64,000 bases of DNA, from positions 1,550,001 to 1,614,000 of the forward strand of contig NZ_CP047957.1 of NCBI RefSeq assembly GCF_014280035.1, written 5' to 3'. The position numbers and the translations under genes are program-made. A model generated the notes under the pieces. The model was not told where the DNA came from and did no database searches. It saw only the letters and a list, made by a program, of their open reading frames with translations. This stretch comes from Synechococcus sp. A18-25c. Lineage in GTDB: Bacteria > Cyanobacteriota > Cyanobacteriia > PCC-6307 > Cyanobiaceae. Every line of letters starts with the position of its first letter. Position 1 is the first letter of the stretch. Below, piece after piece: positions 1 to 64,000 of this stretch.

Positions 1-330
1 ACTGGGTTGTCATTGCTTAGTTTGAACTTGCCAATATCTCTCGAAAATGCGATTTCAATCGGATTAGACGACCAAGGAACCCCTCAAATCTCCGACACAA
101 TATCTGTAGATGCAGGGCTCAATCTTGGAGCTTTGGGCTTCAGCGTCGAAGACGCAATCTCACTACCAGGGCTTGTTTACGACATCGGAAGTTTAGACAT
201 CGACATCGGCAAATTTAACCTAATCCCCACGAGCATTGCCGACACATTTGTACTGTCTGGCGCTGAGCAATTTAATTTAGCCAATACACTTACGTTTGAT
301 GGATACAAATTATATGCCCCAAATTCGTAA
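1..330 (+). CDS. C-terminal fragment of unidentified protein (open at left edge)
   Basis: The reading frame is already open at base 1 and ends at a TAA at 328-330, so this is the 3' end of a longer gene; the TTG at 7 is unlikely to be the real start. About 109 residues are visible, rich in Leu, Ile, Asp, Ser and Asn, with alternating hydrophobic/polar stretches (for example GSLDIDIGKFNL) and no cysteines, a composition typical of beta-rich secreted or surface proteins. I see no catalytic motif and do not recognise the family. The DNA is clearly more AT-rich than umuC or dnaG nearby, which could mean a transferred or surface-protein gene. Product unknown; only the existence of the coding frame is well supported. 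Confidence 0.55.
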   Translation, partial: TGLSLLSLNLPISLENAISIGLDDQGTPQISDTISVDAGLNLGALGFSVEDAISLPGLVYDIGSLDIDIGKFNLIPTSIADTFVLSGAEQFNLANTLTFDGYKLYAPNS

Positions 331-673
331 AAGACAATAGAGTTGAGTTCACTGTCATGATCAATATGTATTGATTGTTTGAGACTTAAAGCCTCAGCGG
401 CGGCGAGATCAATCTGTTGCAAGCAAAACTGTTGCAACCAAAACTTCCGTCCAATCGGTAATTATATCGCCACCCTTGGAAATCACCCAGCTATGCACAG
501 GGGGCGTCAGCTGGCGCATGATCTCAGCAGCTGCGGAATGGCTTGGAACGGCTTGCTCACCAGCCAGCGAGTCGTTGGCACAGAACGCACAAAACTACAA
601 ACGCGTTGTCAAACCCGTTCAGCACGCAATGCTTAGGGCACTGCCAGATCGCCCGTCAAAGAATTGGTCTCGA
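331..673. other. Intergenic stretch, 343 bp, with a 15-bp tandem repeat
   Basis: No convincing gene is seen here. ORFs in several frames overlap one another and lack protein-like composition. The only structure noted is a tandem pair of 15-bp units at 414-428 and 429-443 differing by one base. The region lies between two convergent genes, so no promoter is required here. Confidence 0.4.
414..443. repeat. 15-bp tandem direct repeat (2 copies)
   Basis: The unit CTGTTGCAAGCAAAA (414-428) is followed directly by CTGTTGCAACCAAAA (429-443), with one mismatch. It is noncoding as far as can be judged. It could be a slippage duplication or a binding site for a dimeric regulator; nothing else supports a function. 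Confidence 0.6.
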
Positions 674-1165
674 TCAAGCGGGCCAAGGCGTCAGGGTGAC
701 GGGCTCAAATTTGGCGACGCTGATCGTCCAGGCGCGACCACAGATTGCCCGAAGGCCGTGCTGAAAGGCCTCAACGTCACCGCTGTTCAACCAAGCGGCC
801 TTGAGGGTGGGCAGCGCTTCAGACAGCGCGTCCATCGGCAACTCCACCAGCAACAGACTCTCCACACCACAAGCCCGCTGCAACGCCCCCTCATCACTGC
901 GTTGCCAAAGGCGCAGCAACAGTTCCAGAGCCAGCGCATGGGCGATGGTCGTGGGCTCTGCTGCAACAGCCTCGTCAGGGAGAGAGCGGCCGGTCAGCGG
1001 AAGAGCGCGACGCCCCTCCTGCTCCATCAGCGCCAAAGCCACGAGGTACGGAGCGTCCGCCATCAAGACAACATCATTCGCCGCATCCTCCCCCGATCCC
1101 GGCCTGAATGGCAGCAGCCTTGATTCATCGCTGAACTGAGAGCGCGCCACCGCCATCCCTGCCAT
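674..1165 (-). CDS. Hypothetical protein
   Basis: A 163-residue acidic protein rich in Ala and Leu, with long amphipathic helical stretches (for example TTIAHALALELLLRLWQ) and no signal peptide or membrane segment. I do not recognise the family. The ATG at 1163-1165 overlaps by two bases the ATG of the divergent hydrolase gene at 1164, so both cannot have ordinary upstream ribosome sites; the in-frame ATG at 1156 (residue 4) is an equally likely start. Codon use resembles neighbouring genes, which favours a real CDS over a shadow frame. Confidence 0.55.
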   Translation of the reverse strand: MAGMAVARSQFSDESRLLPFRPGSGEDAANDVVLMADAPYLVALALMEQEGRRALPLTGRSLPDEAVAAEPTTIAHALALELLLRLWQRSDEGALQRACGVESLLLVELPMDALSEALPTLKAAWLNSGDVEAFQHGLRAICGRAWTISVAKFEPVTLTPWPA

Positions 1166-1874
1166 GACTCCAGCGCGTCAAGAGCCGAAGACGGTGCTCT
1201 GCTTCGGCGACTCGAACACTTGGGGATTCAACCCTGATGGCAGCGGTCGACTGCCCTATGCAACGCGCTGGCCGAATCAACTGGAGCGCCGCCTGAATCA
1301 AGCATCCACAGGGCCCCTCTGGCGCACGGTGGAAGACGGCTTGAATTCCCGCACCTGGCTAATGGATGACCCCATCGGTGCCGTCAGCTATGGCGCGGAC
1401 TACAGCTGCAATGGACGATCCCACGTGAAGACCGCTCTGCACACCCACAAACCGATCGATGTCGTGGTGCTGGCGTTGGGCTGCAACGACTGCAAGCACT
1501 ACCTCAACCTGGCGGCTGAACAGATCGCTGCCGGAGCCAGCATCCTCATTCACGACATCCGCCAGGCGGTGGATTGCGGACCGCGTGATCGCCCCGAACG
1601 CACACCCCACATCGTGCTGATGACACCGCCCTTGGTGAGGATCACGCCGCAGTCGCTGACCTGGGGGTTTGCTGGGGCTGACACGAAATCGAAGGCTGTT
1701 GCCGCGCGCTACCTGAGCCTCGCTGAGGAGCTGCAGGTGGCCAGCTTCGATGTGCAGCGCGTCGCGGCCCCCTCTCCTCTTGATGGCGTGCATTTCGACA
1801 GCGACGCCCAGTCCGCCATCGCTGACGCGCTGTCCACCTGCATTCTCCAAGGGCCGCACCAGACCCACCAATGA
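1164..1874 (+). CDS. SGNH/GDSL-type esterase or lipase
   Basis: A 236-residue protein with the block order of the SGNH hydrolase superfamily: block I FGDSN with the nucleophile Ser at about residue 17, the block III-like GCND Asn near residue 108, and block V DGVHF supplying Asp and His near the C terminus. These hydrolases cleave ester or thioester bonds of lipids, acylated sugars or arylesters; the physiological substrate cannot be read from sequence. There is no signal peptide, so a cytoplasmic enzyme is likely. The gene is divergent from the hypothetical gene at 674-1165 and lies directly before the SOS box of umuDC; its stop is 3 bases before that box. Confidence 0.85.
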   Translation: MTPARQEPKTVLCFGDSNTWGFNPDGSGRLPYATRWPNQLERRLNQASTGPLWRTVEDGLNSRTWLMDDPIGAVSYGADYSCNGRSHVKTALHTHKPIDVVVLALGCNDCKHYLNLAAEQIAAGASILIHDIRQAVDCGPRDRPERTPHIVLMTPPLVRITPQSLTWGFAGADTKSKAVAARYLSLAEELQVASFDVQRVAAPSPLDGVHFDSDAQSAIADALSTCILQGPHQTHQ

Positions 1875-1877
1875 ATT

Positions 1878-1891
1878 AGAACACCTGTACT
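1878..1891. promoter_or_regulatory. LexA-binding site (SOS box) for umuDC
   Basis: On the minus strand the 14 bases read AGTACAGGTGTTCT, a complete match to the cyanobacterial LexA consensus RGTACNNNDGTWCB known from published work. It lies 33 bp before the ATG of umuD at 1924, where it would overlap the promoter. Position and sequence together imply DNA-damage control of umuD-umuC. Binding itself is inferred. Confidence 0.8.
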
Positions 1892-1923
1892 ATTACAGTG
1901 TTTGATTCGTGGGGTCTATTGCC

Positions 1924-2367
1924 ATGGCGATCGATCGCCCCTGCCTGCATCCACCACAACCCCTGCGAGCACAACGGGCGCCCTTGCCGCTGCCCCTCGC
2001 CGCTGAACAGGTCGCCGCTGGCTTCCCCTCTCCAGCAGAGGACTACGTGGATGTGGGCATCGACCTCAACGATCAACTGATCCGCCATCCCACCAGCACG
2101 TTCTTTCTCCGGGTCAGCGGTGATTCCATGACCGGTGCCGGCATTCATGACGGCGATCTGCTGGTGGTAGACCGCAGCCTCAACCCTCGGCCAGGACGGG
2201 TGGTGGTGGCTGTTCTCGACGGCGGTTTCACCCTGAAGCGACTGGTGCGTCATCACGGCCGCCTGCGCCTAGAAGCGGCCAATCCCGACTACCCACCCCT
2301 GGAACTACAGACCTGTGGTGACGTGCAGATCTGGGGGGTGGCCGTGCACGTGATCCACCCGCTCTGA
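1924..2367 (+). CDS. umuD: UmuD-like SOS mutagenesis protein (S24 self-cleaving peptidase)
   Basis: A 147-residue LexA/UmuD-family protein. Seen in the sequence: an Ala-Gly cleavage site followed by the UmuD hallmark FPSPAEDYVD (AAGFPSPAEDYVD), the nucleophile Ser in SGDSM, and the catalytic Lys in FTLKRL. There is no DNA-binding domain, which separates it from LexA. RecA-stimulated self-cleavage would give UmuD', the accessory subunit of Pol V. I chose the ATG at 1924 rather than the in-frame GTG at 1909, because the ATG gives the usual short N-terminal arm. umuC starts 5 bases after the stop, so the two form one operon under the SOS box at 1878-1891. Confidence 0.9.
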   Translation: MAIDRPCLHPPQPLRAQRAPLPLPLAAEQVAAGFPSPAEDYVDVGIDLNDQLIRHPTSTFFLRVSGDSMTGAGIHDGDLLVVDRSLNPRPGRVVVAVLDGGFTLKRLVRHHGRLRLEAANPDYPPLELQTCGDVQIWGVAVHVIHPL

Positions 2368-2372
2368 ACACC

Positions 2373-3647
2373 ATGGCCCGAGTGACGGCCCTGATCGACG
2401 CCAACAACTTCTATGCCTCCTGCGAGCAAAGCCTCGACCCGGCTCTGCTCGGCCGACCGGTGGTCGTGCTCTCCAACAACGACGGCTGCATCGTGGCCCG
2501 CAGTGCTGAAGCCCGGGCTCTCGGCATCAAGATGGGAACGCCTTATTTCAAGGTGAGAAGCGATTTGGAGCGGCAAGGCGTCGTGGTGCGCAGCTCCAAC
2601 TACGCCCTCTACGCCGACATGAGCCAGCGGTTGATGAGTCTGCTGGAGAGCCAGGTGGAAGACCTTGAGGTGTATTCCATCGATGAAGCCTTTGCCCAGA
2701 TCAGTCGACCATCGACGCTTGATCTGCTGCCCTGGGGACGCCAGGTGCGAGCCCTGGCCCGACGCAACCTGGGGCTGCCGATCGCCATCGGCCTAGGGGC
2801 GAGCAAAGGGCAAGCGAAACTGGCGAACCGTTTGGCCAAGGTGAATCCCGGCCATGCCGGTCTCTTTGACCTGGGGCATTGCAGCGACGCAGACCGCTGG
2901 CTGGAAACGATCGACATTGAAGACGTGTGGGGCATCGGTCGAAAACTCGCCCGCTGGTGCCGAGCGCGTGGCATTCGCAATGCCCGGGAACTGCGTGACA
3001 TGGCCAGCGGTCCACTTCGCGCCAAAGCGGGTGTGGTGGGGCTGCGCCTGCAACGGGAACTGCAGGGCCATGCCTGCCTGCCCCTCGATCTGGCCCCCTC
3101 TCCAAAACAGGAAACCTGCGTCAGCCGCAGTTTCAGCCAACCGATCAACTCCCTCACGGAGCTGCGTGAAGCCGTGGCCACGTATGTGGTGCGTGCAGCC
3201 GAAAAACTGCGCAAACAACGGCAGCGCGCTGCTTCGCTGAGCATTTACACCCGCACCAGTCCGTTTGTGCCCGCCTTCTACAGCCGCAGCGCCAGCATCC
3301 AGCTGGATCTGCCCAGCAATGACACGCAGACGCTGCTGCATGCTGCACTGCCCCTGGTGGAACGAATTTTTCAGCCCCATCGCCAACTCACGAAAGCCGG
3401 TGTACTGATGCAGCACCTGCAGAGCACCGACCACCTGCAGCACCACCTGCTCGTGCCCTGCAGCGACCGGGAGCAACAGCGGCGGGCAACGCTGATGCAC
3501 ACAATCGATGGACTCAACCGCCGCTACGGCAGAGGCACCGTGCAATGGGCAGCCTGTGGCCTACATCCCGCTTGGGGCATGCGGCGAGAACGGTTGGGGC
3601 ATGCGGCCACAACGCGCCTGAGTGATGTCCCTGTGGTCCAGGCGTAA
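2373..3647 (+). CDS. umuC: DNA polymerase V catalytic subunit UmuC (Y-family)
   Basis: A 424-residue protein, close to E. coli UmuC (422). N-terminal Y-family palm motifs are clear: ALIDANNFYASCEQ with the first catalytic Asp, VVVLSNNDGCIVARS, and YSIDEAF with the second acidic pair near residues 103-106. A helix-hairpin-helix region (VWGIGRKLARWCRARGI) follows near residue 185, and the C-terminal UmuC-specific part ends with RLSDVPVV. It copies damaged DNA with low fidelity when bound to UmuD'2 and RecA. It is co-transcribed with umuD. A 22-bp tandem repeat sits in its last 80 bases without breaking the frame. Confidence 0.95.
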   Translation: MARVTALIDANNFYASCEQSLDPALLGRPVVVLSNNDGCIVARSAEARALGIKMGTPYFKVRSDLERQGVVVRSSNYALYADMSQRLMSLLESQVEDLEVYSIDEAFAQISRPSTLDLLPWGRQVRALARRNLGLPIAIGLGASKGQAKLANRLAKVNPGHAGLFDLGHCSDADRWLETIDIEDVWGIGRKLARWCRARGIRNARELRDMASGPLRAKAGVVGLRLQRELQGHACLPLDLAPSPKQETCVSRSFSQPINSLTELREAVATYVVRAAEKLRKQRQRAASLSIYTRTSPFVPAFYSRSASIQLDLPSNDTQTLLHAALPLVERIFQPHRQLTKAGVLMQHLQSTDHLQHHLLVPCSDREQQRRATLMHTIDGLNRRYGRGTVQWAACGLHPAWGMRRERLGHAATTRLSDVPVVQA

Positions 3648-3683
3648 CAGGAAAATTTGGAACGTTATGAAAAAATCTGGCCG

Positions 3684-4604
3684 ATGTTAATAACCGGACG
3701 CGTGCTGAAAACAAGTGCACTTCTCACCGCAGGCCTGATCTGCTTGGGAGCCGCGGCCCAGGCGGAGACCGTCACACTCGAGCTGCGCAACGGCGACAAG
3801 CTTCACGGAGAACTGGTCGAAGCCGACACCACCGACAGCACGATCGTCCTGGACCATCCGGTGCTGGGACGTCTCAGCATTCCAAAAACGGCGCTGGTCC
3901 CACCGCCGAAGCACAAACCCTGGAAACTGAGCTTGTCCGGTGGCCTGTCGGGCTCCAACACCGACGATGACTTTGACAGCGGCGCAACCGGTCAACTGAG
4001 CATCAGCTACACCCAAGGAGCCGATGAGGTGGTGCTTCAGGGTCGTGCTGAATACGAAGTGTCGCGCGACAAGGGTGAAAGCAAGGCGGGCACCGACACC
4101 AATGAAGGTGATGCCGAGCTGCGCTACACCCGAGCGCTCGGCAACAGGCTGAGTGCGTATGCCGGCACACGCTTCAATTACGACACGCTGAACAAAATCG
4201 GCACCGACACCTTTGTGGGCTCCATTGGCCTGGGCTACGACCTGTTCCAAAACGACAGCACACGCTTCAGGGTGTCGCTAGGTCCATCGGTGCAGAGCAC
4301 CTGGGGAGGCACAGGCTGTGAAGCAGACCCAATCTGCGGCCAGGCTTATCCAGCAACCACAGCCCGCGCCGAACTGCAGTGGAACCCCAACTCCGTGATG
4401 AAACTGAGCGTCACCAATGACTACACAGGCGCCTTCAGCGACGGCATCAAAACCAACAACGTGTTCTCCGTTGCCCTCAAAATTTTCCCGATGGGCAACG
4501 AACGTCTGTTCACCTCGCTGAACGGTCAGTTGATCTACAACGAGTTGCAAACACCGCGCATCAACAACAGCCTGTCAATGCAGGTCGGCGTGCAACTGGA
4601 CTGA
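3684..4604 (+). CDS. Exported DUF481-like outer-membrane protein
   Basis: Starting from the ATG at 3684 the protein has 306 residues and begins with a signal peptide (VLKTSALLTAGLICLGAAAQA, cleaved before ETVTL). A short N-terminal module, LRNGDKLHGELVEAD to RLSIPKTAL, resembles the SH3/Sm-like segment common before DUF481 domains. The rest is alternating amphipathic strands with many Asn, Thr and Tyr and ends in VGVQLD, as in a beta-barrel. An in-frame TTG at 3657 would put nine residues before the signal peptide and is less likely. Probable outer-membrane protein; function unknown. Confidence 0.75.
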   Translation: MLITGRVLKTSALLTAGLICLGAAAQAETVTLELRNGDKLHGELVEADTTDSTIVLDHPVLGRLSIPKTALVPPPKHKPWKLSLSGGLSGSNTDDDFDSGATGQLSISYTQGADEVVLQGRAEYEVSRDKGESKAGTDTNEGDAELRYTRALGNRLSAYAGTRFNYDTLNKIGTDTFVGSIGLGYDLFQNDSTRFRVSLGPSVQSTWGGTGCEADPICGQAYPATTARAELQWNPNSVMKLSVTNDYTGAFSDGIKTNNVFSVALKIFPMGNERLFTSLNGQLIYNELQTPRINNSLSMQVGVQLD

Positions 4605-4621
4605 GAGGCATCAACCCGGCG

Positions 4622-4750
4622 TTATTTCGGACGCTTGGTGAGATCACCGAAGTCATCGTCGTTGGGCTGCAGAAACTGCCAGACCACAGGGACCGTGAAC
4701 ACCACCATCAGCCCGATCGTGGCCCAGATGGCAACGGTGTAATCACTCAT
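4622..4750 (-). CDS. Small single-pass membrane protein
   Basis: A 42-residue peptide from the ATG at 4748-4750: a short polar N terminus (MSDYTV), one hydrophobic segment (IWATIGLMVVFTVPVVWQFL) and an acidic then basic tail (NDDDFGDLTKRPK). The layout resembles small thylakoid or plasma-membrane subunits of cyanobacteria, but I do not match it to a named Psb, Pet or Ndh subunit. A 68-residue extension upstream to 4828 exists in frame but is not protein-like. It is convergent with the DUF481 gene, 17 bp away. Confidence 0.55.
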   Translation of the reverse strand: MSDYTVAIWATIGLMVVFTVPVVWQFLQPNDDDFGDLTKRPK

Positions 4751-4902
4751 GGATCGGAGGCAGCAGAGCAAACCGTAACCAGATCGGCTCAGCACAGGCG
4801 ACGACCCTTGTCGAAAACATTGGTTCAAGACAGCGGGCTCATGACGAGCTGATCACCAACAGCCGTTCTTGAACCGCCGTCAGCCCCTCAATTCAAAAGG
4901 CA

Positions 4903-5106
4903 CTAAAACGGCTTCGGTCGTTGCACCAACGCCGCTGCAAACTCTTCCAGAGCTGCAGCTGCAACAGCAGGGTTGGCGAGGTGCTTCGACTCCCATGCCG
5001 CAACCAACGCATGCATGTCTTCCCACATGTCGACCATGGCGAGGGGATTGAACCCAGTGGGATCGGTTGGCTCACCGGTCATGAAATGGCAGCGAATCGA
5101 GATCAA
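4903..5106 (-). CDS. Small hypothetical protein
   Basis: A frame of 67 codons; the ATG at 5082 (residue 9, MTGEPTDPTG) is the likelier start and gives 59 residues. It is acidic and helical (LANPAVAAAALEEFAAALVQ), with no membrane segment. It belongs to a run of three small minus-strand frames (4903-5707) between better defined genes. Family not recognised; real coding is likely from amino-acid composition only. Confidence 0.5.
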   Translation of the reverse strand: MISIRCHFMTGEPTDPTGFNPLAMVDMWEDMHALVAAWESKHLANPAVAAAALEEFAAALVQRPKPF

Positions 5107-5153
5107 CCATCATGTCGGCAATTCAAGACGCTGTCTGTGTTGTCAAGAGCGAT

Positions 5154-5450
5154 CTAAGTGGGACAAACCAGCTGCACCGTCGCTGATCGGGTTGAGAGAA
5201 GCAGCACAAAGCGATCTCCATGGCTGTTCAATCCGGTCTGCTCGCGCAGCAGATCGGTGCTGGCCAAGGCAAGACCACAGGTTTCGCAGAAGAGCACAGG
5301 CACAGTCGACGCGCTGCCGCTCATGGCTTGGAGGTCCAGCGCCTGACGCACAGCACGCTGCGATCGTTCGAGCCCCAGGGTCTCCACTAGTGACGGCCAA
5401 AGGTCATTGACCGGTTCACAGGACGCGAAATCAACGGAAGAATCAGACAT
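5154..5450 (-). CDS. Small hypothetical protein with CxxC
   Basis: A 98-residue protein containing a CETCG motif near residue 55, which could bind a metal or form a disulfide, and an amphipathic N-terminal helix (DLWPSLVETLGL). Its ATG overlaps the TGA of the upstream frame (5450-5707) by four bases, so the two are probably translationally coupled. I do not recognise the family. No signal peptide or membrane segment is present. Confidence 0.55.
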   Translation of the reverse strand: MSDSSVDFASCEPVNDLWPSLVETLGLERSQRAVRQALDLQAMSGSASTVPVLFCETCGLALASTDLLREQTGLNSHGDRFVLLLSTRSATVQLVCPT

Positions 5451-5707
5451 CAGACCGGCAGTTGTTCGATCGCCACCACAATCATCTGCGGTGTCACGGG
5501 AATCACCTCGAGGGCATCGTCGTTGTCGAGATACGCGTCGAAGGAGGCAAACCGCTCGATCCGCGGTGGGACCTCCTGACTGGCACAGGCAGCAATCCAG
5601 TCATTGTCGTCAGGCTTAACGGCCACATAAGCCTGCAACGCCTCCTGCAGATCACCGCCATCGCCGATGCCCTCGTCATTCCAGATCGCTTCAAAGAATT
5701 CGGACAT
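5450..5707 (-). CDS. Small acidic hypothetical protein
   Basis: An 85-residue, strongly acidic protein from the ATG at 5705-5707 (MSEFFEAIWNDEGIG) ending in IVVAIEQLPV. A longer frame to 5818 adds residues that do not look natural. It is coupled to the following CxxC protein by an ATGA overlap at 5447-5452. Function is unknown; the pair may act together. Confidence 0.55.
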   Translation of the reverse strand: MSEFFEAIWNDEGIGDGGDLQEALQAYVAVKPDDNDWIAACASQEVPPRIERFASFDAYLDNDDALEVIPVTPQMIVVAIEQLPV

Positions 5708-5844
5708 CAGCGTCGCTCGACGATCGCCTTGATCATGCCCCCCGGGCCGGTCCACTGCCCCAAGACCTGGACGACAGCGATGCACGATGGGTCGGTCCAA
5801 CTGGATGGGCATCCACAACAGCGCCTGGCTAGACCCATTGCAGA

Positions 5845-6864
5845 GTGGATCAGCAGGCCATGCAGACCCTTGCGGAATACTGCCGACCCTTCAAGGACGC
5901 GAATGCCATCTGGCCGTCGCTGCCCGTCTGCGCCGATGCCAGAGAACGCTGGTGGAGGCAGTGGCTGAACCATTCCAGGGCAGAGCGACCTTGGGACGCA
6001 CTTCGCCTGCTTCTGCCCCAGCTGCTGCTCAGCCCGGGCAACAACGTGCGCAGCGGGGAGGCCTACCAGCGGCTAGTGATGCGGGGAGAGCCAGCGCAAG
6101 CCGCTGATCTAGAGCAAGCGCCAAGGCTGCATGATCCTGCAGGGCCATCGATCAGCCTGGCAGCCCATCCCACCGGTGCCGTACCGGTGCTCAGCTTCAG
6201 TGATCACAGAGATTTCGTGCTGGCGGTGCGCTGTCTGGCCAACCGCTGTGAAGCGGTTCCGGTGCAACCAACCGTGCATGCGCAGGCCATCTCCGGCCTG
6301 ATCCACTGGGGACTGATCAGGGAGGTGGACCGACGAACGCGCTGTCAGATTTTGCTGTTGCACAGAGCTCCCTATTCCTCACTCCCCGCAGACACAATTC
6401 CCGATCAGCCTTCCGCTGACCAATGGATTGAACGCTCCCAGACCTGGCGGCTGGAACATGAGTTGACCCATATCGCCTGCCGTCGGCTGGTCGGTGAGAT
6501 GCGGATCAATCTCTACGACGAGCTGGTTGCGGATGCCCTCGGGATGACCGCAGCACTCGGTCGTTTTGACGCGGATCTGTTCAGGCGGGGATTGGGACTT
6601 ACCCAAAACGCTCATCCCAACAAAGACGCGCGTGCCCATGTTTATGTCTCAACCCTGGAGGCAGCCCATCACCATCAGGCCTTTCAGATGGTGCTGCAAC
6701 GTTCGTCCGAACTGGAAACTCTGATAGCCGAGCATCAGTGGCCGATGGAAGCGATGCCACTGCTGGCCAAACTCGTGCGCGGACAGCTCAATCAACCGTT
6801 GACCGATGGGGCCGGTTGTTCAGCCGCATCGGAACCAGACGGAGGCTGTGCTTCCAGGGCGTAG
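5845..6864 (+). CDS. Putative zinc metallopeptidase-like protein (HExxH)
   Basis: A 339-residue protein with a zincin motif, RLEHELTHIACRRLVGEM, near residues 200-215, followed about 13 residues later by NLYDELVADALGM, whose Glu or Asp could be the third metal ligand. There is no signal peptide, so the protein is likely cytoplasmic. The N-terminal 90 residues are helical and Trp/Arg-rich. The ATG at 5845 is the first in the frame; a second ATG at 5860 is possible. The last 73 bases overlap the 3' end of dnaG on the other strand. Peptidase activity is inferred from the motif alone. Confidence 0.7.
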   Translation: MDQQAMQTLAEYCRPFKDANAIWPSLPVCADARERWWRQWLNHSRAERPWDALRLLLPQLLLSPGNNVRSGEAYQRLVMRGEPAQAADLEQAPRLHDPAGPSISLAAHPTGAVPVLSFSDHRDFVLAVRCLANRCEAVPVQPTVHAQAISGLIHWGLIREVDRRTRCQILLLHRAPYSSLPADTIPDQPSADQWIERSQTWRLEHELTHIACRRLVGEMRINLYDELVADALGMTAALGRFDADLFRRGLGLTQNAHPNKDARAHVYVSTLEAAHHHQAFQMVLQRSSELETLIAEHQWPMEAMPLLAKLVRGQLNQPLTDGAGCSAASEPDGGCASRA

Positions 6865-8891
6865 CCGGCACATCGCTGCTGATCGAGGTGCTGGATGTGG
6901 CGACGCTCGCTGTAATAAAGCTCCTGAAAACGCAGCGCTTCAGCATTGAGATCTTCAAACATGCCTTGGATGCGTTGTTCCATGTCGATCACTTCGGTGG
7001 ACTTCTGATCTTTTTCTTGGTCAATCAGCACAGCAATGCAGCGCTCGAGCGTCTCCAACCGTTGACCAGTCCAAGCTTCAAGCAGATGCCGACAGCGTTT
7101 GTGGCTTTTCTGTCGCTCCAACATGGCAGCCGTCCCCCGCAGCTGCTCCATGGGTCGTGCCAAAGCGACACGCTGCAGCTCTCCTGGCTCCAAAAGAGGG
7201 GTTAAGCGTCCCACGAGATCACTGCTTTCCAGGAGCAGCTGATCCGTGAGCAGGCGAGGCAGATCAAGGTCTGCAAGCGCGTCGCCTCGATCCTCTCCGC
7301 GACTGATCGACTCCAGGCGCATGCTGCCGAGATTGCCCTCTTCCAAATCCGTTATCTCAGACCAGAGCAGCCGATGGTGCTGCAAGGCGAAATCCTCCAG
7401 CTCCCGTCGTCTCAGTTCCTGACGGATGGCGCCACGGTACGAGGGGCAGTGCAGATAAAGCCGCAGAATCTCCGCTTCACAGCGCTCACGCTGACTGGCT
7501 TCACCGGCTTTTTCATGGCGAGCGGAACGGCCGTGCCAACGCTGCCCCTGCACCTGTTGGCGCAGATCCTCTTCCAGCTGTAGGGCCAAGCGCCCCTGGC
7601 CACCACTGAGGCGTTCCGCCACCTGCTGGATGTAGTGGGTACGAATCGCTGACTGGGGCAACTTGCCGAGCAGCTCAACCAGGGCAGACACCGAACGCTG
7701 GAACTGGTCAGCCTTCGTGAGATCTCTGCCCTCGAGAACCTGTTCGATCTGCCAATCCAGCCAGAGCGGTGCCTGGTCCAGCAAGGCGCGGTAGTCAGCG
7801 GCGCCATGGTCCTTGAGAAATTCATCTGGATCCTTGCCGGATGGCAGGTGCAACACCCGCAGCTCCAGCTGCCCTTGAAGGGCCAACTGTTCAACTTCTC
7901 CGATGGCACGATTGGCAGCGCGGACACCCGCGCCGTCCGCATCGAAATTGAGCACGATGCGCTTGCCGTCACTGCAGCGACACAGCTGCGTGATCTGCTG
8001 ACCACTGAGTGCTGTCCCAAGAGAAGCCACGGCATTGGTCACCCCAGCAGCGTGCAGGGCAATCACATCGAAATAACCCTCGACCACCACAGCCCGGTCG
8101 TCTTTGCGGATCGCTGATGACGCCCGGTCGAGACCAAACAGATGCTTGCCCTTCTCGAACACCTCTGTTTCAGGGGAGTTGAGATATTTCGGCTCGCTTC
8201 CATCCAAACTGCGACCGCCGAAGCCGATCACACGGCCCTGACGATCGCGGATGGGGACCATCACGCGATGACGGAAACGGTCGTAGAAGCCATTACCGCC
8301 TTTACGCGGCACAACCAGACCCGCAGCTTCCAGGAGCTCGGGAGCGAGTCCCTCCACCTGCTGGAGGTGCTTGAGCAATCCATCCCATTGATCGGGTGCA
8401 TACCCGAGCTCGAACTGTTCGAGCGTGGCTTCGTTCAAACCGCGTGTCTCACGCAGATAGCGCAGGGCATCAGCCCCCTCGGATGTTCTGAGCTGCGAAC
8501 GGAACCAACCCGCCGCAAGCGTCAAAGCGCGATGCAACTTGTCGCGGCGTGACAACTGTTGTTTGAGACGCTCCTGCTGCGGTCCATCAACGGTTTCCAC
8601 CGGCAGCTGATATCGGCGAGCCAGATCCAGCACCACATCGCTGAAGCTCTGGCGCTGAAACTCCATCAGGAACTTGATGGAATTCCCCCCAGCTCCACAG
8701 GAAAAGCAGTAGTAGAACTGCTTCGCCGGTGACACGGTCATCGACGGCTTGCTGTCGTCGTGGAACGGACAGATGCCGACAAACTCCCGACCTTTTTTCT
8801 TGAGCACCACGTGCTCGCCCACCACATCAACGATGTCGGCGCGCTCTTTGACGGCCTCGATGGTGCGGGGATGAAGGCGGGGCATAGCCAT
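6792..8891 (-). CDS. dnaG: DNA primase DnaG
   Basis: A 699-residue primase with all three expected parts. The zinc-binding domain at the N terminus has Cys41-Pro-Phe-His44 and a paired CFSCG. The central RNA polymerase core carries the TOPRIM segment with VVVEGYFDVIAL and later NFDADGAG. A C-terminal helicase-binding region follows, more variable than in E. coli and longer than the usual 580-660 residues. It synthesises RNA primers at the replication fork with DnaB. The first ATG (8889-8891) or the third codon ATG may be used. Its 3' end overlaps the convergent HExxH gene. Confidence 0.95.
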   Translation of the reverse strand: MAMPRLHPRTIEAVKERADIVDVVGEHVVLKKKGREFVGICPFHDDSKPSMTVSPAKQFYYCFSCGAGGNSIKFLMEFQRQSFSDVVLDLARRYQLPVETVDGPQQERLKQQLSRRDKLHRALTLAAGWFRSQLRTSEGADALRYLRETRGLNEATLEQFELGYAPDQWDGLLKHLQQVEGLAPELLEAAGLVVPRKGGNGFYDRFRHRVMVPIRDRQGRVIGFGGRSLDGSEPKYLNSPETEVFEKGKHLFGLDRASSAIRKDDRAVVVEGYFDVIALHAAGVTNAVASLGTALSGQQITQLCRCSDGKRIVLNFDADGAGVRAANRAIGEVEQLALQGQLELRVLHLPSGKDPDEFLKDHGAADYRALLDQAPLWLDWQIEQVLEGRDLTKADQFQRSVSALVELLGKLPQSAIRTHYIQQVAERLSGGQGRLALQLEEDLRQQVQGQRWHGRSARHEKAGEASQRERCEAEILRLYLHCPSYRGAIRQELRRRELEDFALQHHRLLWSEITDLEEGNLGSMRLESISRGEDRGDALADLDLPRLLTDQLLLESSDLVGRLTPLLEPGELQRVALARPMEQLRGTAAMLERQKSHKRCRHLLEAWTGQRLETLERCIAVLIDQEKDQKSTEVIDMEQRIQGMFEDLNAEALRFQELYYSERRHIQHLDQQRCAGYALEAQPPSGSDAAEQPAPSVNG

Positions 8892-8959
8892 CAGCCCATT
8901 GTGGGAGACACCGGCGGAACAGGCCAGATCCGATGGATGGCATCGTTAACCGGATTCCC

Positions 8960-9898
8960 ATGGACCGAGCGATGCAGGGCCTGCTAGCGACCATCCGAGG
9001 GTCTCAGTCAACGAAGGACTGGAGAGCAGGACTATCCCTGATCGGGGCAGCGCTCGCCTTCAGCTTGATGACCGTATGCGTTAAGCACCTGGGCGGCCGC
9101 TTGCCAGTAGCGCAGATCGTGCTGATCCGCTCCGTGATCAGCATCGTGATCACCTGGACGATGCTGGCGCGTCTACGGGTGTCGCCCTGGGGACACCAGA
9201 AGGGACTGCTGATCGTGCGCGGGGTGCTGGGGACTGTTGCGCTGCTGCTGTTCTTCCAGGCTCTGGCGGCTCTACCCCTGGCGGCTGCGACGCTGTTGCA
9301 ATACACCTACCCCACCCTCACGGCTCTCTGCGCTTGGGCGCTGCTGGGTGAGCCGATCCGCAAGCGAATCAGCCTGGCGATCCTGCTGGGACTGATCGGT
9401 GTGCTGCTCGTCGTGCAGCCGGAATGGATTGGGCAGGATGGGGCCAGTCTCCCGGCAATGGCGGCATCGATCGGCCTCGGTGGAGCGCTGATGACCGCTT
9501 TGGCCTACGTAAGCGTGCGGCAGCTCTCGGCGCGGGAGCATCCGCTGGTGATCGTGTTTTATTTCCCGTTGGTATCGGTGCCAGCAACCCTGCCCTTGTT
9601 GATCAACACGATGGTGCAGCCCACCAGAACCGACTGGATCTGGCTGCTGGGCGTTGGTTTGTTCACGCAGTTAGGACAGGTGTGGCTGACGCAAGGGCTC
9701 ACGGCCCTACCGGCGGCGCGAGCCACCTCCATCAATTACGTGCAGGTGGTCTTTGCCACGCTCTGGGGTGTGCTGTTTTTCGCCGAATCGATCACCGGAA
9801 CCGTGGTGGTGGGAGCACTCTGCGTGTTGGGTGCCACCTTGATCAGCCTCAGCGCCCGGCAGACGGTCAAGCCGGATCAATCGCCAGCGGATACGTAA
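8960..9898 (+). CDS. EamA/DMT-family permease
   Basis: About 312 residues with ten hydrophobic segments in two repeated halves, as in drug/metabolite transporters of the EamA family. Typical pieces are GAALAFSLMTVCVKHLGG in the first helix, the RSVISIVI and RGVLGTVALLLFFQALA segments, and the second-half repeat beginning LGGALMTALAYVSVRQL. I chose the ATG at 8960 over the one at 8933, because translation from 8933 adds nine residues with no family counterpart. Substrate cannot be inferred. The gene is divergent from dnaG, and its end overlaps the following lipoprotein gene by 32 bp. Confidence 0.85.
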   Translation: MDRAMQGLLATIRGSQSTKDWRAGLSLIGAALAFSLMTVCVKHLGGRLPVAQIVLIRSVISIVITWTMLARLRVSPWGHQKGLLIVRGVLGTVALLLFFQALAALPLAAATLLQYTYPTLTALCAWALLGEPIRKRISLAILLGLIGVLLVVQPEWIGQDGASLPAMAASIGLGGALMTALAYVSVRQLSAREHPLVIVFYFPLVSVPATLPLLINTMVQPTRTDWIWLLGVGLFTQLGQVWLTQGLTALPAARATSINYVQVVFATLWGVLFFAESITGTVVVGALCVLGATLISLSARQTVKPDQSPADT

Positions 9899-10310
9899 TC
9901 CAGGTTTGGGAATTGCCGTCATCGGAACCGCTGGGGAGCGCCAATCTCCAGCTTTCGCCGCGTTCCCCGCGTTCCAGGAACAGCTCGAAAGGACTGTCCA
10001 CCTTCACGGCATCGCCTGGAAGTCGCCAATCGAACCGACCGGTGAGGTGCACGCCCTTCTGATCGCCGATGCGAAGACTCTCTTGTTGCTCGATCCGGAC
10101 CCGACTGACCTCCGGCACGCCAGAGGCTTGAAGATCAAGCGATTGGGCAATGGCGTTTTGGGTGAGCTGAATCTGCTGACCCAGGGCACTGAGCAGAACC
10201 CCACGCGACGGTCGATCACTGACGGAGCATGCGGACAAACCCACCAAGATCAGTCCCACCAGCAGCAACGACAGAAGGGCTCTGCGCCAACGGCTGAACA
10301 GTGAAAGCAT
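9867..10310 (-). CDS. Putative lipoprotein
   Basis: A 147-residue protein from the ATG at 10308-10310. The N terminus is a lipoprotein signal: basic SRWRRA, a hydrophobic core and the lipobox LSAC with Cys near residue 28. The mature part has helical (GVLLSALGQQIQLTQNAIAQ) and beta-rich sections (RVRIEQQESLRIG, GVHLTGRFDWRLPGDAV) and ends in TYPLAIDPA. A longer frame to 10451 is not signal-like. It should be anchored to a membrane facing the periplasm. Function unknown. Confidence 0.75.
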   Translation of the reverse strand: MLSLFSRWRRALLSLLLVGLILVGLSACSVSDRPSRGVLLSALGQQIQLTQNAIAQSLDLQASGVPEVSRVRIEQQESLRIGDQKGVHLTGRFDWRLPGDAVKVDSPFELFLERGERGESWRLALPSGSDDGNSQTWITYPLAIDPA

Positions 10311-10670
10311 GGAGAGATCACGACACGAGATCACTGCAATGTTGCAGCACACTCGAAACTGTGACACCAGGCTGGCAGGCCCTCCCACCTCTCGTGAAGT
10401 GCTGGAACAGAACGCCCAAGCCGCCGCAGCCGATTCCAGACGGCAGATCACGCATCACCAGCGGGACGACAACAGAAGACCAGGTCACGATTCAGCCTTT
10501 TTGAGAATGAAGATCAAGAAAAACAAGCACTTCGATCGCTCCACCTAAGAGCAACAAATGCACTTGAAGATGATTCTCAAAAACAAATCTTTCTCATTCA
10601 TTTCCTCGCCGTAAGTCAATCTTTCAGGCATAATTGACCCAGGAACACGAATCAAACCACGAGGAGAAAC
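10311..10670. other. Intergenic region between lipoprotein gene and ferritin gene
   Basis: This 360-bp divergent gap holds no protein-like ORF. It becomes AT-rich after 10490. It contains an 11-bp perfect inverted repeat (10498-10508 and 10573-10583) whose arms resemble Fur boxes, and a purine-rich site (GAGGAGAAAC, 10660-10669) directly before the ferritin ATG that serves as ribosome-binding site. Confidence 0.5.
10498..10583. promoter_or_regulatory. Candidate iron-responsive (Fur-like) operator pair
   Basis: TTTTTGAGAAT at 10498-10508 is the exact reverse complement of ATTCTCAAAAA at 10573-10583. Each arm continues into a 13-base stretch (GAGAATGAAGATC; GAGAATCATCTTC on the other strand) that I count as matching a Fur-type GATAAT pattern at 10 of 13 positions. 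They lie 88-173 bp before the ferritin ATG. Fur control of ferritin is plausible from known biology but not shown here. Confidence 0.35.
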
Positions 10671-11255
10671 ATGACCTATACAGCACCCATCCAAACTTCC
10701 AGCAATGTGGCAACAGGCCCCTCAGGCCGAGCCATGGCCGAGCCGATGTCGGCCGAATTGCTCGAGCACATGCAGGCTCATCTCAATATGGAGCGCCAGT
10801 CTGCAGCGGCTTATTTCGCCACAGCCATCTGGTTCGCCGAACGAGAACTCGTTGGATTCGCCAACCATCTACGCGACGAAGGCAATCAAGAACAGCAGCA
10901 TGCTGCACAGTTCGCCGACTATTTGATCTCCCGGGGTCAAACCGTGGTGCTCGACACCATTGAACCCCCCTGTCAGCAATGGAGTCACTGCGAAGCTGTG
11001 GTCTCGGACGTGTTTCGAATGGAAGCCGACGTCACATCATCTGTTCTGCAGCTTTACAAAACTGCCGAACGTGACAATGACATGAGAACCACTGTTTTTC
11101 TCGACCCAATTGTGGAAGGCCAAAGGCTCTCCGAACACGAGGCGGCTTATCTTCTCGGCCGCGTGAAATTTGCTGACAATCAACCGGCTGCTCTGCTGGT
11201 GATCGATGCGGAACTGCGCGAGAAAGCAGCAGCTCCGGCCACGCTGGCAGGCTGA
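10671..11255 (+). CDS. Ferritin (non-haem, SynFtn type)
   Basis: A 194-residue four-helix-bundle ferritin. Helix A has HLNMERQSAAAYFATAIWF with the ferroxidase Glu and Tyr, helix B carries DEGNQEQQHAAQFADYL with the Glu-x-x-His pair, and helices C and D contain RMEADVTSSVLQLY and FLDPIVEGQRLSEHEAAYLLG. It oxidises Fe2+ and stores Fe3+ in a 24-mer cage. The overall sequence resembles the structurally studied ferritin of coastal marine Synechococcus. A 20-residue Ser/Thr-rich N-terminal extension precedes the bundle. A good ribosome site lies just before the ATG, and Fur-like arms are further upstream. Confidence 0.9.
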   Translation: MTYTAPIQTSSNVATGPSGRAMAEPMSAELLEHMQAHLNMERQSAAAYFATAIWFAERELVGFANHLRDEGNQEQQHAAQFADYLISRGQTVVLDTIEPPCQQWSHCEAVVSDVFRMEADVTSSVLQLYKTAERDNDMRTTVFLDPIVEGQRLSEHEAAYLLGRVKFADNQPAALLVIDAELREKAAAPATLAG

Positions 11256-11791
11256 TCTCGGCTCAGTGAAGTCTTAGGTTCACATCAGCAACACCATCAC
11301 ATCGTCACACTCAAAACGGCGTGATGTCAGTGCATCCCTGGTTGCCGGGGCTGAGTTTGCCTTTACGAAAACAGCAATCGGCAATCAACGATTGCGGCAC
11401 CACCCCGATCATGAGAAGATCGTTATACGCAAGACATCCAATCGGGATCGAAGCGCGAGATCAAATACCTTTGAAATTGCATGACTCACAGAACGTTCAC
11501 TCCCTTGAGGAGGACATTTCCTTCTTCAATGAACAGCAGGATCCAGTCCCTCTCCGGTCACGAATCACCACAGCACCGCCGGTATCTCCGCGAGCTTGCA
11601 GCCGAAGAGGAACTAGAACGCCAAGCCCAACAGCAGCAGGTTTGACGACCTCCTCAGTCTGGTCAAGCTCTGGAATCCACTGCCACTCGAAAGCGCGTCG
11701 TTGGGAGAGCAACAGCGGCATCATGGCGCTGATCAGTCCTCTCTGAATCGGAACCCCACGTGAATCCGCCCATCCTTCCCCGGAGACCGTC
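11256..11791. other. Intergenic region holding one possible small or broken gene
   Basis: Between ferritin and ruvA lie 536 bp. Longer frames on both strands (11321-11746 plus, 11497-11724 minus) lack protein-like composition. A 38-codon frame at 11529-11645, with a frame-shifted continuation to 11763, is the only reading that looks natural and is listed separately. Confidence 0.4.
11529..11763 (+). pseudogene. Small helical ORF, possibly frame-shifted
   Basis: An ATG at 11529 opens 38 codons rich in Glu, Arg, Leu and Gln (RRYLRELAAEEELERQ) and ends with a Gln run and TGA at 11643-11645. A GAGGAGGA ribosome site lies at 11507-11514, somewhat far (14 bases) from the ATG. Directly at the Gln run another frame continues FDDLLSLVKLWNPLPLES to a TGA at 11761-11763. 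One extra base in the CAGCAGCAGG tract would explain the break, joining both parts into about 78 residues. It may equally be an intact 38-residue protein. Function unknown. Confidence 0.4.
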
Positions 11792-12439
11792 GTGATCGGC
11801 TGGCTTCAAGGCGAACGCATCCAGGCCTGGGAACAGGGCGGACGACACGGGCTGGTGATCGCTTGCGCAGGCGTGGGCTATGAGGTGCAACTCACCCGTC
11901 GGGATCAAACATCGCTTAGCGGAGACAGCTGCACACTCTGGATCCATCAGGTCCATCGCGAAGACGGCTCGCACTTGTACGGATTCCCTTTGCAGATGGA
12001 TCGGGATCTGTTCAGGACTTTGATTGGCGTCAATGGTGTTGGTCCACAGGTGGCGCTTTCATTGCTTGACAGCTGCACAGCCGCCGATTTGGTGACCGCC
12101 ATCATTGAAGGCGATCTGAAACGCCTGACGCAGGCACAAGGTGTTGGCAAGCGCACGGCAGAGAGGATCGCCGTGGAGCTACGGGATCGCTTGGGTTCAT
12201 GGGCACCGAGCAGTGAAGAACCCGCTCTGTCACTCGTCGATCGCAGCGACATCCAAGCTCTGCCGATCCATCCGGAATCGCTGCAGGAACTTCAGCTCAC
12301 CCTGGAAACGCTCGGCTACGAAGACCTGGAAATCCGTCGTGCGATGCGAGCCGTTGCCTCGGCCACGGAGTGTCCTGCCGCCAACGACCCTGAGGGTTGG
12401 TTGCGGGCCAGCTTGCGCTGGTTGAGCCAATCGGCTTGA
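11792..12439 (+). CDS. ruvA: Holliday junction branch migration protein RuvA
   Basis: A 215-residue RuvA starting with GTG at 11792. Domain I (OB fold) begins MIGWLQGERIQAW and includes ACAGVGYEVQL. Domain II has two helix-hairpin-helix motifs, LIGVNGVGPQVALSLL and TQAQGVGKRTAERIAVEL. Domain III (RuvB-binding) is the C-terminal three-helix part containing LQLTLETLGYEDLEIRRAM. Tetramers bind four-way junctions and load RuvB. It is followed by rpsO after 56 bp. Confidence 0.95.
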   Translation: MIGWLQGERIQAWEQGGRHGLVIACAGVGYEVQLTRRDQTSLSGDSCTLWIHQVHREDGSHLYGFPLQMDRDLFRTLIGVNGVGPQVALSLLDSCTAADLVTAIIEGDLKRLTQAQGVGKRTAERIAVELRDRLGSWAPSSEEPALSLVDRSDIQALPIHPESLQELQLTLETLGYEDLEIRRAMRAVASATECPAANDPEGWLRASLRWLSQSA

Positions 12440-12495
12440 TAGGGACCTCGAGAAGGTAAATTGGTTGTTTGCACTGTCTGGGCAAGACACCGCGC

Positions 12496-12765
12496 ATGTC
12501 GCTCGATACCACTGAAAAGCAGCAGCTGATCAACACCCACCAAACCCACGCCACCGACACGGGATCGGCAGAGGTTCAGGTGGCGATGTTGAGCGAGCGC
12601 ATCTCGAAGCTCAGCAGCCACCTGCAGCAGAACATCCACGACTATTCCTCCCGTCAGGGTCTGCTGAAGATGATCGGCCGGCGCAAGCGCCTGCTCAGCT
12701 ACGTGCGTGGCAAGAGCGAACAGCGTTACACGAGCCTGATCGCCAAACTGGGCATCCGCGGCTGA
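12496..12765 (+). CDS. rpsO: 30S ribosomal protein S15
   Basis: An 89-residue protein, the normal S15 length. Hallmarks are [20 protein letters not shown] near the start, [19 protein letters not shown] in the middle and [19 protein letters not shown]. It binds 16S rRNA helices 20-22 early in small-subunit assembly. An upstream frame to 12469 would add nine residues not found in S15. Located between ruvA and the PAM68-like gene on the same strand. Confidence 0.97.
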
Positions 12766-12791
12766 GCCGCACCCGGCAGGTTTTCTAATCC

Positions 12792-13169
12792 ATGGCTGAA
12801 CGACGCGATCCGCTCCCTTTTGAACCGCGACGTTCTCCTTCACCGTCCAGTGGGAGTCAAGGAATTCCCAGGGAAGTGGCCGATCGAATGGCCCGCCGCG
12901 TCGCCATCTCCACCGGAGTTCCCTCCGTGCTGGGGATGGCCGTTTTTGTGATCAGCTACCTGCTGGTCAGTCGAGGCATTCTCGATATCCCGCCTGGGAT
13001 CACTCTGGTGGCATCCGGTTTCTTTTTCCTGCTCGGGCTGATTGGCCTCAGCTACGGCGTGCTTTCCGCCAGCTGGGAGCCCCAGCCTGGGAGCCTGCTG
13101 GGGCTGGAACACCTCAAACCAAACCTTCAACGACTTCGCAGCTCGATCAAAGCGCAAAAACAGAGTTGA
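12792..13169 (+). CDS. PAM68-like photosystem II assembly protein (DUF3464)
   Basis: A 125-residue protein with a Pro/Arg-rich N terminus (LPFEPRRSPSPSSG), a conserved IPREVADRMARRVAISTGVP segment and two transmembrane helices (GMAVFVISYLLVSRGIL; LVASGFFFLLGLIGLSYGVL), followed by SASWEPQPGSLLGLEHLK. This is the pattern of PAM68 of plants and Sll0933 of Synechocystis, thylakoid proteins that help assemble PSII with its chlorophyll proteins. It follows rpsO by 26 bp and is convergent with dnaE, whose stop lies 10 bp away. Confidence 0.85.
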   Translation: MAERRDPLPFEPRRSPSPSSGSQGIPREVADRMARRVAISTGVPSVLGMAVFVISYLLVSRGILDIPPGITLVASGFFFLLGLIGLSYGVLSASWEPQPGSLLGLEHLKPNLQRLRSSIKAQKQS

Positions 13170-13179
13170 ACCGTCGTGG

Positions 13180-16100
13180 TTAATTCATCAAGGGATCACT
13201 GCAGCTCACGGTGAAAGAGCTGTCTTGCAGGTGTTGGCGCGCTGCCACCACATCCTTCACGCAGAATTGTGGGCCGAGGCGAACATATTTGACCTCAGGA
13301 CCGCGACGCACAGCGGCAACAACAGGCACCCTCACACCCAGCTCATCCTGATCTGGTCGATGGGCATGGAGGCACTCCCTCAACTTGTGCTGCACCGCTA
13401 CATCACAGGCCTGATCTGGATCGAGTTCCACCAGCAAAAGACGCAAATCGTCGATCGCTCTGCAGTCATCCACGATCAACTGCACGCGTTCATCACGGCG
13501 ATCCACTGCCGCCCAAATCAGCAAACGTGCCTCAGCCATCAGATGATCGGCGAGACGCGCATAGCTCTTCGGGAACACCACCGCCTCACAGGAACCCGTG
13601 AGATCCTCGAGCTGAAGAATCGCCATCCGGTCACCCTTGCGGGTGGTGACCTGACGCATCTCACTCACCATGGCAATCGCACTCACCTTGGCCTTATCGG
13701 CTTGCTCTTCGAGGCTCCCCAAGCCGATCGGAGCCAACAACCGAGCCGGTGCTGTGAGCTGTTTGAGCGGGTGATCAGACAGGTAGAAGCCCACCAAGTC
13801 TTTTTCCAGCTTGAGCTTTTCACTGGGGTGATAGTCCTTCACCGGAGCGGCCTTAGGCGCCAAACTCAAATCAGTGGCACTGTCTGACGCATCGTCGGCA
13901 GGCACTGCCATCAGATCAAAAAGATTGCCCTGACCACTGGCGCGATCACGGGCACGGGATCCTGCCCAGTCGAGCAGCAGATCAAGATCGGCGATTAATT
14001 GAGCACGGTTGGCCTGAGGCTCGAGGGCATCGAGAGCGCCACAGTGGATCAGGGCTTCGAGACTGCGCCGATTGAGAACACTGGAGGGCACGCGATCACA
14101 CAGATCCGCCAATGACTGGAAGGCCCCATCGGACTGGCGGGAGCGAATGAGTGCGCGGATGGACCCATCTCCCAAATTTCGGACGGCAGACAGGCCAAAC
14201 AGAATGCGGTTATCCAACGGTGTGAAGTCGGTTCCCGAGGCATTCACGTCGGGGGGCATCACCTCGATGCCCATGGCATTGCAGTTCGAGATGTAGCGCT
14301 GCACTTTGTCGCTGGCACCTGCATTCACGGTGAGCAGTGCAGCCATGTAGGCGACGGGGTAATGCGCCTTCAGATACGCCGTCTGGTAGGTCACTGCTCC
14401 ATAAGCCGTGGAGTGGCTCTTGTTGAAGCAGTACTCGGCGAAGAGCACCATCTGGTCGAACAATTCATCGGCGACCTTCTCATCCACGCCGCGTTCCGTT
14501 GCGCCTTTCACAAAGATGCCGCGATGCTTCTGCATCTCCGACACTTTTTTCTTACCCATCGCACGACGCAGCAGATCGGCTTCACCGAGGGAATAGCCGG
14601 CCAGATCCTGAGCAATGCGCATGATCTGCTCTTGGTACACCATGATTCCGTAGGTCTCGCTCAGGATCGGTTCCAAGGTGCTGTGGGCGAAGTCAATGGC
14701 TTCGCGACCGTGCTTGCGGTTGATGAACTTGGGAATCAACCCCGCATCCAGGGGACCCGGTCGGTAAAGGGCCAGGATCGAGGAGATATCTTCCAGCGAC
14801 GAAGGTTTCAGATCACGGACGATCTGTCGCATCCCCGTGGATTCAAGCTGGAAAATGCCTTCCAAGTCGCCACGGGCCAGCAAGTCAAAGGTGCCTTCAT
14901 CCTTCGGTGGTAGCTGATCAGGATCGATGCGTTCACCGCTGCTCTGCTCCACAAGCTCCAGGGTCTTGTCGATCATCGTGAGGTTTTTCAGCCCCAGAAA
15001 ATCCATCTTCAACAGACCCATCGACTCCACGTCTTCCATGAAGTACTGCGTGATCACCTGGCCATCGTTGTTGCGCTGAAGCGGAACCAGTTCATCGAGA
15101 GGATCGGCCGCAATCACCACACCAGCAGCGTGAACGCCAAAGGTTTTGTTGGTGCCCTCGATGCGCATCGCCATGTCCACCCATCGCTTCACGATCGGAT
15201 CTTTGTCGTACCGCTCCTTAAAGTCGGGGTTCGGTGATGTATCCCCGATCATTGCCTTGAGCTTGGCCGGCTTGCCCCGCACCACTGGAATCAATTTGGC
15301 CAGGCGATCAGCATCTCCGTAGGGAATATCGAGCACCCTGGCCACGTCTTTCAGCACAGCCTTCGACGTCATCCGGTTGAAGGTGATGATCTGCGCCACC
15401 TTTTCTTCGCCATAGCGACGTGTGACGTAGTCGATCACCTCGCCACGACGCTCGATGCAGAAGTCGGTGTCGATATCAGGCATCGACTTGCGTTCAGGAT
15501 TGAGAAAACGCTCAAACAGCAAACCATTACTCACCGGATCAATATTGGTGATGCCCAACGCATAAGCCACTAACGATCCAGCCGCAGACCCACGACCGGG
15601 GCCGACCGGAATGCTCTGTTCGCGTGCAAAGCGGATGTAGTCCCACACCACCAGGAAGTAGGTGGGGAACCCCATCTGCTCCATGATCTTCAGTTCGTAG
15701 GCCATGCGCTCGGCATACCCCTCGTCGATGCCGTCGGCCGGAGACAAACCAAGGCGATCACGGAGGCCCTGCTCTGTGACTTCGCGCAGGTAGGTGATTG
15801 GTGTGTGGCCGTCAGGGATGGGGAAGCGCGGCATCTGATAGCGCCCAAGGATGTCGTAGTCCTCAACTTTTTCGGCCACAGCCACCGTGTTGGCAATCGC
15901 CTCTTGAACCACCTCCGGCTCGAGGTGATCAGCAAACAAGCGCCCCATCTCCTCTTCAGTTTTGAGATATTCCGTCCCCGTGTAGCGAAGACGCTTCTCA
16001 TCGCTGATCAGCTTTCCGGTGAGCACACAAAGCAGCGCATCGTGGGCCTCAACGTCGTTGCGCGTGAGGTAGTGGGCATCGTTGGTGGCCACCACCTTGA

Positions 16101-16701
16101 TGCCGAGTTCACGTGCGATCTTGACGATCTCAACGTTGACAATGCGATCTTCAGGAGAGCCATGATCCTGAATCTCCAGATAAAAATCGTCGCCGAAAAC
16201 CTCCTGATACCAACGGGCGACATCCCTGGCCACATCGGGGCGTTCCCGCATGATCGCCTGAGGGATTTCACCGCCAAGACAAGCGGTGGCAACGATCAGT
16301 CCCTCGCTGTATTGCTGCAGCAGGTGTTTATCGATGCAGGCGCGCGAAAAAATGCCTCGGCCGCGCATTCCCCGAAGGTGACTGATGCTGGTGAGCTTGA
16401 CCAAATTGCGGTAGCCGACAGCATTTTTGGCCAGCACCACGAGGTGATAACGACGCTCTTTCTTGGGTTGTGGGTCATCAATCGAACCATTGATGACATA
16501 CATCTCATTGCCGATGATCGGCTTAACCCCTGTGCCTCGACACAGCTTCAGCAGCTCAACAGCGCCGTACATCACCCCATGGTCAGTGAGTGCCAGAGCC
16601 GGCATTCCAAGCTCTTTGGCCCTCTCCACCATTTGGGGCAGCTGAGAAGCGCCATCCAGCAGGCTGTAGTCGCTGTGGTTGTGAAGGGGAACAAATGCCA
16701 T
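13180..16701 (-). CDS. dnaE: DNA polymerase III alpha subunit
   Basis: An intact 1173-residue replicative polymerase. The PHP domain is at the N terminus ([25 protein letters not shown]). The catalytic aspartates lie in SMPDIDTDF near residue 408, and the YGVMVYQEQ-like segment ([20 protein letters not shown]) and fingers follow. The C-terminal third holds the HhH and OB domains ([20 protein letters not shown]). In several cyanobacteria this gene is split by an intein at AEY/CFN; here that site (14430/14431) is uninterrupted, so the protein is made whole. It is the last gene of the long minus-strand block after gatA. Confidence 0.97.
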
Positions 16702-16788
16702 AGCCCCAGCCTAGGCCGCCGCGCAAGATGCAGGGGTCACGACAAACACCTCACACCAGATGCAGTGTTTGCGAGGCAGAGCAAGACC

Positions 16789-18252
16789 CTAGACAGGCAC
16801 GAAAGCCGCCTCTGGGCGTGACTTCATGACAGACGCCGCCAGTTCGTACTGATGCGCCACCTGAAGAAGGCGAGGCTCTTCCAACACATTGCCGATCAGC
16901 TGAACACCAATGGGCAGACCGCCATTGTCGAAGCCGCAGGGAACGCTGATGGCAGGCAATCCAGCCAGATTGGCAGGAATGGTCAGCAGATCAGCCAGGT
17001 ACATCGCCAGTGGGTCATCGGCGTGGGAGCCGTTGCGGAATGCCGTGCCCGGTGCCGTGGGCGTCAGCAGCACATCCACCCCTTGGAAGGCCGCGTCGAA
17101 ATCGCGGCGGATCAATGTGCGCACCTGCTGCGCCTTCTTGTAGTAGGCATCCACATAGCCAGCCGACAGGGCATAGGTGCCGATCAAAATTCGGCGCTGC
17201 ACTTCGCTGCCAAACCCCTCAGCACGACTCTTAGCCGTCATCGCTGCCAACGAAGCCGCATCCTCAGCCCGGTACCCGTATTTCACGCCGTCGTAGCGCG
17301 CAAGGTTGGCGGAAGCCTCCGAAGGGGCAATCACGTAGTAGGTGGCGATGCCGTCGTTGAAGCGCGGGCATGAAACGTCGACCAGTTCAGCACCCAGGGC
17401 CTGCAGCTGATCGGCAGCCGCCAGCACCGATGCCTTGACCTGGGGGTCCAAGCCCTCCTGATCGAAACATTCCCGAACCAATCCGACACGCAATCCATTA
17501 ATTGGTGCGTCCAGAGCAGCTGTGTAATCCGGAACAGGAGCCTTGAGACAGGTGGAATCGCGCGGATCCTCGCCGGCCATCACCTGCAACAACTCCGCCG
17601 CGTCAGCAACCGTCGAGGTGAACGGGCCCACTTGATCCAGGGAACTGGCAAAGGCCACCAACCCGTAACGGCTCACGCGTCCGTAGGTGGGTTTCAGACC
17701 CACAACTCCGCAGAAGGAGGCAGGCTGACGGATCGAACCACCGGTGTCGGAACCAACTGCGGCCAAGCATTCACCGGCCGCCACGGCGGCTGCGCTGCCG
17801 CCGGAGCTGCCTCCAGGCACATGATCGGTGTTCCATGGGTTGGCAGTTGGTCCAAAGGCCGAAGTCTCCGTGGATCCGCCCATGGCGAATTCATCGAGAT
17901 TGGTCTTGCCAAGGAGAACAGCACCAGACGCCCAGAGCCGGTTGGTCACCGTTGACTCATAAGGAGGGACGAACTGCTCGAGCATGCGGCTGGAGCACGT
18001 GGTGCGGACTCCTTTGGTGCAGAGATTGTCTTTGATGGCAAGAGGAATGCCCGCCAAGGGCGGCAGCTCTTCGCCGGCACTTCGCGCTGCATCGACACGA
18101 TCCGCATCCGCACGGGCACGATCAGCGGTGACCTCCAGAAAGGCATGAAGACTGGGATCGACCGCCTCGATCCTGGCCAGGTGATGGTCGGTGAGTTCCC
18201 GGGCGGACACCTCACCCTTTGCCAATTGCTGACGCCATTCGGCGATCGCCAT
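16789..18252 (-). CDS. gatA: Aspartyl/glutamyl-tRNA amidotransferase subunit A
   Basis: A 487-residue amidase-signature enzyme. The catalytic Ser-cisSer-Lys triad is visible: Lys in [14 protein letters not shown], the cis-Ser in [16 protein letters not shown] and the surrounding [17 protein letters not shown]. It hydrolyses glutamine and channels ammonia to GatB, which converts Glu-tRNA(Gln) or Asp-tRNA(Asn), an essential route in cyanobacteria lacking GlnRS. Length is normal (about 480-490). It stands upstream of dnaE with 87 bp between and downstream of the DUF1816 gene. Confidence 0.96.
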
Positions 18253-18310
18253 GGTCAGGATTTTCGTGCAGATGCGACGCTATCAGCCAGGTGCAAAGAA
18301 CCAGCAACCC

Positions 18311-18556
18311 TCAGGATGCTGATTCAATGGTGAAGGGCTCGGTGCGTCGGCAGCGCAGCAGGGAATGATCCAGAGATGCAGGAGCTTCCGACTTCAAATC
18401 ATCCAGAAAGGGGGATAGCTCCCGCTCCAGGGTGGAGCGACGCACGAAGGGACCAAACCAGTACGTGACATCGGGGCTTTGGGTCTGAACCCGTGCCCAC
18501 CAGGCGAGTCCGAGACCGTTGGCAAGCGATCGCATCGGTCGAGTCAGCGGGCTCAT
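18311..18556 (-). CDS. DUF1816 protein (CpcD-like)
   Basis: An 81-residue protein with the DUF1816 pattern: a short helical N terminus, WWARVQTQSPDVTYWFGPF and RRSTLERELSPFLDDLKSE. This family is found in phycobilisome-bearing cyanobacteria and resembles the CpcD-type linker fold; any role in light-harvesting assembly is inferred. It lies between rlmB and gatA on the same strand, 59 bp before gatA and about 100 bp after rlmB. Confidence 0.75.
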   Translation of the reverse strand: MSPLTRPMRSLANGLGLAWWARVQTQSPDVTYWFGPFVRRSTLERELSPFLDDLKSEAPASLDHSLLRCRRTEPFTIESAS

Positions 18557-18658
18557 GTCGGAGCAGTGAAGACCTCGACATTGTGCCCTGATTCAGCGTT
18601 GGCCGTAACAGGCCAACCAACGCACTTTCAAAACCGCGGTCGTGCGTGGCAGTGGTCG

Positions 18659-20179
18659 TTACAGATCGACGCTGCCATCAAAGGTCGTGGACACAGCTTC
18701 GGTGGGGCGCTCCATCTGCAGATCCACACCGGGATTCGGATCTGCTAAGACCGGCTGTACTGGCGCATCATCCAGGTTGGCCCCTGAGGAATCAGCGGAC
18801 TGGCGATGAGCCACAGACAACTGCGGGCGAACAATCGGAGGTGAGGGGGTCTGACCCGACAGACCTTTCATCCAACCCCGACGCGCCACTTCATAGAGAC
18901 AGAGTGCAGTTGCAACCGAGGCATTCAGGCTCGGTGTCACCCCACGCAAAGGGATCCGGATGAGCTGATCACAATGGCGTCGGGTCAGCATCGACAGTCC
19001 CTGGCCCTCGGAGCCTGTGACGACGACCAACGGACCTTCAAGATCCACTTCCTCCAGGGTCTGATCTCCTTCTTCAGCCAGACCAATCACCCGGTAGCCG
19101 GCATCCTTCAAGGTCTCCAACGACCGGTTGAGATTGACAACGCGAGCCACGGGAAGATGTTCAAGTGCTCCGGCCGCCACCTTGGCCACAGAGCCCGTGA
19201 GGCCAGCGCTACGCCGCTGCGGCAACACCACGCCATGAGCGCCGAGTGCTTCGGCGGATCGCACGATCGCCCCCAGATTGTGGGGATCGGTGAGACCGTC
19301 AAGGGCCAAAAGGAGAGGCGCCTCCTGCAATGCGGCGCAACCTTCCACCAGATCCTCCAGATTCAGAGTGTCGGCCGCAGCCGTTTGCAGAGCAATGCCC
19401 TGGTGCACAGCGCCACCAGTCATCTGAGCCAAACGTGCCCAGGTGACTTCCTCCACCAGCACTCCAGACGCTTTCGCATCGCGCAACAACGCCATGAATT
19501 TGGGAGCGCTCCGCATCTCACTGGTGCACCAGATGCGATGGATGGGCCGACCGGCTTCCAATGCCGCCTGGGTGGCATGACGCCCCCAGAGCAGATCATC
19601 CGCGACACCCTCTGAGCCGTGAGCACTGGCCTCAGCGCGGGGTTGTTCGTCAAAACGCTGGTCCGGACGGTCTGAACGTCCTGGGCGCATGCCGCGAGCT
19701 TCACCATCTGAGACGCGACGGCCACCGGGGCGCCGGTCACCAAACCGGCGATCCTCTGAGCGGCGTTCATCAGAACGACGGTCGTTAAAACGGCGGTCGT
19801 CAAACCGGCGATCTCCAGAACGACGATCGTCAAAACGCCTTTGGTCAAAACGCCGTTGTTCAAAACGACGATCTCCACCTGAGCGCTCATCGAAACGACG
19901 CTCACGGCGATCAGCACGGCCCATGGGTCTGCCGCTGTCACGGGAGGAGCCTCGGAAGGAGCCACCACGGGAGGCAGGGCGTCCACCGAAGTCACCATCG
20001 CGGGAGCTGCGCCAAGACGACTCCGAGGCCCCCTCTTCACCATCACGGCGACGACCGCCGGACGGAGCTCCATCCAGACGCGGACGACGTCCGCGCGGCC
20101 CGCCACGTGACGGACGTCCACCTCCTGAGTCACCACCACGGGATGGACGTGGTGGGCGGCGGTCGAAGCGGGAGCTCAT
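18659..20179 (-). CDS. rlmB: SpoU-family rRNA 2'-O-methyltransferase with Arg/Asp-rich repeat N terminus
   Basis: A 506-residue protein, about twice the usual 250. The catalytic half is a complete TrmH/RlmB enzyme: substrate-binding domain (DLLWGRHATQAALEAGRPIH), motif 1 DGLTDPHNLGAIVRSAEALG, motif 2 VTGSEGQGLS, motif 3 IPLRGVTPSLNASVATALCL. It transfers methyl from SAM to a ribose of 23S rRNA or tRNA. Residues 1-190 are disordered and Arg/Gly/Asp-rich, with pentapeptide repeats RRFDD, RRSGD, RRFND, RRSDE at about residues 90-150, like RGG or RD tails that bind RNA. A 65-residue Pro/Ser tail follows the knot. It begins 11 bp after mrnC. Confidence 0.85.
   Translation of the reverse strand: MSSRFDRRPPRPSRGGDSGGGRPSRGGPRGRRPRLDGAPSGGRRRDGEEGASESSWRSSRDGDFGGRPASRGGSFRGSSRDSGRPMGRADRRERRFDERSGGDRRFEQRRFDQRRFDDRRSGDRRFDDRRFNDRRSDERRSEDRRFGDRRPGGRRVSDGEARGMRPGRSDRPDQRFDEQPRAEASAHGSEGVADDLLWGRHATQAALEAGRPIHRIWCTSEMRSAPKFMALLRDAKASGVLVEEVTWARLAQMTGGAVHQGIALQTAAADTLNLEDLVEGCAALQEAPLLLALDGLTDPHNLGAIVRSAEALGAHGVVLPQRRSAGLTGSVAKVAAGALEHLPVARVVNLNRSLETLKDAGYRVIGLAEEGDQTLEEVDLEGPLVVVTGSEGQGLSMLTRRHCDQLIRIPLRGVTPSLNASVATALCLYEVARRGWMKGLSGQTPSPPIVRPQLSVAHRQSADSSGANLDDAPVQPVLADPNPGVDLQMERPTEAVSTTFDGSVDL
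19715..19915 (-). repeat. 15-bp tandem repeat encoding RRxxD units
   Basis: Within rlmB, about ten degenerate 15-bp units encode Arg-Arg followed by Phe or Ser, a variable residue and Asp or Glu. Copies differ mostly at third positions, which suggests an older expansion kept at protein level. The array is in frame throughout. Boundaries are approximate. Confidence 0.7.
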
Positions 20180-20190
20180 GGAATCGATGG

Positions 20191-20601
20191 TTATGACAGG
20201 GCGGATTCGCTCTCCTCGAGGCGATCCAGTAGCTGGGCAAGCCGCGCTGGATTCTGCAAAAAGAGCCAGCCCACCATTGTCTCAAATCCTGTGGCCTGGC
20301 CATAGGCCGCGGGGTCACCGCCGCGAGGACCACGACCGGCACGATTGCGGCCCCGACGAACCAGATCCCTTTCCTCGTCCGTCAGCCAGGGGTCCAAGCG
20401 CTGCAGCGCAACCGCTTGTGCATCAGCACGAACTTCGGAGACAACCGCAAGGTGGAGATCTTTAGCGCGTCCGGCCTGACGGCAGTGACGAAGCCGTTGA
20501 TGCAGCTCCCAGACGGCATCACCTAGCCAGGCAAGCTGAAGGGGACCGAGATCGGACGCCCCTGCAGGAAGGGAATGCTGCAGCCGGATCCAGTCGGTCA
20601 A
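20191..20601 (-). CDS. mrnC: Mini-ribonuclease III
   Basis: A 136-residue protein with the RNase III catalytic fold without the dsRNA-binding domain: LGPLQLAWLGDAVWELHQR with the catalytic Asp, the middle helix DEERDLVRRGRNR, and YGQATGFETMVGWLFLQ carrying the last acidic residue. Mini-III trims 23S rRNA ends in Bacillus and cyanobacteria. Its ATG overlaps the TGA of the STAS gene by four bases, and rlmB follows 11 bp after, so an RNA-maturation pair (mrnC-rlmB) is translated together. Confidence 0.9.
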   Translation of the reverse strand: MTDWIRLQHSLPAGASDLGPLQLAWLGDAVWELHQRLRHCRQAGRAKDLHLAVVSEVRADAQAVALQRLDPWLTDEERDLVRRGRNRAGRGPRGGDPAAYGQATGFETMVGWLFLQNPARLAQLLDRLEESESALS

Positions 20602-20897
20602 GCAGCCAGTTGGGTGAAAGCGGATTCCAGATCATTCACCAGATGCAGGAAGCCCTCGAGGCGCACCAACTTCACGGTTTGGGTAACACGGGCGTTGCCC
20701 ACAACCACGAAACTGCGATTGGCGTCTTTGCACTGTTTCGCGAGCTGAACCAGTGCACCAAGCCCGGAAGAATCAAGGAAGTCAATCTTGCTCAGATCAA
20801 ACACTGCGGGTGAGGCGTTCGTCTTAAGAACGTCTCCCACGTAACTGATGAACTGCTTTTCGGAGTAAGCATCCAACTGTCCGGTGAAATGAAACAC
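20598..20897 (-). CDS. STAS-domain protein (anti-sigma factor antagonist type)
   Basis: From the GTG at 20895-20897 this is a 99-residue STAS protein: VFHFTGQLDAYSEKQF (first strand), VFDLSKIDFLDSSGLGALVQ with the Ser that SpoIIAA-type antagonists have phosphorylated, and RSFVVVGNARVTQTVKLV. Such proteins switch sigma factors or response systems by binding an anti-sigma kinase. The GTG lacks a ribosome site and begins inside the first strand. The frame stays open upstream, and a GGGAGG ends 9 bases before an in-frame ATC at 20961-20963, giving 121 residues beginning with TELQRLTVSLRGG after the initiator; that start may be the true one. The stop is coupled to mrnC. Confidence 0.85.
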   Translation of the reverse strand: MFHFTGQLDAYSEKQFISYVGDVLKTNASPAVFDLSKIDFLDSSGLGALVQLAKQCKDANRSFVVVGNARVTQTVKLVRLEGFLHLVNDLESAFTQLAA

Positions 20898-21027
20898 CAG
20901 ACAGGAATCTTGCTGTTCAAAGCCGCCCCGGAGCGAAACCGTCAGTCGCTGCAGTTCAGTGATGGGACCAGACCTCCCGCTTGGCGTCGTGCGAAGTGTA
21001 GTGATGCTGCACCACTCGCACCACGGT

Positions 21028-22173
21028 TCAGCGGCGATCTGACATCAGTGCAACGAACCTGGCGAAATGATGGTCTGCGTCGTGGGGGCCAGGACTGGCT
21101 TCAGGGTGGTACTGAACGCCGAAAATCGGCTGGTTGCGATGGGCCATCGCAGCCACGGTTCGGTCGTTGAGATTGAGATGGGTGATCTCAATGGTGTCCG
21201 CCGGCAGGCTCTCTGCATCCAACGCGAAACCATGGTTTTGGCTGGTGATTTCCACCTGACCGGTGGTTCCGCATGGATGGTTTAAACCTCGATGCCCATA
21301 ACCGAGCTTGAAGGTGGCTCCCCCCATAGCCAGACCAAGGATCTGATGGCCAAGGCAGATTCCGAATAGAGGAAGATTCTGTTGCTGCAACAGGCCTTTG
21401 GCCAGCTCGATGCCATGGGTCACTGCTGCGGGATCTCCCGGTCCATTGGAGAGGAACACACCCTCGGGCTGATGGGACAACACCGTGTCCAAATCGGTTG
21501 ATGCCGGTAGAACAGTCACCGAGCAACCGTGGCCGACCAAGCGATCGAGAATCGCCCGCTTGATGCCGAAATCGATGGCCACCACACGATAAGGATCCTG
21601 GGGTCTCCCGATCTGCAAACGCCGATCAAAATCGACCGTGCAAGGCTCATTGCAGGTGTAGGGCTCAGGGGTTGAGACCTTGTCAGCCAGGTTCAGACCC
21701 TCCATCGACGGAGCCGACCGCACCTGCTCCAACAGCTCCACCGGAGAGCGACCATCTGAACTGATCACTCCGTTCATGGCCCCGGTCTCACGCAGATGGC
21801 GGACGAGAGCACGTGTATCGATGCCATGGATGCCAATCACGCCATGGCTCGCCAACCAATCCTGGAGGCTTTGTTGAGAGCGCCAATTGCTGGCAAGAGG
21901 AGACATCTGACGCGCGATCAGCCCTTTTGCATGGGGCTTCTCAGCTTCTTGATCGTCAGGATTGACTCCGGTGTTGCCCAGCTCTGGATAGGTGAAGGTC
22001 ACCAGTTGCCCCGAATAACTGGGATCGGTCATCACCTCCTGATATCCCGTCATTCCCGTGTTGAAGACGACCTCTCCCACAACGCTGCCCGCGGCTCCAC
22101 AAGCCAACCCTGTGAACACCGTTCCATCGGCCAGCACCAGCAACGCCGGCTCCCTGGATGCAGCAACAATCAT
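21028..22173 (-). CDS. carA: Carbamoyl-phosphate synthase small subunit
   Basis: A 381-residue glutaminase subunit. The N-terminal half has [18 protein letters not shown] and [16 protein letters not shown]. The C-terminal class I amidotransferase carries the nucleophile Cys in [14 protein letters not shown] and the His-Glu pair in [12 protein letters not shown]. It supplies ammonia from glutamine to CarB for pyrimidine and arginine synthesis. trpD ends only 34 bp upstream, so it is probably in the same transcript, and the STAS gene follows. Confidence 0.97.
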
Positions 22174-22207
22174 GAGCAGACCGGTCCCTTCAGCAACGCT
22201 CGTGGTC

Positions 22208-23254
22208 TCATCCTCCCTCGGCGGGGGTCAGGGCTTTGCTCAAACGCTGGAGTCGATCCCAACCCAAGCCATCTCGCAGCACCAACAGGGCCTGCTGAGC
22301 TCCGGCTTTCAGATCCATCTCGACGCCGGCAACCCAGAGCACGAGCGCGGTGTTGAAGGCCACCACATCTGACTGTGCCTTGGTGCCATGGCCCTGAAGC
22401 AGATCGCTGAGGATGGCTTGATTGCAGGCAAGATCTCCTCCTCGCAGGGCCTCCAGAGGAGCCTCCTCCAGTCCGAGATCAGCTGGCGAAATGAACTCGC
22501 TGCGAATGAGCCCATCCTCAAGAATGCGCACCGGATTGGGCCCAGCAAGAGAGGCTTCATCCAATCCGCCGGCTCCATGCACCACCACGGCGCGCTTCTG
22601 CCCGAGCGCGTTGAGGGCTTCAGCCATTGGATCGAGCAGATCATCCGTCGCCACACCCAGCACCTGGCCATTGGGCCTAAGGGGATTAACAAGCGGACCC
22701 AGCAGGTTGAACACTGTGCGCACGCCGAGGCTGCGACGCAACGGTGCCAAGCTCACCAAGGCAGGGTGCCAGGCAGGAGCGAAGAGAAACGTCACGCCCG
22801 CCTCAGGCAGGGCCTCCACCACCTGCTGCGCTGGGGCTTTGAGATGGAGGCCAAGACCTTCCAACACATCTGCTGAACCCACTTTGCCGCTGGCGCTGCG
22901 ATTGCCATGCTTGGCCACATAGGCGCCGCATGCCGCGGCAGTGAACGCCACTGCCGTCGAGATATTGAACGTGTCGGCACCATCACCACCGGTTCCACAG
23001 GTGTCGACCATCAGCAGATCAGGGCGAGCACCAGGCAAGGGACATGCTGCACGCAACACCGAGGCCATCGCCCCGAGTTCGCCTCCGTTCACTCCTCGTG
23101 CTCTTAAAGCCGCCAGAAATGCGCCGGTCTGCACGGGCGAGAGATCTTCCGACAACCACGCCTCCATCAACGCCGAAGCGTCATCAGGGCTGAGCACGCC
23201 TCCACGGAGTAGATGCTCCAAAGCCTGAGGCCAGGAAAGAGTCGGAGAGACCAT
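22208..23254 (-). CDS. trpD: Anthranilate phosphoribosyltransferase
   Basis: A 348-residue enzyme of tryptophan synthesis, joining anthranilate and PRPP. The PRPP-binding motif [18 protein letters not shown] is at about residues 80-97, with [21 protein letters not shown] and [14 protein letters not shown] following, as in TrpD. It is the first gene of the minus-strand block that continues with carA. A strong intrinsic terminator on the same strand lies 43 bp upstream of its ATG (see 23297-23329), which suggests either attenuation of this operon or the end of a small leader transcript. Confidence 0.96.
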
Positions 23255-23296
23255 GGGTGAGCAGAGCAGAGGCCTGGGCCTGAGCAGACAACAGGC

Positions 23297-23329
23297 AGAA
23301 AAAAGCCCGGGTGCAGATGCACTCCGGGC
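23297..23329 (-). terminator. Intrinsic terminator/attenuator-like hairpin upstream of trpD
   Basis: On the minus strand an 11-bp interrupted stem (GCCCGG ... CCGGGC enclosing GTGC/GCAC) is followed by six U's. It ends 43 bases before the trpD start, so read-through transcription from further upstream would meet it before trpD. Confidence 0.75.
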
Positions 23330-23350
23330 CGGGTGATGGGGACTTCAACA

Positions 23351-23419
23351 CTATCCCTCAAAAAGGAAAGGATGGCCAGTTCGCTGACCTTCGAACACGC
23401 AGCCTTTCGGCATCGCCAT
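23351..23419 (-). CDS. Possible 22-residue leader peptide
   Basis: An ATG at 23417-23419 opens a 22-codon frame ending TAG at 23351-23353, 22 bp before the hairpin-terminator. The peptide (MAMPKGCVFEGQRTGHPFLF...) holds no Trp codons, so it does not fit classical trp attenuation. It may be the small ORF of an independent short RNA. Coding is uncertain. Confidence 0.25.
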   Translation of the reverse strand: MAMPKGCVFEGQRTGHPFLFEG

Positions 23420-23481
23420 CGCGGACACCCCATCGAGAAGATTCGCCTGGTGCCTAGGTTGATGGCTGTACAAGGATCGCG

Positions 23482-25233
23482 ATGGCCGCCTTCCGCCTCG
23501 ATCTGATCGGCCGCTATTTGAAGCCCCACCGACGCAGGGTCATGCTCGGTGCGATCGCGCTGGTGGTGGTCAACATCCTCAGTGTGACCATTCCTCTGGA
23601 AGTGAAAGGGGTCATTGATGACCTCCAGGAAGGTTTCGCCTATCGGGATGTGTTGATCCAGGCCGGCTGGATTGTGTTGCTGGCGACGACCATGGGTGTG
23701 GTGCGCTTGATCTCCCGGCAGTTGGTCTTCGGCGTCGGTCGACAGGTGGAGGTCGAGCTGCGCCAGAAGCTGTTCGATCACATGCTGCAGCAAGAGCCTG
23801 GCTGGGTTCAGCAGACCGGCAGTGGCGAAGTGATCAGCCGTGCCACGAGCGACGTAGAAAACGTGCGCAGGCTGCTGGGCTTCGCCGTTCTCAGCCTCAC
23901 CAACACAGTGCTGGCCTATTCCTTCACGCTGCCAGCGATGCTGAGGATCGACCTTGGCCTCACCCTTGCTGCAATCGCCCCCTACCCAGTGATGCTGGTA
24001 TCCGTGCGCCTATTTGGCGGGCGGATGATGCGCCAACAGCGTCGGCAACAGGAGGCTTTGGCCGGGCTCAGCGAACTGATCCAGGAAGATCTCTCCGGCA
24101 TCGCAGCCATCAAGATCTACAACCAGGAACAACAGGAACTGGACGCGTTCAACCGCCGCAACCGTAGTTACCGGGATGCCGCGATTCAGCTGGCACGCAC
24201 TCGGAGCACATTATTCCCTCTGCTGGAAGGGATTTCATCGATTTCCGTTCTGCTGGTGCTGGCCCTGGGGAGTTTTCAGCTTCAACAAAACACGCTGTCG
24301 ATTGGCGGCCTTGTGGCCCTGATTCTTTACGTGCAGCTTCTGGTCTTCCCGACGGCTTTGCTCGGATTCACCCTGAACACCTTGCAGACCGGCCAGGTGA
24401 GCCTTGAGCGGGTTGAAGAACTGCTCTCCCGTCGCCCGATGATCCGCAACCCGCGCGAACCGGAACTGCTGGAACTGCCGGTGCGGGGTGACTTGGAAGC
24501 GCGCGGTCTGCACATCCGCTACGACGGCAGTGAAGCTGACACCCTGAATGGTCTTAGCTTCAAGATCCGGTCGGGAGAACTGGTTGCCGTCGTGGGACCT
24601 GTGGGCTGTGGCAAAACCACCCTGGCACGTGCCCTTGGCCGCATGGTCGACGTCCCAGAAGGTCAGTTGTTCCTCGATCGCCACGACCTCACCCGATTGC
24701 GGCTGACCGATCTGCGTGATCAGATCGCCCTGGTTCCACAGGAGGGGTATCTCTTCACCAGCAGCCTTGCGGACAACCTTCGCTACGGCGAACCCGAGGC
24801 ATCCATGGAACGCGTTGAAGCGGCAGCGGAACAGGCGCGCCTGCTCGGTGACGTTCGCGGTTTCCCTGATGGCATGAACACTCTCGTGGGTGAACGAGGC
24901 ATCACCTTGAGCGGTGGTCAGCGCCAGCGCACCGCTTTAGGAAGAGCGCTTCTGGTCAAATCAGCGGTGTTGGTGCTTGATGACGCCCTCGCCAGCGTGG
25001 ACAACAACACCGCGGCGGAAATCCTGGCATCGGTGCGCCGTCAGACCAATCGAACGATTGTGATGATCAGTCATCAGCTTTCAGCAGCCGCTGCCTGTGA
25101 CCGAATCCTCGTGCTGGATCAAGGACGTTTGGTCCAACAGGGTCATCACTCTGATCTGATCCAGGTGCCGGGTCTTTATCGCAGTCTCTGGGAACGGGAG
25201 CAGGCCGCGGAACGGCTGGAATCGGTGGCATGA
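23482..25233 (+). CDS. ABC exporter, fused permease and ATPase
   Basis: A 583-residue half-transporter. Six membrane helices in the first 310 residues (VMLGAIALVVVNILSVTIPL and others) are followed by a nucleotide-binding domain: Walker A GPVGCGKTT near residue 373, Q-loop VPQEGYLF, signature LSGGQRQRTALGRAL, Walker B VLVLDDALASVD and H-loop MISHQLS. It would act as a homodimer in the MsbA/multidrug exporter fold. Substrate unknown. It begins 227 bp from the divergent trpD. Confidence 0.9.
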   Translation: MAAFRLDLIGRYLKPHRRRVMLGAIALVVVNILSVTIPLEVKGVIDDLQEGFAYRDVLIQAGWIVLLATTMGVVRLISRQLVFGVGRQVEVELRQKLFDHMLQQEPGWVQQTGSGEVISRATSDVENVRRLLGFAVLSLTNTVLAYSFTLPAMLRIDLGLTLAAIAPYPVMLVSVRLFGGRMMRQQRRQQEALAGLSELIQEDLSGIAAIKIYNQEQQELDAFNRRNRSYRDAAIQLARTRSTLFPLLEGISSISVLLVLALGSFQLQQNTLSIGGLVALILYVQLLVFPTALLGFTLNTLQTGQVSLERVEELLSRRPMIRNPREPELLELPVRGDLEARGLHIRYDGSEADTLNGLSFKIRSGELVAVVGPVGCGKTTLARALGRMVDVPEGQLFLDRHDLTRLRLTDLRDQIALVPQEGYLFTSSLADNLRYGEPEASMERVEAAAEQARLLGDVRGFPDGMNTLVGERGITLSGGQRQRTALGRALLVKSAVLVLDDALASVDNNTAAEILASVRRQTNRTIVMISHQLSAAAACDRILVLDQGRLVQQGHHSDLIQVPGLYRSLWEREQAAERLESVA

Positions 25234-25304
25234 CGAAAGCTTGCGCAACGAACGGGCGACAAATTGCGTCGCTTTGGCTTAGCTAGAGGATCTGCCTCCG
25301 AGCC

Positions 25305-25556
25305 ATGACGTCAGGCAACCCCTTCACAGTCCGCTGCACCCTCACCTTTGGTGACATCTACGGTCAGATCTTGGCCTGGATGGCGGTGATCTTCGTCAGC
25401 CTGGCCGCGGGACTGGCTCTGATGGGCTCATCTCGTCCTCTGTTCGCCCTTGTCGGCGTGGGGCTGATCCTGGTGCTCAGCCTGCCGTTTCTTCTGTTTG
25501 CATTCGTGACCACGCTGCTCAATCACATTCGCCTGGATCCCCAGACATCTGCCTAG
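25305..25556 (+). CDS. Small two-helix membrane protein
   Basis: An 83-residue protein: polar N terminus (MTSGNPFTVRCTLTFGDIYG), two hydrophobic segments (ILAWMAVIFVSLAAGLALMG; LFALVGVGLILVLSLPFLLF) and a short NHIRLD tail. The composition is that of a genuine membrane protein conserved in cyanobacteria, but I do not know its role. It lies between the ABC exporter and msrA on the same strand, 24 bp before msrA. Confidence 0.7.
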   Translation: MTSGNPFTVRCTLTFGDIYGQILAWMAVIFVSLAAGLALMGSSRPLFALVGVGLILVLSLPFLLFAFVTTLLNHIRLDPQTSA

Positions 25557-25580
25557 GGTTGCGGTCGCGACACCATTTCC

Positions 25581-26303
25581 ATGCTGCCCAACTGGCTCAC
25601 GGGTTCACAGCAAGGACGACAAAACAACAACGCCGACGACCGTCACGTTGTTCTGGGTACCCCTCTCCACGCCCCCTTGATGGACGACCAGGAGGAAATC
25701 ATCTTTGGTTGTGGATGCTTCTGGGGTGCTGAAAAAGGCTTCTGGCGACTTCCTGGTGTCGTGTCGACAGCTGTGGGCTATGCCGGCGGGCAAGTCGATT
25801 CTCCCTTCTACGAGCAGGTCTGCAGTGGCAGAACAGGTCATACAGAGGTCGTCCGTGTGGTCTGGAGCGCACCAGCCATCGATGTGAGTGATCTGCTCAA
25901 GCTCTTCTGGGAATGCCATGACCCCACCCAAGGAGACCGCCAAGGCAACGACCAGGGCAGTCAATACCGATCGGCGATCTACACCACCAACGCCCGTCAG
26001 ATGGAGTTGGCCCTGGCCAGTCGTGAGTCCTATCAGCGCCAACTGACCGAAGCCGGTAAAGGGATCATCACCACCGAGATTGCCGCCGACCGCACCTTCT
26101 ATTTCGCCGAGGCCTACCACCAGCAATACCTTGCCCGTCCCGGCAGCAGGCCCTACTGCTCTGCCATGCCCACGGGACTGGCTCTGGAGGGATTCCCAGG
26201 AGCGCAGTACCGGCTGCCCAGCCAAGTCTGGTCGCACTACGACTGGAGCATCAGCCACTGCATCCTGCGCGGTGACAATCGTCCGATTGAGTTGCAAGCA
26301 TGA
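25581..26303 (+). CDS. msrA: Peptide methionine sulfoxide reductase MsrA
   Basis: A 240-residue MsrA. The catalytic Cys is in FGCGCFWGAEKGFW near residue 49, followed by VVSTAVGYAGG, VRVVWSAPAIDVSDLLKLFWE and the conserved HDPTQGDRQGNDQGSQYRS. It reduces methionine-S-sulfoxide in damaged proteins, with electrons from thioredoxin. A 40-residue N-terminal extension containing VLGTP is common in cyanobacterial MsrA, which supports the ATG at 25581 over a later one at 25680. Its TGA overlaps the ATG of the next small gene. Confidence 0.95.
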   Translation: MLPNWLTGSQQGRQNNNADDRHVVLGTPLHAPLMDDQEEIIFGCGCFWGAEKGFWRLPGVVSTAVGYAGGQVDSPFYEQVCSGRTGHTEVVRVVWSAPAIDVSDLLKLFWECHDPTQGDRQGNDQGSQYRSAIYTTNARQMELALASRESYQRQLTEAGKGIITTEIAADRTFYFAEAYHQQYLARPGSRPYCSAMPTGLALEGFPGAQYRLPSQVWSHYDWSISHCILRGDNRPIELQA

Positions 26304-26479
26304 ATGAACCACTGCCGGACAGAGTTGTGCTTGCGGTGATCGCCTTCACCATCGTGCTGGTGATCGGCATGGCGTTTCTTTTTCGTCCTGGCTCCGATCA
26401 AGACCGCCCCTTCCTCTGGAAAGACACAACACCGCCTTCGACGATCGAGTCAGCCGTTGAGGGAACCCTGTCGATCTGA
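26300..26479 (+). CDS. Small single-pass membrane protein (59 aa)
   Basis: The ATG at 26300 overlaps the msrA stop (ATGA) and opens 59 codons ending TGA at 26477-26479. The peptide has a short polar start (MNEPLPDR), one transmembrane helix (VVLAVIAFTIVLVIGMAFLF), and an acidic/Pro-rich tail (FLWKDTTPPSTIESAVEG). The overlap with msrA and the clear helix make a translated membrane peptide likely. Family and role unknown. Confidence 0.65.
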   Translation: MNEPLPDRVVLAVIAFTIVLVIGMAFLFRPGSDQDRPFLWKDTTPPSTIESAVEGTLSI

Positions 26480-26526
26480 CCACTCCTGCGCCTCCCGGCA
26501 GAGAGACCTGCCAAAGTCAAAAGGGT

Positions 26527-26892
26527 GTGGTTCCCTCGAGCTCCTTGCCGTCCCCTGCCGAACCGCCAGGCCCGCGTCGCCTTCACCCGTTGCCAAGGGG
26601 GCTCGTCGAGCTTTATGGGTTGATTGCCGTGCTCGTGGTGCTGATTCCCGAGTGGATCGCAGACGGCACACTCAATCTCAGAGAGAGCAGCTCTCGCTCC
26701 AACCTGCCGATGGCTTCGAAGGCATGGAGAACGCTGCCGGAGCTCCAACTGGCCTCGATGAACCTTTCATCGCTGCGTGCACTGGCTCGAGAACTGCGTC
26801 TTTGGGGCTACGCCGCTGAAAACCGCGAACAGCTCACGGCCCGACTTCTGACCAGGATCAAGCGACGCACCAGATGGGGCAATGCCCTGTGA
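26527..26892 (+). CDS. Hypothetical protein with one membrane segment and SAP-like C terminus
   Basis: A 121-residue frame starting GTG at 26527. The order is a Pro-rich N terminus, a hydrophobic segment (VELYGLIAVLVVLIPEWIA), a linker and a basic helical end (LSSLRALARELRLWGYAAENREQLTARLLTRI) resembling a SAP/Rho-N-like helix-turn-helix. If GTG is not used, the first ATG at 26710 gives only the C-terminal 60 residues. The tRNA-Pro gene begins 18 bp after its stop. Function unknown. Confidence 0.55.
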   Translation: MVPSSSLPSPAEPPGPRRLHPLPRGLVELYGLIAVLVVLIPEWIADGTLNLRESSSRSNLPMASKAWRTLPELQLASMNLSSLRALARELRLWGYAAENREQLTARLLTRIKRRTRWGNAL

Positions 26893-26909
26893 TAGCTTGC
26901 TTTTGCCGT

Positions 26910-26983
26910 CGGGGCGTGGCGCAGCTTGGTAGCGCACCACTTTGGGGTAGTGGGGGTCGTGGGTTCAAATCCCGCCGCTCCGA
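26910..26983 (+). tRNA. tRNA-Pro (GGG)
   Basis: The 74 bases fold into a full cloverleaf. The acceptor stem CGGGGCG/CGCTCCG has one G-U pair, the D arm GCGC/GCGC encloses AGCTTGGTA, and the anticodon stem CCACT/AGTGG encloses loop TTGGGGT with GGG at positions 34-36. The T arm GTGGG/CCCGC encloses the TTCAAAT loop. Discriminator is A and CCA is not encoded. Reads CCC/CCU proline codons. An intrinsic terminator follows at 27006. Confidence 0.93.
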
Positions 26984-27005
26984 TTTGACGATCCATCTGC
27001 CGATC

Positions 27006-27034
27006 AAGACCTCTTTTTCGAGAGGTCTTTTTTT
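27006..27034 (+). terminator. Intrinsic terminator after tRNA-Pro
   Basis: AAGACCTCT at 27006-27014 pairs with AGAGGTCTT at 27021-27029 and is followed by a run of T's, 23 bp after the tRNA. It would end the tRNA transcript. Confidence 0.85.
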
Positions 27035-27074
27035 GTGCGCATCACGATCGGGGCTGCAGGCTGATCGCCTGTGA

Positions 27075-27722
27075 TCAATGCTTCCGGTGTACAGACTGCT
27101 TGGGGTGGGTCATCACCAGATGCCGTTGCTGATCCAACAGCAGCCAGCCCTCATCCTTCAACTGACCGATGATCCTGGTCACCGTGACCCTTGTGGTGCT
27201 GAGGGCATTGGCCATGTCTTGATGGGTGAGTCGCACGGGCAATCGCAATCCCAGTTCACAAGGCTGCCCGTAATCCACAGCCAACAACTCCAGAAAACCC
27301 CGCACACGTTCCTCAATACGGCGGAGACCCACCAAGGCAAGCAAATTGGTTGCCTGCCGCTGCCTCAACATCACCGTGCTGAGCAGATCCTTGGCCAAAC
27401 CGGGAGAGTCATGAATCTCCTGGAACGGAATGCAGAGCAAATCACAGTCACTCAGGGTGGTGGCTTCAAAAGCAGGAACATTGCTCAGGGGCTCGCCAAA
27501 TGATTCATTTGGCCCAGCCAGCCCCAGCATCAACTCATCACCCTGCTCCGTCAGTGCTCCCAGCCTGACCATGCCTCGCACAACGATCCACAAACAGGCG
27601 TTGTGCAAAGGAACCGTGCGACCAGAGGAAAGATGAACCAAATGGCGTTTTTGGAAATTGGTTTCCAACATTTGCCGAAAAGAATCTGACGAATGAAACG
27701 TCTTTTTCGGAGCACTGAACAT
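27075..27722 (-). CDS. Crp/Fnr-family transcription regulator
   Basis: A 215-residue protein with an N-terminal cyclic-nucleotide-binding-like fold (VPLHNACLWIVVRGMVRLGALTEQGDELMLGLAGPNESFGE) and a C-terminal winged helix: LTHQDMANALSTTRVTVTRIIGQLKDEGWL. The recognition helix TTRVTVTRIIGQL is of the NtcA/Crp type. The ligand-binding Arg/Ser of true cAMP receptors is not evident, so the signal is unknown. It may control nutrient or stress genes. The region upstream (27723-28080) is AT-rich and noncoding. Confidence 0.88.
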   Translation of the reverse strand: MFSAPKKTFHSSDSFRQMLETNFQKRHLVHLSSGRTVPLHNACLWIVVRGMVRLGALTEQGDELMLGLAGPNESFGEPLSNVPAFEATTLSDCDLLCIPFQEIHDSPGLAKDLLSTVMLRQRQATNLLALVGLRRIEERVRGFLELLAVDYGQPCELGLRLPVRLTHQDMANALSTTRVTVTRIIGQLKDEGWLLLDQQRHLVMTHPKQSVHRKH

Positions 27723-28080
27723 GGCATCAAGCGTGTCCTCGAAAACACTATTAAAATGCCGCTCAGTCAGTCACCAAGAGCCAGCAAAGAGCTGCTTATG
27801 AAGCGCTTAAGGCCAGTCGATGCTTTGATTAATTACTCAACTATGCACAATTCATTGAAGCAACAATCAAGCACTCAAAGAGAATCTTTGAAATGACAGA
27901 TTCTGCCTTTTCACGAATTAAGCGCTGCCATGGAATGAATCCAAAGGCTTTGATCTGCGTGAACGCCAAGTTGGCGATGGACGCATGACGCATCAGCCGA
28001 ATGCACCCCAGCGATCAGGCTGATGCACAACGATCAACGTCTGTCTTTCATAGACCGCAGAACACCTTCAGTGCCAAGAG
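27723..28080. other. Intergenic region between Crp-type gene and hypothetical gene
   Basis: No protein-like ORF is present in these 358 bp. The half next to the Crp-type gene is AT-rich, as expected of its promoter. The far half contains a 9-bp inverted repeat (27990-27998 and 28018-28026, GCATCAGCC/GGCTGATGC) with a 19-base loop and no T run. Confidence 0.5.
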
Positions 28081-28344
28081 TTACCCCCGGTTGTCGACTG
28101 ACTCTCGGCAGGGCAACCGCGTGGAGACGGCATAACGCGTGAGCCAGCGATTCACGCGTGAGCGCTGCCTGACCGGCACCTCTCTCAGCAGCTCCGCAAG
28201 TTCCAGCGCTCCCAGGCGCTTGAGCTCACGCACATCCACATGCCAGAGACTTTCAGCCTCTCGAATTAACCTCGCCCAAGTCCGCACCTGCTGCCATCGC
28301 TGCAAGCGAGAACGAACCGTGAGTGAAGGCTTTGCGAAGGCCAT
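28081..28344 (-). CDS. Small basic hypothetical protein
   Basis: From the ATG at 28342-28344 the protein has 87 residues, is very basic and helical (RSRLQRWQQVRTWARLIREAE; LKRLGALELAELLREVPVRQR) and ends in RESVDNRG. A longer frame to 28389 adds unlikely residues. It may bind nucleic acid by charge, but no known motif is seen. It lies 69 bp downstream of the exonuclease gene on the same strand. Confidence 0.55.
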   Translation of the reverse strand: MAFAKPSLTVRSRLQRWQQVRTWARLIREAESLWHVDVRELKRLGALELAELLREVPVRQRSRVNRWLTRYAVSTRLPCRESVDNRG

Positions 28345-28413
28345 GACCCAGCCTGGCCCGCAAACGCGATGGCGTGGCAAACCTCCCATGAGGCTTCGGA
28401 CTGCTGAAGCAAA

Positions 28414-29307
28414 TCAGGATGCCATCGGCATCGCGTTCTCCACAGCAACGACAGGGAAAGCGAGCGCTTCAGCCTCCCTCTGGGACAGACGCCGGACCCA
28501 AGCCCCTTTCACCGGATCATTCCAGCGGAATCCAGCCTCTCGGGCAAGATGCCTGTCGTCATAGGAGACCTGAGCGCGCATCAGGCATCGAGGCTCGAGC
28601 CCGCGTGCGATCAACAGCTCCAGATCGTCACACCGGCGAAACACTTCCGCCAGGTAAAGACAATCCGTCAGGGCACGATGAGCCGCCCACACCGGAACGC
28701 CGTAAGCCAAGGCCAGGTCAATCACCGATGGCCGTGCCCTGAGCTGTCGTTCCGCAGGCCATCGCACGTCTTCAAGCGTGCACAGCCAGGGGCGTGATGC
28801 CGAGGGCAACACCCCCCGTCCGAACCATTGACGGTCGAAGGAAGCGTTGTGTGCCACCAGCACATCAGCACTACTCATCAACTCTTGGAAGTAGGCCAGA
28901 CCCTGTTGCCAGGGTTGTGGCATCCGGGTGACCGGTGCAGGGATGCGATTGATCGCTTCCGCCGGATTGCTGTCAACAGGAAGCAGGAAGGACACTTGTG
29001 CCAACACCTGACGTGACGACACGGAAAAGAGGACCGCCCCCACCTCAAGACATTGATCGGTCTGCGCATCAAGGCCCGTGGTTTCCGTATCAACGATCAG
29101 CAGCTGTTCAGGGGCCTCGCCTCGCTCGTTTCGGGCATCAGTGAGTGGACCCACTGCAGGTTGGCTTTGCTGACGATCCGGGAAATCGTTGGGTTCGGAT
29201 TGAGGAGCAGGCTGACGCAGATCAATGGCAGGGTTTGATGCCTCGGTGGGCGTTCCCAGCTCCTGCAACAGATCCAACTGACCTGGCACTGGCGGGAACT
29301 CGGTCAT
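28414..29307 (-). CDS. DEDDh 3'-5' exonuclease (DnaQ-like)
   Basis: A 297-residue protein from the ATG at 29305-29307. The DnaQ/epsilon exonuclease domain has ExoI LLIVDTETTGLD (catalytic Asp and Glu), ExoII HNASFDRQW and ExoIII HRALTDCLYLAEVF with the general-base His and Asp. The first 80 residues are Pro/Gln-rich and probably flexible. A C-terminal 60-residue module (VSYDDRHLAREAGFRWNDP) of a type often found after such exonucleases follows. It could proofread or trim DNA or RNA ends. It is divergent from prxQ. Confidence 0.85.
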   Translation of the reverse strand: MTEFPPVPGQLDLLQELGTPTEASNPAIDLRQPAPQSEPNDFPDRQQSQPAVGPLTDARNERGEAPEQLLIVDTETTGLDAQTDQCLEVGAVLFSVSSRQVLAQVSFLLPVDSNPAEAINRIPAPVTRMPQPWQQGLAYFQELMSSADVLVAHNASFDRQWFGRGVLPSASRPWLCTLEDVRWPAERQLRARPSVIDLALAYGVPVWAAHRALTDCLYLAEVFRRCDDLELLIARGLEPRCLMRAQVSYDDRHLAREAGFRWNDPVKGAWVRRLSQREAEALAFPVVAVENAMPMAS

Positions 29308-29393
29308 GGTGAAGAAGACAGAACGAGGGACCTGCCGCCATTCTCCCGCCACTGTCGACCACTTCCTAGGGTTCGACGGAACGACGTCCTCCC

Positions 29394-29852
29394 ATGGCTC
29401 TGAAGATCGGCGACCCGGCTCCGTCCTTTTCTCTTGAGGATCAGTCGGGTGAGACCAGACGCCTCGATGACGTCAAAGGTCGGATTCTGGTGCTGTTCTT
29501 TTACCCCAAAGATGAAACCCCTGGATGCACGGCTGAAGCCTGCACGTTCCGGGATCGTCACAGTGAGCTCACCCGACTGGGAGCGGAAGTGTGGGGCGTG
29601 AGCGGCGATGACGCAGTCAGCCATCGCCGTTTTGCGGAGCGCTACAAGCTCCCATTCCCTTTGTTGAGCGATCGCACGCAATCGCTGCGTCGGGCCTTTG
29701 GCGTCCCCAAAACCTTGGGCTTGCTGCCCTCACGTGTCACCTACGTGATTGATCAGCAAGGCGTGATCCGTCACGTGTTCAACAATCTTCTCGACGGTCC
29801 TGCTCATGTGAAAGAAGCCGAAACCATCGTTCAACAGCTGGCGAACGGGTGA
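29394..29852 (+). CDS. Peroxiredoxin Q/BCP-type
   Basis: A 152-residue thiol peroxidase. The peroxidatic Cys45 is in PKDETPGCTAEACTFRD with the resolving Cys50 five residues later, the arrangement of PrxQ/BCP. The fold continues with VWGVSGDDAVSHRRFAE and VTYVIDQQGVIRHVF. It reduces H2O2 and alkyl peroxides using thioredoxin. Its TGA overlaps the GTG of the next gene. Confidence 0.95.
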   Translation: MALKIGDPAPSFSLEDQSGETRRLDDVKGRILVLFFYPKDETPGCTAEACTFRDRHSELTRLGAEVWGVSGDDAVSHRRFAERYKLPFPLLSDRTQSLRRAFGVPKTLGLLPSRVTYVIDQQGVIRHVFNNLLDGPAHVKEAETIVQQLANG

Positions 29853-30574
29853 ACCGCTGGCAACGTCGCGATCAATGCTGGTGCCTTTGGCCCTCCACCG
29901 CCATTCGGGGGGTCGTGGAATTCGTTGGTGGCAGCTATCTCGCTGCCAGTCCCCAGATCAGCTACAGGCGGCTGCTGGAGTCACTGGCTGCTGAGCAGCT
30001 GGCCATTCATGCCTGGAGCTATGTTCCCGGTTTCGACCATCAGTTGCAAGCGCGTGACGCGTGGCAACAGTTACGTCGTTGCCGTCAGAGCCTTGAACAA
30101 CGCCTGGGGTATCCACTCACAACCCTTCGGCTGGGTCACAGCCTTGGCTGCAAACTGCATCTTTTGGCACCAGATGGCGGGCGGGGATGCCGGGGCCTAG
30201 CAGCCCTGAGCTTCAACAATTTCACAGCTGATCGTTCAATCCCCTTGCTGGGCACCGTTGCCCCGGCCCTAGGAGTGGTGACGGAATTCAGTCCAGGGCC
30301 AGAGGAAACTTTGAAACTGATCGGCCGCTATTACCTCCAGCCCAACAATCTGGTGGTGAGGTTCGGGAATGACGCACTGGATCAAAGCCCAGATCTTCTT
30401 CAAACCCTGCAAAGCCGGGATCAGGATGCCAGCGAATTCCTGCAGATGTCAGGAGATCACCTCACTCCAGCCAGCGCAGGCCTGCGCCAGGGCTTGCTCG
30501 GTGACTGGGCGGATGACCCAGCCAAGAAAAAGCGCATCCGTCGACTGACGGACGCGCTGGTGGCAATGATCTAA
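29849..30574 (+). CDS. DUF1350 alpha/beta-hydrolase-like protein
   Basis: A 241-residue protein starting GTG at 29849, overlapping the prxQ stop by four bases. Sequence hallmarks of DUF1350 are GVVEFVGGSYLAASPQISYRRLLE, HAWSYVPGFDHQLQA and RLGHSLGCKLHLL. The GHSLG resembles a nucleophile elbow of alpha/beta hydrolases. DUF1350 proteins are found in cyanobacteria and plastids; function unknown. Likely co-expressed with the peroxiredoxin. Confidence 0.8.
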   Translation: MNRWQRRDQCWCLWPSTAIRGVVEFVGGSYLAASPQISYRRLLESLAAEQLAIHAWSYVPGFDHQLQARDAWQQLRRCRQSLEQRLGYPLTTLRLGHSLGCKLHLLAPDGGRGCRGLAALSFNNFTADRSIPLLGTVAPALGVVTEFSPGPEETLKLIGRYYLQPNNLVVRFGNDALDQSPDLLQTLQSRDQDASEFLQMSGDHLTPASAGLRQGLLGDWADDPAKKKRIRRLTDALVAMI

Positions 30575-30663
30575 CTGAGCTGATCAATCAGCTGATCAAA
30601 CGGAGGAGCAGCGCAAAACAACAAATCGCTTCCGAAAAGTCAGACGAAAGATGATCTTGTCTC

Positions 30664-31638
30664 TTACTGACCAACCATTGCAACAGCAGCTCTAGCCTTG
30701 GCCAGAATGTCACCTTTCAAGGGAACAAAACCAAGGGACGGGGCGGCATTCTGAGCTTGACTGCTCAGCATGTAATTAAAGACATCCCGGAGAGCTTGTG
30801 TGTTTGATCCATTCCCACTTTTGTAAGCGAGAACCCATGTCAGTGTTGCAATGGGGTAAGCCCCTTCGGCTGAGGGATTTGGATTCACCCCGGCCAAATT
30901 TGCATCAAGCTTGATTCCATTCAAAGCCGTGGCTCCGGAATTAACCGAAGGCAGAAGAAATTGCCCCGACTTGTTCTGCAAAGCTGCAGCTTTGACAGCT
31001 CCACGGATGTAGGACTGGTTGACGTAACCAATCGCGCCAACGCGGTTCTGAATCAAAGCCGCCACGCCCGAGTTGCCCTTGGCGCCGAGTCCAGAAGGCC
31101 AGCTCACGGATTTGCCCGTACCGAGAGTCCACTCTGAAGAAAAGGCTTGCATCGAGTTCGTAAAGGCCTTGGTCGTTCCAGACCCGTCAGAACGGTGAAC
31201 CCAAACAAGCGGGCCTGCAGCGCAGCCCAGCTCGCTCCAATTGTTGATCTTGCCCATCGCAACCTGGACGGCCTGCTTTTGCGTGAGCTTGAGGTCACAG
31301 CCTGGCTTGTTGTATCCGAAGGCGATCGTTCCACCAACCATCGGGATTTGAACAACACCTCGTTTCACCTTGGCCATATCCGATTTCTTCATCGGATCAT
31401 CAGACGCACCAAAACTCACGGTCTGGTCAATAAACGCTTTACGACCAGAACCAGATCCCACGGCCTGATAATTGACCTGAGGACCGCCAGACTTCGCAAG
31501 ATCAGCGAACCAGCGCTGATAAATCTTGGCCGGGAATGTGGCACCAGCACCATTAAGAGATGGAGCAGCTGACGCTGTCGTACTGGCCCCAACAGCCAGA
31601 ACAGATGTCAACAGCAGAGCTTTCTGAGAAAATTGCAT
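30664..31638 (-). CDS. pstS: Phosphate ABC transporter substrate-binding protein PstS
   Basis: A 324-residue periplasmic binding protein from the ATG at 31636-31638, with signal peptide QKALLLTSVLAVGASTTASA. Binding residues are in LNGAGATFPAKIYQRWF, YQAVGSGSGRKAFI, SFGASDDPM and VHRSDGSGTTKAF, the phosphate-contact loops of PstS. It captures orthophosphate for PstCAB, not present in this window. A Pho-box-like element lies upstream. A stand-alone pstS is common in marine picocyanobacteria. Confidence 0.95.
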   Translation of the reverse strand: MQFSQKALLLTSVLAVGASTTASAAPSLNGAGATFPAKIYQRWFADLAKSGGPQVNYQAVGSGSGRKAFIDQTVSFGASDDPMKKSDMAKVKRGVVQIPMVGGTIAFGYNKPGCDLKLTQKQAVQVAMGKINNWSELGCAAGPLVWVHRSDGSGTTKAFTNSMQAFSSEWTLGTGKSVSWPSGLGAKGNSGVAALIQNRVGAIGYVNQSYIRGAVKAAALQNKSGQFLLPSVNSGATALNGIKLDANLAGVNPNPSAEGAYPIATLTWVLAYKSGNGSNTQALRDVFNYMLSSQAQNAAPSLGFVPLKGDILAKARAAVAMVGQ

Positions 31639-31723
31639 CGCAGCGACCAAAAACAAAAAGTGGCTGTAGCAATTCAGTGTTAACCAAGCCAATCAGCCGC
31701 TGTCGTTATGCATGAATTAACCA

Positions 31724-31753
31724 AATTTAAGGTTAAAACAAGAAACTGTTAAA
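31724..31753 (-). promoter_or_regulatory. Candidate Pho box upstream of pstS
   Basis: On the minus strand three imperfect 8-base units lie 11 bases apart: TTTAACAG, CTTGTTTT, CTTAAATT. The cyanobacterial PhoB box is a direct repeat of a CTTAACCT-like octamer at this spacing. The centre lies about 100 bp before the pstS ATG. Two units match fairly, one poorly. Confidence 0.4.
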
Positions 31754-31896
31754 TCCTTGAATTGCCGAGTTTTTCACAGTCTTAATTTCAGCCTTCCTCG
31801 TCAGCAGCAAGGTCAAAGAGCTCTCAGGCATCGCAGAACCAACCGCTGAGTCACCACACCGTGCCATCCAGCGGCTGGTTCACTGATGCACTGTCG

Positions 31897-33870
31897 TTAA
31901 GCCCGAAGCCTGTCCAGCACGGAGCGATCCTCGAGGGTGCTGGTGTCGCCACTGACTTCCTCACCGGCCGCCAACGCGCGCAAGATTCGGCGCATGATTT
32001 TGCCGCTGCGTGTCTTGGGAAGAGCGTCACTGCAACGGATTTCGTCCGGCTTAGCAATCGGGCCAATCTCCGCACCCACATGGCCGCGCAGCTCAGCGAT
32101 GAGGGCATCATCGGAATTACGACCCGACTCCAGCGTGACGAAAGCAACGATGCCCTCACCTTTGAGATCATCGGGACGACCCACGACAGCCGCCTCGGCA
32201 ACGGCTGGGTGGCTCACCAAAGCCGATTCAATTTCCATCGTGCCGAGACGATGGCCAGACACGTTGATCACGTCGTCAACGCGACCCATCACCCAGAAGT
32301 AACCGTCTTGATCGCGACGAGCTCCATCACCGGCGAAGTAGAGGTGATTGCCATCCGCGGGGCGAATGTGCTCCCAGTAGCTCTCGCGGAAGCGTTGGGG
32401 ATTGCCATGCACAGTGCGCATCATGCCCGGCCAGGGACGACGCACCACCAGGTATCCACCTTCATCGGCAGCGCAGCTGTTGCCCTCGGCATCCACCACG
32501 TCCGCTTCGATGCCTGGCAACGGCAACGTTGCAGATCCCGGCTTGGTTGGGGTTGCACCCGGGAGCGGACTGATCATCACGCCACCGGTTTCGGTCTGCC
32601 ACCAGGTGTCAATGATGGGGCAGCGACCACCCCCGATCACATCGCGATACCACATCCATGCTTCCGGGTTGATCGGCTCGCCCACCGTGCCCAGCAGCCG
32701 CAGAGTGCTCATATCGTGCTGATCCGGCACCTCACGACCGTTCTTCATGAAAGCCCGGATCGCCGTCGGAGCCGTGTAGAAAATTGTGATGCCGTGCTTC
32801 TGAATCAGCTCCCAGAACGCACCGGGCTTTGAAGGTCTTGGTGCACCCTCGTACATCACGGTGGTGGAACCATTCGACAAGGGTCCGTAAACGATGTAGC
32901 TGTGACCGGTGATCCAGCCCACATCAGCGGTGCACCAGTAGACGTCATCCTCACGGATGTCGAAGATCCACTGGAAGGTGAGATGGGCCCAGAGGTTGTA
33001 ACCGGCCGTGCTGTGCACCACACCCTTGGGTTTACCGGTGGATCCCGATGTGTAGAGCACGAAGAGACGATCTTCACTGGACATCGGCTCGGCGGGGCAA
33101 TTGCTGCTCTGCCCATCCACCAAGTCATGCCACCAAACGTCACGACCATCGACCATCTCAACAGGCTGTTTGGTGCGTTGCACCACCAGCACCGATTGAA
33201 CAGAAGGACAAGCGCCATCTGCCAACGCCGCATCCACAGCTGGTTTCAGTGAAACCGGCTTGTCCTTGCGGAAGCCCCCATCAGCAGTGATCACCGCCTT
33301 GGCTTCGCCATCAATCAAACGGTCTCTCAGGGCTTCGGCGGAGAAGCCTCCGAACACCACCGAGTGGGGAGCACCGATGCGGGCGCAGGCGAGCATGGCA
33401 ATGGCCGCTTCGGGCACCATCGGCATGTAAAGCGCCACCAGATCGCCCTTCCCGATGCCCTTGGCCTTCAGGGCATTGGCGGCCTTGCAGACCTCGGCGT
33501 GCAGTTCGCGGTAAGTGAATTTGCGAACGTCACCGGGCTCCCCTTCCCAGATCAGCGCTGTCTTGTCAGCGCGTTCCGTCTTGAGGTGCCGATCGAGACA
33601 ATTGTGAGAAAGATTGGTGGTTCCGCCTTCGAACCAACGGGCAAAAGGCGCATCGGACCAGTCGAGAACGGTGTCAAAAGGCTGAAACCACTCCAACTCC
33701 CGCCGCGCTGCATCTCCCCAGAACGCATCTGGATCCTGTCGAGCAGCTTCCGCCAATGCCTTGTAAGCATCCATGCCACCGATGCGGGCGGAACGGGTGA
33801 CGTCGATCGGAGGCGCGAAAACGCGTTGCTCATGAAGCACGCTTTCGATGGTGGATCCTTCGCTGCTCAT
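31897..33870 (-). CDS. acs: Acetyl-CoA synthetase (AMP-forming)
   Basis: A 657-residue adenylate-forming ligase of usual Acs length (about 650). It has the P-loop-like [34 protein letters not shown], the hinge region [31 protein letters not shown], and the acetylatable Lys in [15 protein letters not shown] near the C terminus. It converts acetate, ATP and CoA into acetyl-CoA in the cytoplasm, and may be inactivated by lysine acetylation. The gene stands alone, divergent from the small gene at 34128. Confidence 0.97.
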
Positions 33871-34127
33871 CGGGGGTTGTCTAGTCGGGTTGAAGGCTGT
33901 GACTGATTGCCGCTGACATCAGATGTCAACAAGCATCGGCCGATGCTTGACCGCTTTCGCTGGCCTTCCAAACAGCCGGTTACGGCGCGTCACTTCGGGA
34001 GTGCCCGTTTTCGCCTCAAACAAAAGATAGATGCCACGTCTCTTCAGCACAGAACCTTGATTGAAACCTTTTCGAAGAAGAATCTCGTCACCTGAGGTGA
34101 AAGCGAATCGAGGCGGCCATCACACCA

Positions 34128-34436
34128 ATGCGACCGTTGATTCCACTAGGGTCTCGGCTCTGTCTCACAGGACTCATGCTGCAAGCCTTGTTTTCCTTGC
34201 TCTTTGCAGCGGTCATGTGGGTTCAAGTGCCGCAATGGCAAAACGACTGGTCTCAGTGCTCAGTGGAAGCGCCTGATGTGGATTGCCACTGGTACGTCGT
34301 TGCTCCTGACAACACCTTTGGCGAAGGGTTCAGCTGGGACCACGCACCCTGGTTCAGCGCGGAAGGACTTCAAGATGTCGCCAACTTGAAGAACACCATG
34401 AATGTCATTCACAGCAAGGCAACGTCTGAAACGTGA
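34128..34436 (+). CDS. Small membrane-anchored hypothetical protein
   Basis: A 102-residue protein with a basic N terminus, one hydrophobic segment (LCLTGLMLQALFSLLFAAVMWV) acting as anchor or signal, and an acidic, aromatic-rich outer part with two Cys (WSQCSVEAPDVDCHWYVV) that may form a disulfide. It would face the periplasm or lumen. I do not recognise the family. Coding is supported by composition and a clear ATG. Confidence 0.6.
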   Translation: MRPLIPLGSRLCLTGLMLQALFSLLFAAVMWVQVPQWQNDWSQCSVEAPDVDCHWYVVAPDNTFGEGFSWDHAPWFSAEGLQDVANLKNTMNVIHSKATSET

Positions 34437-34475
34437 GGCGAAAGGCAGCATCACCATCAATTGATGGGAGCGTCC

Positions 34476-34664
34476 TCACTTCTCAGCGTCATCAATCAAT
34501 TGGCGTTTTTGATGGAGCAGTTTGCGTAGCTTGTACAGATTCATTTCGTGCTCCCCACTACTCCAATGCTGGGGAAAGGCGACTCGAGCTTGAAGCTCCG
34601 AGATTTGATTGTTGAGTTCTCTCGTTGGGTCCTCAGACCGTGGATCTCTTACAGAGTGGACCAT
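34476..34664 (-). CDS. Small coiled-coil-like hypothetical protein
   Basis: From the ATG at 34662-34664 the protein has 62 residues (MVHSVRDPRSEDP), with helical segments ELNNQISELQARV and MNLYKLRKLLHQKRQLIDDAEK that have heptad-like Leu spacing. A further ATG at 34685 would add seven residues. It ends 40 bp from the convergent gene at 34436. Unknown function. Confidence 0.5.
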   Translation of the reverse strand: MVHSVRDPRSEDPTRELNNQISELQARVAFPQHWSSGEHEMNLYKLRKLLHQKRQLIDDAEK

Positions 34665-34932
34665 CGCAGGCCCTAATGCCAGCAAAGCATCCGTGACATC
34701 GCTTTGAAGATCTCGGCACCACGAAGATCTCGCGAAAGCCCCTGACCAGACCTTGCAGAGCTTCTCGAACCGTTGTTGAACACCGGTGAGAGATCCAGAA
34801 TGAACCTTGTGCCCGGTGGGAAGGAGGTCGCTTGCCTAATCAGAAATCGTTTGAAGAAAATTTCGGCCAGCCGACCAGCTTCACCAGATCCGTGAAGGCC
34901 ATTCACGTTTCGATCGGGTGCTGCAAGCAGAA

Positions 34933-35643
34933 ATGCCCAATTTGAACCAACCCAGTGCAGTACCCCAAGCCTGTCTGTTCGATCTGGATGGGTTGCTGCT
35001 CGATACGGAGCCATTGCATGCGCGTGCCTGGTCTGAAGCAGCTGATCATTTCGGCACCCAACTGACTGCAGCACAACTGTTGAGCTTGCAAGGGCGCCGC
35101 AGACTCGACAATGCAAACCGGGTGTGTTCCTGGCTGAACGCCGATGTGACTCCGGATCAGCTGCTGATGGTGCGCCAACCCATTGCCGTGAAGTTGTTGC
35201 CCTTCGCGCCAGCCATCGACGGGGCAGAAGCCTTACTCAGCAGTGCGCAACGCTCCAACATCCCAATCGCCCTCGTCACAAGCAGCGACAAGCCATCGGT
35301 CATGAACAAGATCACCCACCACCCCTGGCTAGGGCCGTGGATCACCATGGTTTGCGGTGACGATCCCGAGCTCAAAGCAGGGAAACCGGAGGCCGATCCT
35401 TATCTCTTGGCTGCCAAACGGCTCAACGTTCAACCCGAGCACTGCTGGGCCTTTGAAGATTCTGAAGCAGGAACCCTGTCGGCACTTACAGCCGGCTGCA
35501 TCGTTTGGAGACTGATCAACTCTGGAGGTCTCCAAGTCACCAACCAAGACTGGCCTCGAATTGTGAAAAATGATCGATTGACCCTGATTGGCAATCTCGA
35601 TGAGGCTCGCCAGTGCCTCGAGAGGTTGATCAGCAGAAGCTAA
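34933..35643 (+). CDS. HAD-superfamily hydrolase (beta-phosphoglucomutase/phosphatase type)
   Basis: A 236-residue HAD enzyme. Motif I is CLFDLDGLLLDTEP with the nucleophile Asp, motif II is ALVTSSDKPS, motif III Lys is in GKPEADPYL, and motif IV acidic pair is AFEDSEAGTLSAL. A helical cap of type C1 lies between I and II. It dephosphorylates or isomerises a small phosphorylated metabolite; substrate unknown. GTG at 34918 is also in frame, but the ATG at 34933 is preferred. Its stop is adjacent to the convergent sds stop. Confidence 0.88.
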   Translation: MPNLNQPSAVPQACLFDLDGLLLDTEPLHARAWSEAADHFGTQLTAAQLLSLQGRRRLDNANRVCSWLNADVTPDQLLMVRQPIAVKLLPFAPAIDGAEALLSSAQRSNIPIALVTSSDKPSVMNKITHHPWLGPWITMVCGDDPELKAGKPEADPYLLAAKRLNVQPEHCWAFEDSEAGTLSALTAGCIVWRLINSGGLQVTNQDWPRIVKNDRLTLIGNLDEARQCLERLISRS

Positions 35644-36615
35644 TTAGTACAAACGGCTGAGAACAAAATCAGGCAGTTCGATCAAAGCCGTTTTTGAAGC
35701 GGAATCTGGCAGCCAGGTCAACGCGTCCCGAGAGTCCTGTGCGAAGGTTTCAGCTAGCTGACGAGTGCGAGCAATCGCGTCAGATTGACGAACGAAGGCT
35801 AAGGCTTCTTCGAGATCGCCATCGTTGCTGAATTCTCGCTCGATTAACACGGCCATGGACGGATTTTGTTCCAGGGCATAGAGCGCAGGGGCCGTGAGGT
35901 AACCGCTTGAAAGATCACTCGCGGCAGGCTTACCGAGCTGCTGATCGTTGCCGGTGAAATCGAGAATGTCATCGACGACTTGAAAGGCAAGACCAAGTTG
36001 GCGTCCGTAGCGATACAACGATTCGAGCTGTAACTCAGTACAACCGCTCAAAACACCTGCTGCTCGGGCGCTGTTGGCCACGAGAGAGGCGGTTTTGCAG
36101 TAGCTCTTCTCGAGGTAAGTTTCAAACGTTTGCCCGGTGTCGTAGCGGAACAACCCTTGCTTCACCTCACCATCAGCCAGATCCATGATCACTCGGCTGA
36201 GCAGTTTGACGACATCCAGGTTGTCGAGATTGGCCAGATGCCAGCTGGCCTGAGCGAACAGAAAATCTCCAGCCAGAACAGCGACGCGATGGTTGAAGCG
36301 GCTATGGACGGTTTCAACACCCCGGCGTGTCGCGGCTTCGTCAACCACGTCATCGTGGACCAGCGAAGCCGTATGAATCATCTCCGTGATCTCGGCCAGC
36401 CTGCGGTGACGCGGCGTGAGTTGCTCGTCGGCCGCCAGTGCCCTTGAAATCAACAAAACGATGCCTGGACGGAGCTTTTTCCCTCCAGCACTGAAAAGGT
36501 GCTCCGCAGCAGCTTGAAGAATGGGGTGACCGGCGCCGATCAGGCTCCGAAGATCGCTGAGCAGGATCTCAAGATCCGCCTCAACCGGCTGCAACAACTC
36601 GGTGACGGTGGTCAT
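35644..36615 (-). CDS. sds: Solanesyl diphosphate synthase
   Basis: A 323-residue trans-prenyltransferase from the ATG at 36613-36615. First Asp-rich motif LVHDDVVDEAATRRG, second motif LAFQVVDDILDFTGN, and the GGKKLRPGIVLL substrate site near the N terminus. Cyanobacterial enzymes of this type make the C45 tail for plastoquinone. A frame to 36726 adds 37 residues not typical of the family. It ends directly at the HAD gene and follows murI with 40 bp between. Confidence 0.9.
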   Translation of the reverse strand: MTTVTELLQPVEADLEILLSDLRSLIGAGHPILQAAAEHLFSAGGKKLRPGIVLLISRALAADEQLTPRHRRLAEITEMIHTASLVHDDVVDEAATRRGVETVHSRFNHRVAVLAGDFLFAQASWHLANLDNLDVVKLLSRVIMDLADGEVKQGLFRYDTGQTFETYLEKSYCKTASLVANSARAAGVLSGCTELQLESLYRYGRQLGLAFQVVDDILDFTGNDQQLGKPAASDLSSGYLTAPALYALEQNPSMAVLIEREFSNDGDLEEALAFVRQSDAIARTRQLAETFAQDSRDALTWLPDSASKTALIELPDFVLSRLY

Positions 36616-36655
36616 GAATCCCCTCGGTGCGGAGATCTTAGAAGGCATTGACCTG

Positions 36656-37444
36656 TCACTGCAGATCCACCAGCTCGACCCTTGGCCGTTGCCCCAACCA
36701 GGGGGTGGCACGGTCTGCGAAGCCATCGGAATCAGCGGTCACGCAAATGCGTGTCTCTGTCAACGCCAGAGGCTGATCCAGTCCGCCGGGTATGGGCGTG
36801 CCCAACAACGCGTCCAACTGGCTAGCCACGCCGTGCGCCGGATCAATCAGACGAATGGACTCCGGCAGCAAATTCTTGAGTAACGGCACCAGCAACGGGT
36901 AATGGGTGCAGCCAAGAACAATGGATTGCACAGACGCCTCCAGCAGCGGCTGCAGGTAATGAACAGCCGCTTCGCGCAACGCATTGGAGCGCAGATCGCC
37001 TGACTCGATCAGCGGTACGAAATCCGGACAGGCCTGCTGCACCACCAGGGTTCCGGGATGGAGAGCCTCAATGCTTTCGCGGTACGCACCAGAAGCAACG
37101 GTGGCGGGCGTGGCCAGAACACCAACACGCGATTCACGCACCATCGCGGCAGCCGCACCGATCAGTCCCACCACCGGAACGCCAGCCTGTCCTTCTGTCA
37201 CTTCCCTGGCCAGTGCATTGGTGGTGTTGCAAGCCATCACCACCGTGGACACGTTCTGCTGACGCAGCCAACCCACCACTTCGCTGGCGATGGCCCGGAT
37301 CTCCGATGGCGAGCGACTGCCGTAGGGAACCCGCGCTGTATCACCGAGATAAATCACGGGCAAAGAACCATGTCGCTCCAGCACGCGGCGGAGCACAGTG
37401 AGCCCTCCCAGGCCGCTGTCGAACAGGCCAAGACGAATGCTCAT
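36656..37444 (-). CDS. murI: Glutamate racemase
   Basis: A 262-residue racemase with the two catalytic cysteines in VMACNTTNALAR and VLGCTHYPLL and the N-terminal GLFDSGLGGLTVLR. It makes D-glutamate for peptidoglycan. Length is typical. Its ATG overlaps the TGA of the amidase gene by four bases (37441-37444), so the two cell-wall genes are coupled. Confidence 0.97.
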   Translation of the reverse strand: MSIRLGLFDSGLGGLTVLRRVLERHGSLPVIYLGDTARVPYGSRSPSEIRAIASEVVGWLRQQNVSTVVMACNTTNALAREVTEGQAGVPVVGLIGAAAAMVRESRVGVLATPATVASGAYRESIEALHPGTLVVQQACPDFVPLIESGDLRSNALREAAVHYLQPLLEASVQSIVLGCTHYPLLVPLLKNLLPESIRLIDPAHGVASQLDALLGTPIPGGLDQPLALTETRICVTADSDGFADRATPWLGQRPRVELVDLQ

Positions 37445-38532
37445 CGCAGCCCCTGCAGGTACTCGAGAATGCCGGTGGCGATCGCTAAGGACAAACGGCG
37501 CCGGTGCGCTGGATCAGCCAAACGCGGAGAATCGATATTTCCGGTCACGAATCCGGTCTCCACCAGCGCGGAGGGCATGGTGGTGCGGCGGATCACAAAA
37601 AAGCGGCCCCTGCGAACACCTCGGTTCGGACTGCCAGGAGACACATTCAGCACCTGCTGCTGAATGTGTGCCGCCAAACGCGCAGAGCGCGGATCAGAGA
37701 AGTAGAAGGTCTCAATGCCGTTCACCTCTGGCCGCGACATGCTGATCGCATTGGCATGGATGCTCACAAAAGCAGTGGCACCAAGCCGATTAGCCAGGGC
37801 CACGCGCGGTGGTAAATCCACATCCACTTCAGCGGTTCGGGTCAAGGTGACCTGAACACCCTTGGCTTCCAGCAAGCGCGCCACTTGCAGGGAGATATCC
37901 AGAACGATCTCCGATTCGCGGATGCCTCGGATGCCCACAGCCCCCGGGTCGGGTCCACCATGACCCGGGTCGATCACCACCCGATAACGGCCACGAGGCA
38001 CATCAGGAAGCCCTTCCGCATTCACAGGCGTCTGGGTGGGCTGGATGCGCACGCCTCCCCACTGACCGGAACTGACACCGTTCAGATCACCTTCGCCGAT
38101 GGTGCGCAGCCCGCGGGTCGGCAGGCCTTCAAACATCAACTTCCAACGATCAGGCGACGTGCCGATCAGCCGAAGCTGACCCGGATCGAGCTGCACCCCA
38201 GGCTGGAACTCCACCACCAGCCGCGTCGCTCCCGGGTTGGGTTTGCCCAGACGGACCTCACGGACAGGCCCGGAACCGCGCAGGCTGCGAGGTCGGCTGA
38301 GCTCCCCTGGAAAATCGATCCAGACCCTGGGACCCCGGCCCGCTTCACCCGCTTCAAAAAAGGCATCCAAGCGTGCACCAGTGGCTGTTCTCAGCTGCAA
38401 CACTCCATCGCTACCCAAAGACCAGGCTGCGAGGGCGCTAGCAGCACGAGCTGGCAGTGACCACAAAAGGCTTGTGGACTGCACGGCAGCAGCGATCAGC
38501 AGAGCACTGAAACGACGGGGAAGCCGAGGCAT
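37441..38532 (-). CDS. N-acetylmuramoyl-L-alanine amidase (AMIN + Amidase_3)
   Basis: A 363-residue exported protein. A hydrophobic signal (ALLIAAAVQSTSLLWSLPARA) leads into an AMIN-like region (GPVREVRLGKPNPGATRLVVEF) that targets the septum or peptidoglycan. The C-terminal zinc amidase has RVVIDPGHGGPDPGAVG, ESEIVLDISLQVARLLE and FVSIHANAIS, giving the His-Glu-His ligands. It cleaves peptidoglycan stem peptides, as AmiC does during cell separation. Coupled to murI. Confidence 0.93.
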   Translation of the reverse strand: MPRLPRRFSALLIAAAVQSTSLLWSLPARAASALAAWSLGSDGVLQLRTATGARLDAFFEAGEAGRGPRVWIDFPGELSRPRSLRGSGPVREVRLGKPNPGATRLVVEFQPGVQLDPGQLRLIGTSPDRWKLMFEGLPTRGLRTIGEGDLNGVSSGQWGGVRIQPTQTPVNAEGLPDVPRGRYRVVIDPGHGGPDPGAVGIRGIRESEIVLDISLQVARLLEAKGVQVTLTRTAEVDVDLPPRVALANRLGATAFVSIHANAISMSRPEVNGIETFYFSDPRSARLAAHIQQQVLNVSPGSPNRGVRRGRFFVIRRTTMPSALVETGFVTGNIDSPRLADPAHRRRLSLAIATGILEYLQGLR

Positions 38533-38537
38533 CAGGG

Positions 38538-39359
38538 TCAGAACAAGGCGGTTCTGCGGTGCTGCAGACAGGGCATTTGCGTGCGAATGCGCTGAAGATG
38601 ATCAAGATCCACCGGGGCAATGGCCGCACCGGCACTGACTCCGGCATCGGCCAGAACCGTGCCCCACGGGTCAATCACCATGGCGTGACCATGGCTCTGA
38701 CGGCGGCCGGCATGGGTACCGGTCTGAGCGGGAGCCAGCACGTAGGCCGTGTTCTCAATCGCGCGGGCCTGCAACAGCACCTGCCAGTGATCCTTGCCCG
38801 TGAAGGCCGTGAAGGCGGCGGGAATCATCAGCAACTCAGCTCCTGCTCCGATCAGGTGTCGGTAGAGCTCAGGGAAGCGCACGTCGTAGCAAATGGACAC
38901 CCCCACCCTGCATAGTCCTGGCACATCCACCACGGGTGGCAGTTCAGCACCGGAACTGAAGCCAGCCGACTCCCGGTAGGAACTGCCGTCGGGCAGATCG
39001 ACGTCGAACAAGTGGATTTTGTCGTAACTGGACAGGATCTGACCATCACGACCCACCAGTTGTGCGCGCTGAAAGGTGTGCGCATCGTCTCCGACGGGAA
39101 CAGGGAAACCTCCGCCAAGGATCACCACCTGGTACCGGCGCGCCATGGTCACGAGAAAGCGCGATGCCTGTTCAGCAAGAGCCGGAGCAATCTCCAACCG
39201 CCGCGCGTCGTCACCAATGAACGCAAAGTTTTCGGGCAAGCCGATCAGCTCAGCGCCGCGTCGTGCCGCCAGATCGATCTGTTCCTCGGCAGCGGCGAAG
39301 TTGCGCTCGGGATCGGAGCTGCTGGTGAGTTGCACGGCCGCGGCCAGGAAATCACGCAC
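38538..39359 (-). CDS. Nitrilase/carbon-nitrogen hydrolase
   Basis: A 273-residue member of the nitrilase superfamily, Nit1/Nit2 branch. The catalytic Glu is in LIGLPENFAF, the Lys in YDKIHLFDVD and the Cys in VGVSICYDVRFPELYR. Related enzymes hydrolyse deaminated glutathione or other omega-amides. Substrate not certain. It ends six bp before the amidase start and may share its transcript. Confidence 0.92.
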   Translation of the reverse strand: MRDFLAAAVQLTSSSDPERNFAAAEEQIDLAARRGAELIGLPENFAFIGDDARRLEIAPALAEQASRFLVTMARRYQVVILGGGFPVPVGDDAHTFQRAQLVGRDGQILSSYDKIHLFDVDLPDGSSYRESAGFSSGAELPPVVDVPGLCRVGVSICYDVRFPELYRHLIGAGAELLMIPAAFTAFTGKDHWQVLLQARAIENTAYVLAPAQTGTHAGRRQSHGHAMVIDPWGTVLADAGVSAGAAIAPVDLDHLQRIRTQMPCLQHRRTALF

Positions 39360-39411
39360 AGAGGTCAGAGATCAGTCGATGAAACTGTATTGCTGATCAA
39401 CCAACCCGTCG

Positions 39412-40164
39412 TCAGGCGCGAATAGCTCGTAAGACACCTGGCTCCACCTGAGTTGGCACCACTGACAACTGATCCAAGCCTGCACAACAGCGGAAATCAG
39501 CATCGTGATTGCCCAGACCGATCAAGCGCTGACCATGGGATGCCGTGCGCAAACATCCTTCAGGGTCATGCTCCCACTGCCTCCACAGCGCCAGTGCAGC
39601 CTGGAGTTCATCGTTCGCGACAACGGCACCGGCCTCCTCCAGCAATGCGGCCAGGGCACCTGCGGCCAGAGAATCTTCTAAGGAATACGTGCCTTCCCAA
39701 CCACTGCCCAAAATGAGGATTTGCTCAGGTCGCTCCTGGAGCAGTCGCTCCGCGACGGCACGTCGATTGGGGAGCGCCACGGTGAGCAGGCATGACACCC
39801 CCCGGACACGTTGCAGAGCCCGCGTCCCATTGGTGGTGCTCATGAACAGTCGCTTGCCCGACACCACCTCGGGAGTCACCGCCACCGGTGAGTTACCCAG
39901 GTCGAAGCCGGCAATTTTGCTGCCACCACGTTCACCCAGCAAAAGACGACGCTCGGCGGGCCAGGCGTCGGCCTCGGCGCGCAATTGGTCGAGATCGGCA
40001 AACGCCTGCACGGCCTCAGCACCGTTGTGAAGGGCCCAAGCAATGGTGGTCGTGGCCCGCAGCACATCAATTACCACTGCGGCATCAGGCCCATCAGCGG
40101 TCCCGACGGTCTCAGGCACATCCGAAGCCACATGGAAATAGGAAACCTGCACGGCCACGGTCAT
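39412..40164 (-). CDS. comB: ComB-like 2-phosphosulfolactate phosphatase
   Basis: A 250-residue ComB family protein: [51 protein letters not shown] and [19 protein letters not shown]. In methanogens ComB removes phosphate during coenzyme M synthesis. Cyanobacteria have homologues although they do not make coenzyme M, so its role here, possibly sulfolactate metabolism, is inferred. Located 52 bp before the nitrilase gene. Confidence 0.88.
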
Positions 40165-40216
40165 GATCAGCGTGCGTCACAGTACCGAGATCACGGCCCC
40201 CTGAGGTGTCTTCTTG

Positions 40217-41776
40217 ATGGCTCTGTTCAGCCCCGGCCCGGGCACTCGGGATCTGCGCGCCTTCATCCAGTTGCTGGAGGAGCGGGGACAGCTCAGACGA
40301 ATCACCGCCCCCGTTGACCCCGATCTCGAACTAGCCGCCATTGCGGATCGAGTGCTGGCCAGCGGTGGTCCGGGTCTGGTGTTCGAAAACGTGATCGGTT
40401 CCTCCATGCCGGTGGCCGTGAACCTGCTGGGCACCGTGGAACGCGTGGTGTGGAGCATGGGCCTAGAGCGCCCAGAGCAACTCGAGGAACTGGGAGAAAG
40501 GCTGGCCTTGCTTCAGCAACCCAGGCCACCGAAAGGTTTGGGTGAGACCAAGCAGTTCGCCCGGGTTTTCTGGGATTTAGTGAAAGCCAGACCTGACCTC
40601 GATCTGCTTCCTCCCTGCAGACAGCAGGTCTTTGAAGGGGATGCGGTGGACTTGAACAACATCCCCCTCATCAGGCCTTGGCCCGGCGATGCCGGGGGTG
40701 TCATCACCCTGGGACTTGTCATTACCAAAGATCCCGAAACTGGTGTTCCGAACGTCGGTGTGTATCGACTGCAGAAGCAATCTGTGAACACGATGACCGT
40801 GCACTGGCTGAGCGTGCGTGGCGGTGCTCGCCACTTACGCAAAGCGGCGGCCATGGGCAAAAAACTGGAGGTGGCTGTTGCTATCGGCGTTCACCCCTTG
40901 CTGGTGATGGCCGCCGCCACCCCCATCCCAGTGCAACTGAGTGAATGGCTGTTCGCAGGGATTTATGCCGGCGAGGGCGTGCGGCTGAGTCGCTGCAAAA
41001 CGCTCGACCTCAAAGTGCCCAGCCACAGCGAAGTGGTGCTGGAAGGAACCATCACTCCTGGAGAAGTGCTCCCCGATGGCCCCTTCGGCGATCACATGGG
41101 GTTCTACGGCGGCGTCGAGGATTCGCCTTTGGTGCGCTTTCACTGCATGACGCAGCGGCGCGATCCGATGTTTCTGACCACGTTCAGCGGTCGTCCACCC
41201 AAAGAAGAGGCGATGCTGGCGATCGCCCTGAACAGGATCTACACACCGATTCTTCGGCAGCAGATTCCGGAGATCAAAGACTTCTTCCTCCCGATGGAGG
41301 CGCTGAGCTACAAGCTCGCCGTGATCTCCATCGACAAGGCCTATCCAGGTCAGGCCAAACGCGCCGCGATGGCGTTTTGGAGTGCCTTGCCACAGTTCAC
41401 GTACACCAAATTCGTGGTGGTGGTCGACAGCCACATCAACGTTCGAGACCCACGCCAGGTGGTGTGGGCCATTGCTGCCCAGGTGGACCCCCAACGCGAT
41501 CTCTTCACCCTCGAGAACACGCCCTTCGACACCCTGGATTTCGCCAGCGAACAGCTCGGGCTTGGCGGCCGACTAGCGATCGATGCCACCACCAAGATCG
41601 GGCCGGAGAAGAATCATGAGTGGGGCGAACCGCTGAGCCGGCCTGATCAGCTCGAACAAAAGGTGACGGATCGCCTGGAAGAACTCGGGTTGAGTGACAT
41701 CAGCAACCAGGAGCCGAATCCAGAGTTATTCGGCTACCTCCTGGATCAGCTCATTTCCAACCGGCCTGTGCCATGA
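40217..41776 (+). CDS. UbiD-family decarboxylase
   Basis: A 519-residue UbiD-like enzyme that needs prenylated FMN. Visible hallmarks are DLRAFIQLLEERGQLRRI at the start, VNLLGTVERV, VGVYRLQKQSVNTMTVHW, PFGDHMGFYGGVED and the acidic segment TLDFASEQLGLGGRLAIDAT. Cyanobacterial homologues (sll0936 type) decarboxylate a prenylated 4-hydroxybenzoate in plastoquinone synthesis. The ATG at 40217 is used; a TTG lies one codon before. Its last 26 bp overlap the futA 3' end. Confidence 0.93.
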   Translation: MALFSPGPGTRDLRAFIQLLEERGQLRRITAPVDPDLELAAIADRVLASGGPGLVFENVIGSSMPVAVNLLGTVERVVWSMGLERPEQLEELGERLALLQQPRPPKGLGETKQFARVFWDLVKARPDLDLLPPCRQQVFEGDAVDLNNIPLIRPWPGDAGGVITLGLVITKDPETGVPNVGVYRLQKQSVNTMTVHWLSVRGGARHLRKAAAMGKKLEVAVAIGVHPLLVMAAATPIPVQLSEWLFAGIYAGEGVRLSRCKTLDLKVPSHSEVVLEGTITPGEVLPDGPFGDHMGFYGGVEDSPLVRFHCMTQRRDPMFLTTFSGRPPKEEAMLAIALNRIYTPILRQQIPEIKDFFLPMEALSYKLAVISIDKAYPGQAKRAAMAFWSALPQFTYTKFVVVVDSHINVRDPRQVVWAIAAQVDPQRDLFTLENTPFDTLDFASEQLGLGGRLAIDATTKIGPEKNHEWGEPLSRPDQLEQKVTDRLEELGLSDISNQEPNPELFGYLLDQLISNRPVP

Positions 41777-42752
41777 GCCGAATCGCCAATGGATTGAACG
41801 CACTCAGCTCAGAGACGGTGACCTGATCCGGCGTGAACTTGGTCATGCCCCTCAGATAAGCCGACGATCCAACGCCACGAAGAGGAAATTCATAGGTCGG
41901 CCCAGCAAGACCAGCACTGCCGTTGGGCGATGCCAGAAATTCAATCAGCTCAATCGCTTCCGGTTTGTTCTTCGCGTAACGCGAAACGGCAGCCGCACTG
42001 ATGTTCACATGGGCAGGATTGGGCATCACGATCGACACCTGGCGAGCCAGCTGCTGATCTTTTCCACCATTCACTCCCGACAACATGCGGGCCAAGTAGT
42101 AGTGATTCACAACGCCCACACCACATTTGCCTTGCGCAACAGCACGAATCAGGCCGATATCACCGGTGAAATAGGGCTGCGTGACATTCGCCGTCACACC
42201 GTTCAACCAAGCTTTGGTTGATGCCTCACCCTTCAGTGCCAGCTGGTCAGCCACCAAGGACTGGTTGTAGACGTTTTTGCGGTTTCTGAGGCACAATTTG
42301 CCCTTCAAATCCGGAGATGCCAGCTGCGCATAGGTCTGCACCTCGGCGGGATTCACCACCTGAGGATTGACAACAATCGCCCGAACCCTGCGAGTGAGGC
42401 CGAACCAGCGATTGCCAGGATCTCGATAGCGGGACGGAACCTCGGATTCGAGTGTGCTTGAGACAATCGGCTGAAACAAGCCAGCTTTCGCTGCGTTATT
42501 GATGCGTGCGGCATCCACAAGGATGATCACATCGGCCTTCGTATTGGAACCTTCGCGCTTGAGACGCTCAACAAGTGAGATCCCCGATGCTTCAATCAAG
42601 CGCACCTTGATGCCTGTTAATTCCGTGAAAGCCTTATAAGACTGCCGGTCCGTATTGTAGTGGCGCCCTGAATAAACACGAACTTCCCGCGCATGAACCG
42701 AAAGCGGCATGAAGGCGAACGACGCAAGCAGGGAGGCAGCGAGAAACTTCAT
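41751..42752 (-). CDS. futA: Fe3+-binding periplasmic protein FutA/IdiA
   Basis: A 333-residue ABC substrate-binding protein with signal peptide (FLAASLLASFAFMPLSVHA). Iron-coordinating positions of this family are visible: YSGRHYNTDRQSY near the start, and VVNHYYLARM with the paired Tyr. It captures ferric iron, and in cyanobacteria it is induced by iron starvation (IdiA) and also protects PSII. FutB/FutC are not in this window. It is divergent from the PKHD-type oxygenase gene with 100 bp between. Confidence 0.93.
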   Translation of the reverse strand: MKFLAASLLASFAFMPLSVHAREVRVYSGRHYNTDRQSYKAFTELTGIKVRLIEASGISLVERLKREGSNTKADVIILVDAARINNAAKAGLFQPIVSSTLESEVPSRYRDPGNRWFGLTRRVRAIVVNPQVVNPAEVQTYAQLASPDLKGKLCLRNRKNVYNQSLVADQLALKGEASTKAWLNGVTANVTQPYFTGDIGLIRAVAQGKCGVGVVNHYYLARMLSGVNGGKDQQLARQVSIVMPNPAHVNISAAAVSRYAKNKPEAIELIEFLASPNGSAGLAGPTYEFPLRGVGSSAYLRGMTKFTPDQVTVSELSAFNPLAIRLMAQAGWK

Positions 42753-42852
42753 AAATCACAAAAGCCCACCTGATGCTGTTCGCACGACGACCATGCGTCG
42801 CGTGCAACCGATACGAGCCAATTGATCATTTGATACCGATGCTTGCTCTTTC

Positions 42853-43512
42853 ATGAACCACCTCAAACTTCCACTGCTTTCAAAAGAGCAATGCGAATCC
42901 ATGATCAGCCTGCTCAAACAAGCCCAATGGATCGATGGCCGAAGCACTGCTGGTGCACAAGCAAGCATGGGCAAGATCAACGAACAAGTCGAACAGACAT
43001 CCCCTGAACGCATCGACATTCAAACCATCGTTCAAACAGCGATGTGGAATCAACCAGCGATTAAAAGCTTCTGCTTGCCAAGAAAACTGCATCGTTTTCA
43101 GATCAGCAAAACAAGCAAAGGCGGTGGCTATGACAGCCATGTAGACAATGCCTACATGAGCAGTGGGAGGAGTGATCTGTCCTTCACGGTCTGCCTTTCC
43201 GATACCAACAGCTACGCAGGGGGGAGCCTAGAAGTCGACAGCATTAGCGACTCCATCGAGCTGACATTGCAGCAGGGTGAGATCGTGATTTACCCCAGCA
43301 CCACATTGCATCGTGTGAAGACAGTGACTAGTGGTGAAAGAATTGTCTGCGTTGGCTGGATCGAGAGTTACGTCAAAAGCGAGATCGACCGCATCACTTT
43401 GTTTCAACTCGATAGTGGTGCACGAGGACTACTCGCGAAGCACGGGCGTAGCGACGAACTGGATCAGGTTTTCCTCGCGTATACAAATTTACTGAGATCG
43501 CTAGGAACCTAA
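42853..43512 (+). CDS. PKHD-type Fe(II)/2-oxoglutarate dioxygenase (PiuC-like)
   Basis: A 219-residue oxygenase of the PiuC/YbiX type. The iron triad is GYDSHVDNAYM (HxD) and LHRVKTVTSGERIVCVGW (distal His plus the 2-oxoglutarate Arg). C-terminal helices give the PKHD family length of about 220. Homologues lie next to siderophore or iron-uptake genes in many bacteria and are Fur-regulated. The position divergent from futA supports a role in iron uptake. Somewhat lower GC than neighbours. Confidence 0.85.
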   Translation: MNHLKLPLLSKEQCESMISLLKQAQWIDGRSTAGAQASMGKINEQVEQTSPERIDIQTIVQTAMWNQPAIKSFCLPRKLHRFQISKTSKGGGYDSHVDNAYMSSGRSDLSFTVCLSDTNSYAGGSLEVDSISDSIELTLQQGEIVIYPSTTLHRVKTVTSGERIVCVGWIESYVKSEIDRITLFQLDSGARGLLAKHGRSDELDQVFLAYTNLLRSLGT

Positions 43513-43569
43513 AACGCGGGTGCCTTTTACCCTAAAATCAGAAGAATATCATCGAACCAATTGTCTACT

Positions 43570-43809
43570 ATGAAGCGCTCCACAACCCTTTCGATTTTTC
43601 TAGCGGGTGCCGCAGCACTCAGCAGTGTCGTCACGATGCCTGCAAGTCTCGCTGACACCGAGAGCCCGAGTGGTGGCCTCACTGAATGGAGCACTGATCA
43701 GGATCTCGATGCAGAAGCAGTGAAGGATGCTGATGCGCAACGGGCAGCCGATAAGGCTGCGGAAGAGGACATTTGTATCCCGATCGGCGAAGGAGAGAAC
43801 TGCTGGTGA
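43570..43809 (+). CDS. Small secreted protein with C-terminal Cys pair
   Basis: A 79-residue precursor from the ATG at 43570. The N terminus is a signal peptide (STTLSIFLAGAAALSSVVTMPASLA), and the mature part of about 53 residues is acidic, ending DICIPIGEGENCW with two cysteines that may pair. No known family. An in-frame TTG at 43561 adds only three residues. An intrinsic terminator follows at 43833. Confidence 0.65.
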   Translation: MKRSTTLSIFLAGAAALSSVVTMPASLADTESPSGGLTEWSTDQDLDAEAVKDADAQRAADKAAEEDICIPIGEGENCW

Positions 43810-43832
43810 TTCAATGAATCCGATTAATCATC

Positions 43833-43863
43833 AAAAGGGGGGTGCAGTCACCTCCTTTTTTTT
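43833..43863 (+). terminator. Intrinsic terminator of small secreted-protein gene
   Basis: GGGGGTG/CACCTCC stem with a CAGT loop (one G-U pair) followed by nine T's. Confidence 0.85.
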
Positions 43864-43867
43864 GTCC

Positions 43868-43896
43868 AAAAAAAAGCCCCCTCGTTGAGGGGGCCA
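43868..43896 (-). terminator. Intrinsic terminator of first porin gene
   Basis: On the minus strand the stem GCCCCCTC/GAGGGGGC (43876-43894) is followed by eight U's, 26 bp after the porin stop codon. Confidence 0.9.
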
Positions 43897-43921
43897 CACC
43901 ACATCGGAAATGACGTTCCGA

Positions 43922-45550
43922 TCAGAATTTGAAAGAGGTCTTGACCAAATAACCAAAGGTGCCAAAAGATTCAGCACCCGTACCACCGTAGGTATCATTG
44001 GTTCCGGTCAATTCACCGAATGGACGAGAAACATAGAAGGCGGCCGGAGTGACTGAAATGTTGTCTGTCACCTGGAACTGATAGAAGAGCTCCAAGGCGT
44101 AGTTGCCGTCATCAGGAGTGCCGCTATCGCGAGCCGTTTCAAACTGAGGCTGGCCAATGGCAAAGCCCAACAGGTTGCCCTTAATGAAGGCATCCTTCCA
44201 ACCAAGACCCACCATCCAATCTTGCGATGTTTGCTTCGGGGAGATCTCAAATTCGGTCAGATCGTAGTCGTTGCTGTTGAACGACGTCAGGCCCCAACCG
44301 GCACTGATGCTGGGAATCCAGCCGGACTCCTGAGGCTGCCACCAGGCACGCAGGGCAAGAGCGTTGGCATCTTTGAAACCGCGAGAGAAGGAGGAGTCAC
44401 CGCCTCCAACAACGGTGGTCGAAGCACCGAGAGGGGTTCCGTAGCCAACCGTTGCACCGTTTTGTATGTAGGCATAGGCCGCAGAGATCGACCATTGCGG
44501 TCCGCCATAAGCCACCTGCGCCAAGAACTTACTCCTGGAGTTGTCGGTGCCAATGCCACCCTTTTGTGGGTCGGAGTCTTTGCCAGCTTTGGCGGTGTAG
44601 TTCAGAGAAATACTGAACTTGGGATCGAAAGGATTGACCCTGCTGTTGGGCCTCCAGACGACACCAGCACCTGGAGCTGTGGAAGCGCCATAAACGCCGT
44701 AATAACCACCAAGCTTGAACTGCTTAAGAATCTGGCGATACACACTCGGAGCAGCACCAAGCATGTAGTAGTTCTCGATCAGAGGACCGACAAAAACTTG
44801 CAGGTCATCTCCCACTGGAAATTGATACCAAAGCTTGTCGACTTTGACGGTGTTGCCAGTTTCCTTGGCCACATCCAACTGAGTCTGGTTGCCGGTGTAT
44901 CCCTTACCGGAGAAGGCACCCTTACCGAAATTACCGGCGCGCAAACGGGTGTAGAGGAGGTCCTTTCCGGTGAAGCTGGTGTTGAGATTCAGCGTGGTGC
45001 GGTAATTAAACGTGAACGCATCCTGACCCTGATAAGCAGGACCTTCGCCCAGGTCGTAATCCTCGCCGGTGTAGCTGACACCACCCATCACGAAGTCCAC
45101 CTTGCCCTTCAGCTTCGTGGTGGTGGAGAACTGGGTGGCTTCCAGTTCGCCCACGCGGGCTTCCAGACCGTCAACACGACCCTTGAGGATGACGAGCTCC
45201 TTCTCGAACTCCTTCATGAGGCGCTTCACCTCGTCGGTCACTTCAGTGACGCGGTCGAGACATGCATTCAGCAGGGCGGCCGCTTCGAAGCGGGTCATCG
45301 CACGGTTGCCGCGGTAAGAACCGTCGGGGTAGCCAGCGACGCAGCCGTAGCGCTCGATCAGGTTGCTCAGGGCCTGATAAGCCCAGTCTGTCGGATAGAC
45401 GTCAGAAAACTGGTTGATGCTGGTGACCTGCTCGCCAGTAGAGGCGTAGTCGGCGACACCAGCAACGTTGACCTCGGTCGCACCGGCAGCCATGGGAGCC
45501 AGGAGGCCCAGGGCGGCGGGAGCAACCAGGAGTTGCTTGAAAAATTTCAA
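43922..45550 (-). CDS. SLH-domain porin (Som/OprB type), copy 1
   Basis: A 542-residue outer-membrane porin. I place the start at the TTG 45548-45550 because it aligns with the ATG of the paralogue at 47548; the GTG four codons earlier forms part of the ribosome site (GTGAGGG). A signal peptide (LLVAPAALGLLAPMAAGA) is followed by one SLH domain (FSDVYPTDWAYQALSNLIERYGCVAGYPDGSYRG...), a coiled coil (DEVKRLMKEFEKELVILKGR) and a 16-strand-type beta barrel ending in LVKTSFKF. SLH binds the cell wall and the barrel passes nutrients. The N-terminal 165 residues are nearly identical to copy 2. Confidence 0.94.
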   Translation of the reverse strand: MKFFKQLLVAPAALGLLAPMAAGATEVNVAGVADYASTGEQVTSINQFSDVYPTDWAYQALSNLIERYGCVAGYPDGSYRGNRAMTRFEAAALLNACLDRVTEVTDEVKRLMKEFEKELVILKGRVDGLEARVGELEATQFSTTTKLKGKVDFVMGGVSYTGEDYDLGEGPAYQGQDAFTFNYRTTLNLNTSFTGKDLLYTRLRAGNFGKGAFSGKGYTGNQTQLDVAKETGNTVKVDKLWYQFPVGDDLQVFVGPLIENYYMLGAAPSVYRQILKQFKLGGYYGVYGASTAPGAGVVWRPNSRVNPFDPKFSISLNYTAKAGKDSDPQKGGIGTDNSRSKFLAQVAYGGPQWSISAAYAYIQNGATVGYGTPLGASTTVVGGGDSSFSRGFKDANALALRAWWQPQESGWIPSISAGWGLTSFNSNDYDLTEFEISPKQTSQDWMVGLGWKDAFIKGNLLGFAIGQPQFETARDSGTPDDGNYALELFYQFQVTDNISVTPAAFYVSRPFGELTGTNDTYGGTGAESFGTFGYLVKTSFKF

Positions 45551-45768
45551 TGGAACCCTCACACCAAAACAAGAGGAGAAAGGCTTTTGCCTTGAAGGAA
45601 TTAAAGGAAGCCCGGCTGTCCCGCAATGAACAAGACGATGCCAAGCCTTGTATCAAATGAACCCCAGCCACCAACATCAGGCACTGCAACTCCGCATTCA
45701 CCTGCAACCTGGGCGCCGCGGGCAGCAGCACTGACTTCACACACCAAGCATCAGCATTGATCGGAAGG

Positions 45769-45798
45769 CAAAAAAAAGCCCCCACACTGTGGGGGCAT
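45769..45798 (-). terminator. Intrinsic terminator of second porin gene
   Basis: On the minus strand the stem GCCCCCACA/TGTGGGGGC (45778-45796) precedes eight U's, 22 bp after the stop codon. Confidence 0.9.
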
Positions 45799-45820
45799 CT
45801 GAACAACGTTTGAAGCAGGA

Positions 45821-47548
45821 TCAGAACTTAAAGGTGGTCTGAACTAGAGCACCGAAAACATTGAACTGACCGTCGTAGTTGCCACCATCCTTCACCAGAT
45901 TGCTGGTGTACTGACCCATAGGACGGGACAGATAAAACACAGCTGGCGTGACAGCAATATTGTCTGTCACCTGGAAGTTGTAGTACCACTCAAAGACGTA
46001 ATTACCGTCAAAGGGAGTACCGCCATCCTCAAGGCTGGTTGCGAAGGTGGGCTGACCCACAGCAAAGCCCATGTCATTGCCCTTCAGGAACACATCGTCC
46101 CACTTGAGGCCAACCATCCAGCTCTGAGTATCAACAGGTGAGCCATCAATCAGGTTGTCGGCATTCACAGTGTTGTAGGCCCAGCCCAGCGAAATGGAAG
46201 GAATCAAGCCAGCCTCCTCAGGCTGCCAATAAGCATTCAGAGCGAAGCTATTGGTGCTGCTGGCTTGGCGATCGAAGATGGCATCACCGTCAGCATCGAA
46301 GTTGCCAGTGTTGTAGGTGCAGTCGTTGTTCCACTTGTTGTTTTTGGAGAACTCCGTGCCCCGACGCAAGCCGTTGCCGCTATCGCACTGACCGTAGCGG
46401 TAGCCAAGAGCAAGACCCCACTGAGGGCCGCCGTACGCCAGCTGAGCCAGCAAGCTGGCTTCCGAGTTATCGGTCATAAATCCACCCTTGTTGGGATTGG
46501 AGATATTTCCGTTCTTATCGTCGGCGACGTAGTTGATACTGACACTGAAGCCGGCATCACCCTTCTCAACATCCTGCTTCCAGTAGGCACCGATCAGCTG
46601 ACCCGTCTCTTTGTTGTAAACACCGCTGGTGCCCATCAGAGCGGTCCAATCCAGAATCTTGGCACCACCCTTGTTGTAAACCGAAGGCCACATGGCCAGT
46701 GACTCGGTGTTACGAGCAACGGCACCGGCGATCACAGTGAACTCGTCACCAATTGGAAACTTGTAGAACAAGCGGTCGACGATCACATTGTTGCTGGCGT
46801 TGTCGTCAACAACACTCGAATCAGTCGCAACGTCGAGAGCAGCCAGGTTCACGCCAGAACCAGAGAAAGCGTTCCGGCCTTTTCTGAAGTTGCCAGCTCG
46901 CAGTCGCGCGCGCAGCCTGTCACTGCCAGAGAAGCTGGTGTCTAACACCAGACGCTGGTCGTAGTTGAAGGTGATTGCGCCGAATTCGGCGTTGTAAGCG
47001 TCAGCACCGCCACTGCCTCTCCTGTTGAAGTTGGCGTCCGTGCTGTCGCCGCCCGCTGTGGTTCCACCGATCACGAAGGTGGTCTTGCCCTTCAGCTTCG
47101 TGGTGGTGGAGAACTGGGTGGCTTCCAATTCGCCCACGCGGGCTTCCAGACCGTCAACACGACCCTTGAGGATGACGAGCTCCCTCTCGAACTCTTTCAT
47201 CAAACGCTTCACCTCGTCGGTCACTTCAGTGACGCGGTCGAGACATGCATTCAGCAGGGCGGCCGCTTCAAAGCGGGTCATGGCACGGGCGCCGCGGTAG
47301 GTGCCGTTGGGGTAGCCAGCGACGCAGCCGTAACGCTCAATCAGGTTGCTGAGGGCCTGATAAGCCCAGTCCGTCGGAAAGACGTCAGAAAACTGGTTGA
47401 TACTGGTGACCTGCTCGAGGCTGCTGTCAGAGGCGCTGGTGGCGTAGTCAGCCATACCAGCGACGTTGACTTCGGTCGCACCGGCAGCCATGGGAGCCAA
47501 AAGGCCCAGGGCGGCGGGAGCAACCAGAAGTTGCTTGAAAAGTTTCAT
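45821..47548 (-). CDS. SLH-domain porin (Som/OprB type), copy 2
   Basis: A 575-residue porin starting ATG at 47546-47548 behind GTGAGGGC. It has signal peptide, SLH domain (FSDVFPTDWAYQALSNLIERYG), the coiled coil DEVKRLMKEFERELVILK and a beta barrel with different outer loops from copy 1, ending LVQTTFKF. Its own terminator means it can be transcribed independently of copy 1. The N-terminal coding DNA is almost the same as copy 1, while the barrel has diverged, as expected if loops adapt to different solutes or phages. Confidence 0.94.
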   Translation of the reverse strand: MKLFKQLLVAPAALGLLAPMAAGATEVNVAGMADYATSASDSSLEQVTSINQFSDVFPTDWAYQALSNLIERYGCVAGYPNGTYRGARAMTRFEAAALLNACLDRVTEVTDEVKRLMKEFERELVILKGRVDGLEARVGELEATQFSTTTKLKGKTTFVIGGTTAGGDSTDANFNRRGSGGADAYNAEFGAITFNYDQRLVLDTSFSGSDRLRARLRAGNFRKGRNAFSGSGVNLAALDVATDSSVVDDNASNNVIVDRLFYKFPIGDEFTVIAGAVARNTESLAMWPSVYNKGGAKILDWTALMGTSGVYNKETGQLIGAYWKQDVEKGDAGFSVSINYVADDKNGNISNPNKGGFMTDNSEASLLAQLAYGGPQWGLALGYRYGQCDSGNGLRRGTEFSKNNKWNNDCTYNTGNFDADGDAIFDRQASSTNSFALNAYWQPEEAGLIPSISLGWAYNTVNADNLIDGSPVDTQSWMVGLKWDDVFLKGNDMGFAVGQPTFATSLEDGGTPFDGNYVFEWYYNFQVTDNIAVTPAVFYLSRPMGQYTSNLVKDGGNYDGQFNVFGALVQTTFKF

Positions 47549-48331
47549 GGAAGCCCTCACACCGAGAGAAGAGGAAGAGGTTTTTGACCTCCGGCATATT
47601 CAAGCGGCTAGGCCTGCTCAAATGCCACCAAAAACAGAGACGCGCCGGGAGTAAACCAGCCAAAATTACATCCGATCACACCATTTTTTGCCCAAGAAGC
47701 CGCGTCAACACTTGATCGAATCACCACCTTAAAGATCAAAAGTGTCAGATTAAAAAGTGGACCCAAATTCAACCAAATGGAGACAAAAAAGGGGGCTTGA
47801 GATGCAATTTACTGTTCCTTAAAGTCTTCATTACCTCACTTCATCCATCCTTAACCCTCAAAGCATGGAACACGCTCGAGATCCACACAGGGTCGGCAGA
47901 GTGGTTGCCAGGACTAGCGGCACGACAACTTGCAGCCGCAACGACACCAGGTGAGATTCCCACAAGGTTTCTGTCCGTTCCACATCAACATCCGATCTGT
48001 CAAGTTGCCAAGGCCAGGCCATCACGCGATACGACTGGCGGCTGTTGAGCAACGAATCGATTTGAACGTTGCATTGATGCAGGCTGATTCAATCAGAGCC
48101 AAGCTAGGCAATGCCTTCCAAAGACAAACGAGAGAATGGCGAGACCAGGACCATGAACAATCGGATCATGGTTCACCAGCAGAAATCACGACAACATCAA
48201 AGGTCTTCAGATGAAAGATCGGCTGGAGTTCAATGCACTCAATGGAATGCAATCTGCTTGGAGGTTGACCATCCCTCGAGAAGGAGGTCGCAGGTGAATG
48301 AATAGACTCGTCCCACATCTATCGAGACACT
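47549..48331. other. Intergenic region between second porin and aroA
   Basis: The 783 bp hold no convincing gene. The first 250 bp are AT-rich and probably contain the porin promoter and long leader. ORFs on both strands in 47797-48305 overlap each other and look non-protein-like. A 28-codon frame at 48211-48297 (MKDRLEFNALNG...) with weak support lies just before aroA. Confidence 0.45.
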
Positions 48332-49651
48332 GTGCCGGGAACCACTGAAGAGGCCCGTCCACTCCAATCTGGTGGCTCCCTCAGCGGTCACGTCAGAGTT
48401 CCTGGGGATAAATCCATTTCACACCGTGCGCTGTTGTTCGGTGCCATCGCTGAAGGACAAACCACGATCGAGGGTTTGTTGCCCGCGGAAGACCCGATCA
48501 GCACAGCGGCTTGCCTAAGAGCGATGGGGGTGACCATCAGCCCGATCAACGATCGAGAAACCATCACCGTGCAGGGGGTTGGACTGGATGGGCTCCAGGA
48601 GCCATCTGAGGTGCTCGACTGCGGAAATTCCGGCACCACTATGCGCCTGATGCTGGGTTTGCTGGCGGGCCGGGATGGCCGCCATTTCGTCCTGAGTGGC
48701 GATGCCTCCCTGCGACGGCGTCCAATGCAACGGGTCGGCCAACCACTTTCGATGCTCGGAGCCGAAGTGCGAGGTCGCGGAGGCGGAAACTTCGCCCCAC
48801 TAGCGGTGGCTGGTCGCAAGCTGAGAGGGGCCATCGTCGGCACCCCTGTGGCCAGTGCGCAGGTGAAGTCAGCCCTCTTGCTAGCGGCACTGACCGCAGA
48901 CGGTTCCACCACTGTGATCGAACCGGCCCATTCCAGGGACCACAGCGAAAGGATGCTGAAAGCCTTCGGAGCTGACCTCCAAGTGGGGGGTGAAATGGGG
49001 CGTCACATCACCGTTCGACCTGGCGCAACTCTGACGGGTCAGCACGTTGTGGTGCCGGGTGACATCAGCTCAGCCGCCTTCTGGCTGGTGGCAGGTGCTT
49101 TGGTGCCAGGGGCCGATCTGACGGTGGAAAACGTGGGCTTGAATCCCACCCGCACCGGTGTTCTCGAGGTGCTTCAGCAGATGGGAGCCCGGATTGAAGT
49201 GCTTAATCAGCGTGACGTCGCGGGAGAACCTGTGGGCGATCTCAGGGTCACCCATGGCCCCCTCAAGCCCTTCGCATTTGGCGAGGAGATCATGCCCCGC
49301 CTGGTGGATGAAGTGCCGATCCTGAGCGTTGCAGCGTGCTTCTGTGACGGCGAAAGTCGCATCACAGGCGCCTCCGAACTGCGGGTCAAGGAAACAGACC
49401 GACTGGCTGTGATGGCGCGACAGCTGAAAGCGATGGGTGCCGACATTGATGAACATGACGACGGCCTCACCATCCGAGGTGGCCGGCCGCTGCGTGGGGC
49501 ATCTCTTGACAGCGAAACCGATCACCGCGTGGCCATGAGTCTGGCGGTGGCCGCATTGATGGCAGAAGGTAATTCAACCCTGATGCGTAGTGATGCCGCA
49601 GCCGTGAGTTACCCCACGTTTTGGGATGACCTCAACAGGCTGCACCATTGA
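48332..49651 (+). CDS. aroA: 3-phosphoshikimate 1-carboxyvinyltransferase (EPSP synthase)
   Basis: A 439-residue enzyme starting GTG at 48332. Shikimate-pathway motifs are [19 protein letters not shown] near the start, [28 protein letters not shown] and [15 protein letters not shown]. It joins shikimate-3-phosphate with phosphoenolpyruvate on the way to aromatic amino acids and quinones. The [14 protein letters not shown] sequence suggests the class II, bacterial type. A TTG for the next gene overlaps its stop. Confidence 0.96.
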
Positions 49652-50577
49652 GCCATCCGCTTGGTGAGCTCAGCGCACTGCAGACAGCCGACGGCAGCCT
49701 GAGTCTTCATAGCGAGCGGTTTGACGAAGCCTTTCACAGCTCCATTGGTGCACTCGCTGAAGCCAAAGCGAAATTTGTCCGACCTGCCCAACTGGAACGG
49801 TTTTGCAGAAAGAGCGTCTTGCGGGTTCTCGATGTGTGTGTCGGGCTCGGCTACAACAGCGCCGCGCTGATGAACGCACTGCCGAAGCAGAGTGCACCAA
49901 CGCTCCAATGGTGGGGGCTCGAACTGGATCCTCGCCCACTCTCTTTGGCCTTGATGCACGATACGTATCGCGCGCTCTGGTCACCAGACGTGCTGATGCG
50001 ACTCGAGCAGCTCAACCAAACCAACAGTTGGAGCGAAGAACAATCAGAAGGAACCCTGCTCTGGGGCGATGCCCGCAGCACCCTGCAGAAACTCCCTGAG
50101 CACTGGCAGGCGGACTTAATCCTGATGGACGCGTTTTCACCCGGGCGCTGTCCGGAACTTTGGAGTGAAGAGTTTCTCGGCGCACTTGCTAAGCGACTGG
50201 CCGTCGGTGGACGACTGTTGACGTATTCCCGATCAGCAGCCATTCGGGGGAGCTTGCGTCGCGCTGGACTGAACTTGCGCTCCCTCCAACCAGCCCCTGG
50301 TCAACGGTTGGAATGGAGTTCCGGAACTTTGGCCGCAAAACCGGGAGGATCAGAGCCTCTTGCCGACGCAGGTCCCGGTTGGAAGCCGCTGTGCACGATG
50401 GAGGAAGAACATCTGAATACCCGAGCAGCGGTGCCTTATCGAGACCCCAACGGTCACGATGATGCGCAGCAGATTCGAATCAGGCGCGAACAAGAGCAAC
50501 AAGCCTGCAAGAAAGAAAGCACCAGCCGCTGGCAGAGACGATGGCGACACCGAACTGCAGGAATCGAAAGCAGCTGA
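49648..50577 (+). CDS. MnmC-like SAM-dependent methyltransferase
   Basis: A 309-residue protein starting TTG at 49648, overlapping the aroA stop. The methyltransferase fold has [19 protein letters not shown] as SAM motif [16 protein letters not shown] as motif II, and [23 protein letters not shown], the hallmark of the MnmC/DUF752 branch that matures the wobble uridine of tRNA. A basic tail after residue 260 is typical of cyanobacterial members. No FAD domain is present. An antisense ORF overlaps the tail. Confidence 0.85.
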
Positions 50578-50628
50578 ATAGACCAAAGCAAGGAAAAGGA
50601 TGAGCCAGAACATCAGAAGCTCAGACAA
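50350..50628 (-). CDS. Possible small membrane protein antisense to MnmC-like gene end
   Basis: A 92-codon frame with two strongly hydrophobic segments ([36 protein letters not shown]) and a less natural C terminus. 228 of its 279 bases overlap the opposite-strand MnmC-like gene. Hydrophobicity can arise by chance opposite a polar coding frame, and no ribosome site is seen, so this remains doubtful. Confidence 0.3.
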   Translation of the reverse strand: MSELLMFWLILFLALVYSAAFDSCSSVSPSSLPAAGAFFLAGLLLLFAPDSNLLRIIVTVGVSIRHRCSGIQMFFLHRAQRLPTGTCVGKRL

Positions 50629-52094
50629 TCAAAAAGGCCACAAGACCTGCGGTGATCCTTGAGACAACCAATTCACCCGCAGTCCGTAGCAACAGCTATC
50701 AGTGAGTAATGATCAAATCCAGTCGTTTCAAACATGATTACCATCATCCATCAAATGGTCGAATCACTCATCGATAAAAACAGTGCCCAGCGGGAATGAC
50801 AGGCACACTCACCCCGCAAGCGAAGAATCAGAGCGATCATCGAGGGTTAGATGTGCAGGGGACAACTAGTGGCACAATGTTGATCATTGAGCCTACATTC
50901 ACCAACAATGAAATCATAATCTGCAAGCACCCCATCGTTCGATCCTTGAAGTCTACAATTGTTCAATCTGAATCTCAGGCACAGCGGCTCTGCGAGTGAG
51001 AGCGGTTTAGAAAAAACGCCGCCAAAAGTGATTGCTACAGATCGGAATTCAACCACCGAAGCAATACTGACGATCAGCAAGCCGGTCTAGACCTCATCAA
51101 CCTAAAACAACGAGGGCGCTACTCACAACGTGAAACCTCAGACAGCAACTGTTGCATCAACAGCCGGCCGACAGAATAGAAAGAGAATGTAAAGAGCCTG
51201 TCCTTCGTCCACGAACACCCAAAGCGGTCGGTAGGGTCATGGAAAAGCGTTTGGGTTGATACATCTCCCTGCGCGTGTCAATTCAATCAGTCAAATGAGT
51301 AGAAGAGGTATCCACCCGTTGCTGATGGGTCTTGAGTCCTCAAAGCCCCAGGCAGGTTCAGGCAAAACAGACCAACCACAACGCAACGAAGCCAAAGATT
51401 CCGGTCTTGAGTCTGCACAGCGGAGGAGATTTCTCCGCTCTGAATCCGAAAAGATCATCGATCAAGACAGACAAGCAGGCTGAGGCCGGGTGAACTCCCC
51501 AAGGGAAGCATCCTTCGCTCAGACGGTGTGGCGGGATCACTTTCTTAAAAGAATGCCGCTCTAATGCTGGGCTTACCCCCTCAGAGCGATACGCGTACAG
51601 CCATCGCGTCGGGGGCGCTCAGGCAAAACGACGGTCCAACACAGCCGATCCAAGACCACTGACTGTCTGGTTCAAGCTCGAACAGTCTCAACGTCAATCT
51701 GAGTTGATTCCTGGATGTCCACGCAGAGGTCAGTCACACCAATCGACTCTTGACTCGCACCCCCCTCGGTGCCCTCGCAGGACATGACCCAGTCCCTAGA
51801 GCGAATGGCCCCAGGGCGCCTCGAACCGAAAGCTTCGAGCCTTGCAACGGATCCCAATGTGGTGGGTTGAACGATGCACTAACTCGCAAAATCCTTGGGA
51901 TGGTGAAACTCAGAACCAAGACGTTTGTACTGGGCTAGGTGGAGGTGAGGGGTGGAAGGCTGATCGAGAGGTTCTGTGGAGCCCCAATTGCCAACCAAGA
52001 GGCCTGACAATTGCTGCGCAATGAATACAGTGAATAGACAAGGTCTTTCCAATGGCAGACAGTGCTGAATACGTCTCGACGCAAGGACAGAGCA
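50629..52094. other. Gene-poor region, about 1.4 kb
   Basis: I find no well-supported gene. Frames of 60-77 codons occur on both strands. The least unlikely is plus 51295-51483 (MSRRGIHPLLMG...), rich in Ser, Gln, Glu and Arg. The segment has mixed composition and is AT-richer at 50630-51130. It may hold decayed genes, unrecognised short genes or noncoding RNA. It separates housekeeping genes from the channel/transporter group. Confidence 0.45.
51295..51483 (+). CDS. Doubtful small basic/acidic ORF
   Basis: A 62-codon frame from the ATG at 51295: hydrophilic, rich in Lys, Gln, Ser and Arg (AQRRRFLRSESEKIIDQDRQ). No motif. Supported only by composition and by the lack of any other gene nearby. 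Confidence 0.25.
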   Translation: MSRRGIHPLLMGLESSKPQAGSGKTDQPQRNEAKDSGLESAQRRRFLRSESEKIIDQDRQAG

Positions 52095-52388
52095 GTGAGA
52101 ATTAAAGCCATAGCCATCGCTAGCAGCTTGTCAGCCATGTCGATCGCTATGCCGCTCAAGAGCCATGCAGCAACCTACGATTTTTGGTATGCCTATCTCA
52201 GTGGTGGATTAGCGGCTATTTGCGACCTACACATGAATGGTGTGATCTCTTCCAGTATGGTGAGGGAATTCAATAAAAACTTTCTAGCTGGGAGTGGCGA
52301 GAATTACCCTGCAGCAGCCTCAAGAGATGCAGTCAATGTCATTAGGGAACAAGAGGACTTCAAAGACTGCCCGATACGTGTCTATTGA
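52095..52388 (+). CDS. Small secreted hypothetical protein
   Basis: A 97-residue precursor starting GTG at 52095. The signal peptide runs RIKAIAIASSLSAMSIAMPLKSHA, with likely cleavage before ATYDFW. The mature part (about 72 residues) has two Cys (AAICDLHM; FKDCPIRVY) and helical segments. A GTG at 52062 would put 11 basic residues before the signal. The region SGGLAAICDLHMNGVIS resembles small periplasmic proteins of marine Synechococcus, but I cannot name a family. Codon use is AT-richer than housekeeping genes. Confidence 0.6.
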   Translation: MRIKAIAIASSLSAMSIAMPLKSHAATYDFWYAYLSGGLAAICDLHMNGVISSSMVREFNKNFLAGSGENYPAAASRDAVNVIREQEDFKDCPIRVY

Positions 52389-52611
52389 ACGCCCCAACTG
52401 CAAAAACGATTGACTGGTTTCATCTGGCGACGGGCGGCAAGCAAGCAGTTTGTATCCACAACATGTGACGCAAGGAGAAAAGTCAACGCATCTCCGGCGA
52501 GCAGCAACACAACAGTTCTCAAAGCCATGGATCCTGAACGATCTATTGCGTTGGAAGGCACTCTCTCTAAAAACAGTCTGGGGTAGCTCTTGATGTTGCG
52601 GCAGTCAGCAT

Positions 52612-53478
52612 TCATGCTTCGTCGTTGAAAGTCTCAGAGCCAAGGGATTCCGTAAAACCTGCGGAGATGATTCCAATTGGAATCGCGATCACGGCAATTC
52701 CGCAAATCGCTGTCAACGATGCGATGATTTTTCCAAACGCAGTCACTGGATACGTATCTCCATATCCAACGGTGGTCACAGTGATTACCGACCACCAGAG
52801 ACAGCGTGGAATAGAGCCAAACTGCTCAGGCTGGATGCTTCCTTCTGCGAAGAACATCAAAATACTGCTGATGGTCATGACAATGCCTGAATAAATAGCG
52901 GAGATGAGCAATGCTTCTTTCTTTGCAGCAATCGCTTGATTGAAATACTGAATACTCTGACGAAAACGTTTTGAACGACCCACACGGCCAATTCTGACCA
53001 ACCGAACGATCCTTAGCAAATAAAGTTCAGGAGTAATAAAACCGAGTATCGTTGGAGCGATGGCGATCAGATCAAGGATCGCCAGAGGCGTCATCGCGAA
53101 GTCGCAAGCACCACGAATCCCTCTCCTCGCGCCCTTCTTCAAGGGTGCAACCCACATTCTGGCGAGATATTCAATCAGAAAAATAACGGCAACTGCAATA
53201 TCAAGGTTGACGAGTAGACCCCCCTGTGAGGATCGAACCACTGGCTCAGTCGCAATGATCGCCAAAACGATCGAGAATGCGATCAGCAGACCAAGCACCT
53301 TGACAGTTCCTGTTGCACTGCGCTTGTCATCCTCGGCATACAACGCTCGGAAAAGTTGCTCTCGAAAGGCGTTCACGACCAACCGACATTGTCTGCAGTC
53401 ATCTTGTCGACGCGGATCGCCGGATGCCAGCACCCATCCAGGCTTCGCCTCCAGCAAGATGGATCTTTCCTGACACAA
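52612..53478 (-). CDS. Voltage-gated-type potassium channel
   Basis: A 288-residue six-helix channel. S1 VLGLLIAFSIVLAIIA, S2 LDIAVAVIFLIEYLARMW, S3 MTPLAILDLIAIAPTILG, then a voltage-sensor-like S4 with spaced Arg (LLRIVRLVRIGRVGRSKR), S5 and the pore VITVTTVGYGDTYPVTAFGK containing the K+ filter TVGYGD, and S6 IASLTAICGIAVIAIPIGI. Cytoplasmic ends are short. It is like bacterial KvAP-type channels. It would conduct K+ across the plasma membrane. The 54-residue N-terminal part is rich in charged residues. Confidence 0.93.
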   Translation of the reverse strand: MCQERSILLEAKPGWVLASGDPRRQDDCRQCRLVVNAFREQLFRALYAEDDKRSATGTVKVLGLLIAFSIVLAIIATEPVVRSSQGGLLVNLDIAVAVIFLIEYLARMWVAPLKKGARRGIRGACDFAMTPLAILDLIAIAPTILGFITPELYLLRIVRLVRIGRVGRSKRFRQSIQYFNQAIAAKKEALLISAIYSGIVMTISSILMFFAEGSIQPEQFGSIPRCLWWSVITVTTVGYGDTYPVTAFGKIIASLTAICGIAVIAIPIGIISAGFTESLGSETFNDEA

Positions 53479-53532
53479 ACGATCGCATCACCTCCAGTGA
53501 AACTGAACAACGATGTGATCGGCACATCGGGA

Positions 53533-55581
53533 TTAAGCAAACACATAGTCACGGGCATCGATGAGCCGCCAACCTCCCTCGCGGTCGAGCTCCAACACAG
53601 AGTCGTGGTACTCCAACAACGACGAGCGGTGTCCGACACTGACAAATCCAGTGCCTGCCTCCCTCAACAGGCGATAAGCCGCTCGTTCTGTGGCCAGATC
53701 CAGAGCACTCGTGGATTCATCCAGTAGAACAAAGCGCGCTTCAGCCAAGAGGACGCGAGCGAAAGCAATGCGCTGCTGCTCACCCACCGAAAGCACACGC
53801 GGCCAGTCCACCTGCTCATCTGCAGATTCCGCGTGATCAAAGACTGACGTGAGCGACACTGACTCCATCAAGTTCTGAATCTTGTCTAGACCCAACATCT
53901 GGTTCGCGTCGGGATAGAGCAGTTGATCACGCAGAGAGCCAGGGAACACATAGGGCTTTTGAGGAACAAACATCAGACCGTCCTGCAAGCCCCTTGAGGC
54001 AACCGTGCCCGTCGCGGCAGGCCAGAGACCACAGAACAAACGCAAGAGTGAGGTTTTTCCACATCCCGATGGACCCACGATCAACAAACGGCTGGTCTGA
54101 TCGAGGTTCAAACTGAGATTGCGCACCAAGGTGCGCTCGGCCGCGGGGATCCTCAGGGTGACCTCCTCCACCTGAACCATTCGTTCGGGCAAAAGCAGTG
54201 TTGATGAAGCTGTAGAAGTCGTGTTGTCCAGCGGTGGTCCAGACTCAAAATCAACCGACTGCTGGTCAAAGCCATGACCCAGCTCTTGAAGTCTGCGGGT
54301 GTTGGAGAGGAGACCAGCCAATTCATTGAAATTTTCCACGATGAAACTGAATGCACCCATCACCACCGCTAAAGCCTGTGAAACCTGAGTGAACACACCA
54401 AACTGAATCTCCCCCTTAAAATAAACCGACCAAAGCAACACATAGGGAACAATAAAGCCCATATTTTGATAAACTTGCGACAGAGAATTGACAACAGCGC
54501 CTAGCCTGATCACGCGATACTGGTTTTTAATAGCCGCCAACAACGAACGCACAGAACGCGTCCATTCACCCTTTTCGCCAGAATAAAATGCGATGGATTC
54601 GGCATTATCCCGGACACGCACCAGTGCATAACGAAAATCAGCGTCTAACTTGAGCTGAACGTAATTCAAGCGAACAAGCTTTCGACCAATAAAAGCGATC
54701 AAACCACTTGAAACTGACGCGTAAATAACAACAAATAATAGAATCCATGCATTGATGCTGATCAAAACAAAGGCAAAGCTGAAAGCCGATGTCACCGACA
54801 TCACCAACCGAAAAAATAACTCAGATGTTTGCGTGGTGAATTTTTCAATATCCTGAGAAATCCGCTGATCAGGGTTATCAACAACTACCCCTAAGCCGCC
54901 GCCACTGGAACTGATTTCATAGAAATAACGATCTCCAAGGTAGCCGCCCAGAAACCTCAGAGACATCGCCTCCCGCCAATAGTTTGCGAGAGATTTGCTC
55001 ACATAGCTGTAGGCAAAAATCACAGGCGCCAAGGCCAACAAAAACACCAACACCTGGATCAGACTGCGACGAGCCTCTGCCAACTTCTTGTCGACGAAGG
55101 CATCCGTGAGGTCTTTCAAGAAAAACGAAAACAACACCAACATCGCGTTGGCAATCAACAAAAGCCAGAAAGCGCCGACCACATACAACCAAGCCCCCTG
55201 TCGACGGCGCGTCATGCCGCGACAGAACCACACCAGCACAGCTGAGGCCAACACAGCCAATCCGCTGATCCAAGTCAATGCAGCACTGGACAGCCCCCAG
55301 TCCACAAATGAGCGCATCACACTGAGACCCGTGAGCCAATCAGCAGGTAGTGCACTGCTCAGCACCCCATTCACCAGCACAATTGTCCAGGCAGAAAGCC
55401 CAAGGGCGACAAAAACAGACGACACCAGCAGCCCAACGAACAAGCGAAAGGAGCGCCGATCGGTGCCATTCACAAAAAAGGGCAACAGAAGTTGCCGCAG
55501 ATCTTTCACCCCGGCTGCAGTCATGAACGCATTGTCGTGTTCCATCAAAGTGACAAGTCGGCTGCTCGGCGGCAACACCAT
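53533..55581 (-). CDS. SbmA/BacA-like ABC transporter (ABC_membrane_2 type)
   Basis: A 682-residue fused transporter. The membrane part carries the signature of the SbmA/BacA/peroxisomal ABCD branch: NYWREAMSLRFLGGYLGDRYFY and VVDNPDQRISQDIEKFT. Several hydrophobic helices precede it. The ATPase domain has Walker A GPSGCGKTSLLRLF, Q-loop FVPQKPYVF, signature LSVGEQQRIAFARVLL, Walker B FVLLDESTSALD. Known relatives move vitamin B12, peptides or very-long-chain fatty acids. Substrate here unknown. It ends 54 bp upstream of the K+ channel start. Confidence 0.92.
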   Translation of the reverse strand: MVLPPSSRLVTLMEHDNAFMTAAGVKDLRQLLLPFFVNGTDRRSFRLFVGLLVSSVFVALGLSAWTIVLVNGVLSSALPADWLTGLSVMRSFVDWGLSSAALTWISGLAVLASAVLVWFCRGMTRRRQGAWLYVVGAFWLLLIANAMLVLFSFFLKDLTDAFVDKKLAEARRSLIQVLVFLLALAPVIFAYSYVSKSLANYWREAMSLRFLGGYLGDRYFYEISSSGGGLGVVVDNPDQRISQDIEKFTTQTSELFFRLVMSVTSAFSFAFVLISINAWILLFVVIYASVSSGLIAFIGRKLVRLNYVQLKLDADFRYALVRVRDNAESIAFYSGEKGEWTRSVRSLLAAIKNQYRVIRLGAVVNSLSQVYQNMGFIVPYVLLWSVYFKGEIQFGVFTQVSQALAVVMGAFSFIVENFNELAGLLSNTRRLQELGHGFDQQSVDFESGPPLDNTTSTASSTLLLPERMVQVEEVTLRIPAAERTLVRNLSLNLDQTSRLLIVGPSGCGKTSLLRLFCGLWPAATGTVASRGLQDGLMFVPQKPYVFPGSLRDQLLYPDANQMLGLDKIQNLMESVSLTSVFDHAESADEQVDWPRVLSVGEQQRIAFARVLLAEARFVLLDESTSALDLATERAAYRLLREAGTGFVSVGHRSSLLEYHDSVLELDREGGWRLIDARDYVFA

Positions 55582-55907
55582 TTCCCTTGCCGCACGCCCC
55601 CTAGCAGCGGCAACCTTTCACAGATCGGAGACACCTCCTGACTGGCATCCCCCCTTCAGCAAGGAAGCAGCCTGAACAGGTCAAACGGGCACACCACGCG
55701 GAAGCCTTCACATTCACGAAGCGCTGCGGCGCGACGCAGAACGCCTCCACACCGTGTTGCACCCCATGGACTGCACCCGACAGCGGGCCCATGCTCTGAT
55801 CCGGCAACCCAGTTGCACGGTGCTCGGTCGCTGAATCCGAAACCCTACGCAGAGCTGGGCTGCGTCAACAAGTCCCGGTAGATTCCGGCCGTCCCGCTTG
55901 TGTGTTG

Positions 55908-57272
55908 ATGCTCGCCGTCGCCGTTCTGGCCGCAGGAAAAGGCACCCGCATGAAAAGCGCCCTACCCAAGGTGCTGCAGCCTTTGGCAGGTGCCACTCTG
56001 GTGGAACGGGTCCTGGCAAGCGCCCGCAACCTTGAGCCTGAGCGTCGGGTGTTGATCGTGGGCCACCAAGCTGAGCGGGTCGAACACCAGCTGAGCCACG
56101 TGGACGGGCTTGAGTTCGTGTTGCAACAACCGCAAAACGGCACTGGACATGCTGTTCAGCAGTTAATGGGTCCCCTGAAGGATTTTTCTGGCGAATTGCT
56201 GGTGCTGAATGGGGATGTTCCACTGTTAAGAGCTGAGACCATCGATCAACTCGTCAACACCCATCGCAGCAGTGGTGCTGATGTCACGCTGTTGACCGCT
56301 CGTCTGGACGACCCAACGGGATATGGGCGGGTCTTTGTGGATGAAGAAGGCAGCGTCAGCGCCATCGTTGAACATCGCGACTGCAGCGAGGAGCAACGCA
56401 ACAACAACCTCACCAACGCGGGCATCTACTGCTTCAACTGGGAGCGCCTTGCCGCCGTCTTACCGACACTGAGCACCGACAACGACCAGGGAGAGCTCTA
56501 TCTGACCGACACCGTGGCCATGCTCGAACGAGCCATGCACGTGGAAGTGGCCGATGCTGATGAAGTGAACGGCATCAACAATCGACGCCAGCTGGCCCAA
56601 TGCGAGGCACTCCTTCAGCAACGGCTTCGTGACCACTGGATGGATGAAGGCGTCACTTTCGTGGATCCTGGCAGCTGCACGCTGAGCGAAGGCTGCCGCT
56701 TCGGTCGCGATGTGGTGATCGAGCCCCAAACGCATCTGCGGGGTGTCTGCCGTGTCGGCGACAACTGCAGGCTTGGGCCGGGCAGCTTGATTCAAGATGC
56801 TGAGATCGGTGATGGAGTCACCGTGCTGCACTCGGTGATTCAGCAAGCGTGCGTCGGTAACCAGGTGGCGATCGGCCCCTATGCCCATCTCCGCCCTGAC
56901 GCCAACATCGGCAACGATTGCAAAATCGGCAATTTCGTGGAAGTGAAAAAGAGCACGATCGCCGCGGGCAGCAAAGTGAATCACCTCAGCTACATCGGCG
57001 ATGCCGACCTGGGTGAACACGTGAATGTGGGTGCCGGCACCATCACGGCCAATTACGACGGTGTGAACAAGCACCGCACGGTGATCGGTGATCACAGCAA
57101 GACAGGGGCGAATTCCGTGCTTGTCGCCCCCGTCAGCATCGGACGGGAGGTGACAATCGCCGCAGGCTCCACGATCACCAAAGATGTTGGCGATGGATCT
57201 CTCGCCATCGGTCGCGCTCGCCAAAACGTGAGAGAAGGCTGGAGCGCGCGCAGCGCAGCATCCAATTCCTAA
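55908..57272 (+). CDS. glmU: Bifunctional GlmU (GlcNAc-1-P uridyltransferase/acetyltransferase)
   Basis: A 454-residue enzyme from the ATG at 55908; GTG and TTG codons just upstream (55902, 55905) are less likely. The uridyltransferase half starts [22 protein letters not shown] and includes [15 protein letters not shown]. The left-handed beta-helix half holds hexapeptide repeats ([37 protein letters not shown]) and the acetyltransferase site [21 protein letters not shown]. It makes UDP-GlcNAc for peptidoglycan and LPS. Length is typical. Confidence 0.97.
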
Positions 57273-57287
57273 CGACTGTTTTCAGCG

Positions 57288-57461
57288 TCAAGCGTCGATG
57301 ACACCCCAATGATTCTTATGGTCGGCCTTGGCTTCAAAGCAGAGATGGTGGCCTAGGTCAGTTGTGACCTCAAGAATGACTGGGGTCCGATGCCAAACAT
57401 CGTTTAAGTGCCGCTGTCGAGCCGCCCTGCGCCGTTCAATCCACGGATTCTCTTCAGACAC
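57288..57461 (-). CDS. Small hypothetical protein (57 aa)
   Basis: A 57-codon frame from GTG 57459-57461 to TGA 57288-57290, convergent with glmU 15 bp away. The peptide is natural-looking: SEENPWIERRRAARQRHLND, then VWHRTPVILEVTTDLGHHL and EAKADHKNHWGVIDA, with a basic helix followed by a beta-like part rich in His. No GTG-adjacent ribosome site is obvious. It fits conserved short proteins of marine Synechococcus, but this is inferred from composition only. Confidence 0.55.
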   Translation of the reverse strand: MSEENPWIERRRAARQRHLNDVWHRTPVILEVTTDLGHHLCFEAKADHKNHWGVIDA

Positions 57462-57518
57462 CGTTGATGGCTAGACCCTGAAACTGCGGGAGCTTGGGTG
57501 CATGCAGACTGCAGAGCC

Positions 57519-57713
57519 ATGCCGAACATGAAGCGCTACACCGTGCGCTACCGCGATGCCGGCAGCCAGCGGATGGAGGGTTGCTTTTATGCAGGCGATG
57601 CGTTTGAAGCCAGAGTGCTGGCCATGGAAGACATTCCCTTCATCAGGAATCATCCAAACGCCATTGATTTGATCCGCTGCGAGGAACACCAAACCGCGCG
57701 CATGGCAGCTTGA
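57519..57713 (+). CDS. Small hypothetical protein (64 aa)
   Basis: From the ATG at 57519 a 64-residue protein: MPNMKRYTVRYRDAGSQRME, then GCFYAGDAFEARVLAMEDIPFIRNHPNAI and a C-terminal DLIRCEEHQTARMAA. The alternating strand-helix pattern (VRYRDAG..FYAGDAFEARVLAMEDI) looks like a small alpha/beta fold. A GTG-type start 21 bases earlier is possible. It is convergent with murF, 9 bp from its stop. Confidence 0.65.
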   Translation: MPNMKRYTVRYRDAGSQRMEGCFYAGDAFEARVLAMEDIPFIRNHPNAIDLIRCEEHQTARMAA

Positions 57714-57722
57714 TGACATGTC

Positions 57723-59129
57723 CTAGAGCGATGGCAACAAGGAAATCAGACGCTCCAACGCCACACCACGGCTGGCCTTGAGCAGCAGGGTGTCGTGGGG
57801 GCGCAACCAGCGGCTCAGTGGTAGAGCCGCCTGTTCAGGAGCATCCACACGCTCAAAGCAGCCCAGCGATGCAGCGGCCTCTTCCATGGCAGCGCCCTCA
57901 GCCCCCGAAGCCACAGCAACCAGTCCATCCAGGTTGAGCGCGACGGCTCTCTCCACCACAGTCCGATGAAGCGCAACACTGCTTTCACCAAGCTCGAGCA
58001 TCGTGCCGAGCACGGCGAAACGACGACCGGGCTGCTGCGCCAGCAGCTCCAGCGCCGCCAACACCGCCTCAGGGGAGGCGTTGTAGGTTTCATCCAACAC
58101 CTTGAGGTTGCCGATGGTGAGACGACGATTGCGTCCACCCGGCACCTCCACAGCGATGGATTGGAGCTCCATCAATGGAACATCCAATTCTGCCGCGACG
58201 GCGAGCGCCAGCATCAGATTACGGGCGTTGTGACGACCGTCCAAGGGACAGGTCACGCGCACACCATCCACAGCGAGCACACCCGCCGTTGAATCGTGGA
58301 CGCCGATCCAATCGGCGGCGGGTAAGGCATTGGACACGAGTCCCACCACATCGGGGCCATCCTGTGGTTGGTCACCTTCCAAGGCCACCCGCACCACGCG
58401 GCCTCTCCAACAGCGCGCAAGGGCATCCTCCAAGAGCGCATCGCCCGCTGGAATCACCACAACACCATGGGGTGCCAGAGCAGCCGTGATTTCGCACTTG
58501 GCTGTGGCAATGGCAGCCCTGCTGCCAAGACGACCGATGTGTGCCGTGCCGATATTGGTGATCACAGCAATGTCGGGTTCGGCGCAACGCGACAAGCGCT
58601 CAATTTCACCGAGGCCGCGCATCCCCATCTCCACCACGACCGCTTGATGGCATGGCTCAGCACCCATCAAGGTGAGGGGTACACCGACATCGTTGTTGTT
58701 GTTGCTGTTGCTGGCCTGCACGGCACCAAGAGGGCGCAATGCTGCACGAATCAGCTCTCGCGTGGTGGTCTTGCCCGCTGAACCCGTTACAGCCACAACA
58801 CCGGCAGCGAGCTGACGTCGATGCAAGGTGGCCAGTTGTTGATAAGCCCAAAGAGTGTTCTCAACACGCCAGTGCAGCAATCCGTCCGGCAACGGTTGAT
58901 CCCAGTCACTGGCCACCAGGGCAGCCTGGGCACCCAGCTCTGATGCGCGCTCCAGAAAGGTATGACCATCGAAACGTTCACCCCGAAGCGGAATAAATAG
59001 AGCACCGGCCTGTAACTCACGACTGTCCGTGCAGACGGGGCCCATCGCCACTGTGAGGTCTAGATGCTGACCGTTCTTGAGCACCGGCGGCCCCCAAAGC
59101 TCCGCGAGCTGGGCAAGCTGCAGCGTCAT
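57723..59129 (-). CDS. murF: UDP-MurNAc-tripeptide--D-Ala-D-Ala ligase MurF
   Basis: A 468-residue Mur ligase from the ATG at 59127-59129. The ATP P-loop is VAVTGSAGKTTTRELI, followed by the SNSNNNNDVGVPLTL substrate segment, VVEMGMRGLGEIERL and DGRHNARNLMLALAVA. N-terminal DSRELQAGALFIPLRGERFDGH is the MurF substrate-binding fold. It completes the peptidoglycan pentapeptide precursor. The start overlaps the stop of the preceding membrane-anchored gene by one base, so they are coupled. A frame to 59300 is antisense-like and not used. Confidence 0.95.
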   Translation of the reverse strand: MTLQLAQLAELWGPPVLKNGQHLDLTVAMGPVCTDSRELQAGALFIPLRGERFDGHTFLERASELGAQAALVASDWDQPLPDGLLHWRVENTLWAYQQLATLHRRQLAAGVVAVTGSAGKTTTRELIRAALRPLGAVQASNSNNNNDVGVPLTLMGAEPCHQAVVVEMGMRGLGEIERLSRCAEPDIAVITNIGTAHIGRLGSRAAIATAKCEITAALAPHGVVVIPAGDALLEDALARCWRGRVVRVALEGDQPQDGPDVVGLVSNALPAADWIGVHDSTAGVLAVDGVRVTCPLDGRHNARNLMLALAVAAELDVPLMELQSIAVEVPGGRNRRLTIGNLKVLDETYNASPEAVLAALELLAQQPGRRFAVLGTMLELGESSVALHRTVVERAVALNLDGLVAVASGAEGAAMEEAAASLGCFERVDAPEQAALPLSRWLRPHDTLLLKASRGVALERLISLLPSL

Positions 59130-59914
59130 CACAATTGCGGCGGATCGAACATGATCATGCCCCCACCAACGCGAGCTGGCCGCGCCAGCAGACGGTATCC
59201 AGCATCTTCCAGGGTGATGTCGTCGTAGCCCTGATCCTCGAGCATGCGCCACCACATCTCCGCAAGGGTTCGACGGGAGGTTGCGGACAGCTCTTCCCAC
59301 AACGATGCATCGAGCACCAGCACGGCAGCATTGCTCTCTGGTAAGGGGCGTGCCGCCAGTAAAAGCCCTTCAGGCACTGAGAGATCCGCATCAGCTTCGG
59401 CTAACAAGCGAAGCAACGGGTCCACCTGAAGTGTGGGTTGAGGCAAGGACTCCGGTTCGGGAGATTCGGGCACTGCAGCGGTCGGTGCAGACCTTGGCAA
59501 CGGCGGGTCCAGCTCCTGCGCCATGGGTTGCAGGGCTGGCGGCGGTGCCTCCAAGGCTGGATCAAGATCTGCCTTGAGAGGGCGAGCCTCAGGCAGCGGT
59601 GTGGTGCGAATCGTCTCGATGCCCGGTGCCGGTGCGTCGTCAGTGGCCTGCAAGGCTGTGGTCAGCTGGATCCAGCCCAGCGCCACAACGATCACAGTCA
59701 GCGCGAGCACCACCGGCCAGAACAGTGGAGCGAGATCCGTGGGCCAAAACCCAGGAGTGGACAGATCACCTTCTCGGTTGCGGCGCCAGAGCTCTTGAAG
59801 TCGCAAGCGCAGATCAGCAACAGCGGCCGGGATGTCTTCACGCAGAGCCACCCAGGGGCTTTGATAAGGCGCAGGTAGAGAGCGCTCGTCGGGCGAGGAC
59901 GGATCCGGCATCAC
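59129..59914 (-). CDS. Membrane-anchored hypothetical protein, coupled to murF
   Basis: A 261-residue protein: a cytoplasmic N terminus (about 60 residues, amphipathic helices), one membrane segment (LFWPVVLALTVIVVALGWIQL), a Pro/Glu-rich linker of about 80 residues and a folded C-terminal domain (VPEGLLLAARPLPESNAAVLVLDASLWEELSATSRRTLAEMWW). It lies between glgA and murF; its TGA overlaps the murF ATG by one base. The layout suggests an envelope-associated protein acting with cell-wall synthesis, but the family is not recognised. Confidence 0.7.
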   Translation of the reverse strand: MMPDPSSPDERSLPAPYQSPWVALREDIPAAVADLRLRLQELWRRNREGDLSTPGFWPTDLAPLFWPVVLALTVIVVALGWIQLTTALQATDDAPAPGIETIRTTPLPEARPLKADLDPALEAPPPALQPMAQELDPPLPRSAPTAAVPESPEPESLPQPTLQVDPLLRLLAEADADLSVPEGLLLAARPLPESNAAVLVLDASLWEELSATSRRTLAEMWWRMLEDQGYDDITLEDAGYRLLARPARVGGGMIMFDPPQL

Positions 59915-59975
59915 TGTGAAAGCTCTGCTCGCTCCACGTTGCCCGAAGACAGCGTGGGGCGACAGGGGTCAAGTC

Positions 59976-61520
59976 TCATTTTCGCGATTGACGCAGGAGG
60001 CGTGCCAGCGGGTTACGGCTGTTGCGTTCAAGGATCTCTTCGGGAGGACTCTGGCTGACTTCAATCGGCGACGCGCCGTTGCGCGAAGGGTCCGCATCTT
60101 GCCCCTGAGAGAACTGTTCCACCTCGGCGGCATCCGGTCCAGGTTCCTTGATTCCGCAGACATCCCGATACATGCAGTCGTACTCAAGCGCGGATCGATC
60201 CCAGCTGTAGTTCTGCAGCATGCCCCGCCGCTGCAGCTGCATCCAGCTCTCTTGATGGCGGTAGGCCTCCCAGGCACGCACAAGAGCGGTGTAGAAATCA
60301 ACTGGCTCGAAACGGTCGAAGCAGAAGCCTGTGCCGACCTGATTGCGAGGGTCATGGGGAGGCACGGTGTCGACCAGACCACCGACTTTGCGAACGACCG
60401 GAACACAGCCGTAGCGCATCGCGTTGAGCTGACTGATCCCGCAGGGCTCAAAACGACTGGGCATCAAGAACGCATCACTGCCGGCATAGATCAAGCGCGA
60501 CAGAGCATCGTCGTAGGTGAGGAACACCGACACTCGACCGGGATGGCGGGAGGCGAGCTGCCAGAGCCCCGACTCGAGCCCGCGATCACCGGTACCAAGC
60601 ACAACGATCTGAGTATCGGTGTAGGCAAGCAGGCGATCGGCAACCTGCAAAAGCAGATCGACACCCTTCTGATCGACGAGTCGACTCACCATGCCGAGCA
60701 CGAAGGCGTCATCACGCACCTCCAGACCCATGCGCTCCTGCAAAACCTTTTTGCACTCAGCCTTGCCGGACAGATTCTCGGCGTCGTAATTGGCGGGCAG
60801 CGTCCTGTCGGTGGCGGGATCCCAGGCTTCCAGATCGATGCCGTTGAGGATGCCGCGCAACTTGCCGGAGATGTAGTTCAGTAACCCCTCCAGCTTTTCG
60901 CCGTACTCGGACGTGCGGATCTCCTGGGCATAGGTGGGAGACACCGCATTGACGCGATCGGCATAGAGCAGAGCCGCGGCCATGGTGTGATCACCCTGCA
61001 TGTACCAGGGGCACCAGGTCATGCGGTCCAACTTCCAGCGCCAGGGGCCCTGATATTTGAGATTGTGGATCGTGAAAACCGTGCTGATCTCCGGGTCTTG
61101 ATGCATCCACACCGGAATCATGCCGGTGTGCCAGTCATGGCAATGCAAAACCTGCGGCTTCCACATGTTCCAGGAGAATTCCGCAACAGCACTGGCAAAG
61201 AAGGTGAAGCGCCAGTCTTCGTCCTCTCCGCCGTAGATCCGCTCTGGATCAAAGACGGGATGGCCCACCAGATAAACAGGGAGACCATTGGTGGGGTGCT
61301 GGGTTTCGAAGACCGCAAATTCAGTGCCCATGGTCTGAGCACGCCAGATGGGCTCAGGTGGGATATCAAGCTGGCTCCAGAGCCTGCTGTAGCCGGGCAT
61401 GATCAGACGCACGTCGTGGCCGAGAGCGGCCAACGCCGGCGGCAGGGATCCGACCACATCGCCCATACCGCCAACTTTCACCATCGGTGCGCATTCGGCG
61501 GCGGCAAACAGCACACGCAT
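59976..61520 (-). CDS. glgA: Glycogen synthase (ADP-glucose type)
   Basis: A 514-residue GT5 enzyme. The N-terminal ADP-glucose site is [18 protein letters not shown], followed by [13 protein letters not shown], the C-terminal nucleotide-binding [19 protein letters not shown] and the catalytic-loop [18 protein letters not shown]. It elongates alpha-1,4-glucan. The last 40 residues ([23 protein letters not shown]) are a charged extension. Its stop is 61 bp upstream of the membrane-anchored gene. Confidence 0.96.
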
Positions 61521-61579
61521 GAACGATCAAACCCGTTAAGCGGCGCGACTTTAAGCGCAATCGCCTGGGATCAGAAGCA

Positions 61580-62218
61580 TCAAGGCAAGACAGTCACCGG
61601 AGTGCCAACGCGCACCATGTCAAAAATCTCCTGGACGTTTTCCTCGTAAAGACGCACGCAACCGTGGGAGACCGCTCGTCCCACCGTCCAGCGGTATGGC
61701 GTTCCGTGGAACCCCGCCACTGTGCAGCCTTCAATGTCGAGGTACTGCTCACCGTCCCAACCCTCACGTCCCTTGCAATCGCGATAGAAGCCAATCCAAC
61801 GGGTGCCGAGCGGATTGGTCGCATCCTCAGGACCGCGTCTCTGGCCAGTCACTGGATGGGTCCAGACCGGCTCCTTGACCTTCTGCATCACCCGGAAACG
61901 CCCCGCCGGCGTTTCCCAACCCACCGTGCCGACAGCGGCGGGAAACCGCCGTGTCAACTGCCCATCATCGAGCACCAGCAGTTGGCGGTGGTGGCGATCC
62001 AGCACCAGCTGCAATCCCACGCTCAGCCGAAGATCATCAGGAACCCTGGCCATGGATTCCGCATCGGTGACGGGTTCTGCCAGAGGCGGAATGGGGTCTG
62101 GTTCGCGCTCGAGCGGAGCAGCCAGCACGCCATTGGGCATCAGCAACGCCAAAGCGGCAAGCGCAGACAGCCCAACAGTTGAACGATGGCGGACAGACAT
62201 CCTGATGCGATTGAACAT
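61580..62218 (-). CDS. L,D-transpeptidase (YkuD domain)
   Basis: A 212-residue exported enzyme with a signal segment (VGLSALAALALLMPNGVLA). The YkuD domain begins DLRLSVGLQLVLDRHHRQLLVL and carries the catalytic site HGTPYRWTVGRAVSHGCVRLYEENV with the His and the Cys of SHGCVR. It forms 3-3 crosslinks in peptidoglycan or attaches proteins to it. About 70 residues before the domain are Pro/Glu-rich. It lies 59 bp before glgA. Confidence 0.93.
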   Translation of the reverse strand: MFNRIRMSVRHRSTVGLSALAALALLMPNGVLAAPLEREPDPIPPLAEPVTDAESMARVPDDLRLSVGLQLVLDRHHRQLLVLDDGQLTRRFPAAVGTVGWETPAGRFRVMQKVKEPVWTHPVTGQRRGPEDATNPLGTRWIGFYRDCKGREGWDGEQYLDIEGCTVAGFHGTPYRWTVGRAVSHGCVRLYEENVQEIFDMVRVGTPVTVLP

Positions 62219-62234
62219 CCCAATCGTTGTCTAG

Positions 62235-63110
62235 CTACGGCAACCAGGGTGAGGACGAGAAGTCAGGATCCCGTTTTTCCAAGAAGGCATTGCGTCCCTC
62301 CTGCCCCTCCTCCGTTCGGTAGAAGAGGTGCGTGGCTTGTCCTGCCAACTCTTGAAGGCCAGCCAGACCATCGGTCTCCGCATTGAAGGCGGCTTTCAGG
62401 CAACGGATAGCCGTTGGACTGTGTTGCAGCACCTCTTTGGCCCAACGCACGCCTTCGGCTTCCAGCTCATCGAGTGGCACCACCGCATTCACAAGACCCA
62501 TCTCCAGCGCTTGCTCGGCGCCATAGCGGCGGCAGAGAAACCAGATCTCCCGTGCTTTGCGTTGTCCGACGACCCGCGCCAGATACCCAGCTCCGAATCC
62601 ACCATCGAAGCTGCCGACGCGCGGACCGGTCTGCCCAAACACGGCGTTGTCCGCCGCCAGGCTGAGATCACAGAGCAGGTGCAGCACCTGTCCACCGCCA
62701 ATGGCATAGCCCGCCACCAATGCGATCACCACCTTGGGGAGGCTGCGGATCAATCGCTGCAGATCCAACACATTGAGGCGCGGCAGTCCCTGCTCATCGA
62801 GGTAACCACCATCGCCGCGAACGCTTTGATCACCACCAGCGCAGAAGGCATAGCCGCCGTCTTCCGCGGGACCGACACCGGTCAGCAGCACCACCCCAAT
62901 GCTGCTGTCATCGCGAATTCGCGTGAAGGCATCGCAAAGCTCGGCCACGGTGCGTGGTCGAAAGGCATTGCGTTTCTGGGGACGATTGATGGCCACACGG
63001 GCCATGCCTGGCGTGGCGCGGTCCAGCCGGATGTCTTCGTACTGAGTCCAGGGATGCCAGGTCACGCCCGGATCACCAGGAAGCACAGGGGATGAGACCG
63101 GATCAGCCAT
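62235..63110 (-). CDS. menB: 1,4-dihydroxy-2-naphthoyl-CoA synthase
   Basis: A 291-residue crotonase-fold enzyme. Key pieces are [35 protein letters not shown], the oxyanion-hole region [27 protein letters not shown] and [19 protein letters not shown] with the catalytic Asp/Gly. It closes the naphthoate ring in phylloquinone (vitamin K1) synthesis for photosystem I. It follows menD by 14 bp, so the two are in one transcript. Confidence 0.95.
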
Positions 63111-63124
63111 GACAAGGACGTCGA

Positions 63125-64000
63125 TCAGCCCTCTGTTGTACCCCCCCGCGCTGATGCGTTGATGAGCGCATCACGCCACTGGCGGCGAAGCTCGGCATCG
63201 TCAACGCGGTTGGTGCAGACCCGAAGCAACACGGTGCATTGCTGCGCCAGGCCCCACTCGAGGGCTGCAGGAAGATCCTCCAGACAGCTGATCTGTCTGC
63301 CTGTCACACCATGCGCTGCCGCCAGAGCCAGCGGATCGCAACGTTGGGGCATGGCAAACAGTCGATCGAATGCAGCCGGCGATGCTGCAGGAATGGGCAG
63401 CTGCCCAAAGATGCCGCCGCCACCGTTATCGATCAGCAACACCACCAGCGGCACCACCGATGCACTGGCCAGCAACCAACCGTTGCTGTCGTGCTGGAGG
63501 GCCAGATCTCCAGTGATCAAAAGGGTTGGGCCGAGAACGCTTGCCAGCCCAAGCGCCAGCGACAAAGTGCCATCAATGCCCGAGGCACCACGAAAGCTGT
63601 AACAGCGACGGGTGCCGATGTCGGCTGCGGCAAAAGCCTGCCAATCCCGCACCGGGCTACTCGCCGCAAGCATCACCGGCAGCCCCTCCGGCAGACAACC
63701 CGGCAGGGCCATCATCAAGGCAGGCTCGTTGATAGCGCCCGCTTCAGCCAGCAGCGATTGCAGTGTGGTGTGAACGCGATGATCGGCCTGCTGCCACCCG
63801 CGAAGCAGGTCAGCAGAGTGCTGGGGTGCAAAGCGGGCATCAGCGCGATTGGCCTTCCACCAGCGCCACAGCCCATGGCTGTCTTGATGGCTGAGTCCGA
63901 GTGGATCGAGGCAACGGGAGTCGCCCTCGGTAATCAGCCATTGCCCCGAACCCTGTTGGCGCAGCCAGGCCTCAAGCCGGCGGCTAGCTGGGAGAGGTCC
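63125..64000 (-). CDS. menD: MenD (2-succinyl-5-enolpyruvyl-6-hydroxy-3-cyclohexene-1-carboxylate synthase), 3' part
   Basis: The frame is open from the right edge (64000) to TGA at 63125-63127, giving 291 codons. The C-terminal thiamine-diphosphate domain is visible: [32 protein letters not shown] (ThDP/Mg2+ binding) and [16 protein letters not shown]. The N-terminal half lies outside the window. MenD commits isochorismate and 2-oxoglutarate to phylloquinone. The TTG at 63716-63718 is internal, not a start. Confidence 0.93.

Follow-up and report, generated by a model that had tools for sequence, protein, structure and literature searches.

The STAS-domain gene at 20598..20963 on the minus strand of the 64,000-nucleotide stretch of DNA analysed here (the window) very probably begins at an AUC codon (20963-20961) that is set as the start by an upstream GGGAGG, and a codon of the same class, AUH (AUC, AUU or AUA, not AUG), is kept in this gene across the class Cyanobacteriia, most likely as a weak throttle on the anti-sigma factor antagonist that the gene encodes and perhaps as one responsive to IF3. 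The parts of this reading differ in strength: the position of the start is strongly supported by orthologue comparison, the throttling role is one that we infer, and IF3 sensitivity is speculative and the least certain of the three. The host genome consists of one contig of 2.51 Mb from a marine Synechococcus-like cyanobacterium.

Read from the AUC (20961..20963), the gene encodes 121 residues and ends at a TGA stop codon (20598..20600). The Shine-Dalgarno (SD)-like GGGAGG lies at 20973..20978, separated from the ATC by a 9-nt spacer (TCTGGTCCC), and the frame is bounded upstream by an in-frame TGA (21045..21047) 27 codons before the AUC, all on the minus strand. An earlier note on this DNA had proposed this ATC, nine bases downstream of GGGAGG, as the start, and the coordinates were confirmed; its further statement that no ATG, GTG or TTG occurs nearby in the frame held for all 49 in-frame codons after TGA 21047-21045 and before the GTG at 20897 (20895..20897, minus strand), which is the first canonical start codon in the frame. 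This GTG was rejected as the start. Its position, residue 23, falls in the second strand of a confident structural model, and a start there would remove the first strand, of which the note had said that the beginning would be lost; no SD-like site was found within the 20 nt 5' of it, as the note had also asserted. By itself, the arrangement GGGAGG-N9-ATC was at chance level in the window (2 matches vs 0.78 expected, with 13 of 100 shuffles reaching 2), and the case therefore rests on the orthologue comparison. The STAS gene was the only place in the window at which GG[A/G]GG and ATH were followed by an open frame of at least 100 codons with no canonical start upstream in frame.

The orthologue set comprised 251 distinct loci from the class Cyanobacteriia after identical and cut-off loci had been removed; outside Cyanobiaceae, about 110 genomes of the phylum proved on searching to carry the STAS gene, and 100 of them were taken. 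At the codon aligned with the AUC, ATT was found in 103 loci, ATC in 85, ATA in 61, and CTG and TTG in one each, so that 249 of the 251 carried AUH and, on the question raised in the earlier note of whether orthologues begin with ATG at this spot, neither ATG nor GTG occurred in any. Among 109 Cyanobiaceae loci (some of them duplicates) the counts were ATC 65, ATA 34, ATT 8 and CCC 2, with no ATG, GTG or TTG, and both CCC loci had an ATC with a G-rich site four codons further up. In the remaining families ATT or ATA, and rarely ATC, stood six codons 5' of LTVSLRG with AGGAGG directly upstream. Four loci considered as losses of AUH (L085, L096, L155 and L187) were rejected as such, since an AUH with an SD site was found 1-4 codons further up, which indicates that AUH had shifted and was not lost. 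Only two orthologues lacked AUH, L146 with CTG (preceded by AAGGAGG) and L228 with TTG; AUH is therefore not absolutely required, and these natural variants would be useful for testing start strength. The STAS regulator was present in nearly all cyanobacteria sampled, and the weak start seems, from its distribution, to have been kept since early cyanobacterial history. In one near-complete Cyanobiaceae genome the STAS gene (L229, G183:C4:10713-11060) contained three in-frame TAG codons, which may reflect a decayed gene, an assembly error or something odder.

The SD site was conserved together with the codon. A core match of at least 5 nt was present in 98 of 99 orthologues outside Cyanobiaceae, a length reached by 17% of shuffled regions, and in 89 of the 99 AGGAGG ended exactly 5 nt before AUH. 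Cyanobiaceae mostly carried a GGNGG G-run with a 9-nt spacer that fits the exact consensus less well and needs G-U pairing; the aligned G-run was found at -13, -11 and -10 in 93-97% of loci. A small hairpin that would sequester the Cyanobiaceae SD (GGG...CCC before the start) was considered and rejected, because its five possible pairs paired no more than shuffled partners did.

Four control genes show that AUH is not a default outcome of the method or of the lineage. When aligned in a similar way, 170 carA loci and 71 trpD loci all had canonical starts, rarely together with an SD, and mrnC had a canonical start in 185 of 188 loci; infC from 30 cyanobacterial genomes (L271-L300) started with ATG or GTG, or in one case TTG, and never with AUH. 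In the window, carA (21028..22173, minus strand; TIGR01368, 4.6e-144) is the upstream neighbour in the same direction as the STAS gene and a Mini-RNase III-like mrnC (20191..20601, minus strand; Pfam Ribonuclease_3, 2.1e-23) is a second conserved neighbour, within the order carA-STAS-mrnC-trmH (18659-22173), often with trpD upstream, that was kept in most sampled cyanobacteria (L231-L270).

The encoded protein is, as judged from profile and fold, a predicted SpoIIAA-type anti-sigma antagonist. It matched the STAS profile PF01740 at 63.1 bits (cut-off 22.6; 2.4e-17) and TIGR00377 at 61.4 bits (cut-off 53.45), and it scored 39.1 bits against the SpoIIAA equivalog TIGR02886, below the curated cut-off of 114.75, and is thus SpoIIAA-like, not SpoIIAA. 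An AF2 model (pLDDT 93.6) matched the folds of SpoIIAA, RsfB and RsbV in the PDB (Foldseek 1tid_B, TM 0.85). The phosphorylatable-type serine motif DSSGLG contains S65, invariant among 60 aligned orthologues, and S66, nearly invariant among them. A gene at G000:C1:1533246, with an HATPase_c_2 match and weak similarity to SpoIIAB chains (E 0.0017), is a candidate SpoIIAB-like kinase partner, and the genome contains three SpoIIE-type phosphatase genes.

The STAS protein is probably orthologous to Synechocystis Ssr1600, which acts as an anti-sigma antagonist in the control of SigC and is a phosphorylation target of Slr1861 (PMC12329169). The two share the SpoIIAA fold, the Ser-Ser phosphosite and four landmarks at a constant offset: L24, G43, S59 and S60 of Ssr1600 (PMC12329169) correspond to residues 30, 49, 65 and 66 counted from AUH. 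They differ in their apparent starts, that of Ssr1600 lying, by its published numbering, six residues after the AUH position. Because the offset is 6 throughout, the annotated Ssr1600 appears to start at residue 7, which suggests, from these four landmarks, that the published numbering is six residues short.

This numbering can also be taken at face value, in which case translation would start at a downstream canonical codon, GTG 20897 in the window and a TTG or GTG near residues 4-9 in relatives; residue 7 is TTG in 17 of 99 relatives, and the Ssr1600 version from residue 7 is active as a kinase substrate (PMC12329169). We nevertheless consider a downstream start very improbable, because the first downstream canonical codon wanders among orthologues (residues 4, 5, 7, 9, 11, 22, 23, 29 and others), because synonymous substitution at residues 3 and 5 marks them as coding, and because GTG 20897, which has no SD, falls within strand 2 and as a start would delete strand 1; the conserved SD, moreover, points to AUH. 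The converse arrangement, in which AUH is a conserved internal isoleucine and the start lies further upstream or the frame is entered by frameshift or readthrough from carA, would account for a codon that is only ATC, ATT or ATA. Another isoleucine column (column 58) likewise never turns to Met, the STAS frame in the window is open for 27 codons 5' of the AUC, and some relatives have an ATG, GTG or TTG in frame upstream of AUH. Against this, the codons that separate AUH from the upstream in-frame stop included no canonical start in 148 loci, in 80 of which the stop was at most 10 codons away, and in 24 loci the upstream stop was a TAG three codons before AUH that overlaps the SD. The earlier note had pointed to orthologues with another start further upstream as the finding that would speak against its proposal; many orthologues had an in-frame stop 3-10 codons upstream and no canonical start between.

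Substitution patterns bear on the same point. Outside Cyanobiaceae, codons -5 to -1, where they differed, were synonymous in 0-22% of pairs and codons 3, 5, 7, 8, 10 and 11 in 85-100%; around an unchanging SD the codons 5' of AUH varied as non-coding DNA does, with no coding signature there, and by this measure coding constraint sets in directly after the AUH codon. At residue 2, 94 of 97 orthologues outside Cyanobiaceae had Pro, Ala or Ser, as would be expected at a true N-terminus from which the methionine is removed. Neither coupling to carA nor readthrough from it was accepted as the cause of AUH, since AUH persisted in loci where carA was not found adjacent (L232, L247, L251, L257, L260, L264, L267 and L269). 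An internal isoleucine is thus extremely improbable, and it is set aside only because relatives have upstream stops and SD sites.

A start at AUH may also be real and yet non-adaptive, a frozen ancestral state that is tolerated through a strong SD. A parsimony count of start-codon changes, which is not a formal test, was made on a tree built from 250 protein sequences: two changes fell on the first base and none on the second, and the third, with about 24 changes, changed less than the four-fold sites of the same gene (57-97 changes), all of which would suit a frozen state. That there were about 24 third-base changes at all, with G entering this base only through changes to CTG and TTG, argues otherwise, as does the fact that AUG was one mutation away everywhere and was reached in none of the 251 loci when conserved four-fold sites have G in 23% of cases on average. 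Since third-base changes occurred without AUG despite this frequency of G, the absence of AUG appears unlikely to result from drift alone, although an internal isoleucine would look the same by the parsimony measure. On balance we regard a frozen state as improbable.

We favor instead the weak throttle, in which the SD-like GGGAGG would position the ribosome, translation would begin at AUC 20963-20961, and initiator tRNA would place there a methionine that is probably removed, because residue 2 is Thr. The weak AUH start, partly offset by a good SD, would hold the antagonist at a low but useful level and keep it in short supply compared with its kinase and anti-sigma partner, and antagonist synthesis might respond to IF3. 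Overexpression of Ssr1600 slows growth in high CO2, and its loss rescues an rpoZ deletion mutant (PMC12329169); the dose of Ssr1600 is thus critical, which fits a weak start with a strong SD that holds the antagonist in proportion to its partner.

Several known systems share these features. IF3 discriminates against AUH starts, which are weak (PMC9410913), and in S. aureus the combination of an AUU or AUA start with an extended SD yielded about 10% of the expression obtained from AUG (PMC13009471). As is proposed for the STAS gene, infC (AUU in E. coli, AUA in S. aureus) combines an AUH start with weak initiation, and it is autoregulated through IF3 (PMC9410913, PMC13009471); the STAS product, in contrast, is an anti-sigma antagonist, so there would be no autoregulatory loop by IF3 itself. 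The parallel with infC that the earlier note had drawn stood for the codon class and failed for cyanobacterial infC, whose starts were canonical in 30 of 30 genomes, so infC was rejected as a co-regulated AUH gene in cyanobacteria; because none of these starts was AUU, AUC or AUA, classical IF3 autoregulation by the start codon may be absent from cyanobacteria. In Firmicutes, ccpN (AUA) and cvfC1 (AUU) likewise carry a conserved AUH with a strong SD on a regulator (PMC13009471). Their output of about 10% of that from AUG was shown by experiment, whereas the STAS start is predicted from sequence, and their conservation extends across Staphylococcus or from S. aureus to B. subtilis, whereas the STAS AUH is classwide and uses all three AUH codons. 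The pcnB gene of E. coli, a different gene in a different bacterial group, has an AUU that limits protein synthesis, as Binns and Masters (2002) are cited in PMC9410913. By these comparisons the STAS gene is a new predicted member of the known conserved AUH starts with strong SD sites (infC, pcnB, ccpN and cvfC1), and one of unusually deep conservation. A literature search with incomplete coverage of subscription journals found no earlier report of an AUH start for the STAS gene, and none of ribosome profiling, N-terminal peptide or reporter evidence on its start.

The throttle may further act as a specific switch, in which shifts in IF3 or initiation stringency change the amount of antagonist and with it sigma factor use (SigC in Synechocystis), an extension of the throttle explanation that does not exclude it. 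GTG was absent and TTG occurred once among the 251 orthologues. CTG, the codon of one exception, is also IF3-sensitive. In addition, IF3 discriminates against this codon class in infC (PMC9410913), and ccpN AUA initiation varied with growth medium (PMC13009471). Cyanobacterial infC is itself without AUH, however, and a constant throttle explains the same sequences, so we hold such a switch to be possible but rather unlikely. Somewhat more doubtful still is a classwide coupling of sigma factor choice to initiation stringency, in which AUH would read the state of IF3 or the ribosome and thereby set the release of a growth-limiting sigma factor.

If the AUH start is true, it would be among the most deeply conserved of its kind, and it is invisible to gene finders limited to ATG, GTG and TTG; the STAS N-terminus would then likely be misannotated in the majority of genomes, and work on Ssr1600 may have relied on a protein that lacks six residues and on constructs that lack the native start. 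With one codon, one dose-sensitive regulator and a known growth effect, the gene would also be a simple system in which to ask why bacteria keep weak starts.

Two further features of the genome were observed. A region of about 13 kb (G000:C1:2391000-2403600; L002, L302, L309 and L310) contains a second STAS gene, an HATPase_c_2 gene and two SpoIIE-type phosphatase genes, and is likely a second partner-switching cluster. The TTG start of mrnC (20599-20601) overlaps the STAS stop codon, and in 162 of the 188 relatives examined the nearest start was TTG, suggesting either a further conserved weak start or coupled translation.
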